Positions 1-64,000 of a DNA stretch of 64,000 bases are shown piece by piece (positions within the stretch are counted from its first letter, which is position 1; each line of letters opens with the position of its first letter). The notes under the pieces were generated by a model that worked only from the letters and a program-made list of their open reading frames with translations, searched no databases and was not told the origin of the DNA. Source of the stretch: Fimbriimonas sp. (GTDB lineage: Bacteria > Armatimonadota > Fimbriimonadia > Fimbriimonadales > Fimbriimonadaceae); the NCBI GenBank assembly GCA_031292555.1, contig JARLGV010000021.1:1-64000 (forward strand), written 5' to 3'. The translations under genes were made by a program, and so were the position numbers.

Positions 1-18
1 ATTGCCCTTCTACGGAAC

Positions 19-162
19 CTATTCCAAGCGATTGACGATCCGCTTGATGCCGTCTTTCACGTATTCCTCGCCGAAGACGGATTCGAGGAGTCCCGGTCCG
101 AGAGCAATGTGGACCTTGATTGCCGCGTCGACGACTTCTTTGGCGATTTCATTCTCTGTCAT
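19..162 (-). pseudogene. GxxExxY-family protein remnant, internally deleted
   Basis: The reading frame of 47 codons starts MTENEIAKEVVDAAIKVH and continues IALGPGLLESVF, the hallmark N-terminus of GxxExxY (PDDEXK-like) proteins. It then jumps to VKDGIKRIVNRLE, which resembles the usual C-terminus of the same family. Complete members are roughly 120-135 residues, so about 80 central residues, including the expected nuclease-like core, are missing while the frame is kept. This looks like an in-frame internal deletion rather than a truncation by the window edge, because its own stop codon is inside the window. The family's function is not settled. It may still be translated as a short peptide, but it is best treated as a decayed gene. 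Confidence 0.7.
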
Positions 163-735
163 TTGGGCTGGGGCTCCTGCGTCAGTTCGGTCCATTTTGC
201 AGGGAATCGGCCCTGGAAGGAAGGCGATAATCAGTGGCGCGCCATCTCCCCTTGGCGATCTTTGCGTGCGATTTTCCCCAACCTACCTATTGCTACGAAG
301 GCCTTGCCGCACGCCAGGGGCATACCTATGGCACGCCAAGGAGCCAAGGACGCAAAGGATTGGAAGGGACCGGCAGGACGCATTGGCCCGCACGGGCGGT
401 ATACGTAGACAAATTTCCCCGGGCACTTCTTGGAACTTCTTCTCGGCGGGGCAGGCGGTCCTTGTAGACCTGGACCGAGAGGGACATAGGTTCCCCCTCT
501 GTCCCGGCACGGATCGATGTATGGCCAAAACACCGAGGGCCAAGGGTTATCATCCCCGCCGTAATGATGTCTGGGAGTCGACGGCAGTTTTGCACCGGTT
601 GGAACACATACTTTATCGGTCAAAGGGACTGCGGTAGGCTCGTCGGTATTGCATAGGCGATCTGCCTTCGTAGCTATCATATCAAGCCGTATTCGATGTG
701 TCGCACACAGGGCAACATTGCGTGGAGAGTGTTTT
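163..735. other. Non-coding stretch upstream of the GxxExxY remnant
   Basis: I see no convincing gene here. Overlapping open frames exist on both strands, but they are low-complexity, rich in Arg/Pro/Gly and have no plausible start signals. At 251-270 and, inverted, at 332-358 there are copies of a degenerate CCTTGGC/CTTTGCG-type motif. From general experience this kind of motif often flanks GxxExxY genes. Confidence 0.5.
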
Positions 736-1281
736 TTGCAGATACTGCTAGGTCTTGTTTTTGCTGGATGTTTCTTGACAGGGCATTTGGGCGGGCCCCA
801 ATCGCCCCACAAGGGCACGGCCCAGGGAGGCTATATTTCCGAAGAGGACGTCATCAGAAGCCTTTTTGAGGCGGCGCCCTGTAAAGATCCGGTGATTATT
901 CAGGTCGAATACCTCACATCTCTCGAACGTGTATACACGATGCGCCCCGTTCGAGCGATGTTGTCAAATAGAGACCTGTCGGGCCGAACCGAGTGGCTCG
1001 CAACGATACGATCAAGTGAGCTGCCAAAGGTTACACTTCAGCCACCGCGTTTGCCAAAAACTGAGGTATCGGTCGACCCATCGTGGGCCAAGGCCATTTA
1101 CATATCTTCAAGGACTCTCAGCGAAGCGGGCCGACTCCAGTTGCCCCTCATAATCAGCGCCACGCCCAAAAACCGTGAGTATCTTGTTAGCTTTGATCGG
1201 CTACCGCTAGTCTTTGGTGGCTCATTCCTCGTTTCGGTATCCAAAGACCTGCGACATTCGACAATCATGCCAGGTGACTAG
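736..1281 (+). CDS. Putative lipoprotein of unknown function
   Basis: I do not recognise this family. The frame encodes about 181 residues from a TTG at 736, which is preceded at good spacing by GGAGAG. The N-terminus QILLGLVFAGCFLTG looks like a lipoprotein signal with a lipobox (VFAGC), so the mature protein would be anchored in a membrane on the outer face. The rest is mixed alpha/beta in character with no recognised motif. The frame is open back to a TTG at 649, but that start has no ribosome binding site. It stands alone and is convergent with the ABC transporter genes. Codon use is compatible with coding, but the gene call is only moderately secure. Confidence 0.5.
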   Translation: MQILLGLVFAGCFLTGHLGGPQSPHKGTAQGGYISEEDVIRSLFEAAPCKDPVIIQVEYLTSLERVYTMRPVRAMLSNRDLSGRTEWLATIRSSELPKVTLQPPRLPKTEVSVDPSWAKAIYISSRTLSEAGRLQLPLIISATPKNREYLVSFDRLPLVFGGSFLVSVSKDLRHSTIMPGD

Positions 1282-1611
1282 ATGCCATCCCATATTCTGC
1301 TGGTTGCACTCGGTTCGTTTTGGCGACTAGATTGGTCTGTTTCTAGATTCTATTAGGAGATGGAGTTCAACGGACGAATCAATCTCTTGGATGCATAGCC
1401 CCTGTCCAGGGGGCTTCGACGCCCTGGCTACTCTCACAGGACCACTCCGTGGGGGTCCTGCTCCGACCCTAGTATCGACGAAAGATGCGTATGTCGCCAA
1501 GCGGGGAGGGGCGGGGCGGGGTCTGATGCTGCTGTTGGATTGAAGCTCCACGTTCAAATGTTAGGCACGGTCAAATTCGTGCCCAATTCCTCCGCCGAAC
1601 CCCAGCCTCAA
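1282..1611. other. Structured convergent spacer
   Basis: No gene is seen in these 330 bases between two convergent 3' ends. The stretch is unusually structured. It has GC-rich inverted repeats such as CAGGACC...GGTCCTG and CCAGGG...CCCTGG around 1390-1470, a four-tract G-quadruplex motif at 1503-1521, and a weak hairpin GGCACG/CGTGCC at 1564-1583 just beyond the ABC permease stop. It may serve as a two-way termination region. Confidence 0.5.
1503..1521 (+). other. Perfect four-tract G-quadruplex motif
   Basis: Four runs of four G separated by single bases (A, C, C) lie on the plus strand. Single-base loops with G4 tracts are the most stable class of intramolecular quadruplex. Plus-strand transcripts reading through from the lipoprotein gene would carry the G-rich RNA. 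Confidence 0.7.
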
Positions 1612-2778
1612 TCAGGCCGCGTCCGGTTCCCAGCGAATGCGCTTCAGCGCAACGAAGGCGAAGACAAGGGAGAAGCCCAGGAGAACGGCGCACGAGGTCA
1701 ATGCGTCGGCAAGGGTCTGCTGCCGCCAGATCATGCCGTCGAAGCCGTTGACCGCCCAAGTTATCGGCACGACCTTGCTCAGGTTCTGCATGAATTGAGG
1801 AAGGAAGGACAAGGGGAACCAGGCGCCGCCGAGCATACACATTCCCAGAACAGCAAGAATCGAAAGGCCGCGACTTTGCTCCTCGGTGCGCCCGAGAGCA
1901 GCGACAAACAGGCCGAACGTCGCCGACATCAAGGCGGCAAACAGGGCCAGGAGACCAAATCCAAGGTAATTGCCGAAGGTTGGGATTATCTGGAACCGGA
2001 AGACCAAGAACCCAACTCCGAAAACGACCCCCAGAATCACGAAGGCGCGAATGGCCGAACTGATTCCCTTTGCGAGCAGGAACATCGTCGGAGAGACCGG
2101 CGACGAGCGAAGCCGGCGCCATAGCCCCTGCTTCTTCTCACGCAGCAGGGTCATCGCGCTCTCGATCGCCCAGAACAGAAGGCCCTGCATGCCCATCCCG
2201 GCAAACGCGTGGGCACACAGGCTCGTATTGCCGGTGTTGGGGGCGGCCTGCGCCTTCTCGGCGATCTTGAACGGCATCTGGCTTTCGTCGGACGGCGCCG
2301 ACGGACCGTAGACCTGCTTCGTCAAAGCCTGCATCGTGACCCGGATGATCGCCCCTTTGGCCATCGCGACCTCGATCGCCTTGGACGGGTCCTCCAGGAA
2401 CTGAAAGGTAGGAGCTTCGGTGTGCTGCAGCAACGCCTGCCCCGCCTGGGCAGAAAACCCCTTCGGAATCACGATGGCCAGTGCCGTGTCGCCTCTCGAT
2501 ACCTTGGCGCTTGCCTTTGCCTCGCCGGTTACCGTCACATCCAGTGCGCCACTCGCCGTCATGCGTTGCACCAGGTCCGCGGTGAGCTCGGTCTTGTCCT
2601 TGTCCACGAGATAGATCCCGACCTTCTTCGGTTGGTCCGGTTTGCCGGTGCTTTGGTATAGGTAGCCCATAAAGCATGCCAGCACCACCGGCGTGACAAA
2701 CGAGATCACGACCGACTTGCGGTCGGCAACGAAGATCCTCAGATCCTTGCGAACGAGTTCCCACAACAGTGTCAGCAT
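1612..2778 (-). CDS. ABC-2 type transporter permease
   Basis: The 388-residue protein is the membrane subunit of an ABC exporter. It begins with a short cytoplasmic stretch and a first transmembrane helix (VISFVTPVVLACFMGYLY, residues about 25-45). A long extracytoplasmic domain of roughly 180 residues follows. Five or six hydrophobic segments then make up the C-terminal half, ending in a basic tail. This is the layout of the ABC2_membrane_3 / NatB-YhaP group, which exports drugs, sodium or unknown lipids. It starts four bases after the stop of the ATPase gene upstream, so the two form an operon and most likely one exporter. The substrate cannot be told from sequence. Confidence 0.9.
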   Translation of the reverse strand: MLTLLWELVRKDLRIFVADRKSVVISFVTPVVLACFMGYLYQSTGKPDQPKKVGIYLVDKDKTELTADLVQRMTASGALDVTVTGEAKASAKVSRGDTALAIVIPKGFSAQAGQALLQHTEAPTFQFLEDPSKAIEVAMAKGAIIRVTMQALTKQVYGPSAPSDESQMPFKIAEKAQAAPNTGNTSLCAHAFAGMGMQGLLFWAIESAMTLLREKKQGLWRRLRSSPVSPTMFLLAKGISSAIRAFVILGVVFGVGFLVFRFQIIPTFGNYLGFGLLALFAALMSATFGLFVAALGRTEEQSRGLSILAVLGMCMLGGAWFPLSFLPQFMQNLSKVVPITWAVNGFDGMIWRQQTLADALTSCAVLLGFSLVFAFVALKRIRWEPDAA

Positions 2779-2781
2779 CGG

Positions 2782-3702
2782 TCAATCCCTCAGGAGGCGT
2801 CCAGTCAGGTGCAGGAAGACCTGTTCCAGCGAACTCTCCTGCGTGCGAATCGAAACGTACTTCATGCCCTTGTCGGTCAGGGCAAGGAGGGCTCTTGGAA
2901 GATCCCGCGTTAGGTCGATGACTTCGAGCGTGAGCAGCGTGCCGTCGACCGAGTGGGAGAGCACGCCTGGCAGATCGCCGATCGGTTCGTAGGCGGGGTA
3001 ATCCAACTCCACGAAGACCTCGTTCTGCGACGGAAGGAGCTTCTTCATTCCGGCGAGCGACTCCTCGGCAATCACGGAGCCATGGTCCATGATCGCGACG
3101 CGACTGCACAACCGCTCGACTTCCTCCATGTAGTGCGTGGTGTAGAGCACGGTCTTGCCCCGAGAGATCAGATGCTCCAGAGCTTCGAAGATCGCGTTCC
3201 GGCTCTGGGGATCGACGCCGACGGTCGGCTCGTCGAGAATCACGAAATGCGGTTCGTGCAGAAGCGCAGCCGCGATGTTCAGACGGCGCTTCATGCCTCC
3301 GGAGTACTCAGCGACCGGGTCCTTGGCCCGATCCTGCAGTCCGGTCAGTTCGAGGCACGCCTCGATGCGGTTGGCGAGGTGGCGGCCGTACAGGCCGTAG
3401 AGAGATCCGAAGAAACGGAGGTTGTCGATGGCGCTAAGTTCGCTGTAGAGCGCGATGTCTTGCGGGACATAGCCGATCTTTCGCTTCGGTTCGGGGTTGT
3501 CTTTGCCTACGGGTTCTCCATCCAGACGAACGGTTCCGCCGTCCGCATCCATGGTGCCGGTCACGATCGAGATGACGGTTGTCTTCCCTGCTCCGTTCGG
3601 TCCGAGCAGACCGTAACAGGAGCCGTCCTCGACCACAAAGGAGACGTCTTTGACGGCTTCTATATCGCCGAACGATTTCCGGAGTCCGACTACTTCAAGC
3701 AC
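2782..3702 (-). CDS. ABC transporter ATP-binding protein
   Basis: This is a 306-residue nucleotide-binding subunit. Walker A is LGPNGAGKTT (about residue 35), the signature is YSGGMKRRLNIA, Walker B is FVILDEPTVGVDP, and the switch histidine lies in YTTHYMEE. The C-terminal 80 residues form the DUF4162-like tail common in CcmA/DrrA/NatA-type exporters. It powers the ABC-2 permease encoded next to it. The start is a GTG. A TATCCT hexamer ends five bases before it and no Shine-Dalgarno is visible, which fits a leaderless message. The neighbouring beta-lactamase-like gene lies 45 bases upstream and may have its own promoter. Confidence 0.95.
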   Translation of the reverse strand: MLEVVGLRKSFGDIEAVKDVSFVVEDGSCYGLLGPNGAGKTTVISIVTGTMDADGGTVRLDGEPVGKDNPEPKRKIGYVPQDIALYSELSAIDNLRFFGSLYGLYGRHLANRIEACLELTGLQDRAKDPVAEYSGGMKRRLNIAAALLHEPHFVILDEPTVGVDPQSRNAIFEALEHLISRGKTVLYTTHYMEEVERLCSRVAIMDHGSVIAEESLAGMKKLLPSQNEVFVELDYPAYEPIGDLPGVLSHSVDGTLLTLEVIDLTRDLPRALLALTDKGMKYVSIRTQESSLEQVFLHLTGRLLRD

Positions 3703-3707
3703 GGAAC

Positions 3708-3713
3708 AGGATA
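3708..3713 (-). promoter_or_regulatory. Putative -10 element of the ABC exporter operon
   Basis: TATCCT on the minus strand ends five bases before the GTG start. No matching -35 box is obvious. Confidence 0.35.
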
Positions 3714-3747
3714 CGGGACCGCCCGACTACGGGGTTGCAAAACGGTT

Positions 3748-4695
3748 CTATTCGACGCCTCCGCCGGAAGGCAGGAACGTCTCGTAGCCTGCCGGAGGCG
3801 TAAAGGGCCGATCGGGATTCAGGGCATTCCAAATCATCCCGCACATCCGCCTGATCGTCACGTCGCCTTCGTTCTTGGCGGTCCACTGCTGGTCCTTCTG
3901 GTTGTCGGTGTAGATCGTGAGGATATAGGGATGGGCAGTGAAGACGAGGGAGACCTCGCTTCGGCTCCGGTCGATCGCGCCCGATTTGCTTGCGACTTTA
4001 ACGTCCACCGGCGACGTCACGCCGGTGTAGTCGTCCCAATACTGGTGGCTCAGGATGCGAAGGATGCGGTCGCAGCCCGCCGGCGATGCTGCCTTTCTTC
4101 GGCAGATTCGTTCGATCAGCCCGTTCATCTCGATCGGCGTGGTCATGCCCAGTCCGAACTGGCCCCGTAGGCGGACCTTGTCCGGCTCGTTCGGCGGGAA
4201 GTTATCCCAAAGCACCTTGGTGTTCGCAAGGCCGAGGCTCTCCATCCGGGCGTTGACGTTGTCCGGTTTCAACCATTCGCGCAAGACCATTGTCGCGGTG
4301 TTATCGCTGACCGTGAGCATCAGGTTCACCCATCCGTCCACGTTGAGCTTCGTGCCGTCCTTGAAGAAGTAAGACCACATGCTGAACTGCCGCCCGTCCA
4401 TCGGAGGCACGACCCGGGTGTCGGTCCACTTCAGTTTGCCCTCGTCGATCTCTCGCACCGCCTCGACCGCCACCGCGGTTTTGATCGTGCTTGCGGTCGG
4501 AAATCGCTCCTCGCCTCGGTAGGAGATGAACTTGCCGCTATCGAGATCCTTGACGCAGTAGCCCATCCGCCCATGGAACGCCTGGCACAACGCATCGAGT
4601 CGGCCCTTGAGCATGGAAAGCTCAGCCTTGCGGGAGGTAGTGGGTACTGGCGATAGCGCCAGGCAGATGGATAGGCAGGCGGAGAGCATCGGCAT
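3748..4695 (-). CDS. Class A beta-lactamase-like serine hydrolase
   Basis: The 315-residue protein has a signal-peptide-like N-terminus (about residues 1-20) and the penicillin-binding fold motifs in order. These are Ser69-Thr-Ile-Lys72 (SxxK), Ser130-Asp-Asn132 (SDN) and Lys237-Ser-Gly239 (KSG in place of KTG). Order and spacing match class A beta-lactamases. However, the omega-loop motif ExxLN that supplies the general base for deacylation is not clearly present in the stretch around residues 160-180. It may therefore be a true beta-lactamase of an environmental subgroup, or a D,D-peptidase-like cell-wall enzyme. It would act outside the cytoplasmic membrane. A TAAAAT hexamer ends five bases upstream of the ATG. 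Confidence 0.85.
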   Translation of the reverse strand: MPMLSACLSICLALSPVPTTSRKAELSMLKGRLDALCQAFHGRMGYCVKDLDSGKFISYRGEERFPTASTIKTAVAVEAVREIDEGKLKWTDTRVVPPMDGRQFSMWSYFFKDGTKLNVDGWVNLMLTVSDNTATMVLREWLKPDNVNARMESLGLANTKVLWDNFPPNEPDKVRLRGQFGLGMTTPIEMNGLIERICRRKAASPAGCDRILRILSHQYWDDYTGVTSPVDVKVASKSGAIDRSRSEVSLVFTAHPYILTIYTDNQKDQQWTAKNEGDVTIRRMCGMIWNALNPDRPFTPPAGYETFLPSGGGVE

Positions 4696-4700
4696 GACCC

Positions 4701-4706
4701 ATTTTA
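4701..4706 (-). promoter_or_regulatory. Putative -10 element of the serine hydrolase gene
   Basis: TAAAAT on the minus strand ends five bases before the start codon, a leaderless arrangement. Confidence 0.35.
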
Positions 4707-4743
4707 GAACGTGCCGCCCGGTTGCCGCCGGCGTGAGTCGGCA

Positions 4744-4772
4744 AAGGAAAAGCCGGTCCTTTCGGACCGGCT
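4744..4772 (-). terminator. Rho-independent terminator of the small ORF
   Basis: Read on the minus strand, AGCCGGTCC and GGACCGGCT pair over nine bases around a GAAA tetraloop. The stem is followed by TTTTCCTTT. It lies eight bases after the stop of the 62-residue ORF. Confidence 0.85.
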
Positions 4773-4780
4773 GGTTTCGT

Positions 4781-4969
4781 TTACATGTTCAAATCGTCTT
4801 TGAACATCAGATTGACTTGGTGCTCGAACATCTTGTTGAATGTTTCGAGGAAGCCGGGACGCGCTGGTCGCGCCTCTTTCGTCTTCGGGACAGCAATCCT
4901 AACTGACTTTGCCCGCCTCGCAAGGCGTGGCAACGCGATATTGGTCCATCTTCGGACGGTAACGATCAT
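4781..4969 (-). CDS. Small basic protein of unknown function (62 aa)
   Basis: I do not recognise this protein. Expression is well supported: the ATG is preceded by AGGAGGTCACC, a near-perfect Shine-Dalgarno at ideal spacing, and a strong terminator follows the stop. The first 38 residues are very basic (RR, RLARRAK, KTKEARPARP). The last 24 are amphipathic and Phe/Met-rich (FLETFNKMFEHQ, LMFKDDLNM). There is no signal peptide or membrane helix. An inverted repeat TGTTCAAA/TTTGAACA spans 4786-4806 inside the 3' end of the frame. It could be a nucleic-acid-binding small protein, or a peptide from a short regulatory transcript. It is the only leadered small gene in this neighbourhood. Confidence 0.6.
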   Translation of the reverse strand: MIVTVRRWTNIALPRLARRAKSVRIAVPKTKEARPARPGFLETFNKMFEHQVNLMFKDDLNM

Positions 4970-5080
4970 GGTGACCTCCTGTCGTTATGTCGCACTTAAC
5001 CCGTGCTGTGGGCGCAGACGAAACGGTGTCCGCAACTCAGGAGTCAACTCTGAACTGAGTGGTCAACTTTGATTACCCGT

Positions 5081-5086
5081 ATTATA
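5081..5086 (-). promoter_or_regulatory. Possible -10 element for the small ORF
   Basis: TATAAT on the minus strand would start a leader of about 105 bases before the ATG at 4969. The leader contains a direct repeat of GTTGAC (around 5041-5066). The sequence GTATTATAC is symmetric, so it could serve both strands. No good -35 box is seen. Confidence 0.3.
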
Positions 5087-5274
5087 CCCAGTTCAGGGTT
5101 CGGGGACAGCCCGCAGCCTGCCCGCTATCCGCTCGAAAAACCTTGCATCCTAGCTGGCGGCTCGGGAGTCGTATTGGTGTGGAACTCGTTCGTTACAGGC
5201 CGGGAGAGGCGATTCGTTGGTTGGAGACGGGGGCGGAGAATATTCGCCGGAACGCCCAGAATAGGGGGATGAAT

Positions 5275-5673
5275 ATGCTCAAGCCGGGCGCGGTTGAGTC
5301 GAAGACCTTCGGCGAGAACCTCAAGACGGCGGCGGGGGCGATCTTCGATTTCGGAAAGGGCACGTACGCCGACATGATTCACAAGCATGCGGAAGACAGC
5401 GAATACGTGCTCCAAGAGAAGCAGTTCGACATCGTCAACAGCGGCACAATCAAGTCGATCCCCTACGACCGGGTGATCTCGATCCTGATGAGGGGGGACC
5501 GCACGATCTTCACGCTCGACAAGGGCTCGGTGACGATCAAGCCGGTCGCGTATATCGTTTCCGGGCGGATCAAGGTGCCGGTTGGTTGGGTCCGCAACGG
5601 GATCGAGGTTCCTTTCGAGGTCCTCACCGTCGAGTTGGCGGCCCGCTGCGGCGTCGAGGTGCTGGAAGAGTAA
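5275..5673 (+). CDS. Conserved-looking hypothetical protein (132 aa)
   Basis: I do not recognise the family. From the ATG at 5275 the protein has about 132 residues. That start is chosen because GGGGG lies six bases before it. The frame is open further upstream, but that extension is Arg/Pro-rich and unlike protein. The body is predicted to be mostly beta (KSIPYDRVISILMRGDRTIFTL, DKGSVTIKPVAYIVSG), with a helical C-terminus ending in EVLEE. The middle, with phrases such as SIPYDRV and LMRGDRTIF, is reminiscent of small PH-like domains that set membrane-protein or stress-protein interactions, but this is only an impression. It lies 60 bases upstream of nadC on the same strand. Confidence 0.65.
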   Translation: MLKPGAVESKTFGENLKTAAGAIFDFGKGTYADMIHKHAEDSEYVLQEKQFDIVNSGTIKSIPYDRVISILMRGDRTIFTLDKGSVTIKPVAYIVSGRIKVPVGWVRNGIEVPFEVLTVELAARCGVEVLEE

Positions 5674-5733
5674 TCGAGCCGCGGTTTCCCCGCGCACGTG
5701 GTCTAGCACCGGATGAGGTAAACATCAGACCGC

Positions 5734-6588
5734 GTGAGTATTTGGCTGCAACCGGAACCCCAGAATTGGTGGCTGATCGTGGACGATGCGATCATGGAGG
5801 ACGTCGGAAGCGGCGACGTGACCGGGGGCGCACTCCCCGAAGACCTGTCGGTTCAATGGCATATCGAGGCCCAGTCGGATGGCGTTTTGTCCGGCGTGGC
5901 AATCGCCGACTATCTACTCGCTCCGTATGGCAACGATCCGGAAACCGCCTTCGTCGAGGTCCATCGGGTCGACGGTGAATTCGTCTCCCGCGGGGAACGC
6001 ATCGTCAGTGGATTGATCCCGGCTCGGCGCGCGATGATGGCCGAGCGGACCGCGCTCAACTTCCTGATGCACATGAGCGGCATCGCGACGCTCACCGATC
6101 AGTTCGTCCGAAGGATCGAAGGAACAAACGCCAAGATCATCGACACCCGAAAGACGCTTCCCCTCTTGCGCCCTCTGCAGAAATATGCGGTACGCTGCGG
6201 CGGCGGCCACAACCATCGGATGGGCCTCTACGACGGCGCGATCCTCAAGGACAACCACATCGCGGCGGCCGGTTCGGTCACCAAGGCGGTCGAGCGGCTA
6301 CGCGGCTACCTGTCCCATATGACCAAGATCGAGGTCGAATGCGAGACGCTCGACCAGGTCGCCGAAGCGGTACGGGCGGGAGTCGACATCGTCCTGCTGG
6401 ACAACATGGATCCGTTTATGATGCGCGAGGCGGTCAAGGCGCATAAGGGCAAGTGCCTGTTCGAGGCGAGCGGGGGCATCAACCTCGATACCGTGCGCGG
6501 AGTCGCCCAGACGGGAGTGGACCTCATTTCGGTTGGCCTGCTGACTCACTCGGCGCCCGCGATGAACTTCCACATGGAGATTGGGTGA
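5734..6588 (+). CDS. nadC: Nicotinate-nucleotide pyrophosphorylase (carboxylating)
   Basis: The enzyme converts quinolinate and PRPP to nicotinate mononucleotide, CO2 and PPi in de novo NAD synthesis, in the cytoplasm. The 284-residue length is normal. Family motifs are clear: the N-terminal EDVGSGDVT, the PRPP/quinolinate site TRKTLPLLRPLQKYAVRCGGG followed by NHRMGLYDGAILKDNHI, and the C-terminal phosphate-binding EASGGINLDTVR with a final GVDLISVG. The start is a GTG. Its last bases overlap the start of birA (GTGA), so the two cofactor genes are translationally coupled. Confidence 0.96.
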   Translation: MSIWLQPEPQNWWLIVDDAIMEDVGSGDVTGGALPEDLSVQWHIEAQSDGVLSGVAIADYLLAPYGNDPETAFVEVHRVDGEFVSRGERIVSGLIPARRAMMAERTALNFLMHMSGIATLTDQFVRRIEGTNAKIIDTRKTLPLLRPLQKYAVRCGGGHNHRMGLYDGAILKDNHIAAAGSVTKAVERLRGYLSHMTKIEVECETLDQVAEAVRAGVDIVLLDNMDPFMMREAVKAHKGKCLFEASGGINLDTVRGVAQTGVDLISVGLLTHSAPAMNFHMEIG

Positions 6589-7295
6589 GGTCTCCGACCT
6601 CCGCCGGAGAACGGTGGGTTGAATTCGACCGGGTGGAATCCACTCAAATCATCGCCGCCGCCCTCCTTCTGGAGGACGCCACGGTCGGCGTGGTTTACGC
6701 CCATGAGCAGGTGCAAGGCAAAGGCCGCTTCGACCGGGTCTGGGTAAGCCGGGAGGGCGATTCCCTTACGTTTTCCCTCATCTTCCGGGCCTATGCAGAC
6801 CACCCCAAGCCATATCTCGTGGGCATGGCCGCCGGGCTGGCGGTGGCACGGACGATTGGATGCCGGCTACGATGGCCCAACGACCTAACCTTCGACGGGC
6901 TGAAGGTCGGCGGGATTCTCACCCAACTTTTGCCGGACGCGATGGGCCGAAAGGTCCCGGTGGTCGGGATTGGGCTAAACCTGAATCAGACTGGATTCCC
7001 GCCGGAGATCGCCGAGATCGCGACGAGCCTCCATCTCGTCACCAGGGAGACTTACCTGCCCGAACAGATCGCTCAACGGATCGTCGAGGCGTTTTCGTCG
7101 CTGCCCGAACCCGATCATTGGGTCAACCTGGCTCAGGCATGGGCTGAGTACGATGCGACGCCGGGCAAGCAGTACCGTCTGGCATCAGGCGAGACGTCGA
7201 TCGCCGAGCGAATCGGCCCCGACGGCGAGCTTATCTGTACGGTGAATGGCATGCCCCGCACCGTGATGGCAGCCGAGGCGATCTTCGGCGCGTAA
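6585..7295 (+). CDS. birA: Biotin--[acetyl-CoA-carboxylase] ligase
   Basis: The protein attaches biotin to the carboxyl carrier protein through biotinyl-AMP. It carries the biotin/lipoate ligase catalytic domain: the substrate motif QVQGKGRFDRVW (GKGR in place of the common GRGR), WPNDL, and KVGGILTQ with the catalytic-site lysine. A short SH3-like C-terminal domain follows (PGKQYRLASGE...). From the GTG at 6585 it has 236 residues and lacks the N-terminal helix-turn-helix, so it is a monofunctional ligase and not a repressor. The GTG overlaps the nadC stop, which decides the start. It ends seven bases from the convergent Clp-N gene. Confidence 0.93.
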   Translation: MRSPTSAGERWVEFDRVESTQIIAAALLLEDATVGVVYAHEQVQGKGRFDRVWVSREGDSLTFSLIFRAYADHPKPYLVGMAAGLAVARTIGCRLRWPNDLTFDGLKVGGILTQLLPDAMGRKVPVVGIGLNLNQTGFPPEIAEIATSLHLVTRETYLPEQIAQRIVEAFSSLPEPDHWVNLAQAWAEYDATPGKQYRLASGETSIAERIGPDGELICTVNGMPRTVMAAEAIFGA

Positions 7296-7301
7296 CCCGG
7301 C

Positions 7302-8171
7302 TTAGCCGGCGGTGGCGCTTTTGCTCAACTCGTCTCGAAGCTGCTCGTAAGTGACGCCCTTTGCCGTGAGGGCCCGGGCGGTTGCGCTCGTGCCGTCGGC
7401 AAGCGCGGCGAGGAGGAAGTGTCCCCCATTTAGGCTCTGCCCAAGGCCCTTGGCCTCGTTGTCGGCCAGGCTGGCAATGTCGGACGCGCTAAGCCCTTCC
7501 TCGCCCAGCCCTTCCACCGTCTTCATTTCCAAAAGCTGCTCCTCTACGATCGAAGCCACTAGCACGGGAGCCACGCCGCAGGCGTGCAACGCATTCGCGC
7601 CGAGTTCGGCTTCCTCAAGAAGGAACGTCAGGCAGATGAGGTCGGCAATCATTCGTCGACGCCGGATCGAAAGCAGAATCCACGCAGAAGCGGGCGATTG
7701 GCTACTCCGTACCGGCGGCCTGACAGGCGGCGCCTCTATCTCCCCATCCTCATCTAGGACCAGTCGACGAATCGCCTCCAAGGTGACGCCAAGCCTTGCC
7801 AGCACACGCTGGGCAAGACCGTCGTCTTCCTTGAGCATGCCCAGAAGAAGGTGTTCGGTTCCGATGTAGTTGTGGTTCAGATTCCGCGCTTCTTCATATG
7901 CCAGGTCGATCACCCGCTTGGCGCGGGGCGTAAGGCTCATGTCCTGGCTGGGAATGGCCTCCTTCTTCGAGAGGCCAGATTCAATCTCCGACCGGACGAG
8001 GTCCGGCAGAATGTTCGCTCTGGAAAGCAACCTGCTTGCCCTGCTATCGGCCTCGCGAATAGATCCGAGCAACAAGTGCTCGGTGCTAACGAATCCGTCC
8101 CCGAATCTCTGGGCCGCTTCTTGAGCATAGAAGACCGCCTTCCGAGCCTCCTCCGTAAACCTCTGCCACAT
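7302..8171 (-). CDS. Stand-alone Clp N-terminal domain protein
   Basis: Residues 1-150 are a full double Clp-N domain as found at the start of ClpC: FTEEARKAVFYAQEAAQRF with FVSTEHLLLGSI, then LTPRAKRVIDLAYEEAR with YIGTEHLLLGML. A second, more divergent Clp-N-like repeat covers about residues 165-285 (SADNEAKGLGQSL...GHFLLAALADG). No AAA+ module follows, so it cannot unfold proteins itself. By analogy with ClpS/ClpC adaptor biology it may bind substrates or regulators of a Clp machine, or be an inhibitor. That is inference. The message is probably leaderless (TAAAAT six bases before ATG). Confidence 0.88.
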   Translation of the reverse strand: MWQRFTEEARKAVFYAQEAAQRFGDGFVSTEHLLLGSIREADSRASRLLSRANILPDLVRSEIESGLSKKEAIPSQDMSLTPRAKRVIDLAYEEARNLNHNYIGTEHLLLGMLKEDDGLAQRVLARLGVTLEAIRRLVLDEDGEIEAPPVRPPVRSSQSPASAWILLSIRRRRMIADLICLTFLLEEAELGANALHACGVAPVLVASIVEEQLLEMKTVEGLGEEGLSASDIASLADNEAKGLGQSLNGGHFLLAALADGTSATARALTAKGVTYEQLRDELSKSATAG

Positions 8172-8177
8172 AGGTGC

Positions 8178-8183
8178 ATTTTA
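8178..8183 (-). promoter_or_regulatory. Putative -10 element of the Clp-N gene
   Basis: TAAAAT on the minus strand is separated from the ATG by six bases. There is no Shine-Dalgarno. Confidence 0.45.
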
Positions 8184-8285
8184 CATCGAGCCCGCTCGCG
8201 CACGTGGTCCAGAACTATTTCGCACGGAAGGGTGTTGACGAGGATCTCCCGTTGCTAGGCCCTTCCATGGAAATCGTTCCAGACG

Positions 8286-8291
8286 TAAACT
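8286..8291 (+). promoter_or_regulatory. Putative -10 element of the membrane-anchored protein gene
   Basis: TAAACT is separated from the ATG at 8298 by six bases. Confidence 0.4.
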
Positions 8292-8297
8292 TAGCTT

Positions 8298-9689
8298 ATG
8301 CAACGTTCATCAAAAACAACCCTCTTGTGGGTTTGGCTTTGGGTTCTTGCAGGTATTGGACTTCTAGGTACGACAGTATGGAAGTCGACGCAGCCGACCA
8401 TTCAGGGGGCCCCGATCGCCGAAATTCGGGCCGTACTTCCGCGTGAGCTGCTCACCGAGCCAACTCCCCCAAATCGAGCGGCAGAACATAGATTTCAAGA
8501 AGTCGAGTCAATTGCACTACGCCTCGATGCCAATGAAGTCCTGCAGGTTTGCGAGTTGGCCACGAAACAAACGGGGGTTGCGTCAGGACGCGATGACGGC
8601 CTTCGCCGACGGATCCACAGTATCTTTCAGGCAAATCCTGGCATTCTGCAGCGCCTTCGCTCGTTACTGAAGAGGGGTCCGTTGGCGTACCCGCAGGATC
8701 GATCGACCGAGGCTGCCCTAGACGAATTTCGCGTTTTCGCCTTCACGCGATTGCTCACAGCAGGTGTGCTGACCTATGCCCATCAGGACCAATTCCAGGC
8801 GAGCATCGATATGCTGGACTTGACGACACTACTTGATGATCGCCTCATGGCATCCGGAGGGACAACACTCTCATACGAGACCCTTCTCGTGGCTGAAGCT
8901 CAAGCCATCGCAACTGTCGCAAGTGTCGTTATGACACCAGGGATTCCAGCCTCGTCCTGCCGCCATATACTCGCTGCTTTGAGGCCCTCGCCCTATCCCG
9001 ACGAGTATCTTGCGAACGCAATTCGCCGTGATTTTGATCTGATCGAACTACCTTGTTTGCCAGACCCAAAGTCGGAACGGGCAATGATCGCTTTAGGCAT
9101 TCCTGCCCGGCAACGATCAGAAGCAATTAGTCGAATGGTAGGCAACTACGACGCAATCGAGACTGCCAAGGCGCTCGGAATTGCCACCGTCGTCGAGATC
9201 AAGAACGCAAGACGACCGATCTCCGAGTTTGACGAATCGGCGCACCGCATGTTGGCAAGACTCGAGATCCCGGACCGGCCGAACACAACTGGGAAAGCGG
9301 GGCCGCTTAAAGCTTTGCTCGACAGAGCATACGTTTTGAAAATGAACCGCATTCCCAACAGCCTTGGCCGCCAGTGCTTTCTATTCGGCAGTCATGCCCT
9401 GAGTCTCTTTGAAAGGATCTCAGATGGATGGCGAACCACTCGCGACCTTGTTCGTATCTCGCTGGCGGCACGTATCTATCGTGGCGATCATGGTGGCAGA
9501 CTCCCGCCAACGACCGATGGATTCCTACCACTGCTTGGAGCTTGGCCCAAAGACCCGTACAACGGGAAGCCGATGGTCTATCGACCAGAGCGGACAATTG
9601 CCTACAGCGTCGGTCCGGGACTTGTTGACACCGGTGGCACCATCGGAGACCCTCGCAAACTGCAGGTAACCGGAATTTTGTTGAAGTGA
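8298..9689 (+). CDS. Membrane-anchored protein with pseudopilin-like C-terminus
   Basis: I do not recognise the full protein (463 residues). It has one N-terminal transmembrane helix (TTLLWVWLWVLAGIGLLGTTVW, about residues 6-28), then a long mostly helical region of about 330 residues with no known motif. The last 70 residues (ARIYRGDHGGRLPP, then LPLLGAWPKDPYNGKP and YSVGPGLVDTGG) resemble the C-terminal part of GspG-type pseudopilin proteins, where the phrase PKDPYNGKPxxY is typical. Such proteins are common in Planctomycetota and Armatimonadota. Most of the protein would lie outside the cytoplasm. It is a single-gene unit with a probable leaderless start. Confidence 0.75.
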   Translation: MQRSSKTTLLWVWLWVLAGIGLLGTTVWKSTQPTIQGAPIAEIRAVLPRELLTEPTPPNRAAEHRFQEVESIALRLDANEVLQVCELATKQTGVASGRDDGLRRRIHSIFQANPGILQRLRSLLKRGPLAYPQDRSTEAALDEFRVFAFTRLLTAGVLTYAHQDQFQASIDMLDLTTLLDDRLMASGGTTLSYETLLVAEAQAIATVASVVMTPGIPASSCRHILAALRPSPYPDEYLANAIRRDFDLIELPCLPDPKSERAMIALGIPARQRSEAISRMVGNYDAIETAKALGIATVVEIKNARRPISEFDESAHRMLARLEIPDRPNTTGKAGPLKALLDRAYVLKMNRIPNSLGRQCFLFGSHALSLFERISDGWRTTRDLVRISLAARIYRGDHGGRLPPTTDGFLPLLGAWPKDPYNGKPMVYRPERTIAYSVGPGLVDTGGTIGDPRKLQVTGILLK

Positions 9690-9695
9690 CTGCGA

Positions 9696-10019
9696 ATGCC
9701 TCAGGTTCTATAGGACGACTGCGCTGCCATTCCATCAAACAGCCCTTATCCTGAGGGTGCGGGATGGCATTTTGAGCGAATTCGATGGATACCGTACATC
9801 CTTGTAGTCGGCTCAATTGGGCTTGATTCCTTTTTCCATCTGCATTTGAATCTGCTCTGGTATTACGTGCCTGCGATATCCGTTTGGCTTTTTGATGTGT
9901 TCTACGGGATGTATGCGAGAACGCGTGATACTAAACTGAATCAGTCATCACAATTTTATTGCTATACCTTTCAAACCGATACACTACCCAAGCACAGCTA
10001 CAGGCACCCGTTAGGGTAG
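9696..10019 (+). pseudogene. Membrane-protein ORF interrupted by TAG
   Basis: An ATG at 9696 reads five codons (MPQVL) and meets TAG at 9711-9713. The same frame then stays open for 101 codons to a TAG at 10017. The downstream part looks like protein, not noise: SPYPEGAGWHFERIRW is followed by two hydrophobic segments, WIPYILVVGSIGLDSFF and LLWYYVPAISVWLFDVF, and a positive-inside tail YARTRD. No alternative ATG or GTG opens the second part near its beginning. It could be a small membrane protein gene killed by a nonsense mutation, the 3' relic of a longer gene, or chance. The last 25 codons look less protein-like. Confidence 0.35.
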
Positions 10020-10030
10020 AACACGGCTCT

Positions 10031-10318
10031 ATGTCGAAGCAGCCGTCTCGCCGAGAGATCTTGAGCGCCGCGTCGGTTGGGATCGCCGCCGCCGCGATTC
10101 CTGGGATCGCATCCGCTCGAACGCGTCAGGAAACGACCGTGACCGCTATGGAAAAGGAATTTGCCAAGCCGCTATCGGATGAAGCGAAGAAGCTTCTCGC
10201 CGAATCGCTCAAGGGGATCGAAACGGCCCGGAAGGACCGGCTGAAAACGAAACTGCCTGAAAACACCGAGCCTTGCTTTACCTACATACCATCGACGCGT
10301 GAGGTCAGGGCCCGATGA
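10031..10318 (+). CDS. Tat-signal small protein upstream of amidase
   Basis: The 95-residue protein starts with a twin-arginine signal (SRREILSAASVGIAAAAIPGIASA, with the SRREIL box at residues 6-11). The mature part is about 65 residues, charged and helical, ending in FTYIPSTREVRAR, with no domain I recognise. The stop overlaps the amidase start (ATGA), so the two are made together. In many bacteria a Tat-signal segment of this kind is fused directly to a secreted amidase. Here the two parts sit in different frames, so either the leader protein is separate or a frameshift has split an ancestral fusion. An in-frame upstream start at 9959 is less likely because the Tat signal fits the ATG at 10031. 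Confidence 0.75.
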   Translation: MSKQPSRREILSAASVGIAAAAIPGIASARTRQETTVTAMEKEFAKPLSDEAKKLLAESLKGIETARKDRLKTKLPENTEPCFTYIPSTREVRAR

Positions 10319-11688
10319 GCGTCGGCCCATTCTCAAGCATCCGGGAGATGGCGAGAGCCCTGTCGAGCAGGCAGGTCTCCTCGGTCGAGCTCACCCAGAT
10401 GTACTTGGCGCGCCTCAAGACGATCGCCCACGAGCATCATGCGGTGGCCGAACTGACGCAGTCGCTGGCCCTCGAGCAGGCGAAAGCGGCGGACGCGTCG
10501 GTTGCCAAGTCGATTCTGCACGGCATCCCGTTCGGAGTGAAGGATCTGCTCGCCACGAAGGGGATTCCGACCCGATGGGGTTCGCCCGGCCATGCCGACC
10601 AGGTTTTCGACCACAACGCCACCGTCGTTCAGCGCCTGGAGGATGCGGGAGCCGTGCTCCTCGCCAAGCTGGAGATGATCGAGTTAGCGGGTGGCGGCAA
10701 CTACAACGTCGCCAACGCGAGCCGGATGGGACCCTGTCTGAGTGCGTGGGACAAGTCGCTGTGGGCTGGTGGTTCCAGCTCCGGTTCCGGCGCATCGACC
10801 GCCCTGGGGTGCGTCGGCTTTTCGATCGGAAGCGAAACGAGCGGCAGCATCGTTTGTCCGAGCGCCTTCAACGGCTGCACCGGTTTTCGCCCGACCTATG
10901 GTCGCGTCAGCCGGTACGGCGCGATGGCGCTCTGCTGGACGTTGGACAAGCTGGGACCGATCTGCCGTTCGGCCGACGACTGCGGGCTCGTGCTCGAAGC
11001 GATTGCCGGTCCAGACCCTCACGACGGAAGCACGCTCAAAGAGAAACTCAGCCTGCGGTCAAGGGGTCCCAAGCCAAGAATCGGGCTCCTCAAGGAGAAG
11101 TTCAAGGAGAGCAAGGCGGACGATTGCGAGAAGGCGTATCACAGTTTTCTCGACGTTCTGCGCAAGCAGGGGTACGAAACGGTCGAGGTCGCCTATCCCG
11201 ACCTTCCGTACGGGGCCGCCATCGACCTGATCGTCAATGCGGAGGGGGCAAGCGCCCACGAGAACTTCATTCGGGGACCGCGCTTCCAAATGCTCCAAGA
11301 TATCAACCAGGTGGCCGGCTTCGCGGCGGCGCTGGAAGTCAAGGCAGTGGATTATCTCTGGGCGATGCGCCTTCGCTCCGAGGCCTTGAGGGCGAATGCG
11401 GTGTGGGACAAGTGCGACTGCATCTTCACGCCCTCGTTCTATCATCGCGCCATTCCGATCGACCAGCCATTCGACAAGACTTGGGTGAATATGGGAGGCG
11501 ACGAGGGCCCTTCGAACCTGCTCGGGTGGCCGGCGTTGGCCTTCCCCATCGGATTCGAGAAGGGAGCGCCCATCGGCGGACAGATCATCGCTCCCGCGCT
11601 GCGAGAGGATATTTGTCTGCGCGTCGCCAAGGACTTCCAGCGAGGCTCAGGCTTCCACCTTCTCCATCCGGCAGAGGCGAGCGCCTAG
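10315..11688 (+). CDS. Amidase signature family hydrolase
   Basis: The 457-residue protein belongs to the amidase signature family (GatA-like, amide hydrolysis). The catalytic triad is visible: Lys in GIPFGVKDLLATKG, the cis-Ser in GGSSSGSGAS and the nucleophile Ser in GSETSGSI, each in the expected order. The C-terminal half is normal in length. No GatB or GatC lies nearby, so it is probably a general amidase and not the tRNA amidotransferase. It is translationally coupled to the Tat-signal gene in front of it. No signal peptide is present on this protein itself. Confidence 0.92.
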   Translation: MSVGPFSSIREMARALSSRQVSSVELTQMYLARLKTIAHEHHAVAELTQSLALEQAKAADASVAKSILHGIPFGVKDLLATKGIPTRWGSPGHADQVFDHNATVVQRLEDAGAVLLAKLEMIELAGGGNYNVANASRMGPCLSAWDKSLWAGGSSSGSGASTALGCVGFSIGSETSGSIVCPSAFNGCTGFRPTYGRVSRYGAMALCWTLDKLGPICRSADDCGLVLEAIAGPDPHDGSTLKEKLSLRSRGPKPRIGLLKEKFKESKADDCEKAYHSFLDVLRKQGYETVEVAYPDLPYGAAIDLIVNAEGASAHENFIRGPRFQMLQDINQVAGFAAALEVKAVDYLWAMRLRSEALRANAVWDKCDCIFTPSFYHRAIPIDQPFDKTWVNMGGDEGPSNLLGWPALAFPIGFEKGAPIGGQIIAPALREDICLRVAKDFQRGSGFHLLHPAEASA

Positions 11689-11710
11689 GTCATTCGGCTG
11701 CCAGCCAGAA

Positions 11711-12679
11711 TCAGAGGGTTCCGAATTGGAACCCTCGCTTCCGGAGGTTCGCCACGATGTCCGGCAATGCTTCAAGCGTTACAGTAACGCCCGCGTGAAA
11801 TTGGATGACCGCGCCGTCGCGGACCGATGACAGGACTCGGCGAAGGAGTTCGGTCTTCGCCGGGCGCTGGTAGTCGAACGGGTCGATGACCGGGTGGCGA
11901 GGCGCCCCAACGATCGTTTCGTGACCCGGTGCACGGTAGAGTTGCGGCTCGAGGCCCAGGACCCGTTGGAACGCTTCGCGGCATCGCTCCAACTGCGGGT
12001 ATGCCGCGTCGTGATCCCACGAATGACACTGAAGCGACATCCCCTCGTCGCGCGCCCGACGTAGCAGGCGATTCTGGGGTTCGATCCGCGAGCCGATGCA
12101 GAAGAGAGTCGCTTTGACATTCGTGGCCCGCAAAGCGTCCAGCAGGTCGTCGCTTCCGCCCGGCGACGGGAAGTCGTCGAACGTGAGATAGATTACGCCC
12201 GAATTAGCCTTCGGTTCCATGGCCTGGTGAACCGCATCGAGAACGTCTTGGGAGCGGTTTACCGCCCCGGAGACGTACCGAATCTCCCCCGTCTTGTCCA
12301 GAACCACGGTGGTCGGAACGCGATCCACCGCATGGGCCCGGCACCATTCCCCGCCATCGTCGAGCCAAAGCGGGAGACTCCGGCTGTTTTGCGACTTCTC
12401 TACCCATCGCCCGTCGACACTTACGGTGATGAAGTCGACCGGCAGCCCGTTCGTCGCATTCTTCGCCGCCTCAAGGCGGGGGATCTCCTGCTTCCAGGTA
12501 TCGCACCAATAGGCGCAGAATGAGACGACCGTAACCTTGCCCGGCTTCCATTCGGTCGGCGAGCCGGCAAGGTCGCGCATACGCATAGAGTCCCATGTTT
12601 CGCCGATCGCCGGATTCGCCTTCCCTACCGATACCAGGGCGGCCAAGACAGTCAGAACACAAAGGGCTCGGGAGATCAC
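11711..12679 (-). CDS. Secreted thioredoxin-like / polysaccharide deacetylase fusion
   Basis: The 322-residue protein has three parts. Residues 1-21 are a signal peptide. Residues about 25-155 are a TlpA-like thioredoxin fold (VTVVSFCAYWCDTW, then VPTTVVLDKTGEI). Residues about 160-320 are a NodB-type polysaccharide deacetylase with metal-site motifs TFDD (Asp168/169), HSWDH (His219, His223) and RAPGH at 249-253. The usual WCxxC is WCDTW, so the second redox Cys is gone, but Cys55 gives an unusual C-x3-C pair with Cys59. The GTG start overlaps the macroglobulin stop (GTGA), so it is the last gene of a coupled three-gene operon. It probably acts on envelope glycans. A hairpin overlaps its 3' end. 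Confidence 0.87.
   Translation of the reverse strand: MISRALCVLTVLAALVSVGKANPAIGETWDSMRMRDLAGSPTEWKPGKVTVVSFCAYWCDTWKQEIPRLEAAKNATNGLPVDFITVSVDGRWVEKSQNSRSLPLWLDDGGEWCRAHAVDRVPTTVVLDKTGEIRYVSGAVNRSQDVLDAVHQAMEPKANSGVIYLTFDDFPSPGGSDDLLDALRATNVKATLFCIGSRIEPQNRLLRRARDEGMSLQCHSWDHDAAYPQLERCREAFQRVLGLEPQLYRAPGHETIVGAPRHPVIDPFDYQRPAKTELLRRVLSSVRDGAVIQFHAGVTVTLEALPDIVANLRKRGFQFGTL
11714..11736. terminator. Hairpin between convergent amidase and macroglobulin operon
   Basis: GAGGGTTCC and GGAACCCTC pair over nine bases around a five-base loop. The hairpin lies inside the last codons of the minus-strand gene and 26 bases after the amidase stop. There is no strong U-tract, so function as a terminator is tentative. 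Confidence 0.4.
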
Positions 12680-15600
12680 GGGCTGACGATCACCTCCATC
12701 GCATTGCTGTTCCCGTGGGTCGCCGGGCGACGGAGGTATTCGGCGACGGCAGGCAGCGCAATCAGTCTTCCGTCCGACTCGGCCCTCAAGTAATAGCGGA
12801 AGTATGTCGGGGTCCCCGCGTTCAGCAGGTAGTGAACGACCGCTCCGTCACGGACCTCTTCCCTTGAATAGGATGTGTAGTCCGAGTCGACATACTCGAA
12901 TCCGGCCGGGATCGGCTCGGTGACCTTGAGCGCATCGGGGAGGTCGTCGCCCCACACGACGACGGTGCACCGGACCGGTTCAGAGGGTTTGACGTGGCCG
13001 GAGATCTCCGTCCAGACGCCGGCATCGTTCATCGCCTCGAATCGGCGCACGACTCGAACTCCGTGAATCGACTCGTCGAGTTGCGGACGGTAGGAGTGGA
13101 CTTCGACCGTATAGAGCGCCTCTCCGTCGCCGGTTCGCGTGAGTTCCAAGGTATTCGATCCCCCGTGAAGCACGGGATCCCGAATTTCAACCATCGCCGA
13201 CTCAGAGACCGTCGAGTGGTCCAATTGATAGGACGAACCGTTCAGCCGGACCTCGGCTTGACCGATCTCCTTTGCGTCGGGATGCTCCTTGGCGTAGAGG
13301 TCGAGGGCGAGAGCGGTCGAGGCGATGTCCTCCGCGCTCGAATACGACTGGCGGTCCGGAATGGCGAGCCGGCGGGCCAGTTTCGACTGAAGCGCCGGTT
13401 TCTCCTTCAGCAGGTTGAGATCCAACAGCAGTGCGGCGGTCGTCTCCGTTTCGGAAGCCGTCCAGCCGACGCCAAACCCGACCGGCACGTAGGCGGTTGC
13501 CGGACCTTCGGAAATCAATCCCAGTACTTCATCGACCAGGCTTTGGGCGGCGCCGGGGTTGGTCTTGATCAGCGCTTCCGCAAGTCGAAGCTTGCCGAAC
13601 GGGGAGATCTTCAGCCCCCTTTGGACGACCTCGTCGCATAGGGTCGGCGCATATTTGTCGCCAAGGAACATCAGAGACGCGGCGAGGCGCGCACGATCTT
13701 CCCACAGGTTCGTCCGGTTGTATTGATTCTGGCAACCGCCTACCGCCGCTTGAAAGGTGCTGTTGAAGACGGTATAGCCATTGTTTCGAGCCAGTGCAAG
13801 AGCGTAACCCACCTCGGCGGTGATCTTCGCTTCCGACGGCGCCATCTCCCACCACCCCCATCCGTCGTATAGCTGCGTGCGGGAGAGCAGGGCAAACGCC
13901 TCCTTGACATCGTCGGCGTCCGCCGGGACATGGAGCACGCATGCCGCCTTCAGGGCATTCACCGACCACATCGTGCCGTACCGGCCATAGTGGAGCAGAT
14001 TGGCGGCGCCATTTCGCGCTCCGGCCTGGATGCCGCCGGATACGACGACCTTGACCAACGAACCCTGCGGCAGGGTGTCGATGGGAAGGTCAATATACGC
14101 CTTGGTCTTCGTCGCGACGGTTCCGCCGACCAGGTGAGTGGACGAGAGGCCACGCGGCACGACCGGAACCGTTACTTGAAGCGCATCGCCGTCGTCAGCA
14201 GACCCGGAGCCGTCGGCCGTAACCCTGGCCGTGAGCGTCATGAAGCCCTTGCCCGGCACGTCCTTGGCGAACAGCCGCCATCGGACCGTTTTCTCGCCCT
14301 TGGCCGGAACCTGAAGCGCTTGGACATGATCGTTGTCGATAACGACGCCGTCCGCTTCGAGAGATACGGTGAAGGGCATCGCTCGGGCAGTCCGGTTGTC
14401 GACCGTGCCGATCAGCACGAGTCGGTCACCCTGCGCGACGACCCGGGGGGTTGCCAGACGCAAGGTAACCGGCCGGGTTGCCGTTACATTCATGTGCCCG
14501 GCGCCGACTCGGGTGTCGGCGGTAACCGCACGCCCGGTCGCTCGCCAAGACGTCAGGTTGCCCGGCATCTCAAACGAAACTTGGCCATTGCCGTCCGCCC
14601 CCGTTTCCACCAGGGCATTCCAGAAGGCGGTGTCCTCAAAGCGCTGCCGAATCGGGGCGACGCTGTTCGATCGCTGGAAGGCTCCTCCCGAAAGCTCCTC
14701 GGGCATCGACTGGTTTGTCGAGACCCGGTCTTCTCGCTGACCCCAATAGAATCCGTATGGGTCTGGAGTGAAATCCTCGCTGATCGCGTAGATCGCCTCG
14801 TCGACGACCGAGACGGCGACCTCCGACGGCACGCCTTGTCCTCTGCGGTCGACGGTTCGGACCTTGAAACTGGCTCGGTCGCCCGGTTTGTATTCCGCTT
14901 TGTCCGGCTGGATCTGCACGGTCAACAGCTTGTCTCGGTCGGCCAAGGGCACGATCGCGTTGCCCGCCATCATGCCGGTTTCCGACCACTGATTTACGGT
15001 GACGAAGGCGTTCGGCGATTCCGACCTAGCAGTCGGAATCGTCCATGTCAAGGAGCCCTTGGATGACCCATACACCCTGTATTGCCATAGGTCGCCGCCG
15101 GTCATCGTTAGGAGCAGCGGCCGCTTCGGCCGATTCGTGAAAACAAACGCACGAACCCGTTCGCCCGGCTCATAGGAGTGCTTGTCCAGCTTGAGGTCGA
15201 TCGATGGAGCTTCAACCTCTTTGCCCGGTTTGTAGTCCATCCCCATGACCTGAACCGTCGTTTCGGCCTGCGCTTTGCGTCCGTTCCGGTCGTGGGTGGT
15301 CGCCACGAAATACAACTCGCCGTATGCCAGCGCCGGCAGGTTGACGGTTGCTTGACCGGTCGTGGGAACCGCAACCGTCTTCGTGCTGAGAACTTTTGGC
15401 CGGAAGATCCCTTCCTTCCCGATCCACTCCTGGGTGATAACCTGGATCTGGACCTTTGCCGCCGAAGGGTGGCCATCGATGTCGACCACCCGCACTTCCA
15501 CCGGAACCAGATCGCCGATCGCCACCGCTTGCTTCAGGCACGAGAGCCCCAACCGAAGCTCGGATGCATACACGGTCACGCCGCCGCTTCCATCAACCTG

Positions 15601-16920
15601 CCTTCGCGAGGAATCGGACACTGCGACGCTCAGCGAGTAAGTGGAATCGGGCGCGTTCGGATCGGAGTGAATGAGAACGTCGGCATGCCCGTGGTTGTCG
15701 GTGACGACCTGACCCTCGCCGACAAACGGCGAACTCCGGAAGTTGTCCCGGGCATACAGGTTCCCGTCGCCGCCATAGAACCAACGATCCTCCGGATTGC
15801 CCCAACGATAGGGCGAGCTATTCCTTCGAATGGTCCAACGAACGGACGCTTGGGGCACCGGTGCGCCGAAGTAGAAGGCGGCGTCTACCGAGAAGTGCAA
15901 ATCGTCGCCCGAGAAATAGCGTCGCTGTACCGGCTTGACGTCCACCTTGAACTCCGGTTTCCGATAGGCCGATACGGTGAAGGTCTGGTAGGCGTCTTGC
16001 CCACCCACGTGAAGGACGATCGTGTAGGGACCCATCATCCCCTCCTGCGGAATGCGGAAGCTCCCTGCCACCGAGCCGATGCCGTTCGCATGAAGGGTCT
16101 GCTGGTCGAGAGGATTATCTCGCGGGTCGCGGAGTTGAGCATTTACGGTCGCGCCCGATTCTGGCTCGTAGATCTGCCCTTTTGTAAGCCTTAGGATGGC
16201 CTTGAAACTGACCGTCTGGCCAGGCCGGTAGATGGGGCGGTCGGTCTGGAACAGGCATCGCAAATGACCGTCGGGACTCTCGGCGAACGACTCAAGCCCG
16301 GCAATGTCCTTATCGGTTCGAACGATGATCCGGCGAAATCCGGGCTTCATGGGAAGGAGCGAGATGCCGTCACTATCGGTCGTGGAGACCTCCATCCGTT
16401 GGCCGCGATTGTCGAAATAGTCGATTTTGGCCCGAGGCACGACCAAACCGGACTTGAAATCGGTCACCCAAACTAACGATCGATACGGCGACCGCTTGGT
16501 GACGGCGCAGAGGTTGGTCACGTTCACGACCGCCCATGTGGATTGGCCGCCTCCGGTGAAAATCATCTCGTAGACGCCCGGCTTCATCGGTGGCAGGTTG
16601 ACCTGGCGCGAAAAGTAATTGTCGAACTGGTTGACTGCCTGGCCGCGCTTGGCAATCGTCAAATCGAAATTCGAGGTCGGACCGCCGATCGCTCGGGGCC
16701 GCTCCTTGACATCGTGGTTTCGGCAGAGCCAATCCAGCCCATCGACCGGAATCATCGCAACGTGAACGATCGCAACGTTGCGCGTGTTGATGTTCAGCCG
16801 AATCTTGGAGCTCGGGGCCACGTTCTGGGAGACCCAGGCGTGAACCTCTCGAGGCGCCTCAGGCGGTTGTTGCGGCAGGACCGCGAAACACAAGGCGGCA
16901 AATGCCAGACACTGAATCAT
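12676..16920 (-). CDS. Alpha-2-macroglobulin family protein, thioester lost
   Basis: The 1414-residue protein starts with a signal peptide (MIQCLAFAALCFAVLP) and has the bacterial alpha-2-macroglobulin layout. There are several MG beta-sandwich domains (DRPIYRPGQTVSFKAILR is the MG2 signature). A bait region around residue 700-800 is followed by the core motif SFEMPGNLTSWRATGRAVT, then the helical thioester-domain region and the C-terminal receptor-like domain. Where thioester members read YGCTEQ, this one reads YGRYGTMWS (near residue 975), so Cys and Gln are gone and no covalent trap can form. The ATG at 16920 is preceded by AAGGAG and overlaps the stop of the AMMECR1 gene. No pbpC/penicillin-binding partner is adjacent. 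Expected role: envelope protease trapping or a structural role. Confidence 0.93.
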   Translation of the reverse strand: MIQCLAFAALCFAVLPQQPPEAPREVHAWVSQNVAPSSKIRLNINTRNVAIVHVAMIPVDGLDWLCRNHDVKERPRAIGGPTSNFDLTIAKRGQAVNQFDNYFSRQVNLPPMKPGVYEMIFTGGGQSTWAVVNVTNLCAVTKRSPYRSLVWVTDFKSGLVVPRAKIDYFDNRGQRMEVSTTDSDGISLLPMKPGFRRIIVRTDKDIAGLESFAESPDGHLRCLFQTDRPIYRPGQTVSFKAILRLTKGQIYEPESGATVNAQLRDPRDNPLDQQTLHANGIGSVAGSFRIPQEGMMGPYTIVLHVGGQDAYQTFTVSAYRKPEFKVDVKPVQRRYFSGDDLHFSVDAAFYFGAPVPQASVRWTIRRNSSPYRWGNPEDRWFYGGDGNLYARDNFRSSPFVGEGQVVTDNHGHADVLIHSDPNAPDSTYSLSVAVSDSSRRQVDGSGGVTVYASELRLGLSCLKQAVAIGDLVPVEVRVVDIDGHPSAAKVQIQVITQEWIGKEGIFRPKVLSTKTVAVPTTGQATVNLPALAYGELYFVATTHDRNGRKAQAETTVQVMGMDYKPGKEVEAPSIDLKLDKHSYEPGERVRAFVFTNRPKRPLLLTMTGGDLWQYRVYGSSKGSLTWTIPTARSESPNAFVTVNQWSETGMMAGNAIVPLADRDKLLTVQIQPDKAEYKPGDRASFKVRTVDRRGQGVPSEVAVSVVDEAIYAISEDFTPDPYGFYWGQREDRVSTNQSMPEELSGGAFQRSNSVAPIRQRFEDTAFWNALVETGADGNGQVSFEMPGNLTSWRATGRAVTADTRVGAGHMNVTATRPVTLRLATPRVVAQGDRLVLIGTVDNRTARAMPFTVSLEADGVVIDNDHVQALQVPAKGEKTVRWRLFAKDVPGKGFMTLTARVTADGSGSADDGDALQVTVPVVPRGLSSTHLVGGTVATKTKAYIDLPIDTLPQGSLVKVVVSGGIQAGARNGAANLLHYGRYGTMWSVNALKAACVLHVPADADDVKEAFALLSRTQLYDGWGWWEMAPSEAKITAEVGYALALARNNGYTVFNSTFQAAVGGCQNQYNRTNLWEDRARLAASLMFLGDKYAPTLCDEVVQRGLKISPFGKLRLAEALIKTNPGAAQSLVDEVLGLISEGPATAYVPVGFGVGWTASETETTAALLLDLNLLKEKPALQSKLARRLAIPDRQSYSSAEDIASTALALDLYAKEHPDAKEIGQAEVRLNGSSYQLDHSTVSESAMVEIRDPVLHGGSNTLELTRTGDGEALYTVEVHSYRPQLDESIHGVRVVRRFEAMNDAGVWTEISGHVKPSEPVRCTVVVWGDDLPDALKVTEPIPAGFEYVDSDYTSYSREEVRDGAVVHYLLNAGTPTYFRYYLRAESDGRLIALPAVAEYLRRPATHGNSNAMEVIVSP

Positions 16921-17453
16921 CCTCGACTCCTTGAAGCGACCATGCGGAAGAGTTGCGCCGGCGAACCGGTTGCCACTCCCGCCTTTCGATAGGCCCATTG
17001 CAAGCGAATAGAGGGGTCCTTCCCCTCCCACGGCAATACGACTCCCGTCCGATTCCCCGCCTTGAGCACCAACCCATCTCCCGGCTCCAAACCCTCGACC
17101 GACGAGATCGGATGGGTTCCCTCAACCACCGTTACGGTAACCAGGAATCCAGGCAGGTCAGATTTGGCGATCGGTCGATATCGCGGATCGTGGGCGGCTG
17201 CCCCTCGGGCCGCCGAGACCACCTCCTCTTCGAGCGACGCGGTCCGGGGCTCCAGCGATCCGCGGCATCCGAGGACCTGTCCATTCCGTTCGATCGTCAC
17301 AAAAACCGGCCGAACCGTCGACCGCCGCTCTACGCGAGTGGTCGGTTTGCCAAGGACCTCCGCTATCACCGCGTTCCGAGCAAGCTCGATCAAATTACGA
17401 TCGGGATCGGGGACACAGAGGAGGGGGAGAAGCGCTAACGCGGTAACCAACAT
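16917..17453 (-). CDS. Exported AMMECR1-domain protein
   Basis: The 178-residue protein matches the AMMECR1 domain: VRPVFVTIERNGQVLGCRGSLEP (family consensus ...LRGCIGTLEP, conserved Cys63), then VVSAARGAAAHDPRYRPI, LPGFLVTVTVVEGTHPISS and GNRTGVVLP. Unlike the usual cytoplasmic members it begins with a hydrophobic signal sequence (MLVTALALLPLLCVP), which suggests export. The domain's biochemical role is not settled, and in many prokaryotes it is fused or adjacent to MEMO-family proteins. Here it is the first gene of a coupled operon (ATGA overlap with the macroglobulin gene). A hairpin lies directly upstream. The call of the domain is firm; the export is inferred. Confidence 0.85.
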   Translation of the reverse strand: MLVTALALLPLLCVPDPDRNLIELARNAVIAEVLGKPTTRVERRSTVRPVFVTIERNGQVLGCRGSLEPRTASLEEEVVSAARGAAAHDPRYRPIAKSDLPGFLVTVTVVEGTHPISSVEGLEPGDGLVLKAGNRTGVVLPWEGKDPSIRLQWAYRKAGVATGSPAQLFRMVASRSRG

Positions 17454-17456
17454 AGC

Positions 17457-17484
17457 CTATCTGGGGATAGGACGCCCCAGATAG
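17457..17484. promoter_or_regulatory. Inverted repeat upstream of the AMMECR1 operon
   Basis: CTATCTGGGG and CCCCAGATAG form ten-base arms around eight bases. The repeat begins four bases before the AMMECR1 start codon on the minus strand. It could be an operator or a 5' hairpin that controls translation. Confidence 0.5.
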
Positions 17485-17547
17485 CCAACGGTTATGCCCG
17501 AGTGTAGGACATCTCCCACCGTTCTGGCATGTATGCCTGGATAGGGG

Positions 17548-17553
17548 TAGGAT
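17548..17553 (+). promoter_or_regulatory. Putative -10 element of the lipoprotein gene
   Basis: TAGGAT is separated from the GTG at 17560 by six bases. Confidence 0.4.
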
Positions 17554-17559
17554 GCTTGG

Positions 17560-18126
17560 GTGGGTCGATGGTGCCTTGCTTTGTTGGCTTTATTGGCGTG
17601 TTTTGGCTGTTCGTCGGGTGCCAAACCAGCTCGGCGGCCCGATCCGGCTCCAACGGTAGCGACCAAGCCTGGACCTCCTGCTGACCCTGATCGGGCGCTC
17701 TATGAGCAGGTGAAGTCCGGCGCCTACCAAATCAGCGGTGCAATGGACGCCATCGAGCAGGCACGCAAAACGGCCAAGGATATGGCGGAACGCGAGACCG
17801 GGAATACCAAGAAAGCCCTGCTGGCTATCGCCAAGAACCTAGATGGAGCGGGCGTCGCTCTCTCCGAGTACTCCAACGATCCCCCACCGTTTGCGGAATT
17901 CAAAACTGAGTTCGCTGCCCAAGACGACAGGAGGCTCAAGGCGATCGACGCCTGCGGCGATGTCCTGGACAACCTGAACGATACTCAGGACATAGTTGCC
18001 GCGCTGTTGAAGAGCAACCCTCCCGAACCGGAGAAAACCCAGTTGGATAACGCCAGTTCCGATCTCGACGGTTGCATCGGAGCGGTTGAGGACTCCATCA
18101 AGGCGATGGGCGGAAAAGTGGATTAG
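17560..18126 (+). CDS. Lipoprotein of unknown function
   Basis: The 188-residue protein starts with a clear lipoprotein signal (CLALLALLACFGC, lipobox LLACFGC region with Cys about residue 17). A Pro/Ala-rich linker follows (ARRPDPAPTVATKPGPPADP). The mature domain is helical, acidic and Ala-rich (GAMDAIEQARKTAKDMAER, DVLDNLNDTQDIVAALL), compatible with a small helical bundle. I recognise no family. The start is a GTG with a TAGGAT hexamer six bases upstream. It is convergent with the tRNA-Leu gene. Confidence 0.75.
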   Translation: MGRWCLALLALLACFGCSSGAKPARRPDPAPTVATKPGPPADPDRALYEQVKSGAYQISGAMDAIEQARKTAKDMAERETGNTKKALLAIAKNLDGAGVALSEYSNDPPPFAEFKTEFAAQDDRRLKAIDACGDVLDNLNDTQDIVAALLKSNPPEPEKTQLDNASSDLDGCIGAVEDSIKAMGGKVD

Positions 18127-18138
18127 CCACGAACCTGG

Positions 18139-18221
18139 TGCCGGGGGCGGGACTCGAACCCGCACGGGTTTAACCCCAATGGTGTTTGAGACCACCGCGT
18201 CTACCATTCCGCCACCCCGGC
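18139..18221 (-). tRNA. tRNA-Leu (anticodon CAA)
   Basis: Read on the minus strand, the acceptor stem GCCGGGG pairs with CCCCGGC and ends in discriminator A. The D arm contains AATGGTAGAC. The anticodon loop CTCAAAC lies between GTGGT and ACCAT and gives CAA. A class II variable arm follows, and the T arm is GCGGGTTCGAGTCCCGC. CCA is not encoded. Confidence 0.95.
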
Positions 18222-18447
18222 CGGCAGAGAAGCAGAATACCAGGTTTCGAACTCGGAAAGGCTAGCTCGCCCCCTCGCGAGTGTCCTCGGGCCAGCCGAA
18301 TTCGGCACAGTTACTTGGATTGCATAGGTTAGCAAAGTTCTTTACCTTGCATGTCGTTAGAAATCACGACGCCTTAGGAGACACTTGGACCGATTCGGTT
18401 GCGTCAGGACATCCTTTTGCCGAGCTTAACCTGGGTATCGTTCGGTC

Positions 18448-19443
18448 ATGGCAGATGAAGTGAGAGTCGGCGTCGCTGGGCTGACGCATGGTCATGTTTG
18501 GGGTCTGATGGACGCGTTCAAGAAGGCGCCGGGCGTTCGCATGGTGGCAGTTGCCGACGAGACGCCTCTGCTCGAGAAGGCCATGCTGGACTTCGACAAG
18601 AGCTATGAGAATTGGCGAGAGATGTTAGCGGACGAGAAATTCGATGTGTTGCTGGTAACTAGCAACAACGTCGAGTCGGCTGAGATAGCCGTCGAGGCGC
18701 TCAAGAAGGGCATTCCGTGTCTGGTCGAAAAGGCAATGGCAGCCAATGCCGCCGATGCCGACCGGATGATCGCGGCCCAGAAAGAGAGCGGCAAAACCCT
18801 GATGATCAACTGGCCGATGGCGTGGAACCCGTGGGTCTACGAGGTCAAGCGACAACTTGAGGCGGATGCGATCGGTCATCCGTTCCACATGCGGTTCCGA
18901 AACGGTCACAGCGGCCCGAAGGAGATCGGTTGCGACGAGTACTTCGTCGGATGGCTCTATAACGAGGCGCTAAACGGCGGAGGCGCCATTGCCGACTTCT
19001 GCTCTTACGGCGCAGTTCTGGCACGGTACTACTTCGGAATGCCGGAGACCGTCTACTGCGTTCGTGGCAACTTCACTAAGGACTACGACATTTGCGACGA
19101 CCACGCGCTAATCGTCCTGAAGTATCCAAAGATGAGCATTTCGCTTGAAGGGACATGGGCGACCGCCGCTTTCGATGAGGGCGCCAACCCCGTCATTCAC
19201 GGAAAGACCGGCACCCTCGGAGTTTATGGATCGAAGGTCAAGAAGCACGCACCCGGAGCCGATGCGGCCGAGATTGAGTCGCCTGCCCTCGAAGAATCCA
19301 ATCCCGCGATCTACTTTTTGGACTGCGTGAAGAACGGCAAGACGCCGGAGGGAATTCGGAATCCCGAAATCGCTGCCGACGCCTGCAGAATCCTCGACGC
19401 CGCCATCAAGAGCAGCGCCAGTGGGTGCGCCGAGAAACCCTAG
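18448..19443 (+). CDS. Gfo/Idh/MocA family oxidoreductase
   Basis: The 331-residue protein has the NAD(P)-binding Rossmann start VRVGVAGLTHGHVWGLMDAF, the middle motif where members usually read EKP (here VEKAMA), and the C-terminal GFO_IDH_MocA_C-like beta-sheet domain with YLxxGGGAIxDFCSYG. Members act on sugars, inositols and related compounds, and the substrate here is unknown. Pro-to-Ala in EKP removes the residue that shapes the cofactor loop, but Lys, the usual catalytic residue, is retained. Isolated gene; TATCGT lies six bases before the ATG, so it may be leaderless. Confidence 0.9.
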   Translation: MADEVRVGVAGLTHGHVWGLMDAFKKAPGVRMVAVADETPLLEKAMLDFDKSYENWREMLADEKFDVLLVTSNNVESAEIAVEALKKGIPCLVEKAMAANAADADRMIAAQKESGKTLMINWPMAWNPWVYEVKRQLEADAIGHPFHMRFRNGHSGPKEIGCDEYFVGWLYNEALNGGGAIADFCSYGAVLARYYFGMPETVYCVRGNFTKDYDICDDHALIVLKYPKMSISLEGTWATAAFDEGANPVIHGKTGTLGVYGSKVKKHAPGADAAEIESPALEESNPAIYFLDCVKNGKTPEGIRNPEIAADACRILDAAIKSSASGCAEKP

Positions 19444-19456
19444 GCTCTAGCGGGCA

Positions 19457-22400
19457 TTACTCGGGGTCGAGCACGTGCAGGTCCTTCGGGTCCAGTTCGC
19501 GCACGGCCCCGCCCTTCTTAAGCGACTCCCTTCCCTCCTTGTCCAACCAGACATAGAGGGTCGGCAACAGGAACCATGCAATCGGCCTTGAAAGCGCAAT
19601 GCCGCCGATGACGACTGCCGCCAGCGGCCTCTCGACCGTTGCCCCGATTCCCGCCGTCATAAGGAACGGAATAAGAGCCAGAACACCGATAAGGGCGCTG
19701 AGGATCTCGGGCCTCAGTCGTTCGGTTGCGCCAAACGCGGCCGCCTCCTTCACGGAATACCCCTGCTTTCGCCACCGGTTGATGAACGAGACCATGATCG
19801 TGCCGTTCTGCACCTCGGTGCCGAAGTTGGCGATATAGCCGATGATGGCAGGGACAGATATCGGCAGCCCCATCACCAAAAGCAAGGCGGTGCCGCCGAT
19901 AATCGCCAAGGGAATGGTCGTCAAGACGACGAACGAGTCGCGCCATGAGTTGAAGCAGGCGTAGACAAGGACGAAAATGAGGAGAAGCGACGCCGGGATC
20001 GCCCAGGAAAGGGTTTCAAGGGCGTGCTGCAACTCCTCGACCGCGCCGCCGAACTCGATCGTGTAGCCGGTCGGCAATTCGACTTTCTTGGCGATCAGCT
20101 CCTTGGCATCGTTGACCACGCTACCAACCGAACGGCCCTGGATATCGGCCAACACCGCGACCCGCCGCTTTGTGTCCATGCGACCAATCTCGGATAGACC
20201 TTGCCGCACTTCGATCTTCGCAAGCTGGCTCAGGGGAATGCGCTGACCCGACGAGGCGGTCACGAGCAGGTTTCCGATTGCTTCGATGTTGTTCCGATAG
20301 CAAGGTAGGACTCGCGCTTGAATGTCGAACTGCTTCTCACCCTCATAGAAGGTGCTGACGGTGGTGCCGCCAATCGAGGCTTGCACGACGTCCATCACGT
20401 CCGACACGTTGATTCCATAGCGAGCGATTGCTTCCCGGTTTGGCACGATGTCGAGGTCGTCGATACCGGCGACCTCCTCAACGGCCACGTCGGTGGCGCC
20501 TTTAACCGTCTTCAGTACTTCTGCAACCTCGTTCGCCTTCTTGATCAGGATGTTCGTGTCGTCGCCCTTTACGAAGATCGCGACCGGGGTGTTGAATCCG
20601 GAGATCAACTCGTCGTTACGCATCTCGAGTTCTTGGGAGAACTCCAGCTCCACCCCGGGAAATCGGTCGAGCGACTTTCGCAGCTGCTGTTCAAGCTCAG
20701 GTTTGGTCTTTGCGCCAACCCACTCCGATGGGTTCTTCAACGGAACGGAGATCTCGCAGTTGCTCACCGACTCGGGATCGCCGCCTAAGGTGGCTCGACC
20801 GACATAGGAGATCGCATGCTGTACATTCGGGTTCTTGACGATTTCCGCTTCCATCCGCTCGGCCAAGCTCGTTGCCTCTGCGAGGGAGATACTGGTCGGA
20901 AGCGTTGCCCGGATCCTGAAATTGTTCTCGTCGAGGCTGGGGAGGAATTCGGAGCCGGTTACCGAGAAGAGAACGATGCTCAACGCCGTCACTGCCACCC
21001 ATACCAACGTGATCCGGCCCGGCTTTTTGATCGACCGATCCAGCGCTCGTTCGTAATGGGCGCGCAACCACTGAACGAGGCGGTTGGCCGGGTCAGGATG
21101 ACCGCCCTTCAGCAACACGACGCAGAGCGCGGGGGCCACCACAAACGCCATCACGACGGAGCCAACCATCGAGAAGATGATCGACATCGCAAGCGGAACG
21201 AAGAGCCGTCCTTCAATCCCACGCAAAGCCAGCAACGGGATAAAGGCGGCGATGACGATCAGAATCGCGAAGAAAACCGGACGGCCGATCTGAGTCGCCC
21301 CGCGTAACACGACGTCCTCAAGTTCCTCACCTTCCTTCCACGTCTCGCTGGCGTTTCGGTAGATATTTTCGGTGATGACGATGCTCGCATCGATCATCAT
21401 TCCAATGCTGATCGCCAAGCCACCCAAGGAAAGCAGGTTGGCCGAGATCCCCGCGCGCCACATGAGAATGAAGGCGACTAGCATGCAGACGGGTACCGCC
21501 AATGCGGCAACCGTCGCTGCCCGCAGGTTGCTCAGCATCAGGAACAAGATCAAGATGACGAGAATCTCGCCGGCAATCAATGCGTCCTTGACCGTGTCGA
21601 TACTGTGCTTGATCAGGAGAGACTGATCGTACAACGGAACAATCGACACGTCGGCAGGAACGTCCTTATTCAGCTTTGCTAGACGTTCCTTGACCCGGTT
21701 GATCACATCGGCGGTATTCGATCCCAATCGGAGGATCACGATGCCGGACACGACTTCGCCCTTTCCGTCTTCGGTCACGGAGCCCTGGCGTTCGCCCGGA
21801 CCGACCTGCACCGAGCCGATGTTTCGGACGTACACGGGAATACCGTTCTTGGCCGTTACGACGATTCGCCCGATGTCTTCTGGGGACTCCAATAGGCCGA
21901 TGCCCCGGACGATGTACTGCTGCCCGCCATGCTGGACGTAGTTGCCGCCGGTGTTCTGATTGTTCTTGCTGACCGCGTTGGTAATGTCGTCGATCCCGAG
22001 GCCATACGCTTTGAGCCGATCAGGATCCACCATCACCTGGAACTGCTTGACTTCTCCACCGAATGAAAGGCAGTCGGCAACGCCGGGAACTGCTTTCAGA
22101 GCAGGGGTGACGGTCCAGTCTTGGATGGTCCGAAGCTCCATGTTGGACCGTTTCGGACTCTTGACCGCGTATATGTAAATCTGGCCCGTGCCCGTGTCGT
22201 TTGGCCCCATTGAAGGCGTGATACCGGGCGGCATCGTGACTCCGCCAAGCTGTTGGAACACTTGATCGCGAGCCCAGTAGACGTCGGCATCGTCCTCGAA
22301 ATAGACGGTAACCACCGAAATGCCAAATTTAGACACCGAGCTGATCTTCGTCGTCTTGGGAATGCCTTGGAGGGCGATCTCCAGAGGGTGGGTGACCAGC

Positions 22401-22588
22401 TTCTCGACTTCCTCGCTCGCGAGGCCCGGCGCGCTGGTATCCACTTCGACTCGAACGGGAGTGATGTCAGGAAACGCGTCGATATTGAGGCTGCGAAGCG
22501 AGAAGAGCCCCGCCGCAATGATCAGTAGCGCGCTTGCGAGAGACACGAGTCTCTGCTTGACGACGCCTTGGAGAAAGCGGTCGATCAT
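19457..22588 (-). CDS. Heavy-metal efflux RND transporter (CusA/CzcA family)
   Basis: The 1043-residue inner-membrane pump has the RND layout: TM1 at residues 12-30, a large periplasmic loop, TM2-6, a second loop and TM7-12. Family phrases include TAPGLASEEVEKLVTHPLE near the N-terminus, and the proton-relay helix GGLAISIGMMIDASIVITEN with a single acidic residue. In this it is closer to Cu/Ag-type members than to DFGxIVD of Zn/Co/Ni-type members. Other positions, such as NDELISGF in the second loop, look more Czc-like, so the metal is uncertain. The gene follows directly on the adaptor and channel genes and forms a CusCBA/CzcCBA-type operon. Confidence 0.93.
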   Translation of the reverse strand: MIDRFLQGVVKQRLVSLASALLIIAAGLFSLRSLNIDAFPDITPVRVEVDTSAPGLASEEVEKLVTHPLEIALQGIPKTTKISSVSKFGISVVTVYFEDDADVYWARDQVFQQLGGVTMPPGITPSMGPNDTGTGQIYIYAVKSPKRSNMELRTIQDWTVTPALKAVPGVADCLSFGGEVKQFQVMVDPDRLKAYGLGIDDITNAVSKNNQNTGGNYVQHGGQQYIVRGIGLLESPEDIGRIVVTAKNGIPVYVRNIGSVQVGPGERQGSVTEDGKGEVVSGIVILRLGSNTADVINRVKERLAKLNKDVPADVSIVPLYDQSLLIKHSIDTVKDALIAGEILVILILFLMLSNLRAATVAALAVPVCMLVAFILMWRAGISANLLSLGGLAISIGMMIDASIVITENIYRNASETWKEGEELEDVVLRGATQIGRPVFFAILIVIAAFIPLLALRGIEGRLFVPLAMSIIFSMVGSVVMAFVVAPALCVVLLKGGHPDPANRLVQWLRAHYERALDRSIKKPGRITLVWVAVTALSIVLFSVTGSEFLPSLDENNFRIRATLPTSISLAEATSLAERMEAEIVKNPNVQHAISYVGRATLGGDPESVSNCEISVPLKNPSEWVGAKTKPELEQQLRKSLDRFPGVELEFSQELEMRNDELISGFNTPVAIFVKGDDTNILIKKANEVAEVLKTVKGATDVAVEEVAGIDDLDIVPNREAIARYGINVSDVMDVVQASIGGTTVSTFYEGEKQFDIQARVLPCYRNNIEAIGNLLVTASSGQRIPLSQLAKIEVRQGLSEIGRMDTKRRVAVLADIQGRSVGSVVNDAKELIAKKVELPTGYTIEFGGAVEELQHALETLSWAIPASLLLIFVLVYACFNSWRDSFVVLTTIPLAIIGGTALLLVMGLPISVPAIIGYIANFGTEVQNGTIMVSFINRWRKQGYSVKEAAAFGATERLRPEILSALIGVLALIPFLMTAGIGATVERPLAAVVIGGIALSRPIAWFLLPTLYVWLDKEGRESLKKGGAVRELDPKDLHVLDPE

Positions 22589-24340
22589 TTAGCCTTTGCT
22601 CTTCCCGCCTTCCAGCTTTTCCTGTTCCTTCTCGATGTAGACGTTTCCGCCGACGACCACCTTGTCGCCAGGCGAAAGGCCGCTATCGACGGGAACTCGT
22701 CCTCCGAGCGGGGATCCAACGACGACAGTGCGTTTCATGTACTGGTTTGTCCCGACTTCGACGTAAACCACCTGTTTGCCGCCTTCCTGCATTACCGCGT
22801 CCGTCGGAATCGCGATCGATTTGATCGCCCTCTTACTGCTGATATCGACGCTCGCAAACATGCCTGGCCGCAGAATCCAGCCGGGATTGCCGAGAACGGT
22901 TCGAACGACCATCGTCCGGGTGTCTGGACTGATTTCGTCGGCAACCCACTGGACCTTTCCAGTAAAGACCCGGTTCGGGAACGCGGCGACGTGAATCTTG
23001 ACCGAATCGCCTTGAGCGATCCCGACCACGTCCTTCTCGTAGACCTGGGCGTCGATGTAGACCTGATCGAGATTAACGAGGCGCACGAGCGGGGTTGACG
23101 TATCGACCATCTGGCCGACTACCATGCTTCTAGCGGCGACAATGCCTTCGATGGGAGATACGATCGGCACGATAACCCGCCCGTTACTCAGTTGGGTTCC
23201 CGCCTGACCCGGCTGTACTCCATAGAGCTTCAACGTATTGAGCGCCGCTTGCACGGCCGCCACGGCCTCATCATAGGTGTCTTGAGCCGCCTGGAGAACC
23301 TGGCTGATCGCAATCCCGGATTTGCGGACCGACTGTGCACGCTGAAATTCCCGATGCGCCAGAGTTTGTGCGGTCACGTCGCTCGCATAGGTGTGCTCGT
23401 CTTGTTGCAGTTTGCTTTGCGCGGTTTGGAGAGAACTCGCTCCGTTAAGGTTGAGGTTGTAGACCGTCTGCTGGCGGCCAAGCTCTTCTTTGGCAAGTTT
23501 CTCGGCGACCTTTGCCTGCGCTTCTGCGGCAACTGCGCTATTAAAGGCGGTTTCGGCATCCTCTAGCTGCTGCTTTGAGAACGCACCTCCGTTGTAGAGA
23601 ATCTGCGTTCGATCGAGGTTAGCCTTGGCTGAATGCAGTGTAACGGTCGCCTGTACCGATGCTGCTCTGGCTTGAGCATAGGCGTTGGTGGCATCCTCGA
23701 CCGGCTTTCGGGTGATCTCACCCATTTCGATCAGCCGTTGGGTGCTCGTCAGAGCCAACCGATCCACCTTTATCTGCGCTTCATCACCGGAGACAGTCGC
23801 ATCGGCGGCAGCGGCAGCCTTCTTAGCATCTTCGACCGGCTGTTCGCTCAGGGCGCCAAAGCCAGCCAGTTTCTTCTGCTGATCTAGTTGGTTCCTAGAT
23901 AGAACCACATGTGATTCGGCAGCGACGTAAGTGGAGTAAGCCTGGTTCAAGTCGAGACTATCGATCCAGGCAATAACTTGCCCAGTCTTCACCCGGTCGC
24001 CGGCGCTCACCAGGGCCTCGGTGACCTTTCCCGGCAATCGCGACGTGACCTGAACCGTACCGGCATCGGTCGGCGAGATCTCACCAGTCGGCTGAATCGA
24101 TGAGGTCAGACGTTCGCTGCCAGCGGAGACAACCGTAATACCTGCCAGTTTGATGCTGTCCTCGTTCAATTGGACTGCCTTCTGGGAACCCACGTCCACA
24201 AACTTGGCGCCACCTTCGTCGGTCGCGGGAGCCGTTTCCTCTGGTTTTGAGGCGCAGCCTGCGGCGAAGATGGCCAAAAATAGAACGATGAACGAGGATG
24301 GGAGAATGGAAATAGGTGGCATTTTCTTGCGGTTGGGCAT
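22589..24340 (-). CDS. RND efflux periplasmic adaptor (CusB/CzcB-like lipoprotein)
   Basis: This 583-residue membrane fusion protein links the pump to the outer-membrane channel. It starts with a lipoprotein signal (FIVLFLAIFAAGC, Cys29). A barrel-sandwich half (VTSRLPGKVTEALVSAGDRVKTGQVIA) and an unusually long alpha-helical hairpin of about 230 residues with many AQA/QLEDAETAF repeats come next. Then come the second lipoyl half (PIVSPIEGIVAARSMVVGQMVD), the beta-barrel and the membrane-proximal domain. The hairpin is longer than in typical CusB, which would suit a long periplasm or a different TolC fit. It ends one base before the pump gene starts. Confidence 0.92.
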   Translation of the reverse strand: MPNRKKMPPISILPSSFIVLFLAIFAAGCASKPEETAPATDEGGAKFVDVGSQKAVQLNEDSIKLAGITVVSAGSERLTSSIQPTGEISPTDAGTVQVTSRLPGKVTEALVSAGDRVKTGQVIAWIDSLDLNQAYSTYVAAESHVVLSRNQLDQQKKLAGFGALSEQPVEDAKKAAAAADATVSGDEAQIKVDRLALTSTQRLIEMGEITRKPVEDATNAYAQARAASVQATVTLHSAKANLDRTQILYNGGAFSKQQLEDAETAFNSAVAAEAQAKVAEKLAKEELGRQQTVYNLNLNGASSLQTAQSKLQQDEHTYASDVTAQTLAHREFQRAQSVRKSGIAISQVLQAAQDTYDEAVAAVQAALNTLKLYGVQPGQAGTQLSNGRVIVPIVSPIEGIVAARSMVVGQMVDTSTPLVRLVNLDQVYIDAQVYEKDVVGIAQGDSVKIHVAAFPNRVFTGKVQWVADEISPDTRTMVVRTVLGNPGWILRPGMFASVDISSKRAIKSIAIPTDAVMQEGGKQVVYVEVGTNQYMKRTVVVGSPLGGRVPVDSGLSPGDKVVVGGNVYIEKEQEKLEGGKSKG

Positions 24341-25704
24341 TACTTCATCCCCTTGGGCATCGGTAACGACGACTTGCCGAGAGCAGCTTGCATCTCGTCT
24401 TGGGCCTTATAGATAGCGAGCAGGTTCGAGATATAGCCGACTCTTGCATTTCGAATCGTCGACTCCGCGTCGATCACCGGCAGAATTCCGGTGGCGCCTT
24501 GCTGGTATCCAAGTTTGGCAATTCCGAGTAGGGTCACCGATGGATCCAATATCTCGGCCTTGAAGCTCGACGCCGCATCGACTGCCGCCTTCAAATCGGT
24601 GAGGGCCTGAGCCACCTGCTGAGCAACCTGCTGCTGGGCCTGAACCAGTTGGGCTTCCGCCTGCTTTCGCGATTCCTTCGCCGCCTTAACCGACTGGTTG
24701 ATTCCCCCAAAGTCGAAAAGCGGCAGGTTGACACTGAAGGTCCAAGCATCCAGTTGCTGCTCGACCGAACGCTGGTAGGAAACGCTGAAATCCGGAAACC
24801 GCGAGGACTCGGCTTGCCTAACGCCGTACGTTGCCACGTGAACCTGCTCCTCGGACGCCTTTAGAAGCGGACGATTCGCGCTTGCCTCTTTGTTCAGGTC
24901 GCCTACCGAAGGCAGGTCTACATGTGGCGCCGATTCCGATTCGTCGGATAGATCCACCGTCAGTCTAGCGGCTTCTTGCGGAGGTCTCGCGAGGAGATTG
25001 TTCAAGGTGATGAGAGAAGACTTTTCCGCGCTTTGGGCTGCCATTAGCGTCTGTTTAGCGTTTGCCACGTCGATGGACGAACGGATCACGTCGCCCCTGG
25101 GAGACGCCCCCGCCTTTTCCTGACTCACCGTAATGTCGTAGACTCGTTGAGCCTCCTTCAGGCTAACATCCGCGATCTTGGTTTGGGCTTGGGCGGCCGC
25201 AAGCGACCAGTATGCGTCACGAATCTGCTGCTCCAGCCCCACGACGGTCTCCAAAAACTGATAGCGCGTGACCTTATAGGTTGCGTTGGCCCCCGCCGCC
25301 TGATAGCGGCGCTGGCCGCTCGTGTCCAACGTCCCAGAAAGATCGACAATTGTGTCGGCAGTGTCGCCAGTCAGAGTAGGCGCGGAACTGGATCCTTGCA
25401 CTCGCGATGCGCCGACCGTGATCGGGGCAGGCACGCCGAGAGACCGATAGGTTGCCAGCGAGGAGGCAACCCCCGCGATTCCGGCGGCAATTTGTGGATT
25501 GTGCTTCAGGCCATAGGCCACAGCAGCATCCGGCGTAAGCCTGTCCAAATCGGGAAGACTCGCTCCTAGCGGCAAATCGGTTGCCGCTACAACATGGGCG
25601 GCCAAGACAAGAATCCCAACAGCAGTTGCGGATCTGCTCCAGTGAGCAGACGACCGATTAGCTCCGGCCATTTTGATGGCACTCGTTCTCCAAAACTCGG
25701 GCAC
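24340..25704 (-). CDS. TolC family outer-membrane efflux protein (CusC/CzcC-like)
   Basis: The 454-residue protein carries two OEP repeats with long coiled helices (LEQQIRDAYWSLAAAQAQTK, KEAQRVYDITVSQEKAGASPRGDV, AEAQLVQAQQQVAQQVAQ). It has a signal peptide in MAGANRSSAHWSRSATAVGILVLAAHVVA. It forms the outer-membrane exit duct for the RND pump. The GTG at 25704 is given as the start; the internal ATG at 25671 fits the signal peptide equally well. Its stop overlaps the adaptor start by one base (TAATG), so it is the first gene of the efflux operon. Confidence 0.92.
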   Translation of the reverse strand: MPEFWRTSAIKMAGANRSSAHWSRSATAVGILVLAAHVVAATDLPLGASLPDLDRLTPDAAVAYGLKHNPQIAAGIAGVASSLATYRSLGVPAPITVGASRVQGSSSAPTLTGDTADTIVDLSGTLDTSGQRRYQAAGANATYKVTRYQFLETVVGLEQQIRDAYWSLAAAQAQTKIADVSLKEAQRVYDITVSQEKAGASPRGDVIRSSIDVANAKQTLMAAQSAEKSSLITLNNLLARPPQEAARLTVDLSDESESAPHVDLPSVGDLNKEASANRPLLKASEEQVHVATYGVRQAESSRFPDFSVSYQRSVEQQLDAWTFSVNLPLFDFGGINQSVKAAKESRKQAEAQLVQAQQQVAQQVAQALTDLKAAVDAASSFKAEILDPSVTLLGIAKLGYQQGATGILPVIDAESTIRNARVGYISNLLAIYKAQDEMQAALGKSSLPMPKGMK

Positions 25705-25795
25705 ACGAGACTTTACCCCTACTGGGTATCGGCATGTAGGTTAAGAGTTCTCTAAGATAGCGTCCCGTTTGGCCGTAAACCCACTGAGTTCGGTG

Positions 25796-25831
25796 CAAAC
25801 AAAAACTAGCCGGCCTGAAATGATCAGGCCG
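25796..25831 (-). terminator. Rho-independent terminator region
   Basis: On the minus strand CGGCCTGA pairs with TCAGGCCG around five bases, followed by GCTAGTTTTTG. The hairpin lies about 30 bases after the transketolase stop and ends its transcript before the efflux operon. Confidence 0.75.
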
Positions 25832-25862
25832 AAAAGAACTCTTCGATATGTTCGCAGTCGAT

Positions 25863-27845
25863 CTAGAGGAGGCCCAAGGCAACTTCCACAACGTGATCGA
25901 CGGTCAGACTCAGTTCGGCGAATACCTGCTTGGCTGGAGCCGAAAGCCCGAAGCGATCGATTCCGATCTGGGCATCGGAGTAACGCGGCCACGCCAGTGT
26001 GCACCCAGCCTCGACCGAGACAGTTTTGATGCTCTTCGGGAGAACACTCGACTTGTACTCCTTACTCTGTTCCTCGAACAGGAACCAACTTGGCATGCTA
26101 ACCACACGAGTTGGGATGCCCTGCGCTTCCAACTTGTCTTTCGCTTGCGAACAGAGCTGCACCTCGCTGCCGGTGCCCACGAGAACGACCTGAGGTTGCC
26201 CGGTCGAAGCTTCTGCGAGAATATAGGCGCCATTCTCCGCCGGATGATCGGTCACGGCATGCGGCGTCAACGGCGGGAGGTCCTGCCGCGAAAGGATGAG
26301 AAGGGTCGGGGTCCTCTTTGACTGAAGGGCCACTTTCCAACCCACCGCAGTCTCATTGCCGTCCGCAGGGCGGAAAACGTTCAGGTTGGGCATGGCTCGC
26401 AACGCGGTCAGATGTTCGACCGGTTGGTGAGTCGGACCGTCTTCGCCTAGGCCTACTGAATCGTGAGTGAACACAGCGATCATGGGGCACTGCATAAGCG
26501 CGGCCAAGCGAATCGACGGCCGGCAATAATCCGAGAACACGAAGAACGTCCCGCCGTATGCTTGGACGCCTCCGTGAAGGGTCATGCCGTTAACCGCCGC
26601 AATCATAGCGTGCTCGCGAACACCGAACATAAAATTCCGGCCCCGATGGTCGCTCCAATCGAATTCGCCCGATGCCTTTTGGGTCGTTAACGTACTTTCA
26701 GACAAGTCGGCGCTCCCGCCAACCAACACAGGATGATGGGAAGCGATCGCGTTGATAATGGCGTTGCTTGCCTTTCGGGTCGAGATCGGTTGATCGAAAC
26801 TCGGCAGTTTTTCGACCCACTCACTGGGGAAATCACCCTTGATGCATCGGGCCAGGATCGCAGCTTGCTCGGGATACGCTTCTGCATACGACACAAACGC
26901 CTTGTCCCACTTGTCCTCCAACTCGGATCCATGAGTCAATGCCTTCCGATACTCAGCAAGGGCCTCGTCAGCGACGTAGAAACTTGGTTCTAGAGGAATG
27001 CCAAGCGCTTCCTTAGTCAGCTTGACTTCGTCAGGGCCAAGAGCAGAACCGTGCGACTTCTGACTGCCGGCCTTGTTCGGGCTCCCGAATCCGATGATGG
27101 TCTTGCAGCAAACCAATGACGGCTTGTCGGTAACGTGCTGAGCCTCTTTAATCGCGGCGCCAACGGCATGAACGTCCATACCGTCAATCCTCTGCACATG
27201 CCATCCGAGCGCTTCGAATCGGCCGCCGACATTCTCGGTAAACGAGAGAGAGGTCGGCCCATCGAGGGAGATCTCGTTGTCGTCATAGAGAACAATGAGC
27301 TTGCCCAAGTGTAGGTGGCCGGCAAGCGATGCCGCCTCGTTGGAAAGGCCCTCCATCATGTCGCCGTCGGAGGCAATCACGTAGGTGAAGTGATCAACGA
27401 TCGTGTGTCCAGGCTGGTTGAAGTTCGCACTGAGCCAAGCTTCGGCAAGCGCGAAGCCCACGCTGTGGGCAAATCCCTGGCCGAGCGGGCCGGTTGCCAT
27501 TTCGACGCCGGCGGTGTGGGTGTTCTCCGGGTGGCCCGGCGTCCGACTGTGAAGCTGGCGGAACTGCTTCAGGTCGTCGATCGAAAGGTCGTAACCTGTA
27601 AGGTGAAGCAGCGAATAAAGCAGCATCGACCCGTGACCGGCGGACAGGATGAACCGGTCGCGGTTGAACCAATGCGGATTCGCGGGATTGTGCCGCAAAA
27701 ATTTGGTCCATAGCGCGTAAGCCATAGGCGCGGCGCCCATCGGTAGGCCGGGGTGTCCGCTATTTGCTTTCTGAACTCCGTCGATTGCCAACGCGCGAAT
27801 CGCGTTAATGCATAAGTCGTCTAGACGCTTTGTATCCTCTGCCAC
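25863..27845 (-). CDS. tkt: Transketolase
   Basis: The 660-residue enzyme transfers two-carbon units between sugar phosphates in the pentose phosphate pathway and uses thiamine diphosphate. The N-terminal half shows the substrate histidine in [18 protein letters not shown] and the ThDP/Mg motif GDGD variant [15 protein letters not shown]. The pyrimidine domain follows, with catalytic-site phrases [28 protein letters not shown] and [16 protein letters not shown]. The GTG at 27845 is chosen because homologues begin with a short tail followed by [16 protein letters not shown], and TAACCT lies seven bases upstream. The frame is open to 27911. Its own terminator follows. Confidence 0.97.
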
Positions 27846-27852
27846 GATCGCT

Positions 27853-27858
27853 AGGTTA
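27853..27858 (-). promoter_or_regulatory. Putative -10 element of tkt
   Basis: TAACCT on the minus strand is separated from the GTG by seven bases. Confidence 0.35.
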
Positions 27859-27965
27859 CCAGTTTGGGCATTGGCGCTGGATCGACCATTGCCCCACCGC
27901 ACCGCAAGCAAAGCGTGATTGGCGACCTGGCATTTGACTGCGTCGAACCTCTTGAAGGGCTAAGG

Positions 27966-27971
27966 TAGTCT
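27966..27971 (+). promoter_or_regulatory. Putative -10 element of the secreted glycosidase-like gene
   Basis: TAGTCT is separated from the GTG at 27979 by seven bases. Confidence 0.35.
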
Positions 27972-27978
27972 TCAACAC

Positions 27979-30429
27979 GTGCGGATCCCCTTACTTGCCG
28001 TGGCGGTGCTTCTTGCGACTGGAACAGGCTTTGCTCAACGCCGTGAAGGCGTCTACAAGTCCGGAACGGGGACCCCTGGTAGTTGGTCCATCAACGAACA
28101 CCAGACCCTAATCTGGAACGGTCAGCCATATCTACCGGTGGGCATACGTATCGACGGGACGGTCGATGCGGTGAAGGCCGCAAAGGCAGCCGGAGTTTCC
28201 GACGTTATTGTCGACCTGCCGGCCAGTGGCGCCGGATGGGACGAAGCGATCGGCGCCATAAACGCAAGCAACATGCGTTACCTGATCCGCATCAACTCCC
28301 TGGCGCCGATGGCGAAGGGGTTTGCGATCGAACCCCAGGGCTATCGAGTCTCCGGAATAACCAAGGAGCAAAAGGTCAGCATCGATATGCCGGGGGCGAC
28401 GAGCGCGTTTGTGGTTCTCGCGGACAAGGCGGACGGGCAGATCATCACGACCGATCGCGTGCCAGTGACAAACGGGCTCTTCATTTACGACGCCAAACCA
28501 GGTGCCGAGATCGATCACGTTTTGCTTGTCTACCCGGAAATGACGAGCCTGGAGCAACCAGACTTTTGGGAAGGACTGGATTCAGAACGCGATGCCCTTC
28601 TTGGCTCGCTCAAGCGGCATGCTCCCGGGCCCGGCCTTCGTGGAATCGTCAACCCCATGGGCCACACGATGAGCCTTCCCGGCCGACAACCGACGTTCGT
28701 GCCGACAAGCGCCTACTTCCGCATGGAGTTTCGCAACTACCTGGAGGAAAAATACAAGAGCGTCGAGACGTTGATGCGTACCTGGTCTCTCACCTCCTCC
28801 GAACTCTCGCTGTTGGATGACCAGAAGAAGATGACGGCGACGTTTGATCAGTTTGCCCGCCTAATCCCACTCTGGACCCAAAGCCGTGGTGTCGGCGCAA
28901 TGTTCGATCCGACGACGAACAAGGTCTATGCATGCGACAATCGCCGGAGCCGAGTCTGGGAAGACGTCGCAGCCGTTATCAATCAAGCCGGTTCTCGTCG
29001 ATTCTCACGCCTCACTCCCGCCATCCGATCCGTCGCAGACGTACCTGTCATCCAGGAGTGGCAGGGCTGGTCGGAGCCTTATGAGTCGAGCAGTCCGTCG
29101 GTAGACGGAATCGGCATGCGAGCGGCCGGCACAACCCAGAGTGCGCTCATGGACACCGGCAGCCGCGCCACGAGCAGCATTCTGCGTTGGAGCAGCCACG
29201 GCTGGCTCGTCGCAACCGACCTTGACCTAGGTACCGGTTCCGATGCGCCCTCCCAGCTCTCATCTGTTCTCGACGATCTGGGATCGCTCGGAGCAAAGGG
29301 CGTTTTCGTCCGCGCGGACACTCCATCCTTGGTCAAGTCGGTTGCCGCAGAGTCAGCAAAGCGGGGCGCAGATGCCAGCCTCGCCGCCAGCTCTCCCCTT
29401 CCCGTCTTCTTCCCCGAGAACGCTTACAATCCCGCGATGCCCCAACGTCTTCCGGGTGGCCATTGGTGGCTTCCATGTCCGTCGGACGGAGATCGGCTCG
29501 ATCTGGGTTCCCAGTTCTATGGTTACCGCCTGAAACTTCAGACCGGCGTCGTCGCCCTCTGGGCGAGAAAACCTGGTCGGTACATGCTGCGGATGATGAA
29601 TGCAAAGTCGGCAAGGTTCCAGACCCTTGACGGCTCCGATCCGGAACCAAAAGTCAAGAAGAACGGCGTCGAGGTCATGCTGACCGAGGTTCCAATGCTG
29701 ATTACCGGCATCGACGAAGTACCCGTTCCCGAGTATGCCTACACAGAAACAGTCGCCAGATTCAATCTGATGTTCAACGCCGGCCAAAGGAGGTTCAAGG
29801 ACTTAACCGAAGAGCAGATGGCCTTCCGCGATTCGATGAACTCTTTTGACCGCAACCCAGGCGGCAGCTTCGACCAGCTTCGGAAACAATACTGGAATCT
29901 CGCTCGAAGGATCGGCGCATTCACATGGCTTGAGGGAGAGCAGAGCATCGACACCAACTTCAGCGAGGTTATCCAGAATGCGGGATGTGCGCGAGGCGCC
30001 GCCCTGTCGCTTCGAACCCTTATCCCTCCTCCGACCGGCGGATATTACGCAACCTTCCCCCTCCAGGTCAAAACAAGGGATGACCAGGACATCTGGCTCG
30101 CGGCACGAATCCCAGCCGAGCGGCGGAAGGATGTGAATGTCGTGGTTGGCGGGCAAGTGATGCCGGTTACGGGTGATCCCATCAGCCTTTACGGATCCGG
30201 ATTTGGATGGTACAAGGTCGGCACAACCCGCCTCGCAGGCAACTTGACCCGGCTTCGAGTACAGGTCAATACATCGGGCAACGCCGAGATTGCCATTGAC
30301 TCGATTCTGGTGACTCCAGATCCGTTCACGCCGAATGCGGTGACATTGCCAGACCCCCTGAACTTCCGATCGGTCGAACCTAAGCAACCTTCGAAAGGTA
30401 AGCGGCAAAGGGGTTCGGGCGCTCCTTAG
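27979..30429 (+). CDS. Large secreted protein, possibly glycoside-hydrolase-like
   Basis: The 816-residue protein has a signal peptide (IPLLAVAVLLATGTGFAQ). The first domain opens with WSINEHQTLIWNGQPYLPVGIRIDG and then alternates strands and helices as in a TIM barrel (AAGVSDVIVDLP, MRYLIRINSLAP). That start is typical of beta-galactosidase-like or cellulase-like secreted proteins of this phylum, where FNGKPxxPxGxY begins the catalytic barrel. A segment near residues 360-400 (VPVIQEWQGWSEPYESSSPSVDG) could hold an acidic active-site residue. The C-terminus looks like a carbohydrate-binding beta sandwich. I cannot assign a family. It ends 50 bases inside the convergent dipeptidase gene. Confidence 0.72.
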   Translation: MRIPLLAVAVLLATGTGFAQRREGVYKSGTGTPGSWSINEHQTLIWNGQPYLPVGIRIDGTVDAVKAAKAAGVSDVIVDLPASGAGWDEAIGAINASNMRYLIRINSLAPMAKGFAIEPQGYRVSGITKEQKVSIDMPGATSAFVVLADKADGQIITTDRVPVTNGLFIYDAKPGAEIDHVLLVYPEMTSLEQPDFWEGLDSERDALLGSLKRHAPGPGLRGIVNPMGHTMSLPGRQPTFVPTSAYFRMEFRNYLEEKYKSVETLMRTWSLTSSELSLLDDQKKMTATFDQFARLIPLWTQSRGVGAMFDPTTNKVYACDNRRSRVWEDVAAVINQAGSRRFSRLTPAIRSVADVPVIQEWQGWSEPYESSSPSVDGIGMRAAGTTQSALMDTGSRATSSILRWSSHGWLVATDLDLGTGSDAPSQLSSVLDDLGSLGAKGVFVRADTPSLVKSVAAESAKRGADASLAASSPLPVFFPENAYNPAMPQRLPGGHWWLPCPSDGDRLDLGSQFYGYRLKLQTGVVALWARKPGRYMLRMMNAKSARFQTLDGSDPEPKVKKNGVEVMLTEVPMLITGIDEVPVPEYAYTETVARFNLMFNAGQRRFKDLTEEQMAFRDSMNSFDRNPGGSFDQLRKQYWNLARRIGAFTWLEGEQSIDTNFSEVIQNAGCARGAALSLRTLIPPPTGGYYATFPLQVKTRDDQDIWLAARIPAERRKDVNVVVGGQVMPVTGDPISLYGSGFGWYKVGTTRLAGNLTRLRVQVNTSGNAEIAIDSILVTPDPFTPNAVTLPDPLNFRSVEPKQPSKGKRQRGSGAP

Positions 30430-31120
30430 CGGCTTCGATCCAAAGCTTTTCCAAATCGGCATAGAGCTCTGGATCGAGATGTGCAAGCCCGTAGACGCAC
30501 TCCCGCCGGTCCATTCTTACTGCCCAACCGGCGTCTCCGTAGCTGTAGTGCCACCACTCGTCTCGGCAGTTTGAAAACCCGACCGATAGCATCGCATCCA
30601 AGAGGACGGACCGATTTCGCTGTGCCCCGGGCGTTAGCCCGTACGTGTGAGTGGGCGCCGCGCGAAAACGGTCGAAGGGGGCATTCACATCGATCGGCTC
30701 TCCCCGTTCGTCGACTAACCACACGTCGACGGCGCCACCCGTACAGTGGCCAGGAGGCGCCTTCTGATCCGTCGGCGCTACGAAACGGCACACTGTTCGC
30801 CGCAGTGCGGCGTGGTTTCGATGGGGAAATGCCTCTTCGGCGCACTTCCAGAAGAAGTCATAGATCCTCTGCTGACGATCGATCGGTCTCCAACCCTCGA
30901 CCAGACCCAGGATGTATCCTGGCGGCAATCGCTGCGCAGCTGCCTCGCACATCGCGGCAACTGATTTTCGAACGTAGGGAATCGCCTGGGGCCTAATGAT
31001 TCTAAGTGATGGACAGGCTTCGACGACGCTGACGAGCGGCTCGCCACACTCAATTTCGGTGATTCGATTTAGGAAGCGAATCGGTTCAGGACGACCTTTG
31101 GAGCGGTCCCATTTGATCAT
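30380..31120 (-). CDS. D-alanyl-D-alanine dipeptidase-like (VanX/DdpX family)
   Basis: The 246-residue metalloenzyme would cleave D-Ala-D-Ala or related peptides. The zinc-site motifs are present: His125 and Asp132 in GHCTGGAVDVWL (family SxHxxGxAxD), and the catalytic Glu188 and third ligand His191 in DEWWHY. EGWRP near residue 75 supplies the conserved Arg. No signal peptide is seen, so it probably works in the cytoplasm, recycling cell-wall peptides. No vanHA or transport genes are near, so glycopeptide resistance is not implied. The ATG at 31120 overlaps the stop of the TolB-like gene (ATGA). Its 3' end overlaps the convergent gene by 50 bases. Confidence 0.9.
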   Translation of the reverse strand: MIKWDRSKGRPEPIRFLNRITEIECGEPLVSVVEACPSLRIIRPQAIPYVRKSVAAMCEAAAQRLPPGYILGLVEGWRPIDRQQRIYDFFWKCAEEAFPHRNHAALRRTVCRFVAPTDQKAPPGHCTGGAVDVWLVDERGEPIDVNAPFDRFRAAPTHTYGLTPGAQRNRSVLLDAMLSVGFSNCRDEWWHYSYGDAGWAVRMDRRECVYGLAHLDPELYADLEKLWIEAAKERPNPFAAYLSKVA

Positions 31121-32091
31121 TGCCGACCGACCGCCGGTTCCGAAGCATGAGGAATCAGTACCTGCTCCTCCTTCGTGCCGATCGTGTACTCCCAGACGTT
31201 CTCGGAATCGGTATAGGGCTTCACGTAAAGCAAGTGCCCCGAATCGAGAAACGTCGCATCCCACCCAGGAAATGAAACCACCGTCTCGGTCGGACGGTCC
31301 GCTTTGACGACTTGAACGTCCGCTCCTCCTGATCCAGTGTAGCGGTCAGTCGATAACACCAGCAAGCGCGAATCGGGCGACCAAGCGATTCGGAAAATGG
31401 CGTTCGTTTCGTTCGAACCGCGAGTACCTCCTTCGAGAATCGCCGAAGACAGCACTCGGGCCTCGTCCCATGAGGCAATCTTGACCACATTATGTATGGA
31501 ACTGAGATCGAGGTCGGCGAGCCAAAGGTCGCCATTTCGGCAGAAGGCGACACGCTTCCCGTCTGGAGAGAAAGATCCTGCCATCGAAGAAACGACAGAC
31601 ATGGCCGAAAGGCCGCTTGTCTCGTTACCTAGAAACAGGCTGACGTTCCCCTTCGGGCGGAATGCGTGATCGGCCCAATACCAGTAAACGCTCCAGATTG
31701 ACCGAGTCAGATGGTCGCTGCCATACATTGGATCGACCTTCGCTCCCTTGCGTAGGACCGAATACTCGTCTAGCCGAGAGAAGATCACATTCTTCGATGC
31801 TGGATCCCAGGAAGGAAACGTATCCCTGAAATGGTCTTCGGCCGACTTCTCCGGGAAGCTCGTGGCCCGCTTGGAGGTTCCCTCGGAAAGATCAAGGAGA
31901 AATAGGTTCCCATCTCGCATAAAGGCCAGGCGCTTTCCGTCTGGCGAGGGCGACGGACCAACTGCGTGGACGATGAGCTTGGATTCGGCGCCGTGTGTTA
32001 ACTGGTAAATTGAATCGCCTCGGACGAAGTAGATCGTGGGCAACGAACTCTGCCTGGCAGCAGCGAGAAGAGCAAGTGTAGCCAGCATCAT
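31117..32091 (-). CDS. TolB-like (PD40) beta-propeller protein
   Basis: The 324-residue protein has a short signal-like start (MMLATLALLAAA) and repeated blades with the PD40 signature: GPSPSPDGKRLAFMRDGNLFLL, FSPDGKRVAFCRNGDLWLADL, IAWSPDSRLLVLSTDRY. This is a six- or seven-bladed propeller related to TolB and to the N-domain of prolyl oligopeptidases. There is no peptidase domain. It is probably periplasmic and serves in binding. GAGGAG lies 12 bases before the ATG pair. Translationally coupled to the VanX-like gene, so a role in peptide or wall metabolism is possible, but this is inference. Confidence 0.82.
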   Translation of the reverse strand: MMLATLALLAAARQSSLPTIYFVRGDSIYQLTHGAESKLIVHAVGPSPSPDGKRLAFMRDGNLFLLDLSEGTSKRATSFPEKSAEDHFRDTFPSWDPASKNVIFSRLDEYSVLRKGAKVDPMYGSDHLTRSIWSVYWYWADHAFRPKGNVSLFLGNETSGLSAMSVVSSMAGSFSPDGKRVAFCRNGDLWLADLDLSSIHNVVKIASWDEARVLSSAILEGGTRGSNETNAIFRIAWSPDSRLLVLSTDRYTGSGGADVQVVKADRPTETVVSFPGWDATFLDSGHLLYVKPYTDSENVWEYTIGTKEEQVLIPHASEPAVGRQ

Positions 32092-32148
32092 AGGGTATCA
32101 AATCTCCTCGCCATCGCACGAAACGGGCGCCGGCGCACGATCATTATT

Positions 32149-32185
32149 CCACGAAGGCAACCGGCGAAGCCGGTTGCCTTCGTGG
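32149..32185 (-). terminator. Long perfect hairpin after the sigma operon
   Basis: CCACGAAGGCAACCGGC pairs perfectly over 17 bases with GCCGGTTGCCTTCGTGG around a three-base loop. It lies 27 bases after the stop of the minus-strand gene. The tail is AATAATG, not a U-tract, so it may terminate by another route or protect the 3' end. Confidence 0.55.
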
Positions 32186-32211
32186 CAGTTCGCCTACGAT
32201 GCTGCGGGGAT

Positions 32212-32919
32212 TCAGTGGCTAAGCGCGCGGACCCTTTCCACAAGATCCAACCGCTCCTCGTCCGAGAGATACGGGCTCTTGAGCAATGCCAAAAGGTCGT
32301 CCAGGCTGTCTCCATTGGCATGAACCGGCTGGAGTGTGCGATCCGACGAATTGACCTGTGGCTGAGGGGAGCTCACCGGTTGCGGCGAGACATTCGGATT
32401 TGCCACCGCCGGTGGCGTAGGCGGAGTAGGCGACGCCGGAGTAACCACGTTGGGAGTGCTCATATGCTCGCGAATCAAATCGCTGAGAATGTCCTGCCCC
32501 AGAAACGGAGCCAGGTTCGAGACCATATGGATGTCGAGAGGAGCTCCCTTCAATCGCTGCTCGCGTATCAACATGCCAAGCTCCTCCTGGCGAACGAAAG
32601 GGGCCAAACGCATAAGAATATTGGCGTCTCCGCCGTCCCGATCGCCGCGCTTATCCTTGCTCTTGTCGCGCCGAAAGTAGGATGCGAGCATCCTGGCTTC
32701 GACTCCAATCTCGCCGTAATCTGCGCTGTCCGGCAATGTGCCGAACAAGCCCTCTGGCACTTCTCCCGAGTCGACGAGCCTGGCCAGAATACTGTTGTAG
32801 CGCATTGCCGTCCGCTTCGCACCCGTGCTGAGGCTGCCGGTAAGGCTCGCATGGTCGCACATCTCGGCAATCTCTTCTAGTAGCCTCTTGCAGGCCTGAA
32901 CGTCATTTTCCTGATTCAT
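32212..32919 (-). CDS. Sigma-linked cytoplasmic protein of unknown function
   Basis: From the ATG at 32919, chosen because GGGAGGAT lies four bases before it, the protein has 235 residues. I recognise no domain. Residues 1-125 are charged and helical (QACKRLLEEIAEMCDHASL, EARMLASYFRRDKSKDKRGDRD, VRQEELGMLIREQRLK). Residues about 150-200 are a Pro/Ser/Val linker (TPPTPP, QPVSSPQPQ), and the end is a short acidic helix (SDEERLDLVERVRAL). There is no membrane helix or zinc-finger motif. The gene overlaps the ECF sigma gene by 17 bases, the position where anti-sigma factors usually lie, so a regulator of that sigma factor is plausible. Confidence 0.7.
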   Translation of the reverse strand: MNQENDVQACKRLLEEIAEMCDHASLTGSLSTGAKRTAMRYNSILARLVDSGEVPEGLFGTLPDSADYGEIGVEARMLASYFRRDKSKDKRGDRDGGDANILMRLAPFVRQEELGMLIREQRLKGAPLDIHMVSNLAPFLGQDILSDLIREHMSTPNVVTPASPTPPTPPAVANPNVSPQPVSSPQPQVNSSDRTLQPVHANGDSLDDLLALLKSPYLSDEERLDLVERVRALSH

Positions 32920-33478
32920 CGATATCCTCCCAATCTTGGGAAATCCCCTTGCGTAGTTGGTTTCGGGCCGCATGCAGCCGCCATTTCACCGTCGTGACCG
33001 GAATGCCAAGGAAATCGGCGATCGTCGCCACCTGCCATCCGTCGAAGTAATACAACTCGACCGCGACTCGAAGTTCGTCTGATAAAATGGCGACCCTTCC
33101 ACGTATTGCCTCGTTGCGCAATCGCGACTCGACCTGGACGGCGATCGATGGCACGTGGGCCAAGATCAGATCGTCTAGCGGCACGGTTAGCCGGAGTGCG
33201 CCAGAAGCGATTCGACGCGACCGGTGCCGGACAATTGCTCCAAGCCACTGCGGAAAACTGCCCGTATCCGACAACTGAGGAAGAGCCTTATAGGCGGCGA
33301 AGAACGAGTCCTGAACCGCATCTTGAGCCAACTCCTCTGAGCGCACGATCTGGCGGGCAATCGAAAGTGCCCCCGACCGATACTTCCCCACTAACGCATC
33401 GAACGCGTCGAAGCTGCCTTCGCGGGCCGCCTTTACAAGATCGGCTTCGTCAATACAGGTCCGGGTCGCGTTGCTCAT
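32903..33478 (-). CDS. RNA polymerase ECF-type sigma factor
   Basis: The 191-residue protein has sigma region 2 (GSFDAFDALVGKYRSGALSIARQIV, ELAQDAVQDSFFAAYKALPQL) and region 4 (RVAVELYYFDGWQVATIADFLGIPVTTVKWRLHAARNQLRK), joined by a short linker. It lacks regions 1 and 3, as normal for the group. The ATG at 33478 follows TGGTGGGA at good spacing. An in-frame TTG twelve bases upstream is less likely. The downstream overlapping gene is its probable partner. The target promoters are unknown. Confidence 0.93.
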   Translation of the reverse strand: MSNATRTCIDEADLVKAAREGSFDAFDALVGKYRSGALSIARQIVRSEELAQDAVQDSFFAAYKALPQLSDTGSFPQWLGAIVRHRSRRIASGALRLTVPLDDLILAHVPSIAVQVESRLRNEAIRGRVAILSDELRVAVELYYFDGWQVATIADFLGIPVTTVKWRLHAARNQLRKGISQDWEDIDESGK

Positions 33479-33644
33479 GTTTCCCACCAATCCAGAGTCA
33501 CGATTCGTTCAACTGGATAGTGCCGTAGCGTATGTTTCACCAAAATAGTCGGCGCATGCGACCGGCAAGGTATCGAAGTTCCGCCTCGACCGACTCGGGT
33601 CCCGCCGTCGTCGATGGCTCCGCCGATGTAGAATCTAGGAACAG

Positions 33645-34307
33645 ATGCGTTTAATCTGGATCACCGCTCCCGCCGGTTTGGCTTTCGCTTGCATTGGGTT
33701 GGCTTTCATGCAGTTGGCACGCCAGCCGCGCGCTTATTCGGGCGACATACGTTTGGATGAACCGCGGCACTTGATTACTCAGCAGATGCTTGCGGAAACC
33801 GCGGCGGAGACGAATAAGCTCGAACCCAGGATCGAAACTACCGACGTATCGGGCAAGAAGGTGATTCTCGGAGCCCGCAATGCCGCCAAGCCGCAATACA
33901 TCTACTTCGTGGTTGATGGATGTCCTTGCAGTTACGACGCTGAGCCGCTCTTTCACGATTTGTTCAACCAGTTCAAAGGAAGAGTCGATTTCGTAACGGT
34001 CACGAATGCAGACCCCGCCAAGGCAAGAGAGTGGTTTCAGGAGCACAACGTCCCCTATTCAGTCGTTTCGGACCAAGGTGAGAACATCATTCACGCCTAC
34101 GAAGCCAAAGCTGCGATCTACAGCGTTCTCGTCACGCCAGATGGCCATGTAGCCAAGATGTGGCCCGGATATTCGGCGGACATCCTTCAAGACATCAACG
34201 CAACGATTGCGAAGTTCGCCGGAGTACCCGCCAAACCGTTTGACGCGAAGTACGCCCCCATCGAGAAAGCAACCGGCTGCGCTTTCAGTGACGGAACGAT
34301 CAAATAG
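33645..34307 (+). CDS. Membrane-anchored redoxin (AhpC/TSA-like)
   Basis: The 220-residue protein has an N-terminal anchor (APAGLAFACIGLAFMQLA) and a thioredoxin-fold domain (YIYFVVDGCPCSYDAEPLFHDLF, VDFVTVTNADPAKAREWF, VPYSVVSDQG, ALVTPDG-like SVLVTPDGHV). The active site reads GCPCS, a C-x-C pair where peroxiredoxins usually have a single PxxxTxxC or CPxC. It would act outside the cytoplasm in thiol chemistry. TAGAAT lies 10 bases and AGGA four bases before the ATG. It is a single gene between the sigma operon and moeA. Confidence 0.8.
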   Translation: MRLIWITAPAGLAFACIGLAFMQLARQPRAYSGDIRLDEPRHLITQQMLAETAAETNKLEPRIETTDVSGKKVILGARNAAKPQYIYFVVDGCPCSYDAEPLFHDLFNQFKGRVDFVTVTNADPAKAREWFQEHNVPYSVVSDQGENIIHAYEAKAAIYSVLVTPDGHVAKMWPGYSADILQDINATIAKFAGVPAKPFDAKYAPIEKATGCAFSDGTIK

Positions 34308-34337
34308 CCGGACCAGGTCCTTTGGCTCCGCATCGCT

Positions 34338-35555
34338 CTAGAGAATCAGAACCGGACAAAGCTGCCCGTTTACTGTGCTCTGCTCGGCAGGGAAACGCGC
34401 CAGTGCATGCGCCGTAGCCAGCGAAGCAAGGCCGAACGAGCCCTGCTCGCGAGTCACCTGTAGTTTCCCTGAGTTGTACACTACGCGAACAAAATCCTCT
34501 CGACCTACCGCCGGATGAACAAATCCCGCCGGAAGGTGAATCCAATTGATCTCCGGACTTCGCCATCCGCCTAGCGATCGGAGCGCAGCCCTGACGAATA
34601 TCTCAAAGCAGACAAATGCGCTCGCCGGGTTGCCAGGAAGACCGAAGACAAGTGCATTCCCCAGTTTGCCGAAGAGGAACGGCTTTCCCGGCCGCATCGA
34701 AACACCATGGAATATCACGATTCCCATCTGTTTCATGGCCGTTTCCAACAGGTCTCTATCACCGACTGAGGCGCCGCCTGCAACCAATATTACATCGCTG
34801 ACACCGGCCTCCTTGGCCAACACCTGACAAAACATGTCCATTCGATCGCTCACTCGCCTGACTCGGGGCGACCGGGCAGTCGCTGCTTTCACCTGTGCGG
34901 ACAGCATCACAGAGTTGGTGTCCCTTATCATTGGCCCGCTTGGCTCCTCCGACGGGTCCACGAGTTCGTCTCCCGTCGTTACGACCGAGACCTTGGGTGG
35001 AAGAAAGACGTTAGCGACCGTGCATCCGGCAAAAGCGAGCACCGCCGCCTGTCCCGGCCCAATGACCGACCCCACTGGCAGAAGGCAATCGCCTGTTCGA
35101 AAGTCGGAGCCCCGCCGACGGATGTGCGCACCGACTGACGTCGAAGCCAGCAGCCGAATCGCGCCACCCGTCACTTCGGTGTTCTCCTGCATGACGATTC
35201 CGTATGTATTGGTCGGCGTCGGTGCACCCGTCAAAATCCGCCTCGCAGTTCCAGGAGCGATCAAATTGCCCGCGCTTTCGCCTGCGGCATTGCTACCTTC
35301 TATAACCAATACTCGACCTTCAACCGCGTCCGAGTCGCTCGAGACGGCGTACCCATCCACCGCGCTGTTATCAAACAAGGGGTTATCCGTCGGCGAAAAC
35401 AGGTCTGCGGCAATCGCCAACCCAAGAGACTCGGAGACAGGTCGATTCGCTCGCCGGTTCAAGCAGTTCACGTGCGATCGAATCGAAGCGACCGCCTCAT
35501 CGTAGGACAGCAGATCGGAGAACACTCCTGAAGTATGGTCATCTACGAGGCACAA
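34338..35555 (-). CDS. moeA: Molybdopterin molybdenumtransferase
   Basis: The enzyme inserts molybdate into adenylylated molybdopterin. The N-terminal linker/lasso domain has FDNSAVDGYAV, then the MoeA_N part with RILTGAPTP and VMQENTEV. The MoCF domain carries VVTTGDELVDP, the catalytic loop VAGGASVGDRDLL, the RPGKPFLFG motif and VFGLPGNPASAFVCFEIF. Domain IV ends the protein. The start is unclear: TTG at 35555 or GTG at 35525 gives 395-405 residues, the usual length, whereas the longer open frame overlaps the divergent kinase gene. No other molybdenum cofactor gene is in the window. Confidence 0.92.
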   Translation of the reverse strand: MCLVDDHTSGVFSDLLSYDEAVASIRSHVNCLNRRANRPVSESLGLAIAADLFSPTDNPLFDNSAVDGYAVSSDSDAVEGRVLVIEGSNAAGESAGNLIAPGTARRILTGAPTPTNTYGIVMQENTEVTGGAIRLLASTSVGAHIRRRGSDFRTGDCLLPVGSVIGPGQAAVLAFAGCTVANVFLPPKVSVVTTGDELVDPSEEPSGPMIRDTNSVMLSAQVKAATARSPRVRRVSDRMDMFCQVLAKEAGVSDVILVAGGASVGDRDLLETAMKQMGIVIFHGVSMRPGKPFLFGKLGNALVFGLPGNPASAFVCFEIFVRAALRSLGGWRSPEINWIHLPAGFVHPAVGREDFVRVVYNSGKLQVTREQGSFGLASLATAHALARFPAEQSTVNGQLCPVLIL

Positions 35556-35561
35556 TGAGGC

Positions 35562-37394
35562 ATGCGCAGCTTGCGAAGCCAACTGATATTGAGCCACATG
35601 ACGCTCGTCCTTCTTATGGGCTTTGTGATGAGCGGAGCAAGCATCGCTTTCTTTTCGATCACCCAATCGGTCGACCGAGTCCTCCAAGGCAATTTCCGGA
35701 CCATCCTTGCAGCACAGGAGATGAACTCGTCGCTTCAGGAACAGGAAACCGCATTTGCGTTGCTCGCGACTGGAGATTCAAGAGAGGCGACCTCCGCCTA
35801 TACACTGTCAAAGGAAGCGTTCGAGAAAGCACTCCAAGATGCAACAAGAACGGTGATTACGGATGAGCAAAGGCATATCGTTGCCGACATGAAAACAGCC
35901 TATTTGCCCTATCGGGGCCGGGCATTCCGCGTTTTCAAAGGTTGGGACGATCCAACGATCTCAGGACTGGCTAAGTCGGAATGGTCCTCCCTTCGCCCTG
36001 AATTTCAGAAAATGCGGACCCTCAGCCGCAAGCTCCTAACCGCCAGTCGGCTCGCGATCTTAATGGACAACGACCGTGCGCGCGAAAGCTCGAAAACCGC
36101 TTTCTGGAAGAGCGTAAGCATCACGATCGCTTCGATGTTACTGGCAGCCGTGTTTGCGACGACTATGATTCGCCGAATACTTACTCCGCTTGCCGCCCTT
36201 GGACATCATGCGGAGCGAATCGCGTCCGGCGACCTGTCGCAGCATGCCATAAAGCCAAGAGCCGATGAGATTGGCGCACTGGCAGACAGCTTCAACGAGA
36301 TGGCCGCGAAACTCGCGGAGGTTCGAAAGAGCGAGGTGCGCAAGATGCAGCGCCTGGAACGAATCTCGGAGGCAGCGCTTGAGTCCCTATACGATCCGTT
36401 GATCATCACCGATGCCAAGGGCAGAATCATACGGCTGAACAAGGCCGCCGAAGCGCTTTTCGGGCCGGCGCCCCGCACTCCGCGAAAACCGGTGGCCGAA
36501 CACATATCGGACAGGCGAATCCTTAAGGCGATTGAAGACGCCATCAGCGTACGTCAGGTGTCGGCAGGAGAGGACGAGAGCCTACAAGTTCAGATATTGG
36601 TTGGCGACGACAACAAGACCTATCGACTTCGCGCCACACCAATGACAGGCGATGATGGCAATCTTGTGGGAAGTGTCACCGTACTTGAGGACATTACGTA
36701 CCTCAAAGTGCTCGACAGGATGAAGAACGAATTCATCGGGGTCGCGTCGCACGAGCTTCGGACGCCCGTCACCTCTCTTATCCTGTCGGTGCAGCTTTTA
36801 CGGGAAGGAGCTGCCGGACCGCTGTCGGAGGCACAATCCCAGGTCATCGAAGCGCAACAGCAGGATCTCAGCCGCCTTGAGAAGCTGATGCGGGACCTGC
36901 TTGATATCACCAAACTTGAAGCTGGCATGTCCAGTCCGAGGAAGGAGGGCATCCCGGCATTGGACCTCATGCTCCAGCCCGTAGAGAACCTAAAGCTTCA
37001 GGCCTCGAAGAAGGGAGTGGACCTGGTTCTGGAGACCTCAGACGACCTTCCCTTGGTACAGGCAGATCGGAATCAGATCGGCCGCGTTCTGACAAATCTT
37101 GTCGCCAACGCCATTCGTCACACTCCACCAGGAGGTCATGTAAAGGTCCGTGCAGATGCGTCGGAGAATGTTGTAACCTTCTCGGTAGAAGACACAGGCG
37201 AAGGTATTCCTGAGGAATACCGAAAGCGTGTGTTTGAGCGCTTTGTTCAGGTTCCGGGAGCCACGCAGGGTGGCGCTGGACTCGGTCTTTCGATCGCAAA
37301 TGGCATCGTCAAGGCTCATGGAGGCGAAATGAGTGTTGAAAGCCGAATTGGAATTGGCAGCACTTTTCGCTTCACGTTGCCGATAATGAGATGA
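35562..37394 (+). CDS. Sensor histidine kinase (HAMP-PAS-HisKA-HATPase)
   Basis: The 610-residue membrane kinase has TM1 (about residues 10-30), a helical periplasmic sensor of about 150 residues, TM2 (about 185-205) and a HAMP domain (LTPLAALGHHAERIASGDLSQ). A PAS domain follows (ESLYDPLIITDAKGRIIRLNKAAEALFG). Next are the dimerisation helix with His397 in SHELRTP, and the ATPase with LVANAIRHTP (N box), DTGEGIP (G1) and GAGLGLSI (G2). It starts a plus-strand run of four or five genes with the response regulator, a KdpD fragment and a KimA-like transporter. The stimulus is unknown; context suggests potassium or turgor. Confidence 0.95.
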   Translation: MRSLRSQLILSHMTLVLLMGFVMSGASIAFFSITQSVDRVLQGNFRTILAAQEMNSSLQEQETAFALLATGDSREATSAYTLSKEAFEKALQDATRTVITDEQRHIVADMKTAYLPYRGRAFRVFKGWDDPTISGLAKSEWSSLRPEFQKMRTLSRKLLTASRLAILMDNDRARESSKTAFWKSVSITIASMLLAAVFATTMIRRILTPLAALGHHAERIASGDLSQHAIKPRADEIGALADSFNEMAAKLAEVRKSEVRKMQRLERISEAALESLYDPLIITDAKGRIIRLNKAAEALFGPAPRTPRKPVAEHISDRRILKAIEDAISVRQVSAGEDESLQVQILVGDDNKTYRLRATPMTGDDGNLVGSVTVLEDITYLKVLDRMKNEFIGVASHELRTPVTSLILSVQLLREGAAGPLSEAQSQVIEAQQQDLSRLEKLMRDLLDITKLEAGMSSPRKEGIPALDLMLQPVENLKLQASKKGVDLVLETSDDLPLVQADRNQIGRVLTNLVANAIRHTPPGGHVKVRADASENVVTFSVEDTGEGIPEEYRKRVFERFVQVPGATQGGAGLGLSIANGIVKAHGGEMSVESRIGIGSTFRFTLPIMR

Positions 37395-37416
37395 GAAGCG
37401 CAGAGGATATGTAGTT

Positions 37417-38190
37417 TTGAGTTCAAGAATCCTTTTGATCGACGACGAGCCCAACATCCGCACGATGATCAAGCTCGTGCTTGAGCACGCTGGTTACGAG
37501 GTTGATGTCGCAGCAGACGGGATGCAGGGGCTGGCCAAATTCGGCAACGGAGCCGACTGGGATTTGGTCTTGCTGGACCAGCGAATGCCGGGTATGGCCG
37601 GAATCGATGTACAGAGACAGATCCTTAGCCGCCGAAACGATACACGGTTGATTCTCATTACTGCGTTCGGGACTATCGACTTAGCTTTGGAAGCTATTCA
37701 AGCAGGCGCCTCGGATTTTCTGCGGAAGCCATTCACTGCCGAAATGCTGCGCAGCACAGTCAGCACCGTGCTTGATCGACCGGTACAGCGCATGACGGCA
37801 GTTCCCGTCGGAATGGTGTGCCGCGAATTCACGCGCACGACAATCAACGGCTTCAGTTTCGATTTGGACCACCAGGCAGTCGATGAAAACACGGACGATA
37901 TGACCTGTGTCTTTAACGTAAACCACGCAGGAGCCGCCTCAAGAAAGGTGAAAGTAGAATTACCAGCTTACGTGATGGAACTCGTAAGGGCCTACGTGGA
38001 TTCTGATAACGTTCCGGGCGGGGGGCGATTCTGGCAAGCCATGTGTGAGGAGGCATTAGCCAACTATCTATGGCAAAATGCCGAGGCCCCCTCCGATAAT
38101 GTGGTCAGGATTGAGGATCTTTCGAGTACCCTTACACGCTGGCTCGATTCTGTATTAACAATTAGCCTAGCTGAAGACAATGCCCGATAG
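37417..38190 (+). CDS. Response regulator with unrecognised output domain
   Basis: Residues 1-120 are a complete receiver domain: acidic pair Asp9/Asp10, phosphoacceptor Asp54 in LVLLDQRMPGM, Thr82 in LILITAFG and Lys104 in FLRKPF. Residues about 135-257 do not look like a known DNA-binding output domain. They contain FNVNHAGAASRKVKVELPAYVMELVRAYV and FWQAMCEEALANYLWQNA, a mixed alpha/beta segment. The start is TTG, with AGAGGA ten bases before it. It overlaps the KdpD-like gene by 11 bases. Output may be through protein contact, perhaps with the KdpD fragment, not through DNA; that is a hypothesis. Confidence 0.9.
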   Translation: MSSRILLIDDEPNIRTMIKLVLEHAGYEVDVAADGMQGLAKFGNGADWDLVLLDQRMPGMAGIDVQRQILSRRNDTRLILITAFGTIDLALEAIQAGASDFLRKPFTAEMLRSTVSTVLDRPVQRMTAVPVGMVCREFTRTTINGFSFDLDHQAVDENTDDMTCVFNVNHAGAASRKVKVELPAYVMELVRAYVDSDNVPGGGRFWQAMCEEALANYLWQNAEAPSDNVVRIEDLSSTLTRWLDSVLTISLAEDNAR

Positions 38191-39277
38191 TCAGACAAAC
38201 TCTGCCAAGACTGGTGGAAGACATAAGATTTTCCTTAGCTATGCGCCAGGCGTAGGCAAGACCCACGCAATGCTTGAAGAGGCGCACCGACGAAGCAAAC
38301 GCGGGCAGGATGTGGTGATCGGTCTTGTCGATCCCGCTAACCGAGACCCGGTTAGCGAACTTGCGGTCGGCATCGAGGCCATTCCCCCCAAGGTCGTCAA
38401 CGACTCTCCAGAGTTGGATGTGGATGCGGTAATCGCCCGTAAGCCGGGCTGCGTTCTCGTCGACGATCTGGAGCATACGAATGCTCCTGGTTCGGTGAGG
38501 GAGAAGCGGTGGCAAGACGTCCAAGTGCTGCTAGACGCCGGCATCAACGTGCTATCAACCGTCAACGTCTATCACCTTGAAAGCCTCAACGATAACATCG
38601 CCGATATTATCGGCACGAAGATCAAGGATACGATTCCCGATCAGATACTCCGAGACGCGGCGGAAGTCGAATACATCGACTTGACTCCCCGCGCTTTGAT
38701 GAATCGACTTGATCGCGGAGATCTTTACGACGTAGACCGCGTGACTCCCGAAGTAGTGAGTTTCTTCCGGGAAGGCAATCTAAGCGCCTTGCGCGAAATT
38801 GCGATGCGCGAAGCTGCGAGTTGCGTGGACGAGGACCTCGTCGAGTACCGCAAGGATAAGCGAATCGAGAGACCCTGGGCAACTCAGGATCGAGTCATGA
38901 TCTGTGTCAGTTCAACGCGGAGTGCTTTGCGCTTGATCCGTCGGGGATGGCGCATGGGACAGCGTATGCACGGCGAGGTTCTTGCCGTACATGTAGAAAA
39001 CGGCCCAATCGGAGATCGCGAGAGAAAGATACTTGCCGACGACTTCAAGTTGGCCGAGCGCCTCGGCATCCAGACATTCACGCTGAAGGGCGAGTTGGCT
39101 CCGACGCTCATTGAATTTGCCAAAGAACGGAACGTAACGCAGTTGATCATTGGCCATCCGCAGAGGAATCGCTTCCAAGAGATTCTTCGCCCGGCCGTAC
39201 TTGCCGAACTCGTCAAGGCCCTTCGAACCGTGGACATCCTTGTGGTTGCCACTGAATCCCCATCCGGAGAAGCGTAG
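38180..39277 (+). CDS. Truncated KdpD: osmosensitive K+ sensor domain plus Usp domain
   Basis: The 365-residue protein matches the cytoplasmic N-terminal half of KdpD. The Walker-A-like site is YAPGVGKTHAMLEEA, the Walker B CVLVDDLEHTNAPGS, then YHLESLNDNIADIIG and IDLTPRALMNRLDRGD. A universal stress protein domain covers residues about 240-360 (VMICVSSTRSALRLIRRG, TQLIIGHPQRNRFQEIL). The four membrane helices and the kinase of full KdpD are absent. Similar short KdpD proteins are known in Anabaena and Deinococcus. In Staphylococcus aureus the KdpD Usp domain binds c-di-AMP. Here the kinase function may be supplied by the separate histidine kinase gene two genes upstream. No kdpFABC is present in the window. 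Confidence 0.93.
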   Translation: MPDSQTNSAKTGGRHKIFLSYAPGVGKTHAMLEEAHRRSKRGQDVVIGLVDPANRDPVSELAVGIEAIPPKVVNDSPELDVDAVIARKPGCVLVDDLEHTNAPGSVREKRWQDVQVLLDAGINVLSTVNVYHLESLNDNIADIIGTKIKDTIPDQILRDAAEVEYIDLTPRALMNRLDRGDLYDVDRVTPEVVSFFREGNLSALREIAMREAASCVDEDLVEYRKDKRIERPWATQDRVMICVSSTRSALRLIRRGWRMGQRMHGEVLAVHVENGPIGDRERKILADDFKLAERLGIQTFTLKGELAPTLIEFAKERNVTQLIIGHPQRNRFQEILRPAVLAELVKALRTVDILVVATESPSGEA

Positions 39278-39353
39278 GCCGCTACCGGTTTTGTGCGATT
39301 GGGCCGCAGCGTCGCTGTCCTGCTATGATCAAGAGTTGGACATCTGACAGCAT

Positions 39354-41225
39354 ATGAGTGTAACGTCAAAGCCAAGCGCGATGCATCGAATCCGCAGGTT
39401 CCTCCTCGGGGCGCCCATTCCTACTTCGAGGGCCCACCACGAGCGACTTTCGCCTTTCCTTGGACTTCCGGTGTTCAGCTCGGACTCCCTTTCCTCCGTT
39501 GCCTATGCCACGGAGGCGATTCTCGGCGTCTTGATTCTGGGCAGCACCGGCTACCTCTCGCATCAGATTTTTATATCCATCGCGATCGTGGTCCTGATCG
39601 TAATCATCGCGTTTTCATATCAGCAGACGATTCATGCCTACCCTTCGGGGGGCGGATCGTACATTGTCGCGTCTGAAAACCTCGGTGAAACAGCCGGCCT
39701 TTTCGCCGCCGCCGCCTTACTCATCGACTACGTCCTGACGGTGTCAGTTTCGATCGCGGCAGGCGTGTTGGCAATAACTGCGCTCTATCCTTTCCTTCTG
39801 CAGCACTTGGTCGTGCTTTCGCTTGCCTGCATCCTGGGAGTCGCGTACGCCAATCTGCGCGGCGTTCGCGAATCCGGCGCCATTTTTGCCTTTCCAACCT
39901 ATGGGTTTGTAGTTTCCATTCTGGTCATGATCGTATTCGGCATCTGGCGGGCGATGACCACCCACATACCGACACAAGTTCTTGATCCGACTCCTTGGGC
40001 GGGCAAGGAAAGCAATCACGCACTGATGTTCATCGTCCTTCGCTCGTTCGCTGCAGGCTGCACGGCATTGACGGGGATTGAAGCGGTCAGCAATGGCGTA
40101 CAGGCGTTCCGAGCACCTGAATCCGTGAATGCAGCTAAAGTGCTTCGATGGATGGCCTTCCTACTGAGCATCCTCTTCATCGGCATTAGTTGGCTAGCAA
40201 CCAAGATTCCCCACCTTTCGCTTCTTCCCAACGACGATAAGAACTACACAACCGTGTGCTACCAGGTGGCAGTCTACGCGTTCGGCAGCGCAGGCTCATG
40301 GCTGGTCTACGTCGTACAGCTATTCACGGCACTCATCCTGATTCTCGCAGCCAATACGGCGTTTGCCGATTTTCCGCGTTTGACCAGCCTCATCGCTCGC
40401 GATGGCTATCTTCCCCGCTATCTAGCAAGGCAGGGCGACAAACTCGTCTTTCACAATGGCATTCTCCTTTTGGCTGCGGCTGCGGGCGCGCTCGTTGTGA
40501 TTTTCAAGGGACAACTCGATCTGCTACTGCCCCTCTATGCGATCGGCGTCTTCACCGCGTTCACGCTTTCGCAGATCGGAATGGTGGTCCACTGGCTGAA
40601 AGATAAGGGCATCGGATGGCAGCGCAGCATCGTCATCAATGGGATTGGCTCCGTACTGTGCGCCATTGTCTTGGTCATCATCGCCTACACGAAATTCACC
40701 GAGGGAGCTTGGGTCGTTCTTCTGTTGTTGCCGATTTTCTACGGCGGCTTCAAACTCATCAAAGTCCGATACGACTCAATCGCACTTCAACTTGAACTGG
40801 ACGAGGCTCCCGATATTCCGGTCCATGGCCACATGGTTTTGCTCTTGGTTCCTCGAGTCCATCGCGGAATCACTCAAGCACTCGAATACGCCACGATGCT
40901 GAAAGGGGAATGCCAAGCCGTTCATGTGACTATCAATGAGAAGAATCTGCCCGACCTGCAGCGACAATGGACCCATATCGGCACCGAAGTTCCCCTCGTG
41001 GTATTGCCGTCTCCGTTCCGTTCGCTAATTGCACCGATCTTGGGTTATGTCGACGAACTTCGACAAGATAATCCCGAGGTTCTTATCACGGTCGTTGTTG
41101 CCGAAGCCGTATCGACCAAATGGTATCAGAGAGTACTATCCGAGAACATAACTCCCCAGCTTAAGGGTGCCTTGGCCAGCCGACGGAACGTCGTCGTCGC
41201 GAATGTGCGTTATTTCCTGAATTGA
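39354..41225 (+). CDS. KimA-like potassium/amino-acid APC transporter
   Basis: The 623-residue protein has about 12 transmembrane helices and starts with the phrase PFLGLPVFSSDSLSSVAYATEAIL, diagnostic of the KimA (YdaO) group of APC transporters. YPSGGGSYIVASENLG and DFPRLTSLIARDGYLPRYLARQGDKL are also typical. The last 130 residues are a cytosolic Usp-like domain (VLLLVPRVHRGITQALEYATML, VLITVVVAE). KimA proteins are high-affinity K+ importers inhibited by c-di-AMP. Placed after a KdpD fragment, potassium uptake is the best guess. The gap to the KdpD gene is 76 bases, too short for a c-di-AMP riboswitch, with a TATGAT at 39324-39329. Confidence 0.88.
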   Translation: MSVTSKPSAMHRIRRFLLGAPIPTSRAHHERLSPFLGLPVFSSDSLSSVAYATEAILGVLILGSTGYLSHQIFISIAIVVLIVIIAFSYQQTIHAYPSGGGSYIVASENLGETAGLFAAAALLIDYVLTVSVSIAAGVLAITALYPFLLQHLVVLSLACILGVAYANLRGVRESGAIFAFPTYGFVVSILVMIVFGIWRAMTTHIPTQVLDPTPWAGKESNHALMFIVLRSFAAGCTALTGIEAVSNGVQAFRAPESVNAAKVLRWMAFLLSILFIGISWLATKIPHLSLLPNDDKNYTTVCYQVAVYAFGSAGSWLVYVVQLFTALILILAANTAFADFPRLTSLIARDGYLPRYLARQGDKLVFHNGILLLAAAAGALVVIFKGQLDLLLPLYAIGVFTAFTLSQIGMVVHWLKDKGIGWQRSIVINGIGSVLCAIVLVIIAYTKFTEGAWVVLLLLPIFYGGFKLIKVRYDSIALQLELDEAPDIPVHGHMVLLLVPRVHRGITQALEYATMLKGECQAVHVTINEKNLPDLQRQWTHIGTEVPLVVLPSPFRSLIAPILGYVDELRQDNPEVLITVVVAEAVSTKWYQRVLSENITPQLKGALASRRNVVVANVRYFLN

Positions 41226-41232
41226 CATCTCC

Positions 41233-41574
41233 ATGAGCCAGATCAACATAAGTCCATCGGGCATCGTCATTGAAGAAGAAGAACTTGGCGGCTTCGGTGG
41301 ATTTCCGGACAAGGTCTATCTCATTTCGGTTGGCGGCGATAAGTATGCGTGCAACAATGCCACCGCTTCAGACGGTCAGCGTCTCGACGGCTTGGCAACT
41401 TTCCCAGACCCCGACGAAGCAACGACTTATATGGGTCTGCTGGCCGGATTATCGGGTGAAATCGTATCGAAGAGCTTTGAGGAAGCCCGAGAGATCGCAA
41501 AGAGCAAGCCAATTCTGTCTTGTCTGTTCTTGTTTTCCGGTGGGCATATCGTGGAAATCCACTTTATCCGTTAG
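41233..41574 (+). CDS. Small hypothetical protein after the KimA-like gene
   Basis: I do not recognise this 113-residue protein. It is acidic and mostly beta, with a central charged helix (KVYLISVGGDKYACNNATA, then EATTYMGLLAGLSGEIVSKSFEEAREIAKSKP). It has no signal peptide or membrane span. It starts only seven bases after the KimA-like stop on the same strand, which is the best evidence that it is expressed and may belong to the potassium cluster, for instance as a small regulator. No clear Shine-Dalgarno. Confidence 0.65.
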   Translation: MSQINISPSGIVIEEEELGGFGGFPDKVYLISVGGDKYACNNATASDGQRLDGLATFPDPDEATTYMGLLAGLSGEIVSKSFEEAREIAKSKPILSCLFLFSGGHIVEIHFIR

Positions 41575-41882
41575 CGCCATTTTCGTTCATCAATGGCAAC
41601 AAGCTTAGGGAGAAGGCGGGAATCCCAACGAATGCGATCCCTCGGCAAATGATTACGACAGAGGAGATCATGAGGACGAACGGGCCCGCCCGACGCAATG
41701 CAGTCCAAGACAATGCCTTTCCAGATGCACCTGGCGATCTCATGGAATCATCATGCGTACGAGGGCCGTCTTCTATGTCGTCCCGATTAATTGTAACAAC
41801 CTTTTCCTGGTACGCTCTTTGCGCGACATACACCTCGATTGAGGCTGTAGAAGACAGGCTTTGAACCTATGAGTACATCTGT
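41575..41882. other. Spacer without a convincing gene
   Basis: About 310 bases between two plus-strand genes. A minus-strand frame (41564-41833, 89 codons) has one hydrophobic stretch, but its 3' end overlaps the upstream gene and its start signal is weak. I see no terminator or repeat. Confidence 0.5.
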
Positions 41883-42299
41883 ATGAGGTCGAAAACAGCG
41901 CAAACTTCCGAATCTTGGCGACTGAGCCATGTTAAGCCGGAAGAAGAAACTGGCATAATAAGTTCAGTCGTGCGCGAAATTGCCCTGTACAGTGAAGCCG
42001 GAGCATTAGCAGCCTACGAGATCGAGATGTCACCCGCGATCCGAGGCCTGCTCGCCGTACGTCTTTGCGGGCCGGATGGCCGAGTCGCAACTGAGGGCCC
42101 CGTTCCCCGCCACCAACTGACTGACCTTCTTGTTCGGCGCCAGGATCACGTCTATCTAGGGGATGCATCGATTCGTAACTCGGACGATACCGACGACTTG
42201 CTCGTCCATGTAGAGATTCGAGGCAGCAAGCGCGACTTCTGGATTCGGCGAGTAGACCTGGCGGGCGCACTCGTCCGCGTTGGCGAACTCGACATCTAG
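41883..42299 (+). CDS. Hypothetical protein (138 aa)
   Basis: Unrecognised. The frame gives a soluble, charged protein with alternating beta and short helical segments (GIISSVVREIALYSEAGALAAYEIEM, DLLVRRQDHVYLGDA, LLVHVEIRGSKRDFWIRRVDL). There is no cysteine-rich motif, membrane span or signal. It has no strong start signal, and it stands between two weakly defined spacers. It is convergent with feoB. The call rests on frame length, codon texture and the lack of a better frame opposite it. Confidence 0.5.
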   Translation: MRSKTAQTSESWRLSHVKPEEETGIISSVVREIALYSEAGALAAYEIEMSPAIRGLLAVRLCGPDGRVATEGPVPRHQLTDLLVRRQDHVYLGDASIRNSDDTDDLLVHVEIRGSKRDFWIRRVDLAGALVRVGELDI

Positions 42300-42366
42300 T
42301 CAGAACGGGACGCAATCGAACCTTCCTAACTGCGTTGTCGGAGCCCATTCGCTTCTTGCATGGTGT

Positions 42367-44562
42367 TCAGCCCCCAAACCATCGGCCGATCTGCTGAACC
42401 GCCACGGCCGCGATATAGGCAAGCACCGTCATGTACGTGAACATGAAGAGGGGCCACTTCCATGAATTGGTTTCTCGCTTTACGGTGGCGAGCGTCGCCA
42501 TGCATTGCGCGCACAGGGCAAAGAAGACCATTAGGCCGACAGCTGTCCAAGGTGTAAATAGTGGTCGGCCGTCGGGCCAGGTCGCCTCATTCAGGGCCTT
42601 CGGAAGGTCCGGTGATTTTTCGTCGACGTCTCCTCCGAGCGAGAAGATGATGCCTAGTGAGGGAACGACGGTCTCACGGGCAGGAAACGCAGAAAGGATC
42701 GAGGTCGTGATCCGCCAATCAAATCCAGCCGGGACGAACGCCGGTTCGATTGCCTTACCGAAACGCCCCAGGATCGAGTTGGCCAACTGGGCGCGATCGA
42801 CCTCTTTGGCGACGTCGTCCTTGGGCGCCCCCGGATTTGAGCCCAGATAGTGTTGAACCACTCCCGCTCTTTGCTGGGTGGACAAACGCGGGAAGTAAGA
42901 CAGACCCCAGATCAGCACCGACATGAAAACGATGATCGTGCCGGCGGTCTTGACGAAGATCTTTGCTCGGAAGTACATCGCGATCCAAACGTCCCTCCAC
43001 CGCGGCCACTGGTAAGGCGGCAATTCCAGCAGGAAGGGCAGCCTCTTGCCCCGAATGACCTTTCGATTGAGGAACCAAACGATCGGGATCGCAACAACAA
43101 GGCCCAGCAAGTGCATCGCAAACAACGCGAAGCCCGCCCAGATCGGACCATATCGCGGTTGGATAAATGCACCTATCAAGAGCAGATAGACCGGAAGACG
43201 CGCACTACACGACATCAGCGGAGCAACTAGGATGGTCGCAAGCCGGCTGTTACGATCGGGCATAACGCGCGCGGCCATGATGCCCGGTATGGCACATGCA
43301 AAGCTGGACAGCAATGGAATGAACGCGCGCCCATTCAGACCGCACCAACCAAAGAGCCGATCCATCAAGAACGCCGCCCGTGACAGATAACCGGTACCCT
43401 CTAGCATCGCAATAAACATGAAGAGGATGAGGATCTGGGGCAAGAATACGAGCATTCCTCCGACGCCCCCAAGAACGCCATCCACGACTAGCGAACGTAC
43501 GACCGGCCACTGAGCGAGGTGGGGACCCACCATGTCCTTGAGCCAACCAAAGCTGGCAAGAATACCGTTCATCAGTGGCTGAGCAAACGTGTAGATCGAC
43601 TGAAACACGAGGTACATCACGGTCAGGAAGACGACCAAGCCAAACACGCGGTGGGTCAGCACTAGGTCGATTCGATCGGTGAGAGACAGGTTCCGGCTCG
43701 CCGTCGTCGACTCTCGAACCACCGCCCGTTTGACCATACTCGCCCACTGATAGCGGCTTGAGACCTCGAGTGCAGGCTTGATAACGCCCTCACGAGTGAG
43801 GCGTTCGCGCGCCTCTCGAAACGCATCCTGCATCTCTGGGAAGTCCTTCAAGAAGGTGTTGAACGGGTCTTCGGGATCGAGGAGTGCCTTCCGAATATCG
43901 GATTTCGTAAAGTCGATCCCCACACGAGCAACTCGCTCCCTCAGGGAAGCGACGCACGTCTCCAGCGCATCGGGAAACCCAATGTCGAAGACTGGAAATC
44001 TGGGACTGGCCAGATTCCTTTCGATCGCATCTTTAAGCTCCTGGAGCCCTTTGTCCCTATGACCCACCATCGGAACGACTTCGACGGCAAGCAAATTGGA
44101 CATCTTTGGCAGGTCAATGGACTGCCCCGACTGCTGGAGCCGATCGACCATCGTCAGCGCAACGACCATCGGGTTGCGCGCTTCGGCTAGCTGGCTGAAG
44201 AAGTAGAGATTGCGCTCAAGGTTCGTGGCATCAAGTACGCATACGAGCAAATCGGGACGTCGCGAGTTTGCGAGCGTTCCTTCAATTACTTCGACCGCCA
44301 CACGTTCGTCCTCAGACACCGCGTACATTGAGTAAAGACCGGGAACGTCAATGCATTCGACTGTTTGCGCATCGAGACGTAGAGCCCCTGAAACCTTCTC
44401 TACTGTGACGCCAGGATAGTTGCCGACCTTCTGATACGACCCAGTTAGGCTGTTAAAGAGCGTCGTCTTGCCGGCATTCGGATTGCCTACAAGCGCGATT
44501 AGGGGTTGGTCGCTATGGAGCTCGGATTTGGCCGACGGCTTATTCGACAGGTTCGACTTCAA
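42367..44562 (-). CDS. feoB: Ferrous iron transport protein B
   Basis: This 731-residue protein is the Fe(II) uptake channel with an N-terminal G domain: G1 GNPNAGKTT (residues 26-34), switch region VGNYPGVTVEK, G3 DVPGLYS. The G4 position reads LTMVDR where most members have N(M/L)xD, a Thr for Asn change that could weaken guanine specificity. The membrane part contains the two Gate motifs (MLVFLPQILILFMFIAMLEGTGYLSRAAFLMDR and the later gate), with the conserved Cys in SCSARLPVYLLL. The TTG at 44562 is taken as start because homologues begin close to the G1 motif. It overlaps feoA by 23 bases and is coupled to it. Confidence 0.96.
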   Translation of the reverse strand: MKSNLSNKPSAKSELHSDQPLIALVGNPNAGKTTLFNSLTGSYQKVGNYPGVTVEKVSGALRLDAQTVECIDVPGLYSMYAVSEDERVAVEVIEGTLANSRRPDLLVCVLDATNLERNLYFFSQLAEARNPMVVALTMVDRLQQSGQSIDLPKMSNLLAVEVVPMVGHRDKGLQELKDAIERNLASPRFPVFDIGFPDALETCVASLRERVARVGIDFTKSDIRKALLDPEDPFNTFLKDFPEMQDAFREARERLTREGVIKPALEVSSRYQWASMVKRAVVRESTTASRNLSLTDRIDLVLTHRVFGLVVFLTVMYLVFQSIYTFAQPLMNGILASFGWLKDMVGPHLAQWPVVRSLVVDGVLGGVGGMLVFLPQILILFMFIAMLEGTGYLSRAAFLMDRLFGWCGLNGRAFIPLLSSFACAIPGIMAARVMPDRNSRLATILVAPLMSCSARLPVYLLLIGAFIQPRYGPIWAGFALFAMHLLGLVVAIPIVWFLNRKVIRGKRLPFLLELPPYQWPRWRDVWIAMYFRAKIFVKTAGTIIVFMSVLIWGLSYFPRLSTQQRAGVVQHYLGSNPGAPKDDVAKEVDRAQLANSILGRFGKAIEPAFVPAGFDWRITTSILSAFPARETVVPSLGIIFSLGGDVDEKSPDLPKALNEATWPDGRPLFTPWTAVGLMVFFALCAQCMATLATVKRETNSWKWPLFMFTYMTVLAYIAAVAVQQIGRWFGG

Positions 44563-44767
44563 GGCCTTTGGTCTCGTTCTTGCGGAGGCACAAGCGATAG
44601 CCACGAAGGTCGATTTCCACTGGATCACCGAACGGCGCCACTTTGACGACTCGGAATGTAGTCCCTTCGGTCAGACCCATTTCAAGGAGCCGATGCATCT
44701 CTCCGGAATCCGACGATACACGCGTGACACGAGCGTTCATTCCCTTCTTTAGTGCGTTAAAACTCAT
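44540..44767 (-). CDS. feoA: Ferrous iron transport protein A
   Basis: The 75-residue protein is an SH3-like FeoA with the typical phrases GEMHRLLEMGLTEGTTFRVVKVAPFGDPVEIDLRGYRLCLRKNE. It works with FeoB at the cytoplasmic side of the membrane. The length is normal. GGAG lies upstream of the ATG. No FeoC follows. The gene is first in the feoAB operon. An inverted repeat lies about 55 bases upstream. Confidence 0.95.
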   Translation of the reverse strand: MSFNALKKGMNARVTRVSSDSGEMHRLLEMGLTEGTTFRVVKVAPFGDPVEIDLRGYRLCLRKNETKGLEVEPVE

Positions 44768-44820
44768 CTCGCGCGCTCCGTAGCTTGGCCTATTTCTAAT
44801 CTACCCAAAAACGTATATTT

Positions 44821-44837
44821 TGATTCGTCAAAAATCA
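44821..44837. promoter_or_regulatory. Inverted repeat upstream of feoAB
   Basis: TGATT and AATCA arms flank a seven-base core. On the minus strand the core contains TTGACG, a possible -35 box. It lies about 55 bases before the feoA ATG and could be a metal-regulator site, but no Fur or DtxR consensus is clear. Confidence 0.3.
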
Positions 44838-44985
44838 TCTTTGCATTCCATATTTATCTGAAGGCCAAAGAGAGGGTCAGCGGGTGGGACTATTGGAGGT
44901 GGCCTATTGATTCTAGGACTGTAAGCCTTTTCGTAAGTTGCATCCTATTCACACGCAATATTTGGAAATTCTAGATTCTTGTGAC

Positions 44986-47109
44986 ATGCTCGATTGGAGT
45001 CGCTTGCCAAACCCTGGCAACATATGGCGATCCTCAAGCCGTCCTTGGGTTGTGCTTACGTTCATTGCTGCTGTCGTCGTTGCGCGAATGCCCTCTTCCG
45101 TCACCTGCGTAACGCGTGGCGAAACTGTCGGCGCTTTGCTACGCGAGGTTGCACAAGCCACCGGTGTAGCCATGGAAGCGGCTCCTCAAACGAAAGGGGA
45201 CATCGTGATCGTGCGGGTCAAGGACGTTCCGGTCAAGCAATTCCAAGAGCGGCTTGCATGGGCGATCGGAGCCCAATGGCGCCAAGATCACGGAATCGAA
45301 CGATTGGTCCGGCCGCCCGCGATGGAACGAGCACAGATCATAGATGAGCGAAAACTGAGGCTTGAGGAAGTTACCTCCGGAGTCATCTCCCTTCGACAAC
45401 GACTGGCAGCTCAGGCTGAGTTCACCGAACAGTCGGCAAAGACCCTCGCGGCCCAGGCTACCGCCGTTTGGGACAAGTACAAGGGTCACACTGGTGATTC
45501 GCCGGGACTCGAGGCGGTCATGTCCTTGGAGCCGCGCAGTCCAGGCGGAAGGCTCGCAGTCGCTGCATTATGTGGCCTAAGCGCAGAGCAGATCGCGGAC
45601 GTAGATTCGGGTGGTCGAATTGTGTACTCGATGCAGCCAACTGCAGTGCAACGCCGAGCCCCTGACTCCCTGCTGCCCGCCGTTCAGCGATACATCGCTG
45701 AGCAGCAGCTATACGTAGCCGAGCTAAAACGCCGGCCTGAAACGGACCGGTGGGCCCAGACCTCCAGCGCCCTCCTCAGCCGCGAAGCTCCTGAGGCGAC
45801 TGGAAGCATCTACTTCTCGACGGAGAGGTCGCCCTACAATGGGAGTCTGACCGTTCGAATGAGCCTCGTTCGCCCCGACGGTTCGATTTCGAATGACATC
45901 ACGACGCTGATCGACCTGCCTTCACCTAAGCCCAAGGCTGCAGAGGAAGCGAAGGGAACGATTGCCCTCTCCGAACAATCAAAACTCCTCTTCAAAGCTC
46001 TCAAGAAGCTGCAAGACGGCAAGAGCCTATTCGTCGACAAAGATGTCGAGGAAGCGTTAAGCCACCCAGAGAAGATAGACCCGCTTTCCTACACCGTCGC
46101 CGACGGCATTCTTGGCCTGGCAGGGAGTAACAACGCTATCGCTTGCCTGCCAGATGACGGATTTATGAACACCCTGTTCGGCGTCGAGACGCCGGAAAAC
46201 AACATTGACGCCACGAAGTTCGCACAATGGCTGGACAGCGAGTGCTCGGTGAATCGCATGGACGGGTGGTTCGCCGCTCGACCTCTTCGGTTGCCGACAT
46301 CCCGTAAAGAACGAGTCGACCGCGACGTAGTCGGCGCGTTCTTACGGGCTGCGCAGAAGAGCGACGGGGCGAGTCTGGAAGACATGGCAGAGTTCGCCGG
46401 CAAAATCCCCATCAACTACAACGACACCATCGTCCCGTTTCTGGCCTTCTTTACCTATCCTGAGTTGAATGCCGGTATCAGCGACCGGAACATCGAACTG
46501 CTGCGAGTATACGGACGCCTGACACTTGAACAGAGGGCTCAACTTCAGAGTCAGCGTCCGATCACAGTGGATGCCTTATCGCCGGAATCGCTGGCCGACC
46601 TTTCCTATCTCGCCTATCGAGCCGACTCGCCCGTTAGCATCTCGATTCGCGATGCCGGTCCGGTCTACAGGCGCACGATCAACGAGGAGATCACCTACGC
46701 TCTGCCGAACGGAATCCCAAGAAAGGCAACCTTGGGCCTTTCAGGACATTCCGAAGAGGCCGTTCTCATGGATGGTGGGTCATCAACCTTCTCGCCCTAT
46801 ACGCCAATGACCGCCGGGAGCCTTGGGTATGCGCGAGCGAGGGCAGCCATGTCGGATCCCAGCGACAAGCGCGAACAGTTGCACACCGAGAAGTTTCGTT
46901 TGGGACACACCCGCCAACTCAACTTCGAGCTGCAGCTAACGGAATCAGTGTCGGTGACTGCCAACTTCCATGAAAGCAAGTTCCCGCGCTCAGCGGAATC
47001 GGTTCCGTTCGATCAACTTCCAGCCTCTTTTCGTCAAGCAGTCGCAGCCGCTGAAAAGCAGGCAATGAGCCGGCCCGGGCCCGGAGTTCGAAAGCAGCCC
47101 CCTCCCTAG
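44986..47109 (+). CDS. Large exported protein with STN-like N-terminus, unknown function
   Basis: About 707 residues from the ATG at 44986. It has one hydrophobic segment (WVVLTFIAAVVVARM, about residues 21-35), likely a signal. The next 80 residues (GETVGALLREVAQATGVAMEAAPQTKGDIVIVRVKDVPVKQFQERLAWAIGAQW in outline) look like the short domain at the start of secretins and TonB-linked receptors. No beta-barrel follows. The rest is charged, helical and mixed, with no recognised motif. TAGATT lies eight bases before the ATG, which supports this start over a TTG at 44938. It ends 130 bases before blaI. The function is not known. Confidence 0.7.
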   Translation: MLDWSRLPNPGNIWRSSSRPWVVLTFIAAVVVARMPSSVTCVTRGETVGALLREVAQATGVAMEAAPQTKGDIVIVRVKDVPVKQFQERLAWAIGAQWRQDHGIERLVRPPAMERAQIIDERKLRLEEVTSGVISLRQRLAAQAEFTEQSAKTLAAQATAVWDKYKGHTGDSPGLEAVMSLEPRSPGGRLAVAALCGLSAEQIADVDSGGRIVYSMQPTAVQRRAPDSLLPAVQRYIAEQQLYVAELKRRPETDRWAQTSSALLSREAPEATGSIYFSTERSPYNGSLTVRMSLVRPDGSISNDITTLIDLPSPKPKAAEEAKGTIALSEQSKLLFKALKKLQDGKSLFVDKDVEEALSHPEKIDPLSYTVADGILGLAGSNNAIACLPDDGFMNTLFGVETPENNIDATKFAQWLDSECSVNRMDGWFAARPLRLPTSRKERVDRDVVGAFLRAAQKSDGASLEDMAEFAGKIPINYNDTIVPFLAFFTYPELNAGISDRNIELLRVYGRLTLEQRAQLQSQRPITVDALSPESLADLSYLAYRADSPVSISIRDAGPVYRRTINEEITYALPNGIPRKATLGLSGHSEEAVLMDGGSSTFSPYTPMTAGSLGYARARAAMSDPSDKREQLHTEKFRLGHTRQLNFELQLTESVSVTANFHESKFPRSAESVPFDQLPASFRQAVAAAEKQAMSRPGPGVRKQPPP

Positions 47110-47182
47110 GAAGTCGCCGCTGCCCTGTATTGCGCCCCCTTGCAGACGCAGAAGGCCACCAAACTGGATTTGTCGACAAAAG

Positions 47183-47198
47183 TGCCAGTTTTTTGGCT
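47183..47198. promoter_or_regulatory. Probable BlaI operator 1
   Basis: TGCCAG...TGGCT, an imperfect palindrome with the same half-site as the perfect copy at 47226. It lies just upstream of the putative -10. Confidence 0.5.
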
Positions 47199-47211
47199 CT
47201 TTTGCTTGGCA

Positions 47212-47217
47212 TATGAT
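47212..47217 (+). promoter_or_regulatory. Putative -10 element of blaI
   Basis: TATGAT lies between the two palindromes, with a T-run 17 bases upstream and no consensus -35. Confidence 0.4.
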
Positions 47218-47225
47218 GGAAGTTG

Positions 47226-47241
47226 TGCCAGAATTCTGGCA
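47226..47241. promoter_or_regulatory. Probable BlaI operator 2 overlapping the start codon
   Basis: TGCCAGAATTCTGGCA is a perfect 16-base palindrome whose last base is the A of the BlaI ATG. Binding here would block the start region of blaI-blaR1. Confidence 0.65.
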
Positions 47242-47627
47242 TGTTTGAAGAAGGCGCAGATCTCAGCCGACGCGAGCGGCAGATTATGGAGACCCTCTAC
47301 CGCCTCGGGAGGGCATCCGCCATCGAGATTCGAGACGCGATGCCGAATCCACCGACGTACACTGCGGTCCGAACGCACTTGGCCTTGCTCCACGACAAGG
47401 GATTCATCCGGCATGAGAAGCGGGGCGCAAGGCACATTTACGAGCCCGTCGTGCCTCATCACGAGATGGCCAGGAACGTAATCTCTGGAGTAGTCGAAAC
47501 TTTCTTCGGCGGCTCGATCGAACGAGTGGTCGCCACTTTGATCGAACCGGGTTCTGGTGACCTGTCCGACGATCAGCTTGATCGGTTGGGTCAGTTGATC
47601 GAGGAAGCGAAGAGACAAGGACGATGA
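47241..47627 (+). CDS. BlaI/MecI family transcriptional repressor
   Basis: From the ATG at 47241 the protein has 128 residues, the usual length. The winged helix is SRRERQIMETLYRLGRASAIEIRDAM, then TYTAVRTHLALLHDKGFIRHEKRGARHIYEPVV, close to the Penicillinase_R family. The C-terminal helices serve for dimerisation. It sits in front of an M56 metallopeptidase gene with ATGA overlap, the classic BlaI-BlaR1 arrangement, and its own promoter carries two palindromes. Control is probably autoregulatory, with the repressor removed by proteolysis. A TTG at 47223 is an alternative start. Confidence 0.93.
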   Translation: MFEEGADLSRRERQIMETLYRLGRASAIEIRDAMPNPPTYTAVRTHLALLHDKGFIRHEKRGARHIYEPVVPHHEMARNVISGVVETFFGGSIERVVATLIEPGSGDLSDDQLDRLGQLIEEAKRQGR

Positions 47628-49153
47628 GATATCCGGCCCATTTCGACACGATTTTGTGGATCGTCGAAGTACTGATCAAGTCCTCGGCGGCGATAGGTAT
47701 AGCTGCCCTCGTGGCTTCGCGGCTAAGAAAGCGGTTTCCTTCGGCGAGCCATTTGGCATGGGTGTTGGGCTTCGCCGCCGCCGTTGCCCTTCCCGTGTTT
47801 TCGGCTGTATCGCCTGACTTAGCGATCTATAGAATTGATTCCAGTTTGTTCTCAGCCCTAAAGCCCCAAACCACCGATACGGCGGTCACTCCGGCGAGTC
47901 AGAGTAATGGCGTTCAGACTACGCCAGTGCAACCAACCACAACCCAGGCTCCCTTTGGCGGCGCAATCGGCACCAAACTTCTGAACAATGGAGATTGGCC
48001 CCTTTGGCTGGCCCTGGGTGCTGGGATTTGGGTTCTGGGAGCCTTGGCATTCCTAGTTAGGGTTCTCGTTGGGCTCCATTGCCTTCGAGTCGTTAGGAAA
48101 TATGGAACTCGGCCGATCGAATCCGATGCCCTTGCCGATCGCATCGACCACCTTAGCAGTTCCGCGAAGGTGAGTCGGGGCTGGGACCTCCGAATCGGCG
48201 CCACGCCAGAACTACTGCTGCCCATGACATGGGGAGCAGTGCGTCCGACAGTCGTTCTGCCCTTGGGAGCCGAAGAGTGGCCGGACATGCAATTTGAGGC
48301 AGTGATGCTTCATGAACTCGCCCACGTGCGCCGATTCGATTTTGCGAGCCAAACATTCGCTCAATTGGTCTGCGCCCTTTACTGGTTCAACCCGATCGTA
48401 TGGTGTGGCGCGCGCGCCATGCGATCGGATGCTGAGCTTGCTGCCGACGAGGCCGTCCTTCGGACGGGCCTCAAGCCCTCGGACTACGCGTCCGAGCTTC
48501 TCAAGCTGGCGTCTCGTCTAGGGGGACGGAAGCAAGCATTCGCTTATGTAGGAACTCCCGCAATGAACAACTCAAAAATAGAAACCCGCCTTCTATCCGT
48601 TCTCAGCTATCCGGGCGACCGTCGGGGTATGTCCTCGATTCAGGTTCTTGCCCTGTGCGCGGTTGCTTTGGCCGCAATCCCCGCGTTCGCGGGGCTCCAT
48701 GCTCGAATTCAGGACCCGACCTCACCCACCTCGGCGCCGAGGAATGAGCAAGACGAAGCGATCTGGCGCCTTAAGCAGACGGCTCTTGCCACGATAATGT
48801 ATGCCAGCGACTACGACGACCAGCTCCCATACGTGCAGAGGACGTCGTCCGCCGTGGCTGTGCTGATGCCCTACGCCAAATCGCATATGATCTTCGAGTC
48901 TCCGTCGAAGGGTGGGCAGTTCCTGTTCAACATGAACCTCGCCGGCGTGTCGCTCTCCAACATCACGGAGCCGGCATCCACGCCTTTGTGGATGAACGTC
49001 GTGCCGAAATCCCAATCGCCCATGGTCGTCGCGTTCGCCGACGGTCACGTCAAGGCTACGCCTTTGAAGACGGTCAAGGAAGCGGCTGCCCGCAAGTTCC
49101 GCCGGATCGAAGGCATGAAGCCGCTGCCGGCTGACTACCCACCCAAATCCTAA
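47624..49153 (+). CDS. BlaR1-type M56 metallopeptidase fused to a pseudopilin-like sensor
   Basis: The 509-residue protein has N-terminal helices (about residues 12-35, 44-60 and 120-142). The M56 peptidase motif HELAH (residues 230-234) comes next, followed by AELAADEAVL. Another helix lies at about residues 335-350 (VLALCAVALAAIPAFAG). In BlaR1 a penicillin-binding sensor would follow. Here there is instead a 140-residue domain with WRLKQTALATIMYASDYDDQLPY and MVVAFADGHVKATP, typical of the pseudopilin/DUF1559-type C-termini of Armatimonadota and Planctomycetota. The signal sensed is thus not a beta-lactam in the BlaR1 manner. It would cleave the BlaI repressor upstream. Confidence 0.9.
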   Translation: MRYPAHFDTILWIVEVLIKSSAAIGIAALVASRLRKRFPSASHLAWVLGFAAAVALPVFSAVSPDLAIYRIDSSLFSALKPQTTDTAVTPASQSNGVQTTPVQPTTTQAPFGGAIGTKLLNNGDWPLWLALGAGIWVLGALAFLVRVLVGLHCLRVVRKYGTRPIESDALADRIDHLSSSAKVSRGWDLRIGATPELLLPMTWGAVRPTVVLPLGAEEWPDMQFEAVMLHELAHVRRFDFASQTFAQLVCALYWFNPIVWCGARAMRSDAELAADEAVLRTGLKPSDYASELLKLASRLGGRKQAFAYVGTPAMNNSKIETRLLSVLSYPGDRRGMSSIQVLALCAVALAAIPAFAGLHARIQDPTSPTSAPRNEQDEAIWRLKQTALATIMYASDYDDQLPYVQRTSSAVAVLMPYAKSHMIFESPSKGGQFLFNMNLAGVSLSNITEPASTPLWMNVVPKSQSPMVVAFADGHVKATPLKTVKEAAARKFRRIEGMKPLPADYPPKS

Positions 49154-49217
49154 GACCCGCCCACACGGGCAGGATCTGATGAGTCGAGTCGTCAGAGCGT
49201 ACACTGGGGGAGACTCA

Positions 49218-51956
49218 ATGAAGACTCCCCTAGCGATCGGCGCCCTGCTTCTTACCACTACCGCACTTGCCGGAGCAAGTTCGCTTACCACCGTTTTGAG
49301 GGAACGCGATGGGATCAGGGTCACGATGCCCAACGGCGTCCTTTGGCTTCAAGCCCTGACGCCTGGCTCCTTTCGAGTGCGCTTCAGCCCAAGTGGGACG
49401 TTTCGTGCCCAAAGGGTTCCTACTGTGGTCACCAACGGCACCAGCCCCCTGATCCGGTTGATCGTGAACCAGCACAAAGCCGCCATTGCGACGGACGAGG
49501 CCACCGCGACCGCTGATCTGAGTACGGGAACAGTGTCTTTCGCTTCGCACGATGGCCGCCAATTTCTTTCGGAGGGGACAGGCGCCAGGCGCCTTAGCCC
49601 GATTACACTTGACGGTCCGGTCAAAGTGGCTTCGTACCGTGCCGAACAGCGATTCACAATCAGCCGCGACGAAGGCATCTACGGACTGGGACAGCATCAG
49701 GACGGCTTCCTCGATTACCGAGGAACGACCGTCCATTTGGAGCAGCAGAACAAGGAGATCGCGATTCCCTACATCGTCTCCAGCCGAGGTTACGGACTCC
49801 TGTGGAACAACCCTGCATACACGACGGTCGGAGTCGCCGCTACAGAAGGCTCAGTACCTGCGAGTCAACTCCTCGACGATGAGGGCATACCGGGCGGACT
49901 TACGGGGCACTATTACGTAGGAGAGCATTTCGAGACATTGGCGGCGAAAAGAAAGGATAGCCAGTTTGCGTTCGATTGGACCCCAGCCCCGCCGATTGGG
50001 TTGCCGCACGATCACTATAGTGTCCGATGGACGGGGTGGATACAAGCCAAGGAGGCAGGTTCCTATGTTTTCAAGACGACTTCGGACGACGGAGTGAGGC
50101 TCTGGGTAGACGACAAACAGGTCATCGATAACTGGACTGTTCATCCACCCTTTCTGAATATTGGCAAGCTACGCTTCAAGGCTGGGACCAGGCACTCAAT
50201 ACGGCTCGAGTATTTTCAGGCAGCGGGCGGAGCAGCCCTGCAGTTCGGGTGCGGCATCGAGAAGCCATCGAACACCCTACGATGGACCTCTGACGCATCG
50301 GACGGAATCGACTACCTCGTGTTTTACGGTCCGTCTCTGGACAAGGTAACGACCGAATACCGCCAGGCTACCGGACAGGCGCCTTTGATTCCCAAGTGGG
50401 CTCTTGGCTACTGGCAAAGCAAGGAACGGTACAACTCGCAACAGGACTGGAACGACGTTGCCCGCGAATACCGTGCGCGCAAGCATCCGATCGACAATAT
50501 CGTTCAGGACTGGTTTTACTGGGATCCGGCTCCTTGGGGATCCCACAAGCTTGACCCAAACCGATACCCAAATCCTCGGCAAGGCATATCCGATCTACAT
50601 GACCGATTCCACGTCCATTTCATGATCTCTGTTTGGGGCAAGTTCAATCCGGGTAATGCGTCAAATCCGGATGCGAACTACGAGGCGATGAAGTTACATG
50701 AGTACTTGTATCCGGCCCGAGTTTCGGGCGACCGATATTACGATGCATTCAATCCGGGAGCGAGGCGTCTCTACTGGGAGCAGCTTCGCGACGAGTTGTT
50801 CGACTTCGGAGTAGACGCCTGGTGGCTCGATGCCTCGGAACCCGAATTGGATATGAATGGATTCCGGTCGGTCCAAACGGCAGCCGGTCTCGGCGCCCAA
50901 GTCCTCAACGGTTGGCCGCTTTTGCATACAACCGGAGTGTCCGATGGCCAACTGCGTTCCGCCCCAAACAAGCGGACCTTCATCCTGACTCGGTCGGCCT
51001 ATGCCGGTCAACAGCGGACGGGCGCGGCTTGCTGGTCAGGCGACATCGACGCGACTTGGCAGGTATATGCCAACCAGATTCCGGCCGGGTTGAACTTCTG
51101 CCTTTCTGGCATTCCCTATTGGACAACCGACATCGGCGCCTTCTTCGTCTCTCACCAAACCTATCCGAGCGGTCCGTCCGACCCCAAGTTTCGCGAGTTA
51201 TTTACGCGGTGGTTTCAATACGGTGCTTTCTGTCCGATATTTCGAGTCCACGGGACCGATTTCCCTAAGGAGATGTGGCGGTTTGGGCCAGAAACCGAGA
51301 AAATCCTCAACGATTACGACGAGTTACGATATCGTTTGATGCCGTACATTTACTCACAGGCATGGCAAGTAACCGCACATGGAGGGACATTGATGCGCGC
51401 CCTCGTCATGGACTTCCCCAACGATGCCATGGCCCGAGAGTGCAAGGACGAATTTCTCTTTGGCCCTTCGCTACTCATTTGTCCTGTGATCCAGCCCGGT
51501 GCGCGGAGTCGATCCGTCTATCTTCCGGCAGAAGGCGATTGGTACGACTTCTGGACCGGTCGCTCTTATTCTGGTGGTAGAACCATCATTGCGGCGGCGC
51601 CGATCGAACGCATGCCGATTTTCGTCCGAGGCGGCTCCATATTGCCGTTAGGGCCGGTCATGCAGTACATCGACGAAGCCCATCCCGACCCGATCGAGCT
51701 ACGCATCTATCCGGGCCGACATGGCGCCATCGACCTTTACGAGGACAACGGGTCCGACAACGCATACCGCCTAGGAAAGAGGGCAATCATTCCAATCTCC
51801 TGGGAGGACCGGGCGAAGACGCTAACTATCGGCAAGCGACATGGGGCTTTCGCAGAAATGCTCCAGAAACGCACATTCGAAGTTTCCCTAATCGGGAGAA
51901 CACCTAGAACGAAGACCTTGGTCTACGCCGGAGCCAATATTCGCACCGGACTGTAG
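49218..51956 (+). CDS. Secreted GH31 glycosidase with inserted PA14 domain
   Basis: The 912-residue protein has a signal peptide (TPLAIGALLLTTTALAGAS) and the glycoside hydrolase family 31 core of alpha-glucosidase/alpha-xylosidase type. The N-terminal beta domain reads LRERDGIRVTMPNG and later YGLGQHQDGFLDYRG. The barrel has the nucleophile Asp538 in WWLDASEPE and the acid/base region with RSAYAGQQRTGAACWSGDI. Between about residues 226 and 350 a PA14 domain is inserted (HYSVRWTGWIQAKEAGSYVF, DDGVRLWVDDKQVIDNW), probably to bind glycans. This layout is typical of xyloglucan-side-chain xylosidases. GGGGGAG precedes the ATG. It is convergent with a LolA-like gene three bases away. Confidence 0.95.
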   Translation: MKTPLAIGALLLTTTALAGASSLTTVLRERDGIRVTMPNGVLWLQALTPGSFRVRFSPSGTFRAQRVPTVVTNGTSPLIRLIVNQHKAAIATDEATATADLSTGTVSFASHDGRQFLSEGTGARRLSPITLDGPVKVASYRAEQRFTISRDEGIYGLGQHQDGFLDYRGTTVHLEQQNKEIAIPYIVSSRGYGLLWNNPAYTTVGVAATEGSVPASQLLDDEGIPGGLTGHYYVGEHFETLAAKRKDSQFAFDWTPAPPIGLPHDHYSVRWTGWIQAKEAGSYVFKTTSDDGVRLWVDDKQVIDNWTVHPPFLNIGKLRFKAGTRHSIRLEYFQAAGGAALQFGCGIEKPSNTLRWTSDASDGIDYLVFYGPSLDKVTTEYRQATGQAPLIPKWALGYWQSKERYNSQQDWNDVAREYRARKHPIDNIVQDWFYWDPAPWGSHKLDPNRYPNPRQGISDLHDRFHVHFMISVWGKFNPGNASNPDANYEAMKLHEYLYPARVSGDRYYDAFNPGARRLYWEQLRDELFDFGVDAWWLDASEPELDMNGFRSVQTAAGLGAQVLNGWPLLHTTGVSDGQLRSAPNKRTFILTRSAYAGQQRTGAACWSGDIDATWQVYANQIPAGLNFCLSGIPYWTTDIGAFFVSHQTYPSGPSDPKFRELFTRWFQYGAFCPIFRVHGTDFPKEMWRFGPETEKILNDYDELRYRLMPYIYSQAWQVTAHGGTLMRALVMDFPNDAMARECKDEFLFGPSLLICPVIQPGARSRSVYLPAEGDWYDFWTGRSYSGGRTIIAAAPIERMPIFVRGGSILPLGPVMQYIDEAHPDPIELRIYPGRHGAIDLYEDNGSDNAYRLGKRAIIPISWEDRAKTLTIGKRHGAFAEMLQKRTFEVSLIGRTPRTKTLVYAGANIRTGL

Positions 51957-51959
51957 CAG

Positions 51960-52703
51960 TTAGGGGACAACCTGGTACAAAGACGGGTCCGTCTTGGCGC
52001 CAACCTTGATCGTCGAATCCCACTGGGTATTGACATCGATCGGGTCCTTGCTTTTTGAGGGAAATACGAACCTCTGCGCCACGACGTACCGAACGAAGTC
52101 GCCATCCTCTGTCACATAGATTTCGAATCGCCCAGAAGCGGCCGCCGACCCATCCTCGCGATATAGGCCCGTTATCTTGTGCACAAGCTGGCCGTCGATG
52201 TTGACGCGTCCCTGGTAGGCCAAGGAGGCCCATTGTGACTTCAGGCGTCGCAACCTTCCAGGTTCGCTAAGCGCTACATCCAGCATTGCGCTTTGTTCAC
52301 CGAGGCTCTTAGCCGCAGCAATATAGTAATCGGAAATCTTCTGCGTGATCCCGCCTTGGGTCACGAACTCGACATAGCGGTCCTTGCCCAATTCACCCTC
52401 AGGCCGGTCGTACGAGAACCTCACGCCATCACTCGTTACGAGCCATTGGTGAGGCCTCGCACCTGTTCGCGACTGTCGCAAAAAGAGCTTACTGGGCCGG
52501 TCAAACTGGAGATCAGTCTCGATCGATAGGGAAACTCCCAGGGCCGTCTGGGTCATCTTGATTGTGCCAGCAGCAGTTTGGGCAGACGCATAATGCCCAA
52601 ATGCCTTGGTCAAAATCTGCGATGCGCTCTCCTTGGCCGGAGCAGTCGTGTCTTGGCCGGGCCCATGAAGCGCAATGGTCAATGCAAGGACAGTAGCGAT
52701 CAT
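51960..52703 (-). CDS. LolA-like outer-membrane-lipoprotein carrier homologue
   Basis: The 247-residue protein has a signal peptide (MIATVLALTIALHGPGQ) and the LolA/LppX beta-half-barrel pattern: SVSQILTKAF-like ASQILTKAFGHYASAQTAAGTIKMTQTA, LQFDRPSKLFLRQ and VTSDGVRFSYDRPEG, ending in a domain of DUF2092 type (QLVHKITGLYREDG). It probably carries a lipid or lipoprotein across the periplasm, but it could also be a lipoprotein-attached sensor. GGGGGAA precedes the ATG. It starts one base after the adenosyltransferase stop and belongs to the wecG operon. Confidence 0.7.
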   Translation of the reverse strand: MIATVLALTIALHGPGQDTTAPAKESASQILTKAFGHYASAQTAAGTIKMTQTALGVSLSIETDLQFDRPSKLFLRQSRTGARPHQWLVTSDGVRFSYDRPEGELGKDRYVEFVTQGGITQKISDYYIAAAKSLGEQSAMLDVALSEPGRLRRLKSQWASLAYQGRVNIDGQLVHKITGLYREDGSAAASGRFEIYVTEDGDFVRYVVAQRFVFPSKSKDPIDVNTQWDSTIKVGAKTDPSLYQVVP

Positions 52704-52704
52704 T

Positions 52705-53256
52705 CTAGAGTTCCCCCGAATATCTCCATTCCGTATCCATGACGTCGTGAGCAACGTTAGCGGTTCGGGCAGCAACGAAAAGCCAGTCCGACAGCCGGTT
52801 CAGGAAAAGACGCACCTCGATTCGTACTTCCTCCTCGCAGCTCAATTCAATCACCGTCCTTTCCGCTCGACGGCAGATGCACCGGGCAAGATGCAAGTGG
52901 GCGGCAAGAGGACATCCTCCGGGCACGATAAACGCCTTAAGCGGAGGCAGCGATTCGGTCAGGACGTCGATCGATTGCTCGAGTGCCTGTACATGACCGT
53001 CCGTGATCACGATCTCGCGGCTCTTCGTTCCATCCGGAGAGGCCAGCTCTGACCCCAGATCGAAGAGCCAATTCTGCATTTTGCCAAGGGTCACGTCTAG
53101 CGAATCACGCCCGGCATGCGACCGCGCGACACCGATTGCCGCGTTTAACTCGTCTATGTCGCCGATCGAGTTGATGCGCAACGAGGTCTTGGAGATGCGT
53201 CCCCCGCCATACAGTCCGGTCGTTCCATCGTCGCCTGTACGCGTGTAGAGTTTCAT
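52705..53256 (-). CDS. ATP:cob(I)alamin adenosyltransferase (PduO type)
   Basis: The 183-residue enzyme forms adenosylcobalamin from cob(I)alamin and ATP. Family motifs: MKLYTRTGDDGTTGLYGGGRISKTSLRINSIGDIDELNAAIG at the N-terminus (ATP and trimer contact), FIVPGGCPLAAHLHLARCICRRAERTVIELS in the middle, and LNRLSDWLFVAART at the end. The ATG at 53256 is chosen because GGAGGG lies upstream and homologues begin with Lys-Leu-Tyr-Thr. It overlaps the stop of the glycosyltransferase gene (ATGA). The pairing with a WecG-type gene looks fortuitous. Confidence 0.94.
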   Translation of the reverse strand: MKLYTRTGDDGTTGLYGGGRISKTSLRINSIGDIDELNAAIGVARSHAGRDSLDVTLGKMQNWLFDLGSELASPDGTKSREIVITDGHVQALEQSIDVLTESLPPLKAFIVPGGCPLAAHLHLARCICRRAERTVIELSCEEEVRIEVRLFLNRLSDWLFVAARTANVAHDVMDTEWRYSGEL

Positions 53257-54005
53257 CGTCCGTCCCTCCACACCAAATAGATAAATTTCGGTAAGCGCTT
53301 AACCTTCTTCATTTTCGACGGGTCCAACATGAGCCTCCAGAGCCATTCCATTTGCAGGCGCTGAAACACATTCGGAGCGCGCTTCGTCTTTCCGCTAAAT
53401 ACATCGAAGGAGCCCCCGACGCCTACCGATACTTTTGCCCCGACAATCTCAGTCGTTGCTGCGATGAACTTCTCCTGACGTGGCATACCGAGGCCGACGA
53501 ACAGGATATCGGGTTTGGACTCGGCAACTTCACGTGCGACGACCTCGTCGCTCTCCGCCGGGAAAAAGCCGTGACGCGTCCCGACAATGTTGCACCCCGG
53601 ATGCTTGAGCCGAAGCTTCTCCGCCGCAAGCTCAGCGACTCCAACTTGTCCTCCCAAGAAAAACAGCCGGTACCCTTTGTCCGCGCTCAGGGCGCAGACG
53701 CGATCGAGAAGGTCTACTCCGCTTACTCTTTCCGGTAAGGGTTGCCCCATACGTCTGGCTGCCCAAACCACTCCGGTTCCATCAGGCGTTACCAGCCCGG
53801 CGTTTGTAATCAGGGCACGGAACTCGGGATCACCTCGGGCAATCAAGATTGCGTTTGCATCGGCGGTAATGACCAAATGAGGCTTGCCTGACCATACGAA
53901 TGCCTCGATCGAGGAGAGGGCCTCAGCCATCGTCACTCGATCGATTGGAACCCCCAGTATCTGAAGCGAATCCTTGCGCCCAGCCCCAAACCTTGTGGTG
54001 GCCAT
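53253..54005 (-). CDS. WecG/TagA/CpsF family glycosyltransferase
   Basis: The 250-residue GT26 enzyme would transfer N-acetylmannosamine or its uronic acid to a lipid-linked sugar during surface-glycan assembly. Motifs: ILGVPIDRVTMAEALSSIEAF, TADANAILIARGDPEFRALI, TPDGTGVVWAAR, RVSGVDLL and LFFLGGQVGVAELAAEKL, then DILFVGLGMPRQEKFIA. This last phrase is the diagnostic one. It ends in a basic segment (KMKKVKRLPKFIYLVW) likely to attach to the membrane. TAGAAT lies four bases before the ATG. First gene of a three-gene operon. Confidence 0.94.
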   Translation of the reverse strand: MATTRFGAGRKDSLQILGVPIDRVTMAEALSSIEAFVWSGKPHLVITADANAILIARGDPEFRALITNAGLVTPDGTGVVWAARRMGQPLPERVSGVDLLDRVCALSADKGYRLFFLGGQVGVAELAAEKLRLKHPGCNIVGTRHGFFPAESDEVVAREVAESKPDILFVGLGMPRQEKFIAATTEIVGAKVSVGVGGSFDVFSGKTKRAPNVFQRLQMEWLWRLMLDPSKMKKVKRLPKFIYLVWRDGR

Positions 54006-54129
54006 GAATATTCTAGTTTACTCCTTAGCTCTACCGTGAGTTTCATCGCCGGGCAAGGCGATACCGAGGGGTCGCGCGAACACAGCGACTCCTCCCCTCT
54101 TCGGCCAATTTCGAACCTGCCGAACCAAG

Positions 54130-54135
54130 TAGAAT
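54130..54135 (+). promoter_or_regulatory. Putative -10 element of sdhB
   Basis: TAGAAT is separated from the ATG at 54143 by seven bases. Confidence 0.45.
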
Positions 54136-54142
54136 ACGATAC

Positions 54143-54925
54143 ATGACTGGCGCAACCAACCCCACCAAGATCCGCATTAAGGTCCTTCGACAACAAGACC
54201 GAAACGCGCCTCAGCACTGGGAAGAATTCGAGATCCCTTTCCGCGAGAAACTGAATGTGATTTCCGCTTTGCTGGAAATCCAAAAAAATCCTCGCACGAC
54301 TGATGGAAAGGAGGTCAAGCCGCCGGTTTGGGAGTCTGCATGCCTGGAAGAGGTATGCGGCGCCTGCACGATGAACATCAACGGCCGAATTAGGCAGGCT
54401 TGCACGGCTTTGATCGAAGACGTCGGCGAAAGAAAGGGCGACGCGCTCGAAATCACCCTTGAGCCGATGAAGAAATTCCCCCTGATCCGAGACCTGATCG
54501 TGGATCGGAGCAAGATGTTCGAAAACCTCAAAAAGGTAAAGGCCTGGGTCCCGCTCGACGGTAGCTTCGACTTAGGTATGGCTGCGCCGCAAGACGACCG
54601 TGGCAGACCGTTACGCTATGCGCTCTCGCGTTGCATGAGTTGCGGTTGCTGCCTTGAGGCTTGCCCGCAGATCAACGAGAACTCTACGTTCGTCGGGCCG
54701 GCCGCTTTGGGACAGGCACTGCTGTTCAACGTCCATCCGATCGGAAAGACTCTCGAGAACGATCGATTCGAGTTTCTGACAAGCGAAGAAGGCATCACAG
54801 GATGCGGAAACGCCCAGAACTGCGTCAAGGTTTGTCCGAAGAGTGTGCCACTCACGCGAGCAATTGCAGATCTGAACCGGGACACGACCGTCTACAAGCT
54901 TAAGAAGTGGGTGGGATTAGTCTAG
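54143..54925 (+). CDS. sdhB: Succinate dehydrogenase / fumarate reductase iron-sulfur subunit
   Basis: The 260-residue protein holds the three clusters of the electron-transfer chain. The [2Fe-2S] ferredoxin part has ACLEEVCGACTMNINGRIRQAC, the [4Fe-4S] site is CMSCGCCLEACP, and the third cluster is CGNAQNCVKVCP. The order and C-terminal position are as in SdhB of the Bacillus/type B family. No flavoprotein or membrane-anchor subunit gene lies beside it, so the partners must be encoded elsewhere. The gene is probably leaderless and followed by a DsbD-type gene. Confidence 0.95.
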   Translation: MTGATNPTKIRIKVLRQQDRNAPQHWEEFEIPFREKLNVISALLEIQKNPRTTDGKEVKPPVWESACLEEVCGACTMNINGRIRQACTALIEDVGERKGDALEITLEPMKKFPLIRDLIVDRSKMFENLKKVKAWVPLDGSFDLGMAAPQDDRGRPLRYALSRCMSCGCCLEACPQINENSTFVGPAALGQALLFNVHPIGKTLENDRFEFLTSEEGITGCGNAQNCVKVCPKSVPLTRAIADLNRDTTVYKLKKWVGLV

Positions 54926-54948
54926 TCATGGCACGGTCTGGTCTCCTG

Positions 54949-54954
54949 TACAAT
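54949..54954 (+). promoter_or_regulatory. Putative -10 element of the DsbD-type gene
   Basis: TACAAT is separated from the ATG at 54961 by six bases. Confidence 0.4.
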
Positions 54955-54960
54955 ATCGGC

Positions 54961-55488
54961 ATGGCACCTCTTCCCCGCCTTTCCCTTGTCGTGAGCATTG
55001 GCGTCGTTTCGGCGATTTCATTTGCCCAGATGGATACGCCGCCTGTCGTAAAGCTGAAAGTCGGTTCGCCCGTCGTGCTGGCCAGCAAGCCGTTCAAGGC
55101 GACGCTTTCAGTAACCTTCGGACCTGGGTTACACGCCTATCAGAATCCTCCAAGCGATCCCACGAACATTCCCATCACGGTTAAGGCCGGCGATAAAGTC
55201 TTCAAGGTTCTCTCGGTGAGCTATCCGAAGGGAGTGGCCAAAGCGATACCGGCCGAAACCAAGGCGATCAACGTGTACTCGGGGACCATTCAGATTCCGA
55301 TCACCCTTCAAGCGCCGGCGAAGACCGGGCGACTGCCCATAGAAGTATCGCTCGGATATCAGCAATGCACTGATCAAAGCTGTTTCCCACCGTCTTCGGT
55401 TACGGCTAAGGCCACGGTGATCATTTCGAGCAAGTCGGGCAAGGGCATGCCGCCTCCGACCAAATTCCCTTACAAAACGGGCGGCTAA
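54961..55488 (+). CDS. Periplasmic DsbD N-terminal (alpha) domain protein
   Basis: The 175-residue protein has a signal peptide (LPRLSLVVSIGVVSAISFAQ) and the DsbD alpha-domain fold: VKLKVGSPVVLASKPFKATLSVTFGPGLHAYQNPPSD at the start and LGYQQCTDQSCFPPSS at the end, with a Cys pair (CTDQSC) comparable to the redox pair of DsbD-N. The membrane and C-terminal thioredoxin domains are absent, so it must receive electrons from a separate protein. The ATG at 54961 is preferred over earlier in-frame starts because the signal peptide begins there. It overlaps kdsA by one base (TAATG). Confidence 0.8.
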   Translation: MAPLPRLSLVVSIGVVSAISFAQMDTPPVVKLKVGSPVVLASKPFKATLSVTFGPGLHAYQNPPSDPTNIPITVKAGDKVFKVLSVSYPKGVAKAIPAETKAINVYSGTIQIPITLQAPAKTGRLPIEVSLGYQQCTDQSCFPPSSVTAKATVIISSKSGKGMPPPTKFPYKTGG

Positions 55489-56303
55489 TGCAGATCGACC
55501 TCGGCAACTTTTGCATTGGAGACGGCTCGCTGACGATCATCGGTGGGCCGTGTCTCGCAGAGTCTCGTGCGATTTGTGACGAGGTCTGTGGAGCAACGAA
55601 GCAACTCTGTGAGGAATTTGGCTTCAACTACGTCTTCAAGGCGTCTTTCGACAAAGCTAACCGAACTTCGGTCGGAACCGCGCGTGGTGCAGGAATGGAT
55701 GCTGGGCTGGAAATCCTCTCCGCCGTGAATCGGGCATTCGGAGTTCCTACTACGACCGACATTCACCAGCCGGACCAAGCGAAGCCGGTGTCCAGTGTCG
55801 TCGACATTCTACAGATCCCGGCCTTCCTTTGCCGACAGAGCGACTTGCTTGAGGCGGCAGCCGCGACTGGAAAGGCGGTGAACGTGAAGAAAGGACAATT
55901 TCTGGCGCCTCACGATACTAAAAATATCGTGGATAAGCTGCGGAGTTTCCAAGCGTCAGGAATCATCCTAACCGAGCGCGGCACGACTTTCGGTTACAAC
56001 ACGCTGATCGTCGACATGCCGGGTTTGGAGATCATGCGCGGCTTCGGGGTCCCCGTTTGCTTTGACGCGACCCATTCCGCTCAACGGCCTGGCGGCGCCG
56101 GGACGGCATCGGGTGGCGTACGCGAGTCGATACCTGCGATGACAAGGGCGGCAGTCGCGGTAGGCGTGGATGCGCTTTTTCTAGAAATACATCCCAACCC
56201 CGAAAAAGCACTGTCGGATTCGGCGACCCAGTGGCCGCTGGCTCGCGCACGTGAGCTGTTGGAGCAGGTTCGTCTGGTGTCTGACGCAGTACGGGCCATT
56301 TAG
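55488..56303 (+). CDS. kdsA: 3-deoxy-8-phosphooctulonate synthase
   Basis: The 271-residue enzyme condenses phosphoenolpyruvate and arabinose 5-phosphate to KDO 8-phosphate, the precursor of inner-core lipopolysaccharide. Motifs: GGPCLAES, FKASFDKANRTS (active-site Lys), TTDIHQPDQ, QIPAFLCRQSDLLEA, NVKKGQFLAPHD and the end HPNPEKALSD. The conserved PCLAES and DIHQPDQ separate it from DAHP synthases. Length is normal. It shows that the cell builds a KDO-containing outer membrane. Confidence 0.95.
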   Translation: MQIDLGNFCIGDGSLTIIGGPCLAESRAICDEVCGATKQLCEEFGFNYVFKASFDKANRTSVGTARGAGMDAGLEILSAVNRAFGVPTTTDIHQPDQAKPVSSVVDILQIPAFLCRQSDLLEAAAATGKAVNVKKGQFLAPHDTKNIVDKLRSFQASGIILTERGTTFGYNTLIVDMPGLEIMRGFGVPVCFDATHSAQRPGGAGTASGGVRESIPAMTRAAVAVGVDALFLEIHPNPEKALSDSATQWPLARARELLEQVRLVSDAVRAI

Positions 56304-56322
56304 CCTCGGAAACCCCGAGAGT

Positions 56323-57387
56323 TCAAAGTAGGGTTGCTTGAGAACGGTATACAGTTTCGATCCGTTCCGCCATCTTCTGCGTCGTGTAGGTTGTCCGATG
56401 CACTTCCATCGCCCTGAGCCCCATCAGCAGGTTGGCTTCAGGATCGGAAGCCATGCGGGACGCCACGGTCGCTAGGCCAGATGCGTCGTGCTTGTTAAAC
56501 AGGTATCCGGTTGAACCCTCTTCCACAATCTCAGCCATTCCCCCGACTCGACTGGCGATCACAGCACGACCCACCGACATCGCCTCGAGCGCGGCATACG
56601 GGAACGCCTCCTCCCACACGCTTGGAATCACTACGGCGTCAATCGCCTTCAGGCACTCCGGCACGTCTTCTCGAAATCCGTGAAAACGAACCCTCGAACC
56701 TGCCTCTTGGGCTCGCACCTCAAGCGGGGCAGAAAGAGGGCCCTCTCCGAATACTTCGAAGCTAACCCGACGCTCGGTCGCCGCCGAAGCATTGATGAGA
56801 GTGTCGACTCCCTTTTCAGCAACCAAGCGGCCGAAAAATCCAATCGCAAATCGATCGTCGTCAATTCCCAGTTCCCGTCGAGTTTCCTCCCGCTGCCGCG
56901 CCGGCACGAGCGGCGGACAACCAGCCTTTGCAACCGTCATTTTCCTCTTCGGCACGCCGGAAGCCTCGAGTTGGCGCTCAACGGCATGGGAAACTGGGAT
57001 GAAGTGATCGTACAACGCGGAATAAAGCTTCACCTTCGTCGCGGTCCAAGGCAGCACAACATGCCTCGTCATGATGACGTACGGCTGCTTCGTCATCCGC
57101 GCCGCAATCGTCGGCAGGAGGAAGTCCGGGCTGAAATGGACGTGGATGACATCGTACCGAGTCGCCCGGAAAAGGCGCAGATACTTTGCCATGGCGGGAA
57201 AGTCCAACTTGCGTCGATTCACAATCGGAATTGCCGGCACAGTGATGTGGGAATGTAGCGGCGTGTCCGGGCCGCACGAAACGACAACATCGTGACCGCG
57301 TTCGGCAAGACCGTCGCTTAGATATGCGACGTACCGCTCAATCCCTCCCCAAGACATTAGGGAACTTCCAACCTGCAGTATCTTCAT
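56323..57387 (-). CDS. Glycosyltransferase family 4 protein
   Basis: The 354-residue protein has the GT-B layout: N-terminal Rossmann domain with SWGGIERYVAYLSDGLAERGHDVVV (GGxE at the sugar-acceptor side), linker HVHFSPDFLLPTIAARM, and the C-terminal donor domain with FGRLVAEKGVDTLI, then EAFPYAALEAMSVGRAVIASRVGGMAEIVEEGSTGYLF. The E-x7-E motif (EAFPYAALE) binds the nucleotide sugar. It is the last gene of a coupled operon with the esterase and NIL-domain genes. Role: glycosylation of a surface polymer; acceptor unknown. Confidence 0.94.
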   Translation of the reverse strand: MKILQVGSSLMSWGGIERYVAYLSDGLAERGHDVVVSCGPDTPLHSHITVPAIPIVNRRKLDFPAMAKYLRLFRATRYDVIHVHFSPDFLLPTIAARMTKQPYVIMTRHVVLPWTATKVKLYSALYDHFIPVSHAVERQLEASGVPKRKMTVAKAGCPPLVPARQREETRRELGIDDDRFAIGFFGRLVAEKGVDTLINASAATERRVSFEVFGEGPLSAPLEVRAQEAGSRVRFHGFREDVPECLKAIDAVVIPSVWEEAFPYAALEAMSVGRAVIASRVGGMAEIVEEGSTGYLFNKHDASGLATVASRMASDPEANLLMGLRAMEVHRTTYTTQKMAERIETVYRSQATLL

Positions 57388-58292
57388 TGATTCTTAGGCT
57401 GTAGATGTTCGACGAGCCATTCACGATTGTTTTCAATCATTCTTGCATCCCAATCGTGGCCACCCTCATACGATCGCAACTGTTTCTTACCCGGTAGAGC
57501 GTCGAATACGGCGCGAACGATATCCGGCCTACTCGCGGGGTCCTTCAGGCCAAGAGACACTTGGGTGGGTACCACGCAGCAGGTCGCTTGGTTAATCGTA
57601 TCAAAATAGCTCACCGTATTCAACACCCGGGCTTCGCCGACGGGGATCGTTTCCATGAAATCGGTCAATTCTTTGAGCGGATAGCGGTGTACTGGCGCGG
57701 CAAGAGTGCGGTTCATTCCGCCAAGGAATGGCATGTCCGCGCAGACCGCCTTAATGATAGGACTCCAGGCGCCCATCCAAATCGCCATGCCTCCGCCTTG
57801 ACTCATCCCCATCGCACCGATTCGATCTTCATCCACCTCGACTTGGGCCTGCAGTATCCGAGCGGCAATAAGGGTGTCTTGCAGCATTCGACGAAATATC
57901 CAAGTTTCGGGAGAACCTGCACCTTCCGAGAAATACCCGCGCTCCTGGGTGTACTTCTCTTGATGGAAAGCTTCGTGGCCATGGAAATTGAATGAAAGAC
58001 TGACGAAGCCCTCACGGGTTCCGTACTCGTTAGGCAACAACGACTCCCTACCATATGGCGGTATCCACAGAAACGCGGGGCGTCGCCTTGCGGCCGGTGG
58101 GCATGCAATCCAGCCGTATAGCCGCCGACCGCCGACCGTGGCAAAATCAAGCGTCTCGATGACAAATCCGCGGCAATCGAAGTCATTCGTGAAGCTCCGA
58201 TGGCAATCTAATTTAACGCTTGCCGCTTCGGCGACCGCTTCTTGCCAGAATTCCGCAAAGTCCTCGGGCACGTAGGGCGCCGATTCGCTCAT
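57384..58292 (-). CDS. Acetyl-xylan-esterase-like alpha/beta hydrolase (CE7-type)
   Basis: The 302-residue protein begins YVPEDFAEFWQEAVAEA, the helical start of the AXE1/cephalosporin-C deacetylase family. It then has an alpha/beta fold with nucleophile elbow GMSQGGGMAIW (Ser in GxSxG), LGLKDP-like LKDPASRPD holding the Asp and GGHDW holding the His. No signal peptide. The ATG at 58292 overlaps the stop of the NIL-domain gene (ATGA) and its stop overlaps the glycosyltransferase start, so three genes are co-translated. Likely acts on acetylated sugars or small esters inside the cell. Confidence 0.88.
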   Translation of the reverse strand: MSESAPYVPEDFAEFWQEAVAEAASVKLDCHRSFTNDFDCRGFVIETLDFATVGGRRLYGWIACPPAARRRPAFLWIPPYGRESLLPNEYGTREGFVSLSFNFHGHEAFHQEKYTQERGYFSEGAGSPETWIFRRMLQDTLIAARILQAQVEVDEDRIGAMGMSQGGGMAIWMGAWSPIIKAVCADMPFLGGMNRTLAAPVHRYPLKELTDFMETIPVGEARVLNTVSYFDTINQATCCVVPTQVSLGLKDPASRPDIVRAVFDALPGKKQLRSYEGGHDWDARMIENNREWLVEHLQPKNQ

Positions 58293-58528
58293 ACGCCTAC
58301 GGCACGCTGAAGGGCTTCGACGGTAAGCCCCGTCGTCATCAACCAAGCGGTTGCACGTTGAATCTCCTCAACGGGCCCTTCAAGTTCCAGCTGCAGCCAA
58401 CCACAATCGGCATCAACCGTCGCCTTTCGTATATTGACCTTTACATTGAAGTCACGGCTCAAGCGCCAGATCCAAGGTTCCTGGACATGCTCTTTACCGG
58501 CAGTGACATTGATATCGACATGCGTCAT
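58289..58528 (-). CDS. Stand-alone NIL-domain protein
   Basis: The 79-residue protein is a single NIL domain, the ferredoxin-like fold found at the C-terminus of MetN methionine importers and beside sulfur-metabolism genes. Outline: VDINVTAGKEHVQEPWIW, RLSRDFNVKVNIRKATVDADCGWLQLELEGPVEEIQRATAWL. One Cys lies in the central strand (DADCGW). It may bind a ligand such as methionine or act as a small partner. The ATG at 58528 gives the normal domain length. It is the first gene of the coupled operon with the esterase and glycosyltransferase. Confidence 0.75.
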   Translation of the reverse strand: MTHVDINVTAGKEHVQEPWIWRLSRDFNVKVNIRKATVDADCGWLQLELEGPVEEIQRATAWLMTTGLTVEALQRAVGV

Positions 58529-58714
58529 AGCTTTGTTGTGAGGATACCGAACCGACAGGCGCGAATGGCTGAAATTCCATTTGCAGACTAGCGACGCAGC
58601 CGACACGACGCTCACCTGGCGATAGGTGGCTGAAATCGGCCTTCAGAACGCCTTCATCGGACTAGCTCCAAGGCTCCGCCAGTGCGCGGTGAGCTATCCC
58701 TTTGCCCCTCACCG

Positions 58715-58720
58715 TATAAT
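58715..58720 (+). promoter_or_regulatory. Putative -10 element of leuA
   Basis: Perfect TATAAT separated from the GTG at 58727 by six bases. No -35 box of consensus type. Confidence 0.55.
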
Positions 58721-58726
58721 TTCAGT

Positions 58727-59869
58727 GTGACGGATCATGTTTTAGTCTTCGATACTACTCTTCGCGACGGTGAGCAGAGCCCTGGCGTGCGACTCTCGCT
58801 TGAGGAGAAGCTAGAAATTGCCAAACAGCTTGAGAGTTTGGGCGTCGACATAATCGAGGCAGGCTTTCCCATAAGTTCCCCTGGCGACTTCGCCAGCGTG
58901 AACATGCTCGCCAAAGAACTGCACGGAGTCACAATCTGCGGTCTTACGCGGGCACGTGAGAGAGACATCGAGGTTGCGGCGGAAGCGCTCGGTCCGGCGA
59001 CACGCAGACGTATTCACACTGGCCTGGGCGTAAGCGACAATCACCTCCAACACAAACTGCGAATGTCCCGTGAAGCCGCTCTGGAGGTTGGCGTCAAAGC
59101 AGTTCGCTATGCAAGGCAATTTACCGACGATATCGAGTACTTCATGGAGGACTCCGGTAGAGCCGATCTCGACTACGTATACAAGGTTGTCGAGGAAGTT
59201 ATTCGAGCGGGGGCCACTACGATCAACGTGCCAGATACCACCGGGTTCACCTACCCAAACGAGTATTTCCACCTCATCAAGGGGATCATTGAGAATGTCC
59301 CGAACTCCGATATGGCAGTGTTTTCGTGCCACTGCCATAACGACTTGGGGATGGCCACTGCCAACACACTTGCCGGCGTCATGGCGGGAGCTCGCCAGGT
59401 TGAAGTCACGATGAACGGTATTGGGGAGCGGGCCGGCAACACGGCACTTGAAGAGGTCGTTATGGCGCTCCATATTCGTAAGGACCGTTTCGAAATAGAA
59501 ACCAAGATCGACACAACCCAACTCCTGCCTACTTCACGTCTGGTCTCCAGGCTAACCGGGATGGTGGTTCAGCGCAACAAGGCAGTTGTAGGCGCAAACG
59601 CCTATGCGCACAGCAGCGGAATTCATCAGGACGGCGTTCTCAAGGAGCGCAGCACCTATGAGATCATCGACCCACTCTTAGTTGGAGCCGAAAAGAGCCA
59701 GATCATCCTGACCGCTCGTTCCGGACGTCACGGCCTGAAGCACCGACTTGCCGAGATCGGGTTTGCCTTCACCGATGAGCGATTTGAGGAGATCTACCAC
59801 AGCTTCCTCAAAGTCGCCGATACCAAGAAGGAAGTGAATGAGGACGACCTTCGGCTGCTTGTCGGTTAA
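58727..59869 (+). CDS. leuA: 2-isopropylmalate synthase, short form without regulatory domain
   Basis: The 380-residue protein carries the HMGL-like TIM barrel: LRDGEQSPGVRLS (catalytic Arg and Asp), EAGFPISSPGDF, CHCHNDLGMATANTLAG (metal His) and GERAGNTALEEVVMAL. The helical subdomains follow (VGANAYAHSSGIHQDGVLKERSTYEIIDP). It stops shortly after the linker region (DLRLLVG), so the 120-130-residue leucine-binding LeuA_dimer domain of normal enzymes is missing. It condenses acetyl-CoA with 2-oxoisovalerate, the first step of leucine synthesis. Homocitrate or citramalate synthase activity cannot be excluded. The message is probably leaderless. Confidence 0.88.
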   Translation: MTDHVLVFDTTLRDGEQSPGVRLSLEEKLEIAKQLESLGVDIIEAGFPISSPGDFASVNMLAKELHGVTICGLTRARERDIEVAAEALGPATRRRIHTGLGVSDNHLQHKLRMSREAALEVGVKAVRYARQFTDDIEYFMEDSGRADLDYVYKVVEEVIRAGATTINVPDTTGFTYPNEYFHLIKGIIENVPNSDMAVFSCHCHNDLGMATANTLAGVMAGARQVEVTMNGIGERAGNTALEEVVMALHIRKDRFEIETKIDTTQLLPTSRLVSRLTGMVVQRNKAVVGANAYAHSSGIHQDGVLKERSTYEIIDPLLVGAEKSQIILTARSGRHGLKHRLAEIGFAFTDERFEEIYHSFLKVADTKKEVNEDDLRLLVG

Positions 59870-59970
59870 CCAGAATCTGCCGCATATCGGGAGTTCTGAT
59901 CCCCTGGACACAACAATACAGTACTTCGCAGTTTGGCGAAGGACAGTACATGATCGGGACCATCGGTTGG

Positions 59971-59976
59971 TAGATT
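59971..59976 (+). promoter_or_regulatory. Putative -10 element of the PhzF-GNAT genes
   Basis: TAGATT is separated from the GTG at 59983 by six bases. Confidence 0.4.
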
Positions 59977-59982
59977 GTTAGC

Positions 59983-60759
59983 GTGGAAACCCAAATATAC
60001 GTAGTCGATGCGTTTACTTCCCGGCCGTTTGCCGGAAATCCGGCCGGAGTATGCCTGTTAGGAGGCGAGCGCGACGCGAGTTGGATGCAGAGTGTCGCAG
60101 CAGAAATGAGGCACGCGGAGACCGCTTTCCTACTGAGAGTTGGGGATGGGTTCGGTTTGCGCTGGTTCACGCCCACCACGGAAGTCGATCTCTGCGGGCA
60201 CGCGACTCTGGCTAGCGCCCATGTCCTGTGGGAGACCGGACGGGTCAACCGAGACGAGCCGATCCGGTTCCAGACCCGGAGCGGAATTCTGACGGCACGA
60301 TTCGATCAGAGAATCGTGCTCGATTTTCCTTCCATTGGTCCGAGCAACGCACAGCTTCCCCATCCGGTAGCCGGACTTCAACCGCTGTGGACAGGGACGA
60401 ACCAAATGGACTGGTTTATCGAAATCGCCTCGGAACTTGAACTGCGGCACTACCAGCCAGATTTCACTGAGATCGAGTCCCTCGGGCTACGTGGGCTGAT
60501 CGTTACTGCGGCCTCACCGCATGAGTTTGATTTCGTCTCGCGCTTCTTCGCGCCACAGTCCGGCGTTCCTGAAGATCCCGTCACCGGCTCGGCGCACTGC
60601 TGCTTGGCTCCCTATTGGTCCGGAAAGCTAGACAAGACCAAAATGATTGCCCATCAAGCCAGCGCTCGGGGTGGCGTCGTGGGCGTCGAATTGAAGGGCC
60701 AGAGGGTCGAGTTGTCCGGCGACGCCGTTACCGTCCTTGGAGGCGTGTTGAGGTGTTAA
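59983..60759 (+). CDS. PhzF-family isomerase/epimerase-like protein
   Basis: The 258-residue protein has the PhzF two-domain fold: VDAFTSRPFAGNPAGVCLL at the start, with catalytic Glu in RHAETAFLL, then RWFTPTTEVDLCGHATLASAHVLWE (typical CGHATLA) and the C-terminal half with DFVSRFFAPQSGVPEDPVTGSAHCCLAPYW. The family catalyses isomerisation of small acids; most members have unknown substrates. Here phenazine genes are absent. The start is GTG. Its end overlaps a GNAT gene. Confidence 0.93.
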   Translation: METQIYVVDAFTSRPFAGNPAGVCLLGGERDASWMQSVAAEMRHAETAFLLRVGDGFGLRWFTPTTEVDLCGHATLASAHVLWETGRVNRDEPIRFQTRSGILTARFDQRIVLDFPSIGPSNAQLPHPVAGLQPLWTGTNQMDWFIEIASELELRHYQPDFTEIESLGLRGLIVTAASPHEFDFVSRFFAPQSGVPEDPVTGSAHCCLAPYWSGKLDKTKMIAHQASARGGVVGVELKGQRVELSGDAVTVLGGVLRC

Positions 60760-61223
60760 CGCAAGTCGTTGTGGACGCCCCTGACCATCCGCAGATCGAG
60801 TCGGTGAGAACCCTCTTTCGTGAGTACGAAACCGAATTGAACATTGACCTTTGCTTCCAGGGATTCGAAGCTGAGATACAGGGGTTACCCGGCAAATACG
60901 CCCCTCCTTCAGGCGTCCTGCTTCTTATGCTCGACGACTTGCAACCGGTTGCCTGCGGAGCGATGCGCCCACTTGAGCCGGGGATCTGCGAACTTAAGCG
61001 GATCTATGTCAGGGCGTCGCACCGAGGATCGGGGCTCGGCAAGTCCATCACTTGCGACCTGATGGCAAGGGCAGGCGCCCAAGGGTACGAAGTCATCCGC
61101 CTGGATACTCTGCGGCGTTTGGTCCCCGCATTGAGTCTATATGAGTCCTTGGGATTCTCCGAAATTCAGCCATACAACATCAACCCGGAACTCGATGTCG
61201 CCTATTTTGAGCGGAGGATCTAG
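60753..61223 (+). CDS. GNAT family N-acetyltransferase
   Basis: The 156-residue protein has the GNAT fold: QIESVRTLFREYETELNIDL at the start, GAMRPLEPGICELKRIYVRASHRGSGLGKSI with the acetyl-CoA-binding R-x2-G-x-G (RGSGLG) and the C-terminal LDTLRRLVPALSLYESLGF. The GTG at 60753 overlaps the PhzF gene by seven bases, and GGAGGC lies upstream. Substrate unknown. Confidence 0.9.
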   Translation: MLTQVVVDAPDHPQIESVRTLFREYETELNIDLCFQGFEAEIQGLPGKYAPPSGVLLLMLDDLQPVACGAMRPLEPGICELKRIYVRASHRGSGLGKSITCDLMARAGAQGYEVIRLDTLRRLVPALSLYESLGFSEIQPYNINPELDVAYFERRI

Positions 61224-61335
61224 CGCCGCAACTTCGCACCGCGTCTGATCATTCAAGGCTAGCCCTAATTGACCGACATAATGGCTTTATGGACTCTTTG
61301 GCTCGACCAGACCTTGTTCAGAGGACCGTCCTCAA

Positions 61336-61953
61336 GTGAGCACTCCTGCCCAGGAAACATGGGACAGCCGATACGGGCAAGAAGAATATGCCTATGGCGT
61401 TGTGCCAAACGACTTTCTGGTTGAATATGCCTCAAGCATCCCCAAGGGACGTGTATTGTGTCTTGCCGACGGCGAAGGTCGTAACTCTGTCTATCTTGCG
61501 ACACTCGGTTACGAAGTAGTGTCGATCGATCTCTCGTCCGTCGGTTTGGGAAAGGCGCGGCGACTTGCTTCAGATCAAGGAGTAAAGATCGAAACATTGC
61601 AAGCCGATTTGACGACTTACGAGCTAGATCCTGGAGCCTGGCAAGGCATCGTCTCGATCTTCGCCCACTTCCCTCCCATTGTTCGTCGGCCACTCCATCG
61701 GAAGGTCGTAGCGGGGCTGTGTGCTGGCGGAAAACTAATCCTCGAGGCATTTACACCGCGCCAACTGACAATGACCGGCAGGGGCGGTCCCAACGTCCAA
61801 CACGCCGATGCCCTGTTGCCGCTGGCCGCCGCCATCGAAGAATTCGCTGACCTCGAACTCTCGATTGCCCGTGAAATCGAGCGCGATGTTGAGGAGGGCC
61901 CGTACCACACCGGACGTTGCGCGGTAGTGCAGGTTGTCGGATCAAAGCCGTAA
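61336..61953 (+). CDS. Class I SAM-dependent methyltransferase (TehB-like)
   Basis: The 205-residue protein begins TWDSRYGQEEYAYGVVPNDFL, typical of the TehB/thiopurine-type group. The SAM site is VLCLADGEGRNSVYLATLGYEVVSID (motif I, where GxGxG is ADGEG) and the acidic residue follows in VSIDLSSVGL. The rest matches the fold with a shortened C-terminus. Substrate unknown; tellurite or small thiols are possible. A hairpin terminator follows. Confidence 0.9.
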   Translation: MSTPAQETWDSRYGQEEYAYGVVPNDFLVEYASSIPKGRVLCLADGEGRNSVYLATLGYEVVSIDLSSVGLGKARRLASDQGVKIETLQADLTTYELDPGAWQGIVSIFAHFPPIVRRPLHRKVVAGLCAGGKLILEAFTPRQLTMTGRGGPNVQHADALLPLAAAIEEFADLELSIAREIERDVEEGPYHTGRCAVVQVVGSKP

Positions 61954-61955
61954 GT

Positions 61956-61984
61956 CGCCTGCGGCCGGTTTCTCGCCGCAGGCG
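61956..61984. terminator. Bidirectional hairpin between convergent genes
   Basis: CGCCTGCGGC pairs over ten bases with GCCGCAGGCG around a nine-base loop, between the methyltransferase and YncE-like stops. Confidence 0.6.
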
Positions 61985-61994
61985 TACAGGATCC

Positions 61995-63014
61995 CTAGGC
62001 TGGGCCAACGACAATGATGACGGCCGAGTTCGGCTTCATCTGACCGCGCCGCGAACCGGGAGCAGGAGCCTGGAATTCGGCGCCGATTAGGTAAATGCGA
62101 TGGGACTTGGCATCAAGCGCCATTGTGCGAGCGCTCTTTTGAGTTGGTAGGTTCTGAACCGTCTCATAGGCGCCGTTCGACTTGCGTGCCACTACCGAGA
62201 GCGTGCCATCGCCACCGTTCGAACTAAATGCCACGTCGAAGGCCGGATCGAACCCTGCCGCGTCAGGCCCATCGCCGATCTTTGCCGTCTGAGCAAGCTT
62301 GCCGGCCTTGGTGTCCGAGATCGCTAGCAGTCCGTCGCATGTCGAGAAGGTTCGATGGTGTTTGAGGTCGATCGACATTCCGGAAGGTCCCTCTGCAGGG
62401 GCGATCTTCCATGTCTTGACGACCTTCAGCGCCTTCGCATCGATCTGCTGAACCTCGCTCGTATCCTCGATGTTCACGAAGACGGTTCCCATTCCGTCAG
62501 CCTGGGGAAACTCCGGTTTGCCGTTGAGTTTAATCGTGCCGACGACTGAATTCGTCTTGACGTCGATGGCTGTAGCGTTGCCGGTTCGGCCGTTAAACGT
62601 GAATACTCGATTGGTCGCTGAGTCAAACAGGATTGCGTCGGGATTCTCGCCCGTCACCTTGATCCGTGCCACCTCCTTCAATGACATGAGATCGAACACG
62701 GTGACCGTGTTTTCTCTGCCGTTGCTCGTATAGCCACGCCTCAGTGCTCGATCGATCGCGATACCGTGCACTCCTGGCGTGTTCGCAATATCTCCGACCA
62801 GCTTTCCGTTAGTTACATCCATAACTTGGACGTGGGTGCCTCGAGAGATGAAAAGCCGATGGCTGGGCGAATCGACCGTCATGTAGTCCCAACCACCGTC
62901 ACCGGCGAGCGGGAATCTCTTTAGAACCTTGTAGTGCGGCACGTCGGCAAGGGCGGAAGCCGCGACCATTCCGGTAACGGCAATCAAAGCAAGGAAGCGG
63001 GATTTGGCCTGCAT
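61995..63014 (-). CDS. YncE-like secreted beta-propeller protein
   Basis: The 339-residue protein has a signal peptide (SRFLALIAVTGMVAASALA) and seven-bladed propeller repeats of the YVTN/YncE kind: LFISRGTHVQVMDVTNGKLVGDI, HGIAIDRALRRGYTSNGRENTVTVFDLMSLKEVARI, VFTFNGRTGNATAIDVKTNSVVGTI. Such proteins bind ligands or DNA in the periplasm; this one's ligand is unknown. The ATG at 63014 is preceded at seven bases by a perfect TATAAT. An in-frame ATG at 63032 would put the -10 inside the gene, so 63014 is preferred. Confidence 0.88.
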   Translation of the reverse strand: MQAKSRFLALIAVTGMVAASALADVPHYKVLKRFPLAGDGGWDYMTVDSPSHRLFISRGTHVQVMDVTNGKLVGDIANTPGVHGIAIDRALRRGYTSNGRENTVTVFDLMSLKEVARIKVTGENPDAILFDSATNRVFTFNGRTGNATAIDVKTNSVVGTIKLNGKPEFPQADGMGTVFVNIEDTSEVQQIDAKALKVVKTWKIAPAEGPSGMSIDLKHHRTFSTCDGLLAISDTKAGKLAQTAKIGDGPDAAGFDPAFDVAFSSNGGDGTLSVVARKSNGAYETVQNLPTQKSARTMALDAKSHRIYLIGAEFQAPAPGSRRGQMKPNSAVIIVVGPA

Positions 63015-63021
63015 GGTGGGG

Positions 63022-63027
63022 ATTATA
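63022..63027 (-). promoter_or_regulatory. Putative -10 element of the YncE-like gene
   Basis: TATAAT on the minus strand is separated from the ATG by seven bases. Confidence 0.5.
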
Positions 63028-63109
63028 CGCACCCTGTTCCAGTAGGAGAGACCGGTAGTTCGTTAGAAAACTGACCAAAACTCCCCCGCGACAGACGGGT
63101 TGCAGGGGG

Positions 63110-64000
63110 CTACCGGTTGAGTTGACGCAGGGCCATATAGGCTTCGAAGCGAATCTCGATCTCGGGTCTGTTGAGCGCTTCAAGTAGCACTCTTCGGGTA
63201 CGAGCCGACCGACGAGAACCAAGCGCGCTTGCACAGAAGGCAGCCATTGGCGCATCAGACGATTGCACGCCTCTAGTCAGGAGCTCCGTCGAGGTCGGGT
63301 TCTGAATTCTCGCCAGGGCACCTGCGGCGACGAGATCGCCCTTGCGAGTCAGCCGCCCCAGCTCTCGGATCGCCTTCGTACCCAGTCCCTTCCACTCTTC
63401 GCTCAGCTCCGGCCTGGGTATCTGGGCAGCTATCGCATATAGGGGCGGAATGGCGCGAGCATCACCCATGCGTGCAAGGGACCTGACTGCAGACAATCGT
63501 ATGTCTCTATCATTCGACTCCACCAAGCGGATCAGCAGGGGAGACGCTAGGACATATTTCATGTTTCCGAGGGCACGAATGGCGCCTACTTGCAGCCTGG
63601 AATCGACTTTCGCAGAAACGATACTGGCCATTCTTGGACCAAGCGAGGCGTCTTTGAAACAGGCGAGGCATTTTCCAACAACGAACGCATGGGTTGGCGA
63701 CTTTTGGGCAAGGTCCAGGAGCGCGTCAAATCCGGACCGTCCCAGGTTAGCGATAGCATCGCCAGCCGCTTCGACGGTTGAGTCGAATTGGTTCTCTTTG
63801 GTGCATCCGTGCAGGATCCTCATCAAGGCGGGCACGGCTCTCGTGTCAGCTATCTCGCCTAGTGCGTAGACTGCATGGGTTCGCTCGAGTTTGGCGTCCA
63901 GCATGTGGATGAGCAAGGGTACGGTGGACCGACGCGCAAGCTTATGCAAAATGCTTGCTGCCAAGTGGAAGACCCAACCGGATGGATCGGGTTGACGCTC
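63110..64000 (-). CDS. HEAT-repeat protein, 5' end outside the window
   Basis: The visible 296 residues are HEAT/PBS-lyase-like repeats: TVPLLIHMLDAKLERTHAVYALGEIADTRAVPALMRIL, EAAGDAIANLGRSGFDALLDLAQ, SRLQVGAIRALGNMKYVLASPLLIRLVE, RLSAVRSLARMGDARAIPPLY. At least six or seven repeat units make a superhelix for protein binding. The frame is open to base 64000 without a start that must be used, so the N-terminus probably lies beyond the window. Function unknown. Confidence 0.8.
   Translation of the reverse strand, partial: ERQPDPSGWVFHLAASILHKLARRSTVPLLIHMLDAKLERTHAVYALGEIADTRAVPALMRILHGCTKENQFDSTVEAAGDAIANLGRSGFDALLDLAQKSPTHAFVVGKCLACFKDASLGPRMASIVSAKVDSRLQVGAIRALGNMKYVLASPLLIRLVESNDRDIRLSAVRSLARMGDARAIPPLYAIAAQIPRPELSEEWKGLGTKAIRELGRLTRKGDLVAAGALARIQNPTSTELLTRGVQSSDAPMAAFCASALGSRRSARTRRVLLEALNRPEIEIRFEAYMALRQLNR

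Follow-up and report, generated by a model that had tools for sequence, protein, structure and literature searches.

A three-gene operon on the minus strand

The window analysed here, a stretch of 64,000 nt from Fimbriimonas sp. (contig JARLGV010000021.1 of assembly GCA_031292555.1, positions 1-64,000), contains three minus-strand ORFs in the order AMMECR1, macroglobulin and thioredoxin-deacetylase (TrxDAC). Gene 1 (16917..17453) encodes an AMMECR1-domain protein of 178 amino acids, gene 2 (12676..16920) a thioester-less alpha-2-macroglobulin of 1414 amino acids, and gene 3 (11711..12679) a 322 amino acid protein that combines a thioredoxin-like domain with a NodB polysaccharide deacetylase domain. 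As proposed in the initial annotation, the genes overlap by ATGA and GTGA, whereby the first overlap joins the stop of the AMMECR1 gene to the start of the macroglobulin gene (16917..16920) and the second joins the stop of the latter to the start of gene 3 (12676..12679). The macroglobulin ATG, which has an AAGGAG just upstream, lies 37 codons downstream of the start given in the ORF listing. The N-terminal signal sequences that had been assigned to all three products were also recovered, as each product has a hydrophobic, signal-like start when judged from its sequence. A regulatory hairpin in front of the AMMECR1 gene was considered and rejected, since relatives do not retain the inverted repeat and 10 of 638 window pieces contain similar ones.

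Profile searches identified PF01871 in residues 23-162 of the AMMECR1 protein (83.7 bits against a cut-off of 25), and the operon gene is the only AMMECR1 match of the genome. Its start cannot lie further upstream because an in-frame TAG GCT directly precedes the ATG. In the AlphaFold model (pLDDT 94) the domain starts at residue 17 and residues 1-16 stay outside the fold; these residues make up the export-signal-like hydrophobic segment (17406..17453), and the predicted signal is without a basic n-region. A Foldseek search with the model matched PDB 1vaj (PH0010) with a TM score of 0.77 and yielded no match other than AMMECR1 entries at E < 0.001. Cysteine C63 (17265..17267), located in an LGCRG motif that is the counterpart of LRGCIG, is conserved without exception in the 55 AMMECR1 proteins that were aligned. 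Memo gave no match in the host genome and is also absent from all ten operon-bearing genomes of the GTDB family, and a Memo-dependent role of the operon AMMECR1 was rejected on this ground.

In the macroglobulin, MG2, A2M_BRD and A2M all score above their Pfam cut-offs, so that the bacterial alpha-2-macroglobulin domain set is complete, including the bait-region domain (A2M_BRD, 55.5 bits). The suggested loss of the thioester was borne out: the CxEQ motif was not found in any of eight aligned macroglobulins, and the window protein reads GRYGTMW (13966..13986) at the place of PYGCxEQ. The alignment also contained no invariant cysteine, and thus the macroglobulin presents no obvious target for the conserved thiols of its partners. 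A separate macroglobulin with a thioester (L249) is encoded in the same genome and was placed in an unlinked group.

Gene 3 gave profile matches to AhpC-TSA/Redoxin and Polysacc_deac_1; its thioredoxin half resembles ResA/StoA and its deacetylase half PgdA/PdaC. The thioredoxin motif is C59-D-T-W62 (12494..12505) and not CxxC, with a tryptophan for the second cysteine, so that there is a single active-site cysteine. W58, C59, T61 and W62 are invariant in 31 aligned sequences. The NodB/CE4 deacetylase domain (11714..12208) has kept its catalytic residues: D168, D169, H219, H223, R249 and H295 are invariant in eight alignment rows, from which L024, where the catalytic residues are lost, had been left out. 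The CE4 motif labels that we put on these residues are presumed ones.

Spread of the gene order in Armatimonadota

The same gene order was sought in other genomes, as suggested at the outset, and it is not confined to the window. Within the GTDB family of the window genome, it occurs in all ten genomes recovered with an AMMECR1 gene, namely the window genome, eight others recovered via PF01871 and G003 recovered via alignment, and also in family codes f16 and f10. Because the order is repeated in eight other family genomes and in G003, it is not a matter of chance. The overlap between the AMMECR1 and macroglobulin genes is 4 bases in six of nine genomes and -1 or +4 in the remaining ones. Taken more widely, AMMECR1 genes with a neighbouring macroglobulin gene come from 14 Armatimonadota family codes and, in one case, from Bacillota. 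A survey of 156 Armatimonadota AMMECR1 loci revealed an adjacent macroglobulin in 27, and 23 of these 27 AMMECR1 proteins passed an automatic signal rule; two of the other four have a hydrophobic start that was rejected, one is cut by the contig end and one is without a signal. None of the 37 Memo- or PlsY-fused AMMECR1 proteins of the Armatimonadota survey adjoins a macroglobulin. An independent entry was provided by the thioredoxin motif: among the 17 [YF]WCDTWK loci of one GTDB r220 scan, 16 have a macroglobulin directly upstream, and AMMECR1 is adjacent in 11 of the 12 with a complete macroglobulin. The linkage of AMMECR1 and macroglobulin genes, lying side by side over a phylum, is well supported by these gene neighbourhoods, and the tie of a signal-bearing AMMECR1 to a macroglobulin is genuine.

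In most other families the third member is a free thioredoxin-like protein (WCDTW) with a signal-like start. The envelope deacetylase that had been named as a member therefore holds for the window's clade and not for most other families, and the fusion is a lineage-specific addition in this clade. The core set is AMMECR1, macroglobulin and a single-cysteine thioredoxin (WCDTW) with an export-like signal. Individual loci depart from it: in G017 the deacetylase is without catalytic residues and the macroglobulin gene is divided over different frames, HR16 (L098) has another order of the three genes and no clear signal in its AMMECR1 and thioredoxin, and L060 has macroglobulin and thioredoxin, but no AMMECR1 match was found in its genome.

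In the tree, every macroglobulin-linked AMMECR1 falls into one 48-row clade (SH-aLRT 95) away from Memo-type proteins, so that the AMMECR1 proteins with a predicted signal are, on the tree, a subfamily apart from the cytosolic Memo-type ones. Signal and linkage apparently go back to about one origin, and the signal changes three times on the tree. The raw association between both (Fisher p 3e-15) is not phylogenetically independent, and an independent-pairs test comprised only 1-2 pairs. One main origin, together with the fact that several component genes are also found apart, would fit an old cluster kept by descent and transfer with no joint function. We consider this quite improbable, since adjacency and short overlaps persist at ~30% AMMECR1 identity over the 14 family codes, and since HR16 keeps the linkage despite its different gene order. 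Presence is patchy within the genus and the f10/f16 copies are nested among f1 copies in the AMMECR1 and macroglobulin trees, which suggests transfer. Such a pattern would also be expected of an anti-phage or contact-dependent defence cassette, and defence had been held possible initially. However, PADLOC profiles gave no match to any of the three operon proteins, so phage defence is without support and this reading appears hardly probable at all.

A candidate role in protecting the cell envelope

The AMMECR1 subfamily is linked to the cell wall by two gene contexts, one with macroglobulin and thioredoxin(-deacetylase) and a second one with PBP and SpoIID (plus macroglobulin and VanW in some cases). 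Several signal-bearing AMMECR1 proteins that have no macroglobulin beside them lie in PBP-SpoIID-AMMECR1 operons; such operons come from two f31 genomes, from f36 and from Bacillota, and Pfam places VanW in the neighbourhood in f26 and f35. With the NodB deacetylase, these contexts uphold the envelope part of the original proposal, the phage defence part having found no support. The operon seems to export its AMMECR1 protein together with the macroglobulin and the thioredoxin-like protein, and it probably belongs to an undescribed cell-wall protection system. Our preferred reading, to which we give a probability of roughly 0.45, is an Armatimonadota envelope-protection module built round an exported bacterial alpha-2-macroglobulin. 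The macroglobulin would capture proteases arriving at the cell envelope by a non-covalent closure round them, as is reported for MagD, and the thioredoxin-deacetylase would strip acetyl groups from peptidoglycan and thereby harden the wall against lysozyme-like enzymes. The exported AMMECR1 might be a dedicated small partner acting through its cysteine, which either holds or conditions the macroglobulin or acts on wall fragments. Several observations count against this reading: the AMMECR1 signal without a basic n-region, the phylogenetic dependence of signal and linkage, the departing loci HR16, G017 and L060, and the macroglobulin alignment without an invariant cysteine.

The gene contexts with PBP-SpoIID-AMMECR1 and VanW, as well as the NodB fusion, could also be explained by peptidoglycan maturation without protease trapping, whereby the exported AMMECR1 would be an enzyme that modifies the wall or senses glycans, and the macroglobulin would serve it only as a scaffold. 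This is rather unlikely, as the macroglobulin keeps its bait-region domain and no recognised wall enzyme was found beside the L058, L131 and L129 cassettes, which belong neither to f26 or f35 nor to the deacetylase-fused families. It is similarly doubtful that the exported AMMECR1 represents a new class of envelope protein, either an enzyme or a ligand binder, that has a catalytic cysteine, serving peptidoglycan surveillance in both the macroglobulin-monothiol thioredoxin and the PBP-SpoIID settings. Linked macroglobulins of most other families keep the thioester, PYGC[A/T/M]EQ, beside AMMECR1 and mostly a thioredoxin, and both partners have an invariant cysteine. It might thus be that AMMECR1 and the CDTW thioredoxin are exported thiol factors by which the Cys-Gln thioester is made, shielded or recharged, the window's clade being derived and its helpers reused. 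We regard this as unlikely: the f1 genomes and families f10 and f16 have lost the thioester and still keep both partners with their cysteines, which rejects thioester care as the sole function, the genome's own thioester macroglobulin belongs to the unlinked group, and A2M thioesters elsewhere are not known to need helpers.

The envelope-protection reading bears on AMMECR1 as a whole, which is conserved from bacteria to humans and is a human disease gene, and whose function is given as unknown in one source (PMC5502304). A signal-bearing subfamily with fixed partners connects AMMECR1 with the envelope as its location, with a macroglobulin and a single-cysteine thioredoxin as its partners, and with peptidoglycan as a substrate class; each of these links is testable. 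If an envelope AMMECR1 with a catalytic cysteine were true, its chemistry would explain the molecular function of the whole family, human AMMECR1 included.

Comparison with known systems

A literature search found no work joining AMMECR1 to bacterial macroglobulins, the co-mentions being human expression or proteomics studies, which agrees with the claim of an undescribed system. Burroughs, in J Biol Chem in 2019, reportedly treats Memo-AMMECR1 systems. The window protein shares the AMMECR1 fold and the invariant cysteine with AmmeMemoRadiSam system protein A (TIGR04335), but scores 72.5 bits, below the cut-off of 99, and differs in its signal, its LGCRG motif, its separate clade and the absence of Memo from the genome. 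Gene 3 has the catalytic residues and fold of CE4 peptidoglycan deacetylases (PgdA, PdaA, PdaC), whereas its domain is fused behind a thioredoxin domain and peptidoglycan is a putative substrate. It shares fold and predicted export with ResA/StoA/TlpA thioredoxins, but has CDTW where those have CxxC.

Among macroglobulins, one report describes non-covalent protease trapping by MagD of Pseudomonas aeruginosa, encoded in the mag operon (Type II bacterial A2M), which likewise joins a thioester-less macroglobulin with a bait region to envelope partners (PMC5764988). There the partners are MagA-C, E and F, whereas here they are AMMECR1 and thioredoxin-deacetylase, known from domain content, and the thioester is retained in most linked relatives beyond the thioester-less clade. 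Type I A2M with PBP1c (YfhM type) is, according to the same report, similarly paired with a peptidoglycan gene (PMC5764988); the window protein differs by the missing CxEQ thioester and by other partner genes, and the genome has L249 as a separate thioester macroglobulin. In our preferred reading, the operon is thus a third type next to the two known for bacterial macroglobulins.

The three-gene operon in the window and in family f1

The initial annotation had placed three overlapping genes here, and open reading frames with matching Pfam domains were found at these positions on the minus strand: an AMMECR1 gene (16917-17453; Pfam AMMECR1, 83.7 bits), a macroglobulin gene (12676-16920; MG2, A2M_BRD, and A2M) and a gene for a thioredoxin-deacetylase, TrxDAC (11711-12679; AhpC-TSA/Redoxin and Polysacc_deac_1). 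The overlaps that it had described, ATGA between the first two genes (16917-16920) and GTGA between the second and third (12676-12679), are both present. A start further upstream is not possible for AMMECR1, since TAG GCT precedes the ATG. According to the ORF map, these genes are flanked by a convergent amidase gene beyond TrxDAC and by a divergent gene ahead of AMMECR1; thus, the operon consists of exactly three genes. A perfect 10-bp inverted repeat with an 8-base loop is located right before the AMMECR1 start, between the divergent genes (17457-17484), and no counterpart of it was found in relatives. Elsewhere in the window, a protein encoded at 7302-8171 has Clp N-terminal repeats as its sole Pfam matches above the cut-off, the ATPase part being absent.

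A PF01871 search of 60 relatives identified AMMECR1 in 8 other genomes of f1, the GTDB family of the window, all 8 with the order AMMECR1-macroglobulin-TrxDAC. The same order occurs in G003 (L096), which was missed by PF01871 and recovered by alignment. Among the matches listed in the alignment search, the order is thus present in 10/10 f1 genomes with AMMECR1, the window's included, and the remaining f1 genomes gave no AMMECR1 match. The AMMECR1 and macroglobulin genes overlap by 4 bases in six of nine genomes compared; in the other three, their junction ranges from -1 to +4. In G017 (L024), the macroglobulin is divided over two reading frames, and the deacetylase is without its catalytic motifs, which reflects either decay or an assembly error. 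The assembly carrying the window comprises 6.46 Mb in 140 contigs; within the genus, operon-bearing genomes (3.8-6.5 Mb) are larger than most of those without the operon (2.6-4.9 Mb).

Linkage, signal, and the AMMECR1 subfamily

AMMECR1-like matches were listed for at least 139 of 291 Armatimonadota genomes in the alignment search, and the neighborhoods of 156 loci, including the window, were scored by script. A macroglobulin is adjacent in 27 of these, 92 are unfused without a macroglobulin, and the others are fused to Memo (25) or PlsY (12); no fused copy in this survey has a macroglobulin adjacent. The PlsY fusions, in which AMMECR1 lies behind a glycerol-3-phosphate acyltransferase, belong to the sister family f2 (L032-L042, L241; Pfam checked in five) and present another unexplained partner of AMMECR1. 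The linked loci span 14 family codes (f1, f10, f11, f12, f13, f16, f19, f26, f35, f37, f40, f42, f43, and f44), a count that takes in L058 (G257) and L262 (G089), the macroglobulin of the latter being identical to that of L055. Outside the phylum, G302 (Bacillota; L141) has a signal-bearing AMMECR1 ahead of a macroglobulin truncated at the contig end, and a second G302 contig carries a macroglobulin end with a WCDTWK thioredoxin (L062).

An automatic signal rule was passed by 23 of the 27 macroglobulin-adjacent AMMECR1s. Read by eye, L023 and L094 begin with a hydrophobic stretch and were rejected for one polar residue; L132 is truncated at the contig end, and L098 (HR16) shows no clear signal. 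The rule was also passed by 6 of the 92 unlinked copies (L148, L162, L170, L197, L217, and L097). In L197, the directly following ORF, in the macroglobulin's position, is truncated at the contig end and has no Pfam match; the signal of L217 was read as a false positive from a wrong start, and L097 is left without an explanation.

In a tree of 163 domains, all 31 linked AMMECR1s fall into one 48-row clade (SH-aLRT 95, quick method), apart from the Memo and PlsY fusions. Its 17 unlinked members are the exported unlinked copies, three from G299 and G302, and ten from f19. These ten (e.g., L102, L104, and L107) have no signal and carry an ACWG motif; they sit inside the exported clade in an unexplained context. 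C63 (LGCRG) is invariant in 55/55 aligned AMMECR1s, as are F51, G65, G127, and L140. The signal state changes three times on the tree, and signal and linkage seem to have a single main origin, so that counts of linked genomes do not equal independent events. The raw signal-linkage association (Fisher p 3e-15) ignores kinship and should not count as proof, and an independent-pairs test was uninformative. The case draws its strength from an adjacency that is retained at large divergence.

Thioredoxin, thioester, and peptidoglycan context

An independent entry was provided by a TrxDAC-pattern scan of the GTDB r220 collection, which yielded 21 loci. [YF]WCDTWK occurs in 17 of them, L046 (LWCDTWR) being left out, and 16 of the 17 have a macroglobulin directly upstream (exception L059). 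Where the macroglobulin is complete, AMMECR1 is adjacent in 11/12 loci, 10 upstream and one downstream (HR16). In the remaining one, L060, AMMECR1 is not adjacent and no match was found in its genome; there, a fusion of a WCDTWK thioredoxin with a CAP domain (L060:9551-10753) lies beside a thioester macroglobulin. Conversely, the thioredoxins of ten AMMECR1-fetched loci (L109, L129-L137) carry WCDTW (8), WCETW (1), or WCCTW (1).

The AlphaFold models of AMMECR1 and TrxDAC are confident (pLDDT 94 and 92). The former matches PDB 1vaj, 1zq7, and 1wsc, with no other structural match at E below 0.001, and the latter matches PgdA/PdaC-type deacetylases and ResA/StoA thioredoxins. In the TrxDAC model, C59 lies just before helix 61-75, the expected site of the thioredoxin active site. 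D168, D169, H219, H223, R249, and H295 are invariant in eight aligned rows, and we take them to be catalytic from residue roles in CE4 enzymes.

Most linked families outside the window's clade (f1, f10, and f16) keep PYGC[A/T/M]EQ in the macroglobulin, and in most the thioredoxin is free, its open frame spanning about 165-260 aa and exceeding this in one case. The window's clade has the TrxDAC fusion and a macroglobulin without thioester. HR16, combining a thioester macroglobulin with the fusion, is an intermediate between the two forms. The L138 macroglobulin also is without the motif, and that of L141 is cut before its site. The f10 and f16 sequences are nested among f1 in both the AMMECR1 and macroglobulin trees, which suggests transfer. 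The clade's linked macroglobulins are separate in the tree from thioester macroglobulins elsewhere in the same genomes, including that of the window (L249, C23:31000-40000), whose second macroglobulin (PYGCVEQ) belongs to a group not linked to AMMECR1.

The order PBP transpeptidase-SpoIID-AMMECR1-macroglobulin-VanW is found in L138 (f35), and SpoIID-AMMECR1-macroglobulin-VanW in L113 (f26). PBP-SpoIID-AMMECR1 without adjacent macroglobulin occurs in L148 and L162 (f31), L170 (f36; PBP truncated at the contig end), and L142 (G302). Together with the NodB-fused form of the window's clade, these clusters constitute two kinds of peptidoglycan association within the same AMMECR1 subfamily.

Comparison with known macroglobulin systems

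The module is real and widely kept. A literature search by title or abstract start, combining AMMECR1, macroglobulin, polysaccharide deacetylase, thioredoxin, SpoIID, VanW, or Armatimonad, yielded nothing describing it. AMMECR1 function is stated as unknown and the LRGCIG motif is named in PMC5502304, and Memo-AMMECR1 systems are cited in PMC7159879. The role of AMMECR1 is the question that the operon makes testable. The module would work most like a macroglobulin-centered set for envelope protection, with Type I macroglobulin plus PBP1c and the Mag complex as comparable cases. According to PMC5764988, Type I has a thioester and is paired with PBP1c, whereas Type II has none and belongs to the mag operon, its MagD trapping protease without a thioester and binding MagA, MagB, and MagF. 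Type I is defined by a thioester, which the window's macroglobulin does not have, and on a comparison of names its partner genes differ from those of the mag operon; thus, we place the module in neither type.

What the first reader, a model, noticed from the sequence alone, without database searches (positions are those of the whole stretch)
35562..41574. Split potassium-sensing cluster: kinase, regulator, KdpD fragment, KimA-like importer
The KdpD fragment keeps the ATP-binding and Usp parts but has no kinase; the kinase is a separate HAMP-PAS protein; the transporter is KimA-like, not KdpFABC. KdpD Usp domains and KimA are both known c-di-AMP targets in other bacteria, so the cluster may be a c-di-AMP or K+ controlled uptake module.
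Basis: partly seen in the sequence, partly recalled or inferred. Interest (0 to 1): 0.7.

Follow-up and report, generated by a model that had tools for sequence, protein, structure and literature searches.

The report
Split potassium regulator with swapped transporter
A Fimbriimonas-type bacterium carries the potassium-shortage regulator that in its relatives sits beside the KdpFABC potassium pump, but here it sits beside a different potassium importer (KimA), and the sequence signatures of the usual control switches have been lost in both the importer and the regulator fragment.

Summary
Window 35562-41574 is a compact operon: HAMP-PAS histidine kinase, response regulator, stand-alone KdpD N-terminus+Usp, KimA-like transporter, small ORF.

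Comparative genomics explains it. HK-RR-short KdpD is the split Kdp regulator of Armatimonadota. In 14 loci from other families, and in 2 Acidobacteriota loci, it sits beside kdp pump genes. Elsewhere in the phylum the transporter beside it is KimA or a Na+/H+ exchanger. In the window's genus kdpABC lies elsewhere, and 9 of 21 loci carry KimA instead. The KimA keeps every K+-coordinating residue tested, so K+ uptake is very likely.

The genome has a diadenylate cyclase and three c-di-AMP riboswitches (none here). But this KimA clade has lost the c-di-AMP-pocket motif (His579 kept in 75 of 87 KimAs, lost in all 11 of this clade), and the Usp domain matches 2 of 5 Firmicutes positions (a weak test).

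'No kinase' needs correcting: this KdpD domain is a serine kinase in E. coli. Its catalytic Glu is Asp here, lost repeatedly in this family though kept in all 19 short KdpDs outside it. The regulator ends in an undescribed domain. New variant of a known kind.

The parts
35562..37394 (+). Histidine kinase: two TM segments around a helical extracytoplasmic region (no Pfam match), HAMP, PAS, HisKA (His in SHELRTP, from residue 396), HATPase_c with N, G1 and G2 boxes. Orthologues stand beside kdpABC in other Armatimonadota.
37417..38190 (+). Response regulator: receiver with D9, D10, D54 and K104 intact (TTG start).
37774..38187 (+). C-terminal output domain of the response regulator (motif INGFxF...LPAYVxELVxAY...RFWQAxCEEALANYLWQ). 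No known family, no HTH recognised; AF2 model strand-strand-strand-helix-helix-strand-helix, mean pLDDT 80.5.
38180..39277 (+). Short KdpD (365 aa): KdpD N-terminal P-loop domain plus Usp, no TM/GAF/histidine-kinase part.
38249..38263 (+). Walker A of the KdpD domain (GVGKT, residues 24-28), intact.
38462..38467 (+). Walker B Asp95-Asp96; position 96 corresponds to E. coli KdpD catalytic Glu110, replaced by Asp here.
   Evidence: PMC11018627
38873..39253 (+). Usp domain; c-di-AMP positions (S. aureus 242/244/246/249/271) are C,S,T,A,H.
   Evidence: PMC8214093
39354..41225 (+). KimA-type (KUP/APC) transporter, 623 aa; K+ site complete.
40791..41216 (+). Cytosolic C-terminal domain of KimA; c-di-AMP pocket motif HNQS replaced by SENI.
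41233..41574 (+). 113-aa protein of unknown function, 7 nt after kimA; follows kimA in relatives L032, L033, L034, L036 and follows kdpD directly in L035, which lacks kimA there.

Best explanation
The locus is a Kdp-type potassium regulator whose pump has been exchanged. A separate HAMP-PAS histidine kinase, a response regulator with an unusual output domain and a stand-alone KdpD N-terminus/Usp protein form the cassette that in other Armatimonadota families flanks kdpABC; here the K+ importer KimA follows them in one operon. Most likely the kinase senses K+ shortage or the accompanying membrane/osmotic state and phosphorylates the receiver, and the cassette raises or licenses K+ uptake through KimA (inferred). 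The short KdpD is most likely a cytosolic nucleotide-sensing partner of the response regulator: the two are the most constant pair, kept even where kinase, transporter and Walker residues are lost (inferred). Shown by sequence: operon layout, K+ site of KimA, co-conservation, interchangeability with kdpABC, change of the serine-kinase catalytic Glu, loss of the KimA c-di-AMP motif. Not shown: any activity, the direction of control, the ligand, the target of the RR.
For: RR+short KdpD adjacent in 21 of 21 genus/family loci, HK in 14, KimA in 9. RR output domain in 53 of 291 Armatimonadota genomes. Beside the cassette: kdpABC genes in 14 loci of other families (L156, L157, L160-162, L166, L168, L169, L171, L175-178, L182), KimA in 9 (two of them together with Kdp), Na+/H+ exchanger in 2. 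Acidobacteriota L198 and L200 also have kdp genes with HK, RR and short KdpD. Cassette-linked KimAs fall in separate places of the KimA tree (at least 4 label changes). K+ residues D36 Y43 T121 T230 E233 Y377 all kept. The own genome has kdpABC directly followed by a second KimA on another contig and full-length KdpDE on a third, so the window cluster is an additional K+ system. Walker B Glu kept in all 19 short KdpDs outside Fimbriimonadaceae, in 7 of 26 inside.
Against: No expression, binding or transport data. 12 of the 21 genus/family loci have the regulator without KimA beside it, so KimA need not be its only or main target. The split between kdp-linked and unlinked copies is essentially one event on the tree, so the tie between losing kdpABC linkage and losing the Walker B Glu cannot be tested independently (2 usable pairs, no signal). 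The kinase lacks the K+-sensing TM/GAF part of E. coli KdpD, so K+ as its direct signal is a guess.
Confidence: 0.65

Rival explanations
1. c-di-AMP module: at high K+, c-di-AMP binds both the Usp domain of the short KdpD and the cytosolic domain of KimA and shuts uptake.
For: A CdaA-type cyclase and three c-di-AMP riboswitches in the genome show the messenger is very probably used. Short KdpD of D. geothermalis is activated by c-di-AMP (PMC11018627). Arg337 of KimA is kept. Two Deinococcus short KdpDs also lack the Firmicutes Usp motif, so its absence is no proof of non-binding.
Against: KimA pocket motif HNQS is SENI here; His579 is present in 75 of 87 KimAs compared and missing in all 11 of this clade. 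Usp matches 2 of 5 motif positions. No riboswitch at the locus.
Confidence: 0.25
2. The short KdpD is still an atypical serine kinase and phosphorylates a transporter: KdpB encoded elsewhere, or KimA, to stop uptake at high K+.
For: Walker A, Walker B Asp109 and Arg190 equivalents are kept in the window copy; Glu to Asp is conservative. A stand-alone NTD phosphorylates KdpB in vitro (PMC11018627).
Against: The catalytic Glu is changed to D, N or P in 19 of 26 family members, with Walker A Thr also lost in 7, while all 19 outside the family keep it. E110A abolishes activity in E. coli (PMC11018627). The genome's own KdpABC is on another contig and a full-length KdpD exists that could serve it.
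Confidence: 0.15
3. The response regulator acts directly on KimA or KdpD by protein contact rather than on DNA.
For: Its output domain has no recognised DNA-binding family or HTH, is nearly always joined to transporter/KdpD genes and shares no known fold.
Against: One of 40 members weakly matches a ribbon-helix-helix DNA-binding model (E=0.0084), and the model's strand-helix-helix piece would fit that; D. radiodurans' split-Kdp regulator does bind the kdp promoter (PMC5716572).
Confidence: 0.3
4. The permease carries amino acids, and the cluster is an amino-acid-sensing unit that borrowed a KdpD domain.
For: Pfam calls it AA_permease_2.
Against: Full-length match to KimA and none to any amino acid permease structure at E 0.001, all six K+-site residues kept, and the regulator sits with kdpABC in relatives.
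Confidence: 0.04

Closest known systems
Split Kdp regulators of Deinococcus radiodurans, Anabaena, Alicyclobacillus and others (short KdpD-N in the kdp operon, separate sensor kinase and RR)
   Same: Stand-alone KdpD N-terminus/Usp protein plus a separate kinase and response regulator, genetically tied to a K+ transporter (PMC5716572, PMC11018627).
   Different: Here the transporter is KimA instead of KdpFABC, the RR lacks a recognisable DNA-binding domain, and the serine-kinase catalytic Glu is replaced by Asp.
Short KdpD (KdpD/Usp atypical serine kinase) of Deinococcus geothermalis
   Same: Same two domains and length class; Walker A intact.
   Different: Walker B is DD instead of DE and the substrate KdpB is not encoded beside it; c-di-AMP response untested.
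KimA of Bacillus subtilis (6s3k, 8b70, 8b71)
   Same: Full-length homology, complete K+ site, Arg337.
   Different: The c-di-AMP pocket motif HNQS579-582 is SENI; no c-di-AMP riboswitch upstream; linked to a Kdp-type cassette.
KdpDE of Escherichia coli
   Same: KdpD N-terminal and Usp domains; two-component logic; K+ uptake as output in relatives.
   Different: Kinase on a separate chain with extracytoplasmic/HAMP/PAS input instead of TM/GAF; RR not OmpR-type.
NCBIfam NF038185 KdpD_non_kinase
   Same: Best NCBIfam match, aligned over residues 11-358.
   Different: 323 bits, below its cut-off of 550.

Membership tests
Canonical KdpDE two-component system | KdpD N-terminal domain and Usp domain | tested here: met
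   PF02702 E=2e-76, Usp 24.9 bits over cut-off 24
Canonical KdpDE two-component system | Histidine kinase (DHp-CA) on the same chain with TM/GAF | tested here: not met
   365-aa ORF ends after Usp; kinase is a separate HAMP-PAS protein
Canonical KdpDE two-component system | KdpE-like OmpR-type response regulator with winged helix | tested here: not met
   Only the receiver matches Pfam and NCBIfam; C-terminal 130 aa match no DNA-binding family above threshold
Canonical KdpDE two-component system | Genetic linkage to kdpFABC | tested here: not met
   No kdpABC in the genus/family loci read; kdpABC on contig C135 of this genome. Linkage is met in 14 Armatimonadota loci of other families
Split Kdp regulator (short KdpD + separate HK + RR) | Three separate adjacent genes of these types, orthologous to a kdpABC-linked cassette | tested here: met
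Short KdpD atypical serine kinase | Walker A G-X5-GKT and Walker B Asp109 | tested here: met
   GVGKT at residues 24-28 and Asp95
Short KdpD atypical serine kinase | Catalytic Glu110 | tested here: not met
   Asp in the window; D/N/P in 19 of 26 family members
Short KdpD atypical serine kinase | Trp39/Arg190 adenine pair | tested here: inconclusive
   His/Arg in the window, but Tyr/Arg also in full-length KdpDs of the same alignment
Short KdpD atypical serine kinase | Phosphorylates a K+ pump | not testable with these tools
   needs purified protein
c-di-AMP-binding KdpD-Usp | Firmicutes motif (A/G/C)XSXSX2N...(Y/F) | tested here: not met
   C,S kept; T,A,H at the other three positions. Two Deinococcus short KdpDs lack it too, so the motif is a weak test outside Firmicutes
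KimA (KUP family K+/H+ symporter) | Full-length homology including the cytosolic domain | tested here: met
   6s3k, residues 11-621, E=7e-122
KimA (KUP family K+/H+ symporter) | K+-coordinating and proton-coupling residues D36 Y43 T121 T230 E233 Y377 | tested here: met
   all six identical in the window and its 8 cassette-linked genus orthologues
KimA (KUP family K+/H+ symporter) | c-di-AMP pocket (R337, P479, H579, N580, Q581, S582) | tested here: not met
   R337 kept, H579-S582 = SENI, P479 = L
KimA (KUP family K+/H+ symporter) | K+ transport | not testable with these tools
   needs uptake assay
Ribbon-helix-helix DNA-binding domain (RR output domain) | Recognisable RHH profile match and fold | tested here: inconclusive
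   one of 40 members hits PF07878 at E=0.0084; fold searches found no clear match

The most novel reading that the evidence does not exclude
After taking over KimA, the Kdp cassette changed its way of working: the short KdpD is no longer a serine kinase but a nucleotide-sensing adaptor that docks on a response regulator with a new class of output domain, and this pair gates K+ uptake by protein contact instead of by transcription or by c-di-AMP binding to the transporter.
Probability: 0.15. Interest if true: 0.75.

Novelty: new variant of a known kind. Interest (0 to 1): 0.52.

Why it matters
It suggests that KdpD control is not tied to the Kdp pump: one sensor cassette goes with KdpFABC, KimA or a Na+/H+ exchanger across one phylum. 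It offers a natural experiment on what the KdpD N-terminal domain does besides phosphorylating KdpB, since the catalytic Glu was lost repeatedly while the protein and its response-regulator partner were kept. It also supplies an undescribed response-regulator output domain linked to K+ transport in two phyla, and a KimA clade without the known c-di-AMP motif, which would test whether KimA can be controlled another way.

Tried and rejected
Promoter and terminator scans over the cluster gave no more sites than shuffled DNA. Rfam found no riboswitch or other credible RNA in the cluster, only a tRNA elsewhere in the window. The AF2 model of the RR output domain (pLDDT 80.5) gave no Foldseek match at E<=0.001; the best second-look match is DUF1488 2gpi, Z 6.6, below the level that can be trusted. 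Profile searches against PDB, Pfam and NCBIfam gave only weak scattered hits. The AF2 model of the 113-aa protein was poor (pLDDT 46) and was not searched. A tree-based independent-pairs test of 'kdpABC linkage versus Walker B Glu' had only two usable pairs and is uninformative; the plain Fisher p of 1.6e-4 ignores kinship and is not relied on. The RR domain was not found in 301 Chloroflexota or 298 Gemmatimonadota genomes; this is weak evidence of absence. Chance neighbourhood was rejected because the order recurs at low to moderate protein identity (mostly 43-83 %) across the genus. An HK-RR fusion in L042/L068 was set aside because an ambiguous base lies near the joint.
Full report
What is there. 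The window lies in a 6.46 Mb draft genome of the family Fimbriimonadaceae, phylum Armatimonadota; close relatives in the named collection are Armatimonadetes/Fimbriimonadaceae MAGs, and a one-contig 5,231,762-base genome of the same genus group is probably Fimbriimonas ginsengisoli (size from memory, not tested). The five genes are a histidine kinase (35562-37394), a response regulator (37417-38190), a short KdpD (38180-39277), a KimA-like transporter (39354-41225) and a 113-aa protein (41233-41574). The gaps are 22 nt, -11 nt, 76 nt and 7 nt, as in an operon. The kinase has the phosphoacceptor motif SHELRTP and N, G1 and G2 boxes; the receiver keeps D9, D10, D54 and K104. So a working two-component pair is predicted.

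The transporter. It matches B. subtilis KimA (6s3k) over its whole length at E=7e-122 and no amino acid permease structure at E 0.001. Using the residue roles in PMC6994465 and PMC10284832, all six residues D36, Y43, T121, T230, E233 and Y377 are identical in the window protein and its eight cassette-linked genus orthologues. K+ uptake is therefore the best reading. The c-di-AMP pocket is different: Arg337 is kept, but H579-N580-Q581-S582 is S-E-N-I and P479 is L. Among 87 KimA proteins aligned, 75 keep His579; the 12 that do not are the 11 members of the window's clade and one divergent proteobacterial sequence. The second KimA of the same genome, encoded directly after kdpC on contig C135, keeps HNQ. 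The loss is thus a derived trait of this clade.

The short KdpD. It has no histidine kinase, but PMC11018627 showed that the KdpD N-terminal domain is an atypical serine kinase that phosphorylates KdpB Ser162, and that the short KdpD of D. geothermalis does so under c-di-AMP control. I therefore compared the catalytic residues. Walker A (GVGKT), the Walker B Asp and the Arg190 equivalent are kept in the window, but catalytic Glu110 is Asp. On a tree of 45 short KdpDs from the phylum, all 19 outside the Fimbriimonadaceae clade, 13 of them beside kdpABC, have Glu. Within the clade of 26, 7 have Glu, 11 Asp, 7 Asn and 1 Pro; the 7 Asn sequences also have Walker A GKA and come from loci without the kinase gene. 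The states need at least 7 changes on the tree. This looks like relaxed or altered selection on the serine-kinase site once the pump genes were no longer beside it. Because the kdp linkage was lost essentially once, the tree cannot test that cause. Whether Asp supports catalysis is unknown.

The Usp domain. The S. aureus c-di-AMP motif (PMC8214093) is met at 2 of 5 positions (C and S). Two Deinococcus short KdpDs, congeners of the c-di-AMP-responsive D. geothermalis protein, also lack it, so the motif is a poor predictor here. c-di-AMP itself is very probably made: one DAC-domain protein of CdaA type followed by a YbbR/CdaR-like gene (the CdaR call is from the sequence and gene order), and three c-di-AMP riboswitches in the genome. 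None is at this locus.

The response regulator. Beyond the receiver it has about 130 residues that match no Pfam, NCBIfam or PDB family convincingly. AF2 with 21 homologues gives a confident compact domain, strand-strand-strand-helix-helix-strand-helix, with no helix-turn-helix recognised and no trustworthy fold match. One member weakly matches a ribbon-helix-helix model (E=0.0084), so DNA binding is not excluded. The domain was found in 53 of 291 Armatimonadota genomes and in 3 of 297 Acidobacteriota genomes, but not in 301 Chloroflexota or 298 Gemmatimonadota genomes.

What the neighbourhood shows. In loci of other Armatimonadota families the order is mostly kdpA-kdpB-kdpC-HK-RR-short kdpD (14 loci with kdp genes). 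KimA takes or shares the place in others: HK-KimA-RR-KdpD in L158 and L164; KimA-RR-KdpD at a contig end in L167; HK-RR-KimA without KdpD in L179-L181; KimA-HK-RR at a contig end in L174; kdpBC-KimA-HK-RR-KdpD in L176; kdpABC-HK-RR-KdpD-KimA in L178. A Na+/H+ exchanger stands before HK in L165 and L170. In Acidobacteriota L198 and L200 kdp genes again flank HK, RR and short KdpD, and L200 has a KimA next to them. In the window's genus and family, RR and short KdpD are together in 21 of 21 loci, HK in 14, KimA in 9. Cassette-linked KimAs lie in separate parts of the KimA tree (at least 4 label changes). So one regulatory cassette has been combined several times with different monovalent-cation transporters. 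This is the strongest evidence for function, because it links the window operon to Kdp without relying on annotation of KimA.

In other phyla KimA is also found near Kdp genes: within the kdp operon in Anaerolineae (kdpBC-kimA-kdpD), near kdpABC and a short KdpD in Gemmatimonadota, and near kdp genes in Methylomirabilis and Rokubacteria.

Mechanism. Shown: operon layout, intact two-component residues, K+ site, co-conservation, exchange of transporters, the changed serine-kinase Glu and the lost KimA c-di-AMP motif. Inferred: the kinase responds to K+ shortage or osmotic state; the RR is its target; the short KdpD, as the most constant partner of the RR, senses a nucleotide (ATP, perhaps c-di-AMP) and modulates the RR or the transporter; the net output is K+ uptake by KimA. 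Whether the RR acts on DNA or on protein is open.

Comparison with known systems. Split Kdp regulation with a stand-alone KdpD N-terminus is known from Deinococcus, Anabaena and Alicyclobacillus, and separate serine- and histidine-kinase chains were noted in Acidobacteriota and Chloroflexota (PMC11018627, PMC5716572). The 2024 survey covered only species annotated with the Kdp pump and concluded that short KdpD serves post-translational control of KdpFABC. The window differs in the transporter, the RR output domain, and the state of both regulatory sites. My literature searches found no description of this arrangement, but the library is incomplete. I rate it a new variant of a known kind: a solid, testable comparative finding of moderate surprise.

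Noticed in passing
L063 5410-7284 (G000 contig C135): A second KimA is encoded directly after kdpC in the same genome, with the c-di-AMP motif HNQ kept but Tyr377 changed to Phe and Arg337 to His.
   Followed up: partly
L096, L106, L113, L115, L120 (Anaerolineae and other Chloroflexota): KimAs lying within or near kdp operons form one clade in which two K+-coordinating residues are changed (T121L, Y377W), as if a Kdp-linked KimA had taken on a different or regulatory role.
   Followed up: partly
L045-L051: A sub-clade of the genus keeps RR and short KdpD but lacks the histidine kinase and KimA in the locus, and has Walker A GKA and Walker B DN; L049 and L050 have instead an upstream ~400-aa membrane protein with a possible degenerate kinase ATPase end.
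   Followed up: partly
L165 2326-3900, L170 7515-9101: A Na+/H+ exchanger (PF00999) stands directly before HK-RR-short KdpD in two Armatimonadota.
   Followed up: partly
G000:C94:7971-8107, G000:C30:50033-50168, G000:C63:37221-37356: Three c-di-AMP riboswitches above the Rfam cut-off in the own genome; no K+ transporter gene is obvious next to them.
   Followed up: partly
L172 5527-9097: Two response regulators with the same output domain flank one HK of the cassette type, with no KdpD or K+ transporter recognised nearby.
   Followed up: no
window 41883-42299 and 42367-44628: A conserved 138-aa ORF and feoB (opposite strand) follow the cluster in the window and three genus relatives (L032-L034); no family for the 138-aa protein.
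   Followed up: no
L042 (also L068): HK and RR read as one 869-aa frame in one MAG, but an ambiguous base lies near the joint, so the fusion may be an assembly artefact.
   Followed up: partly
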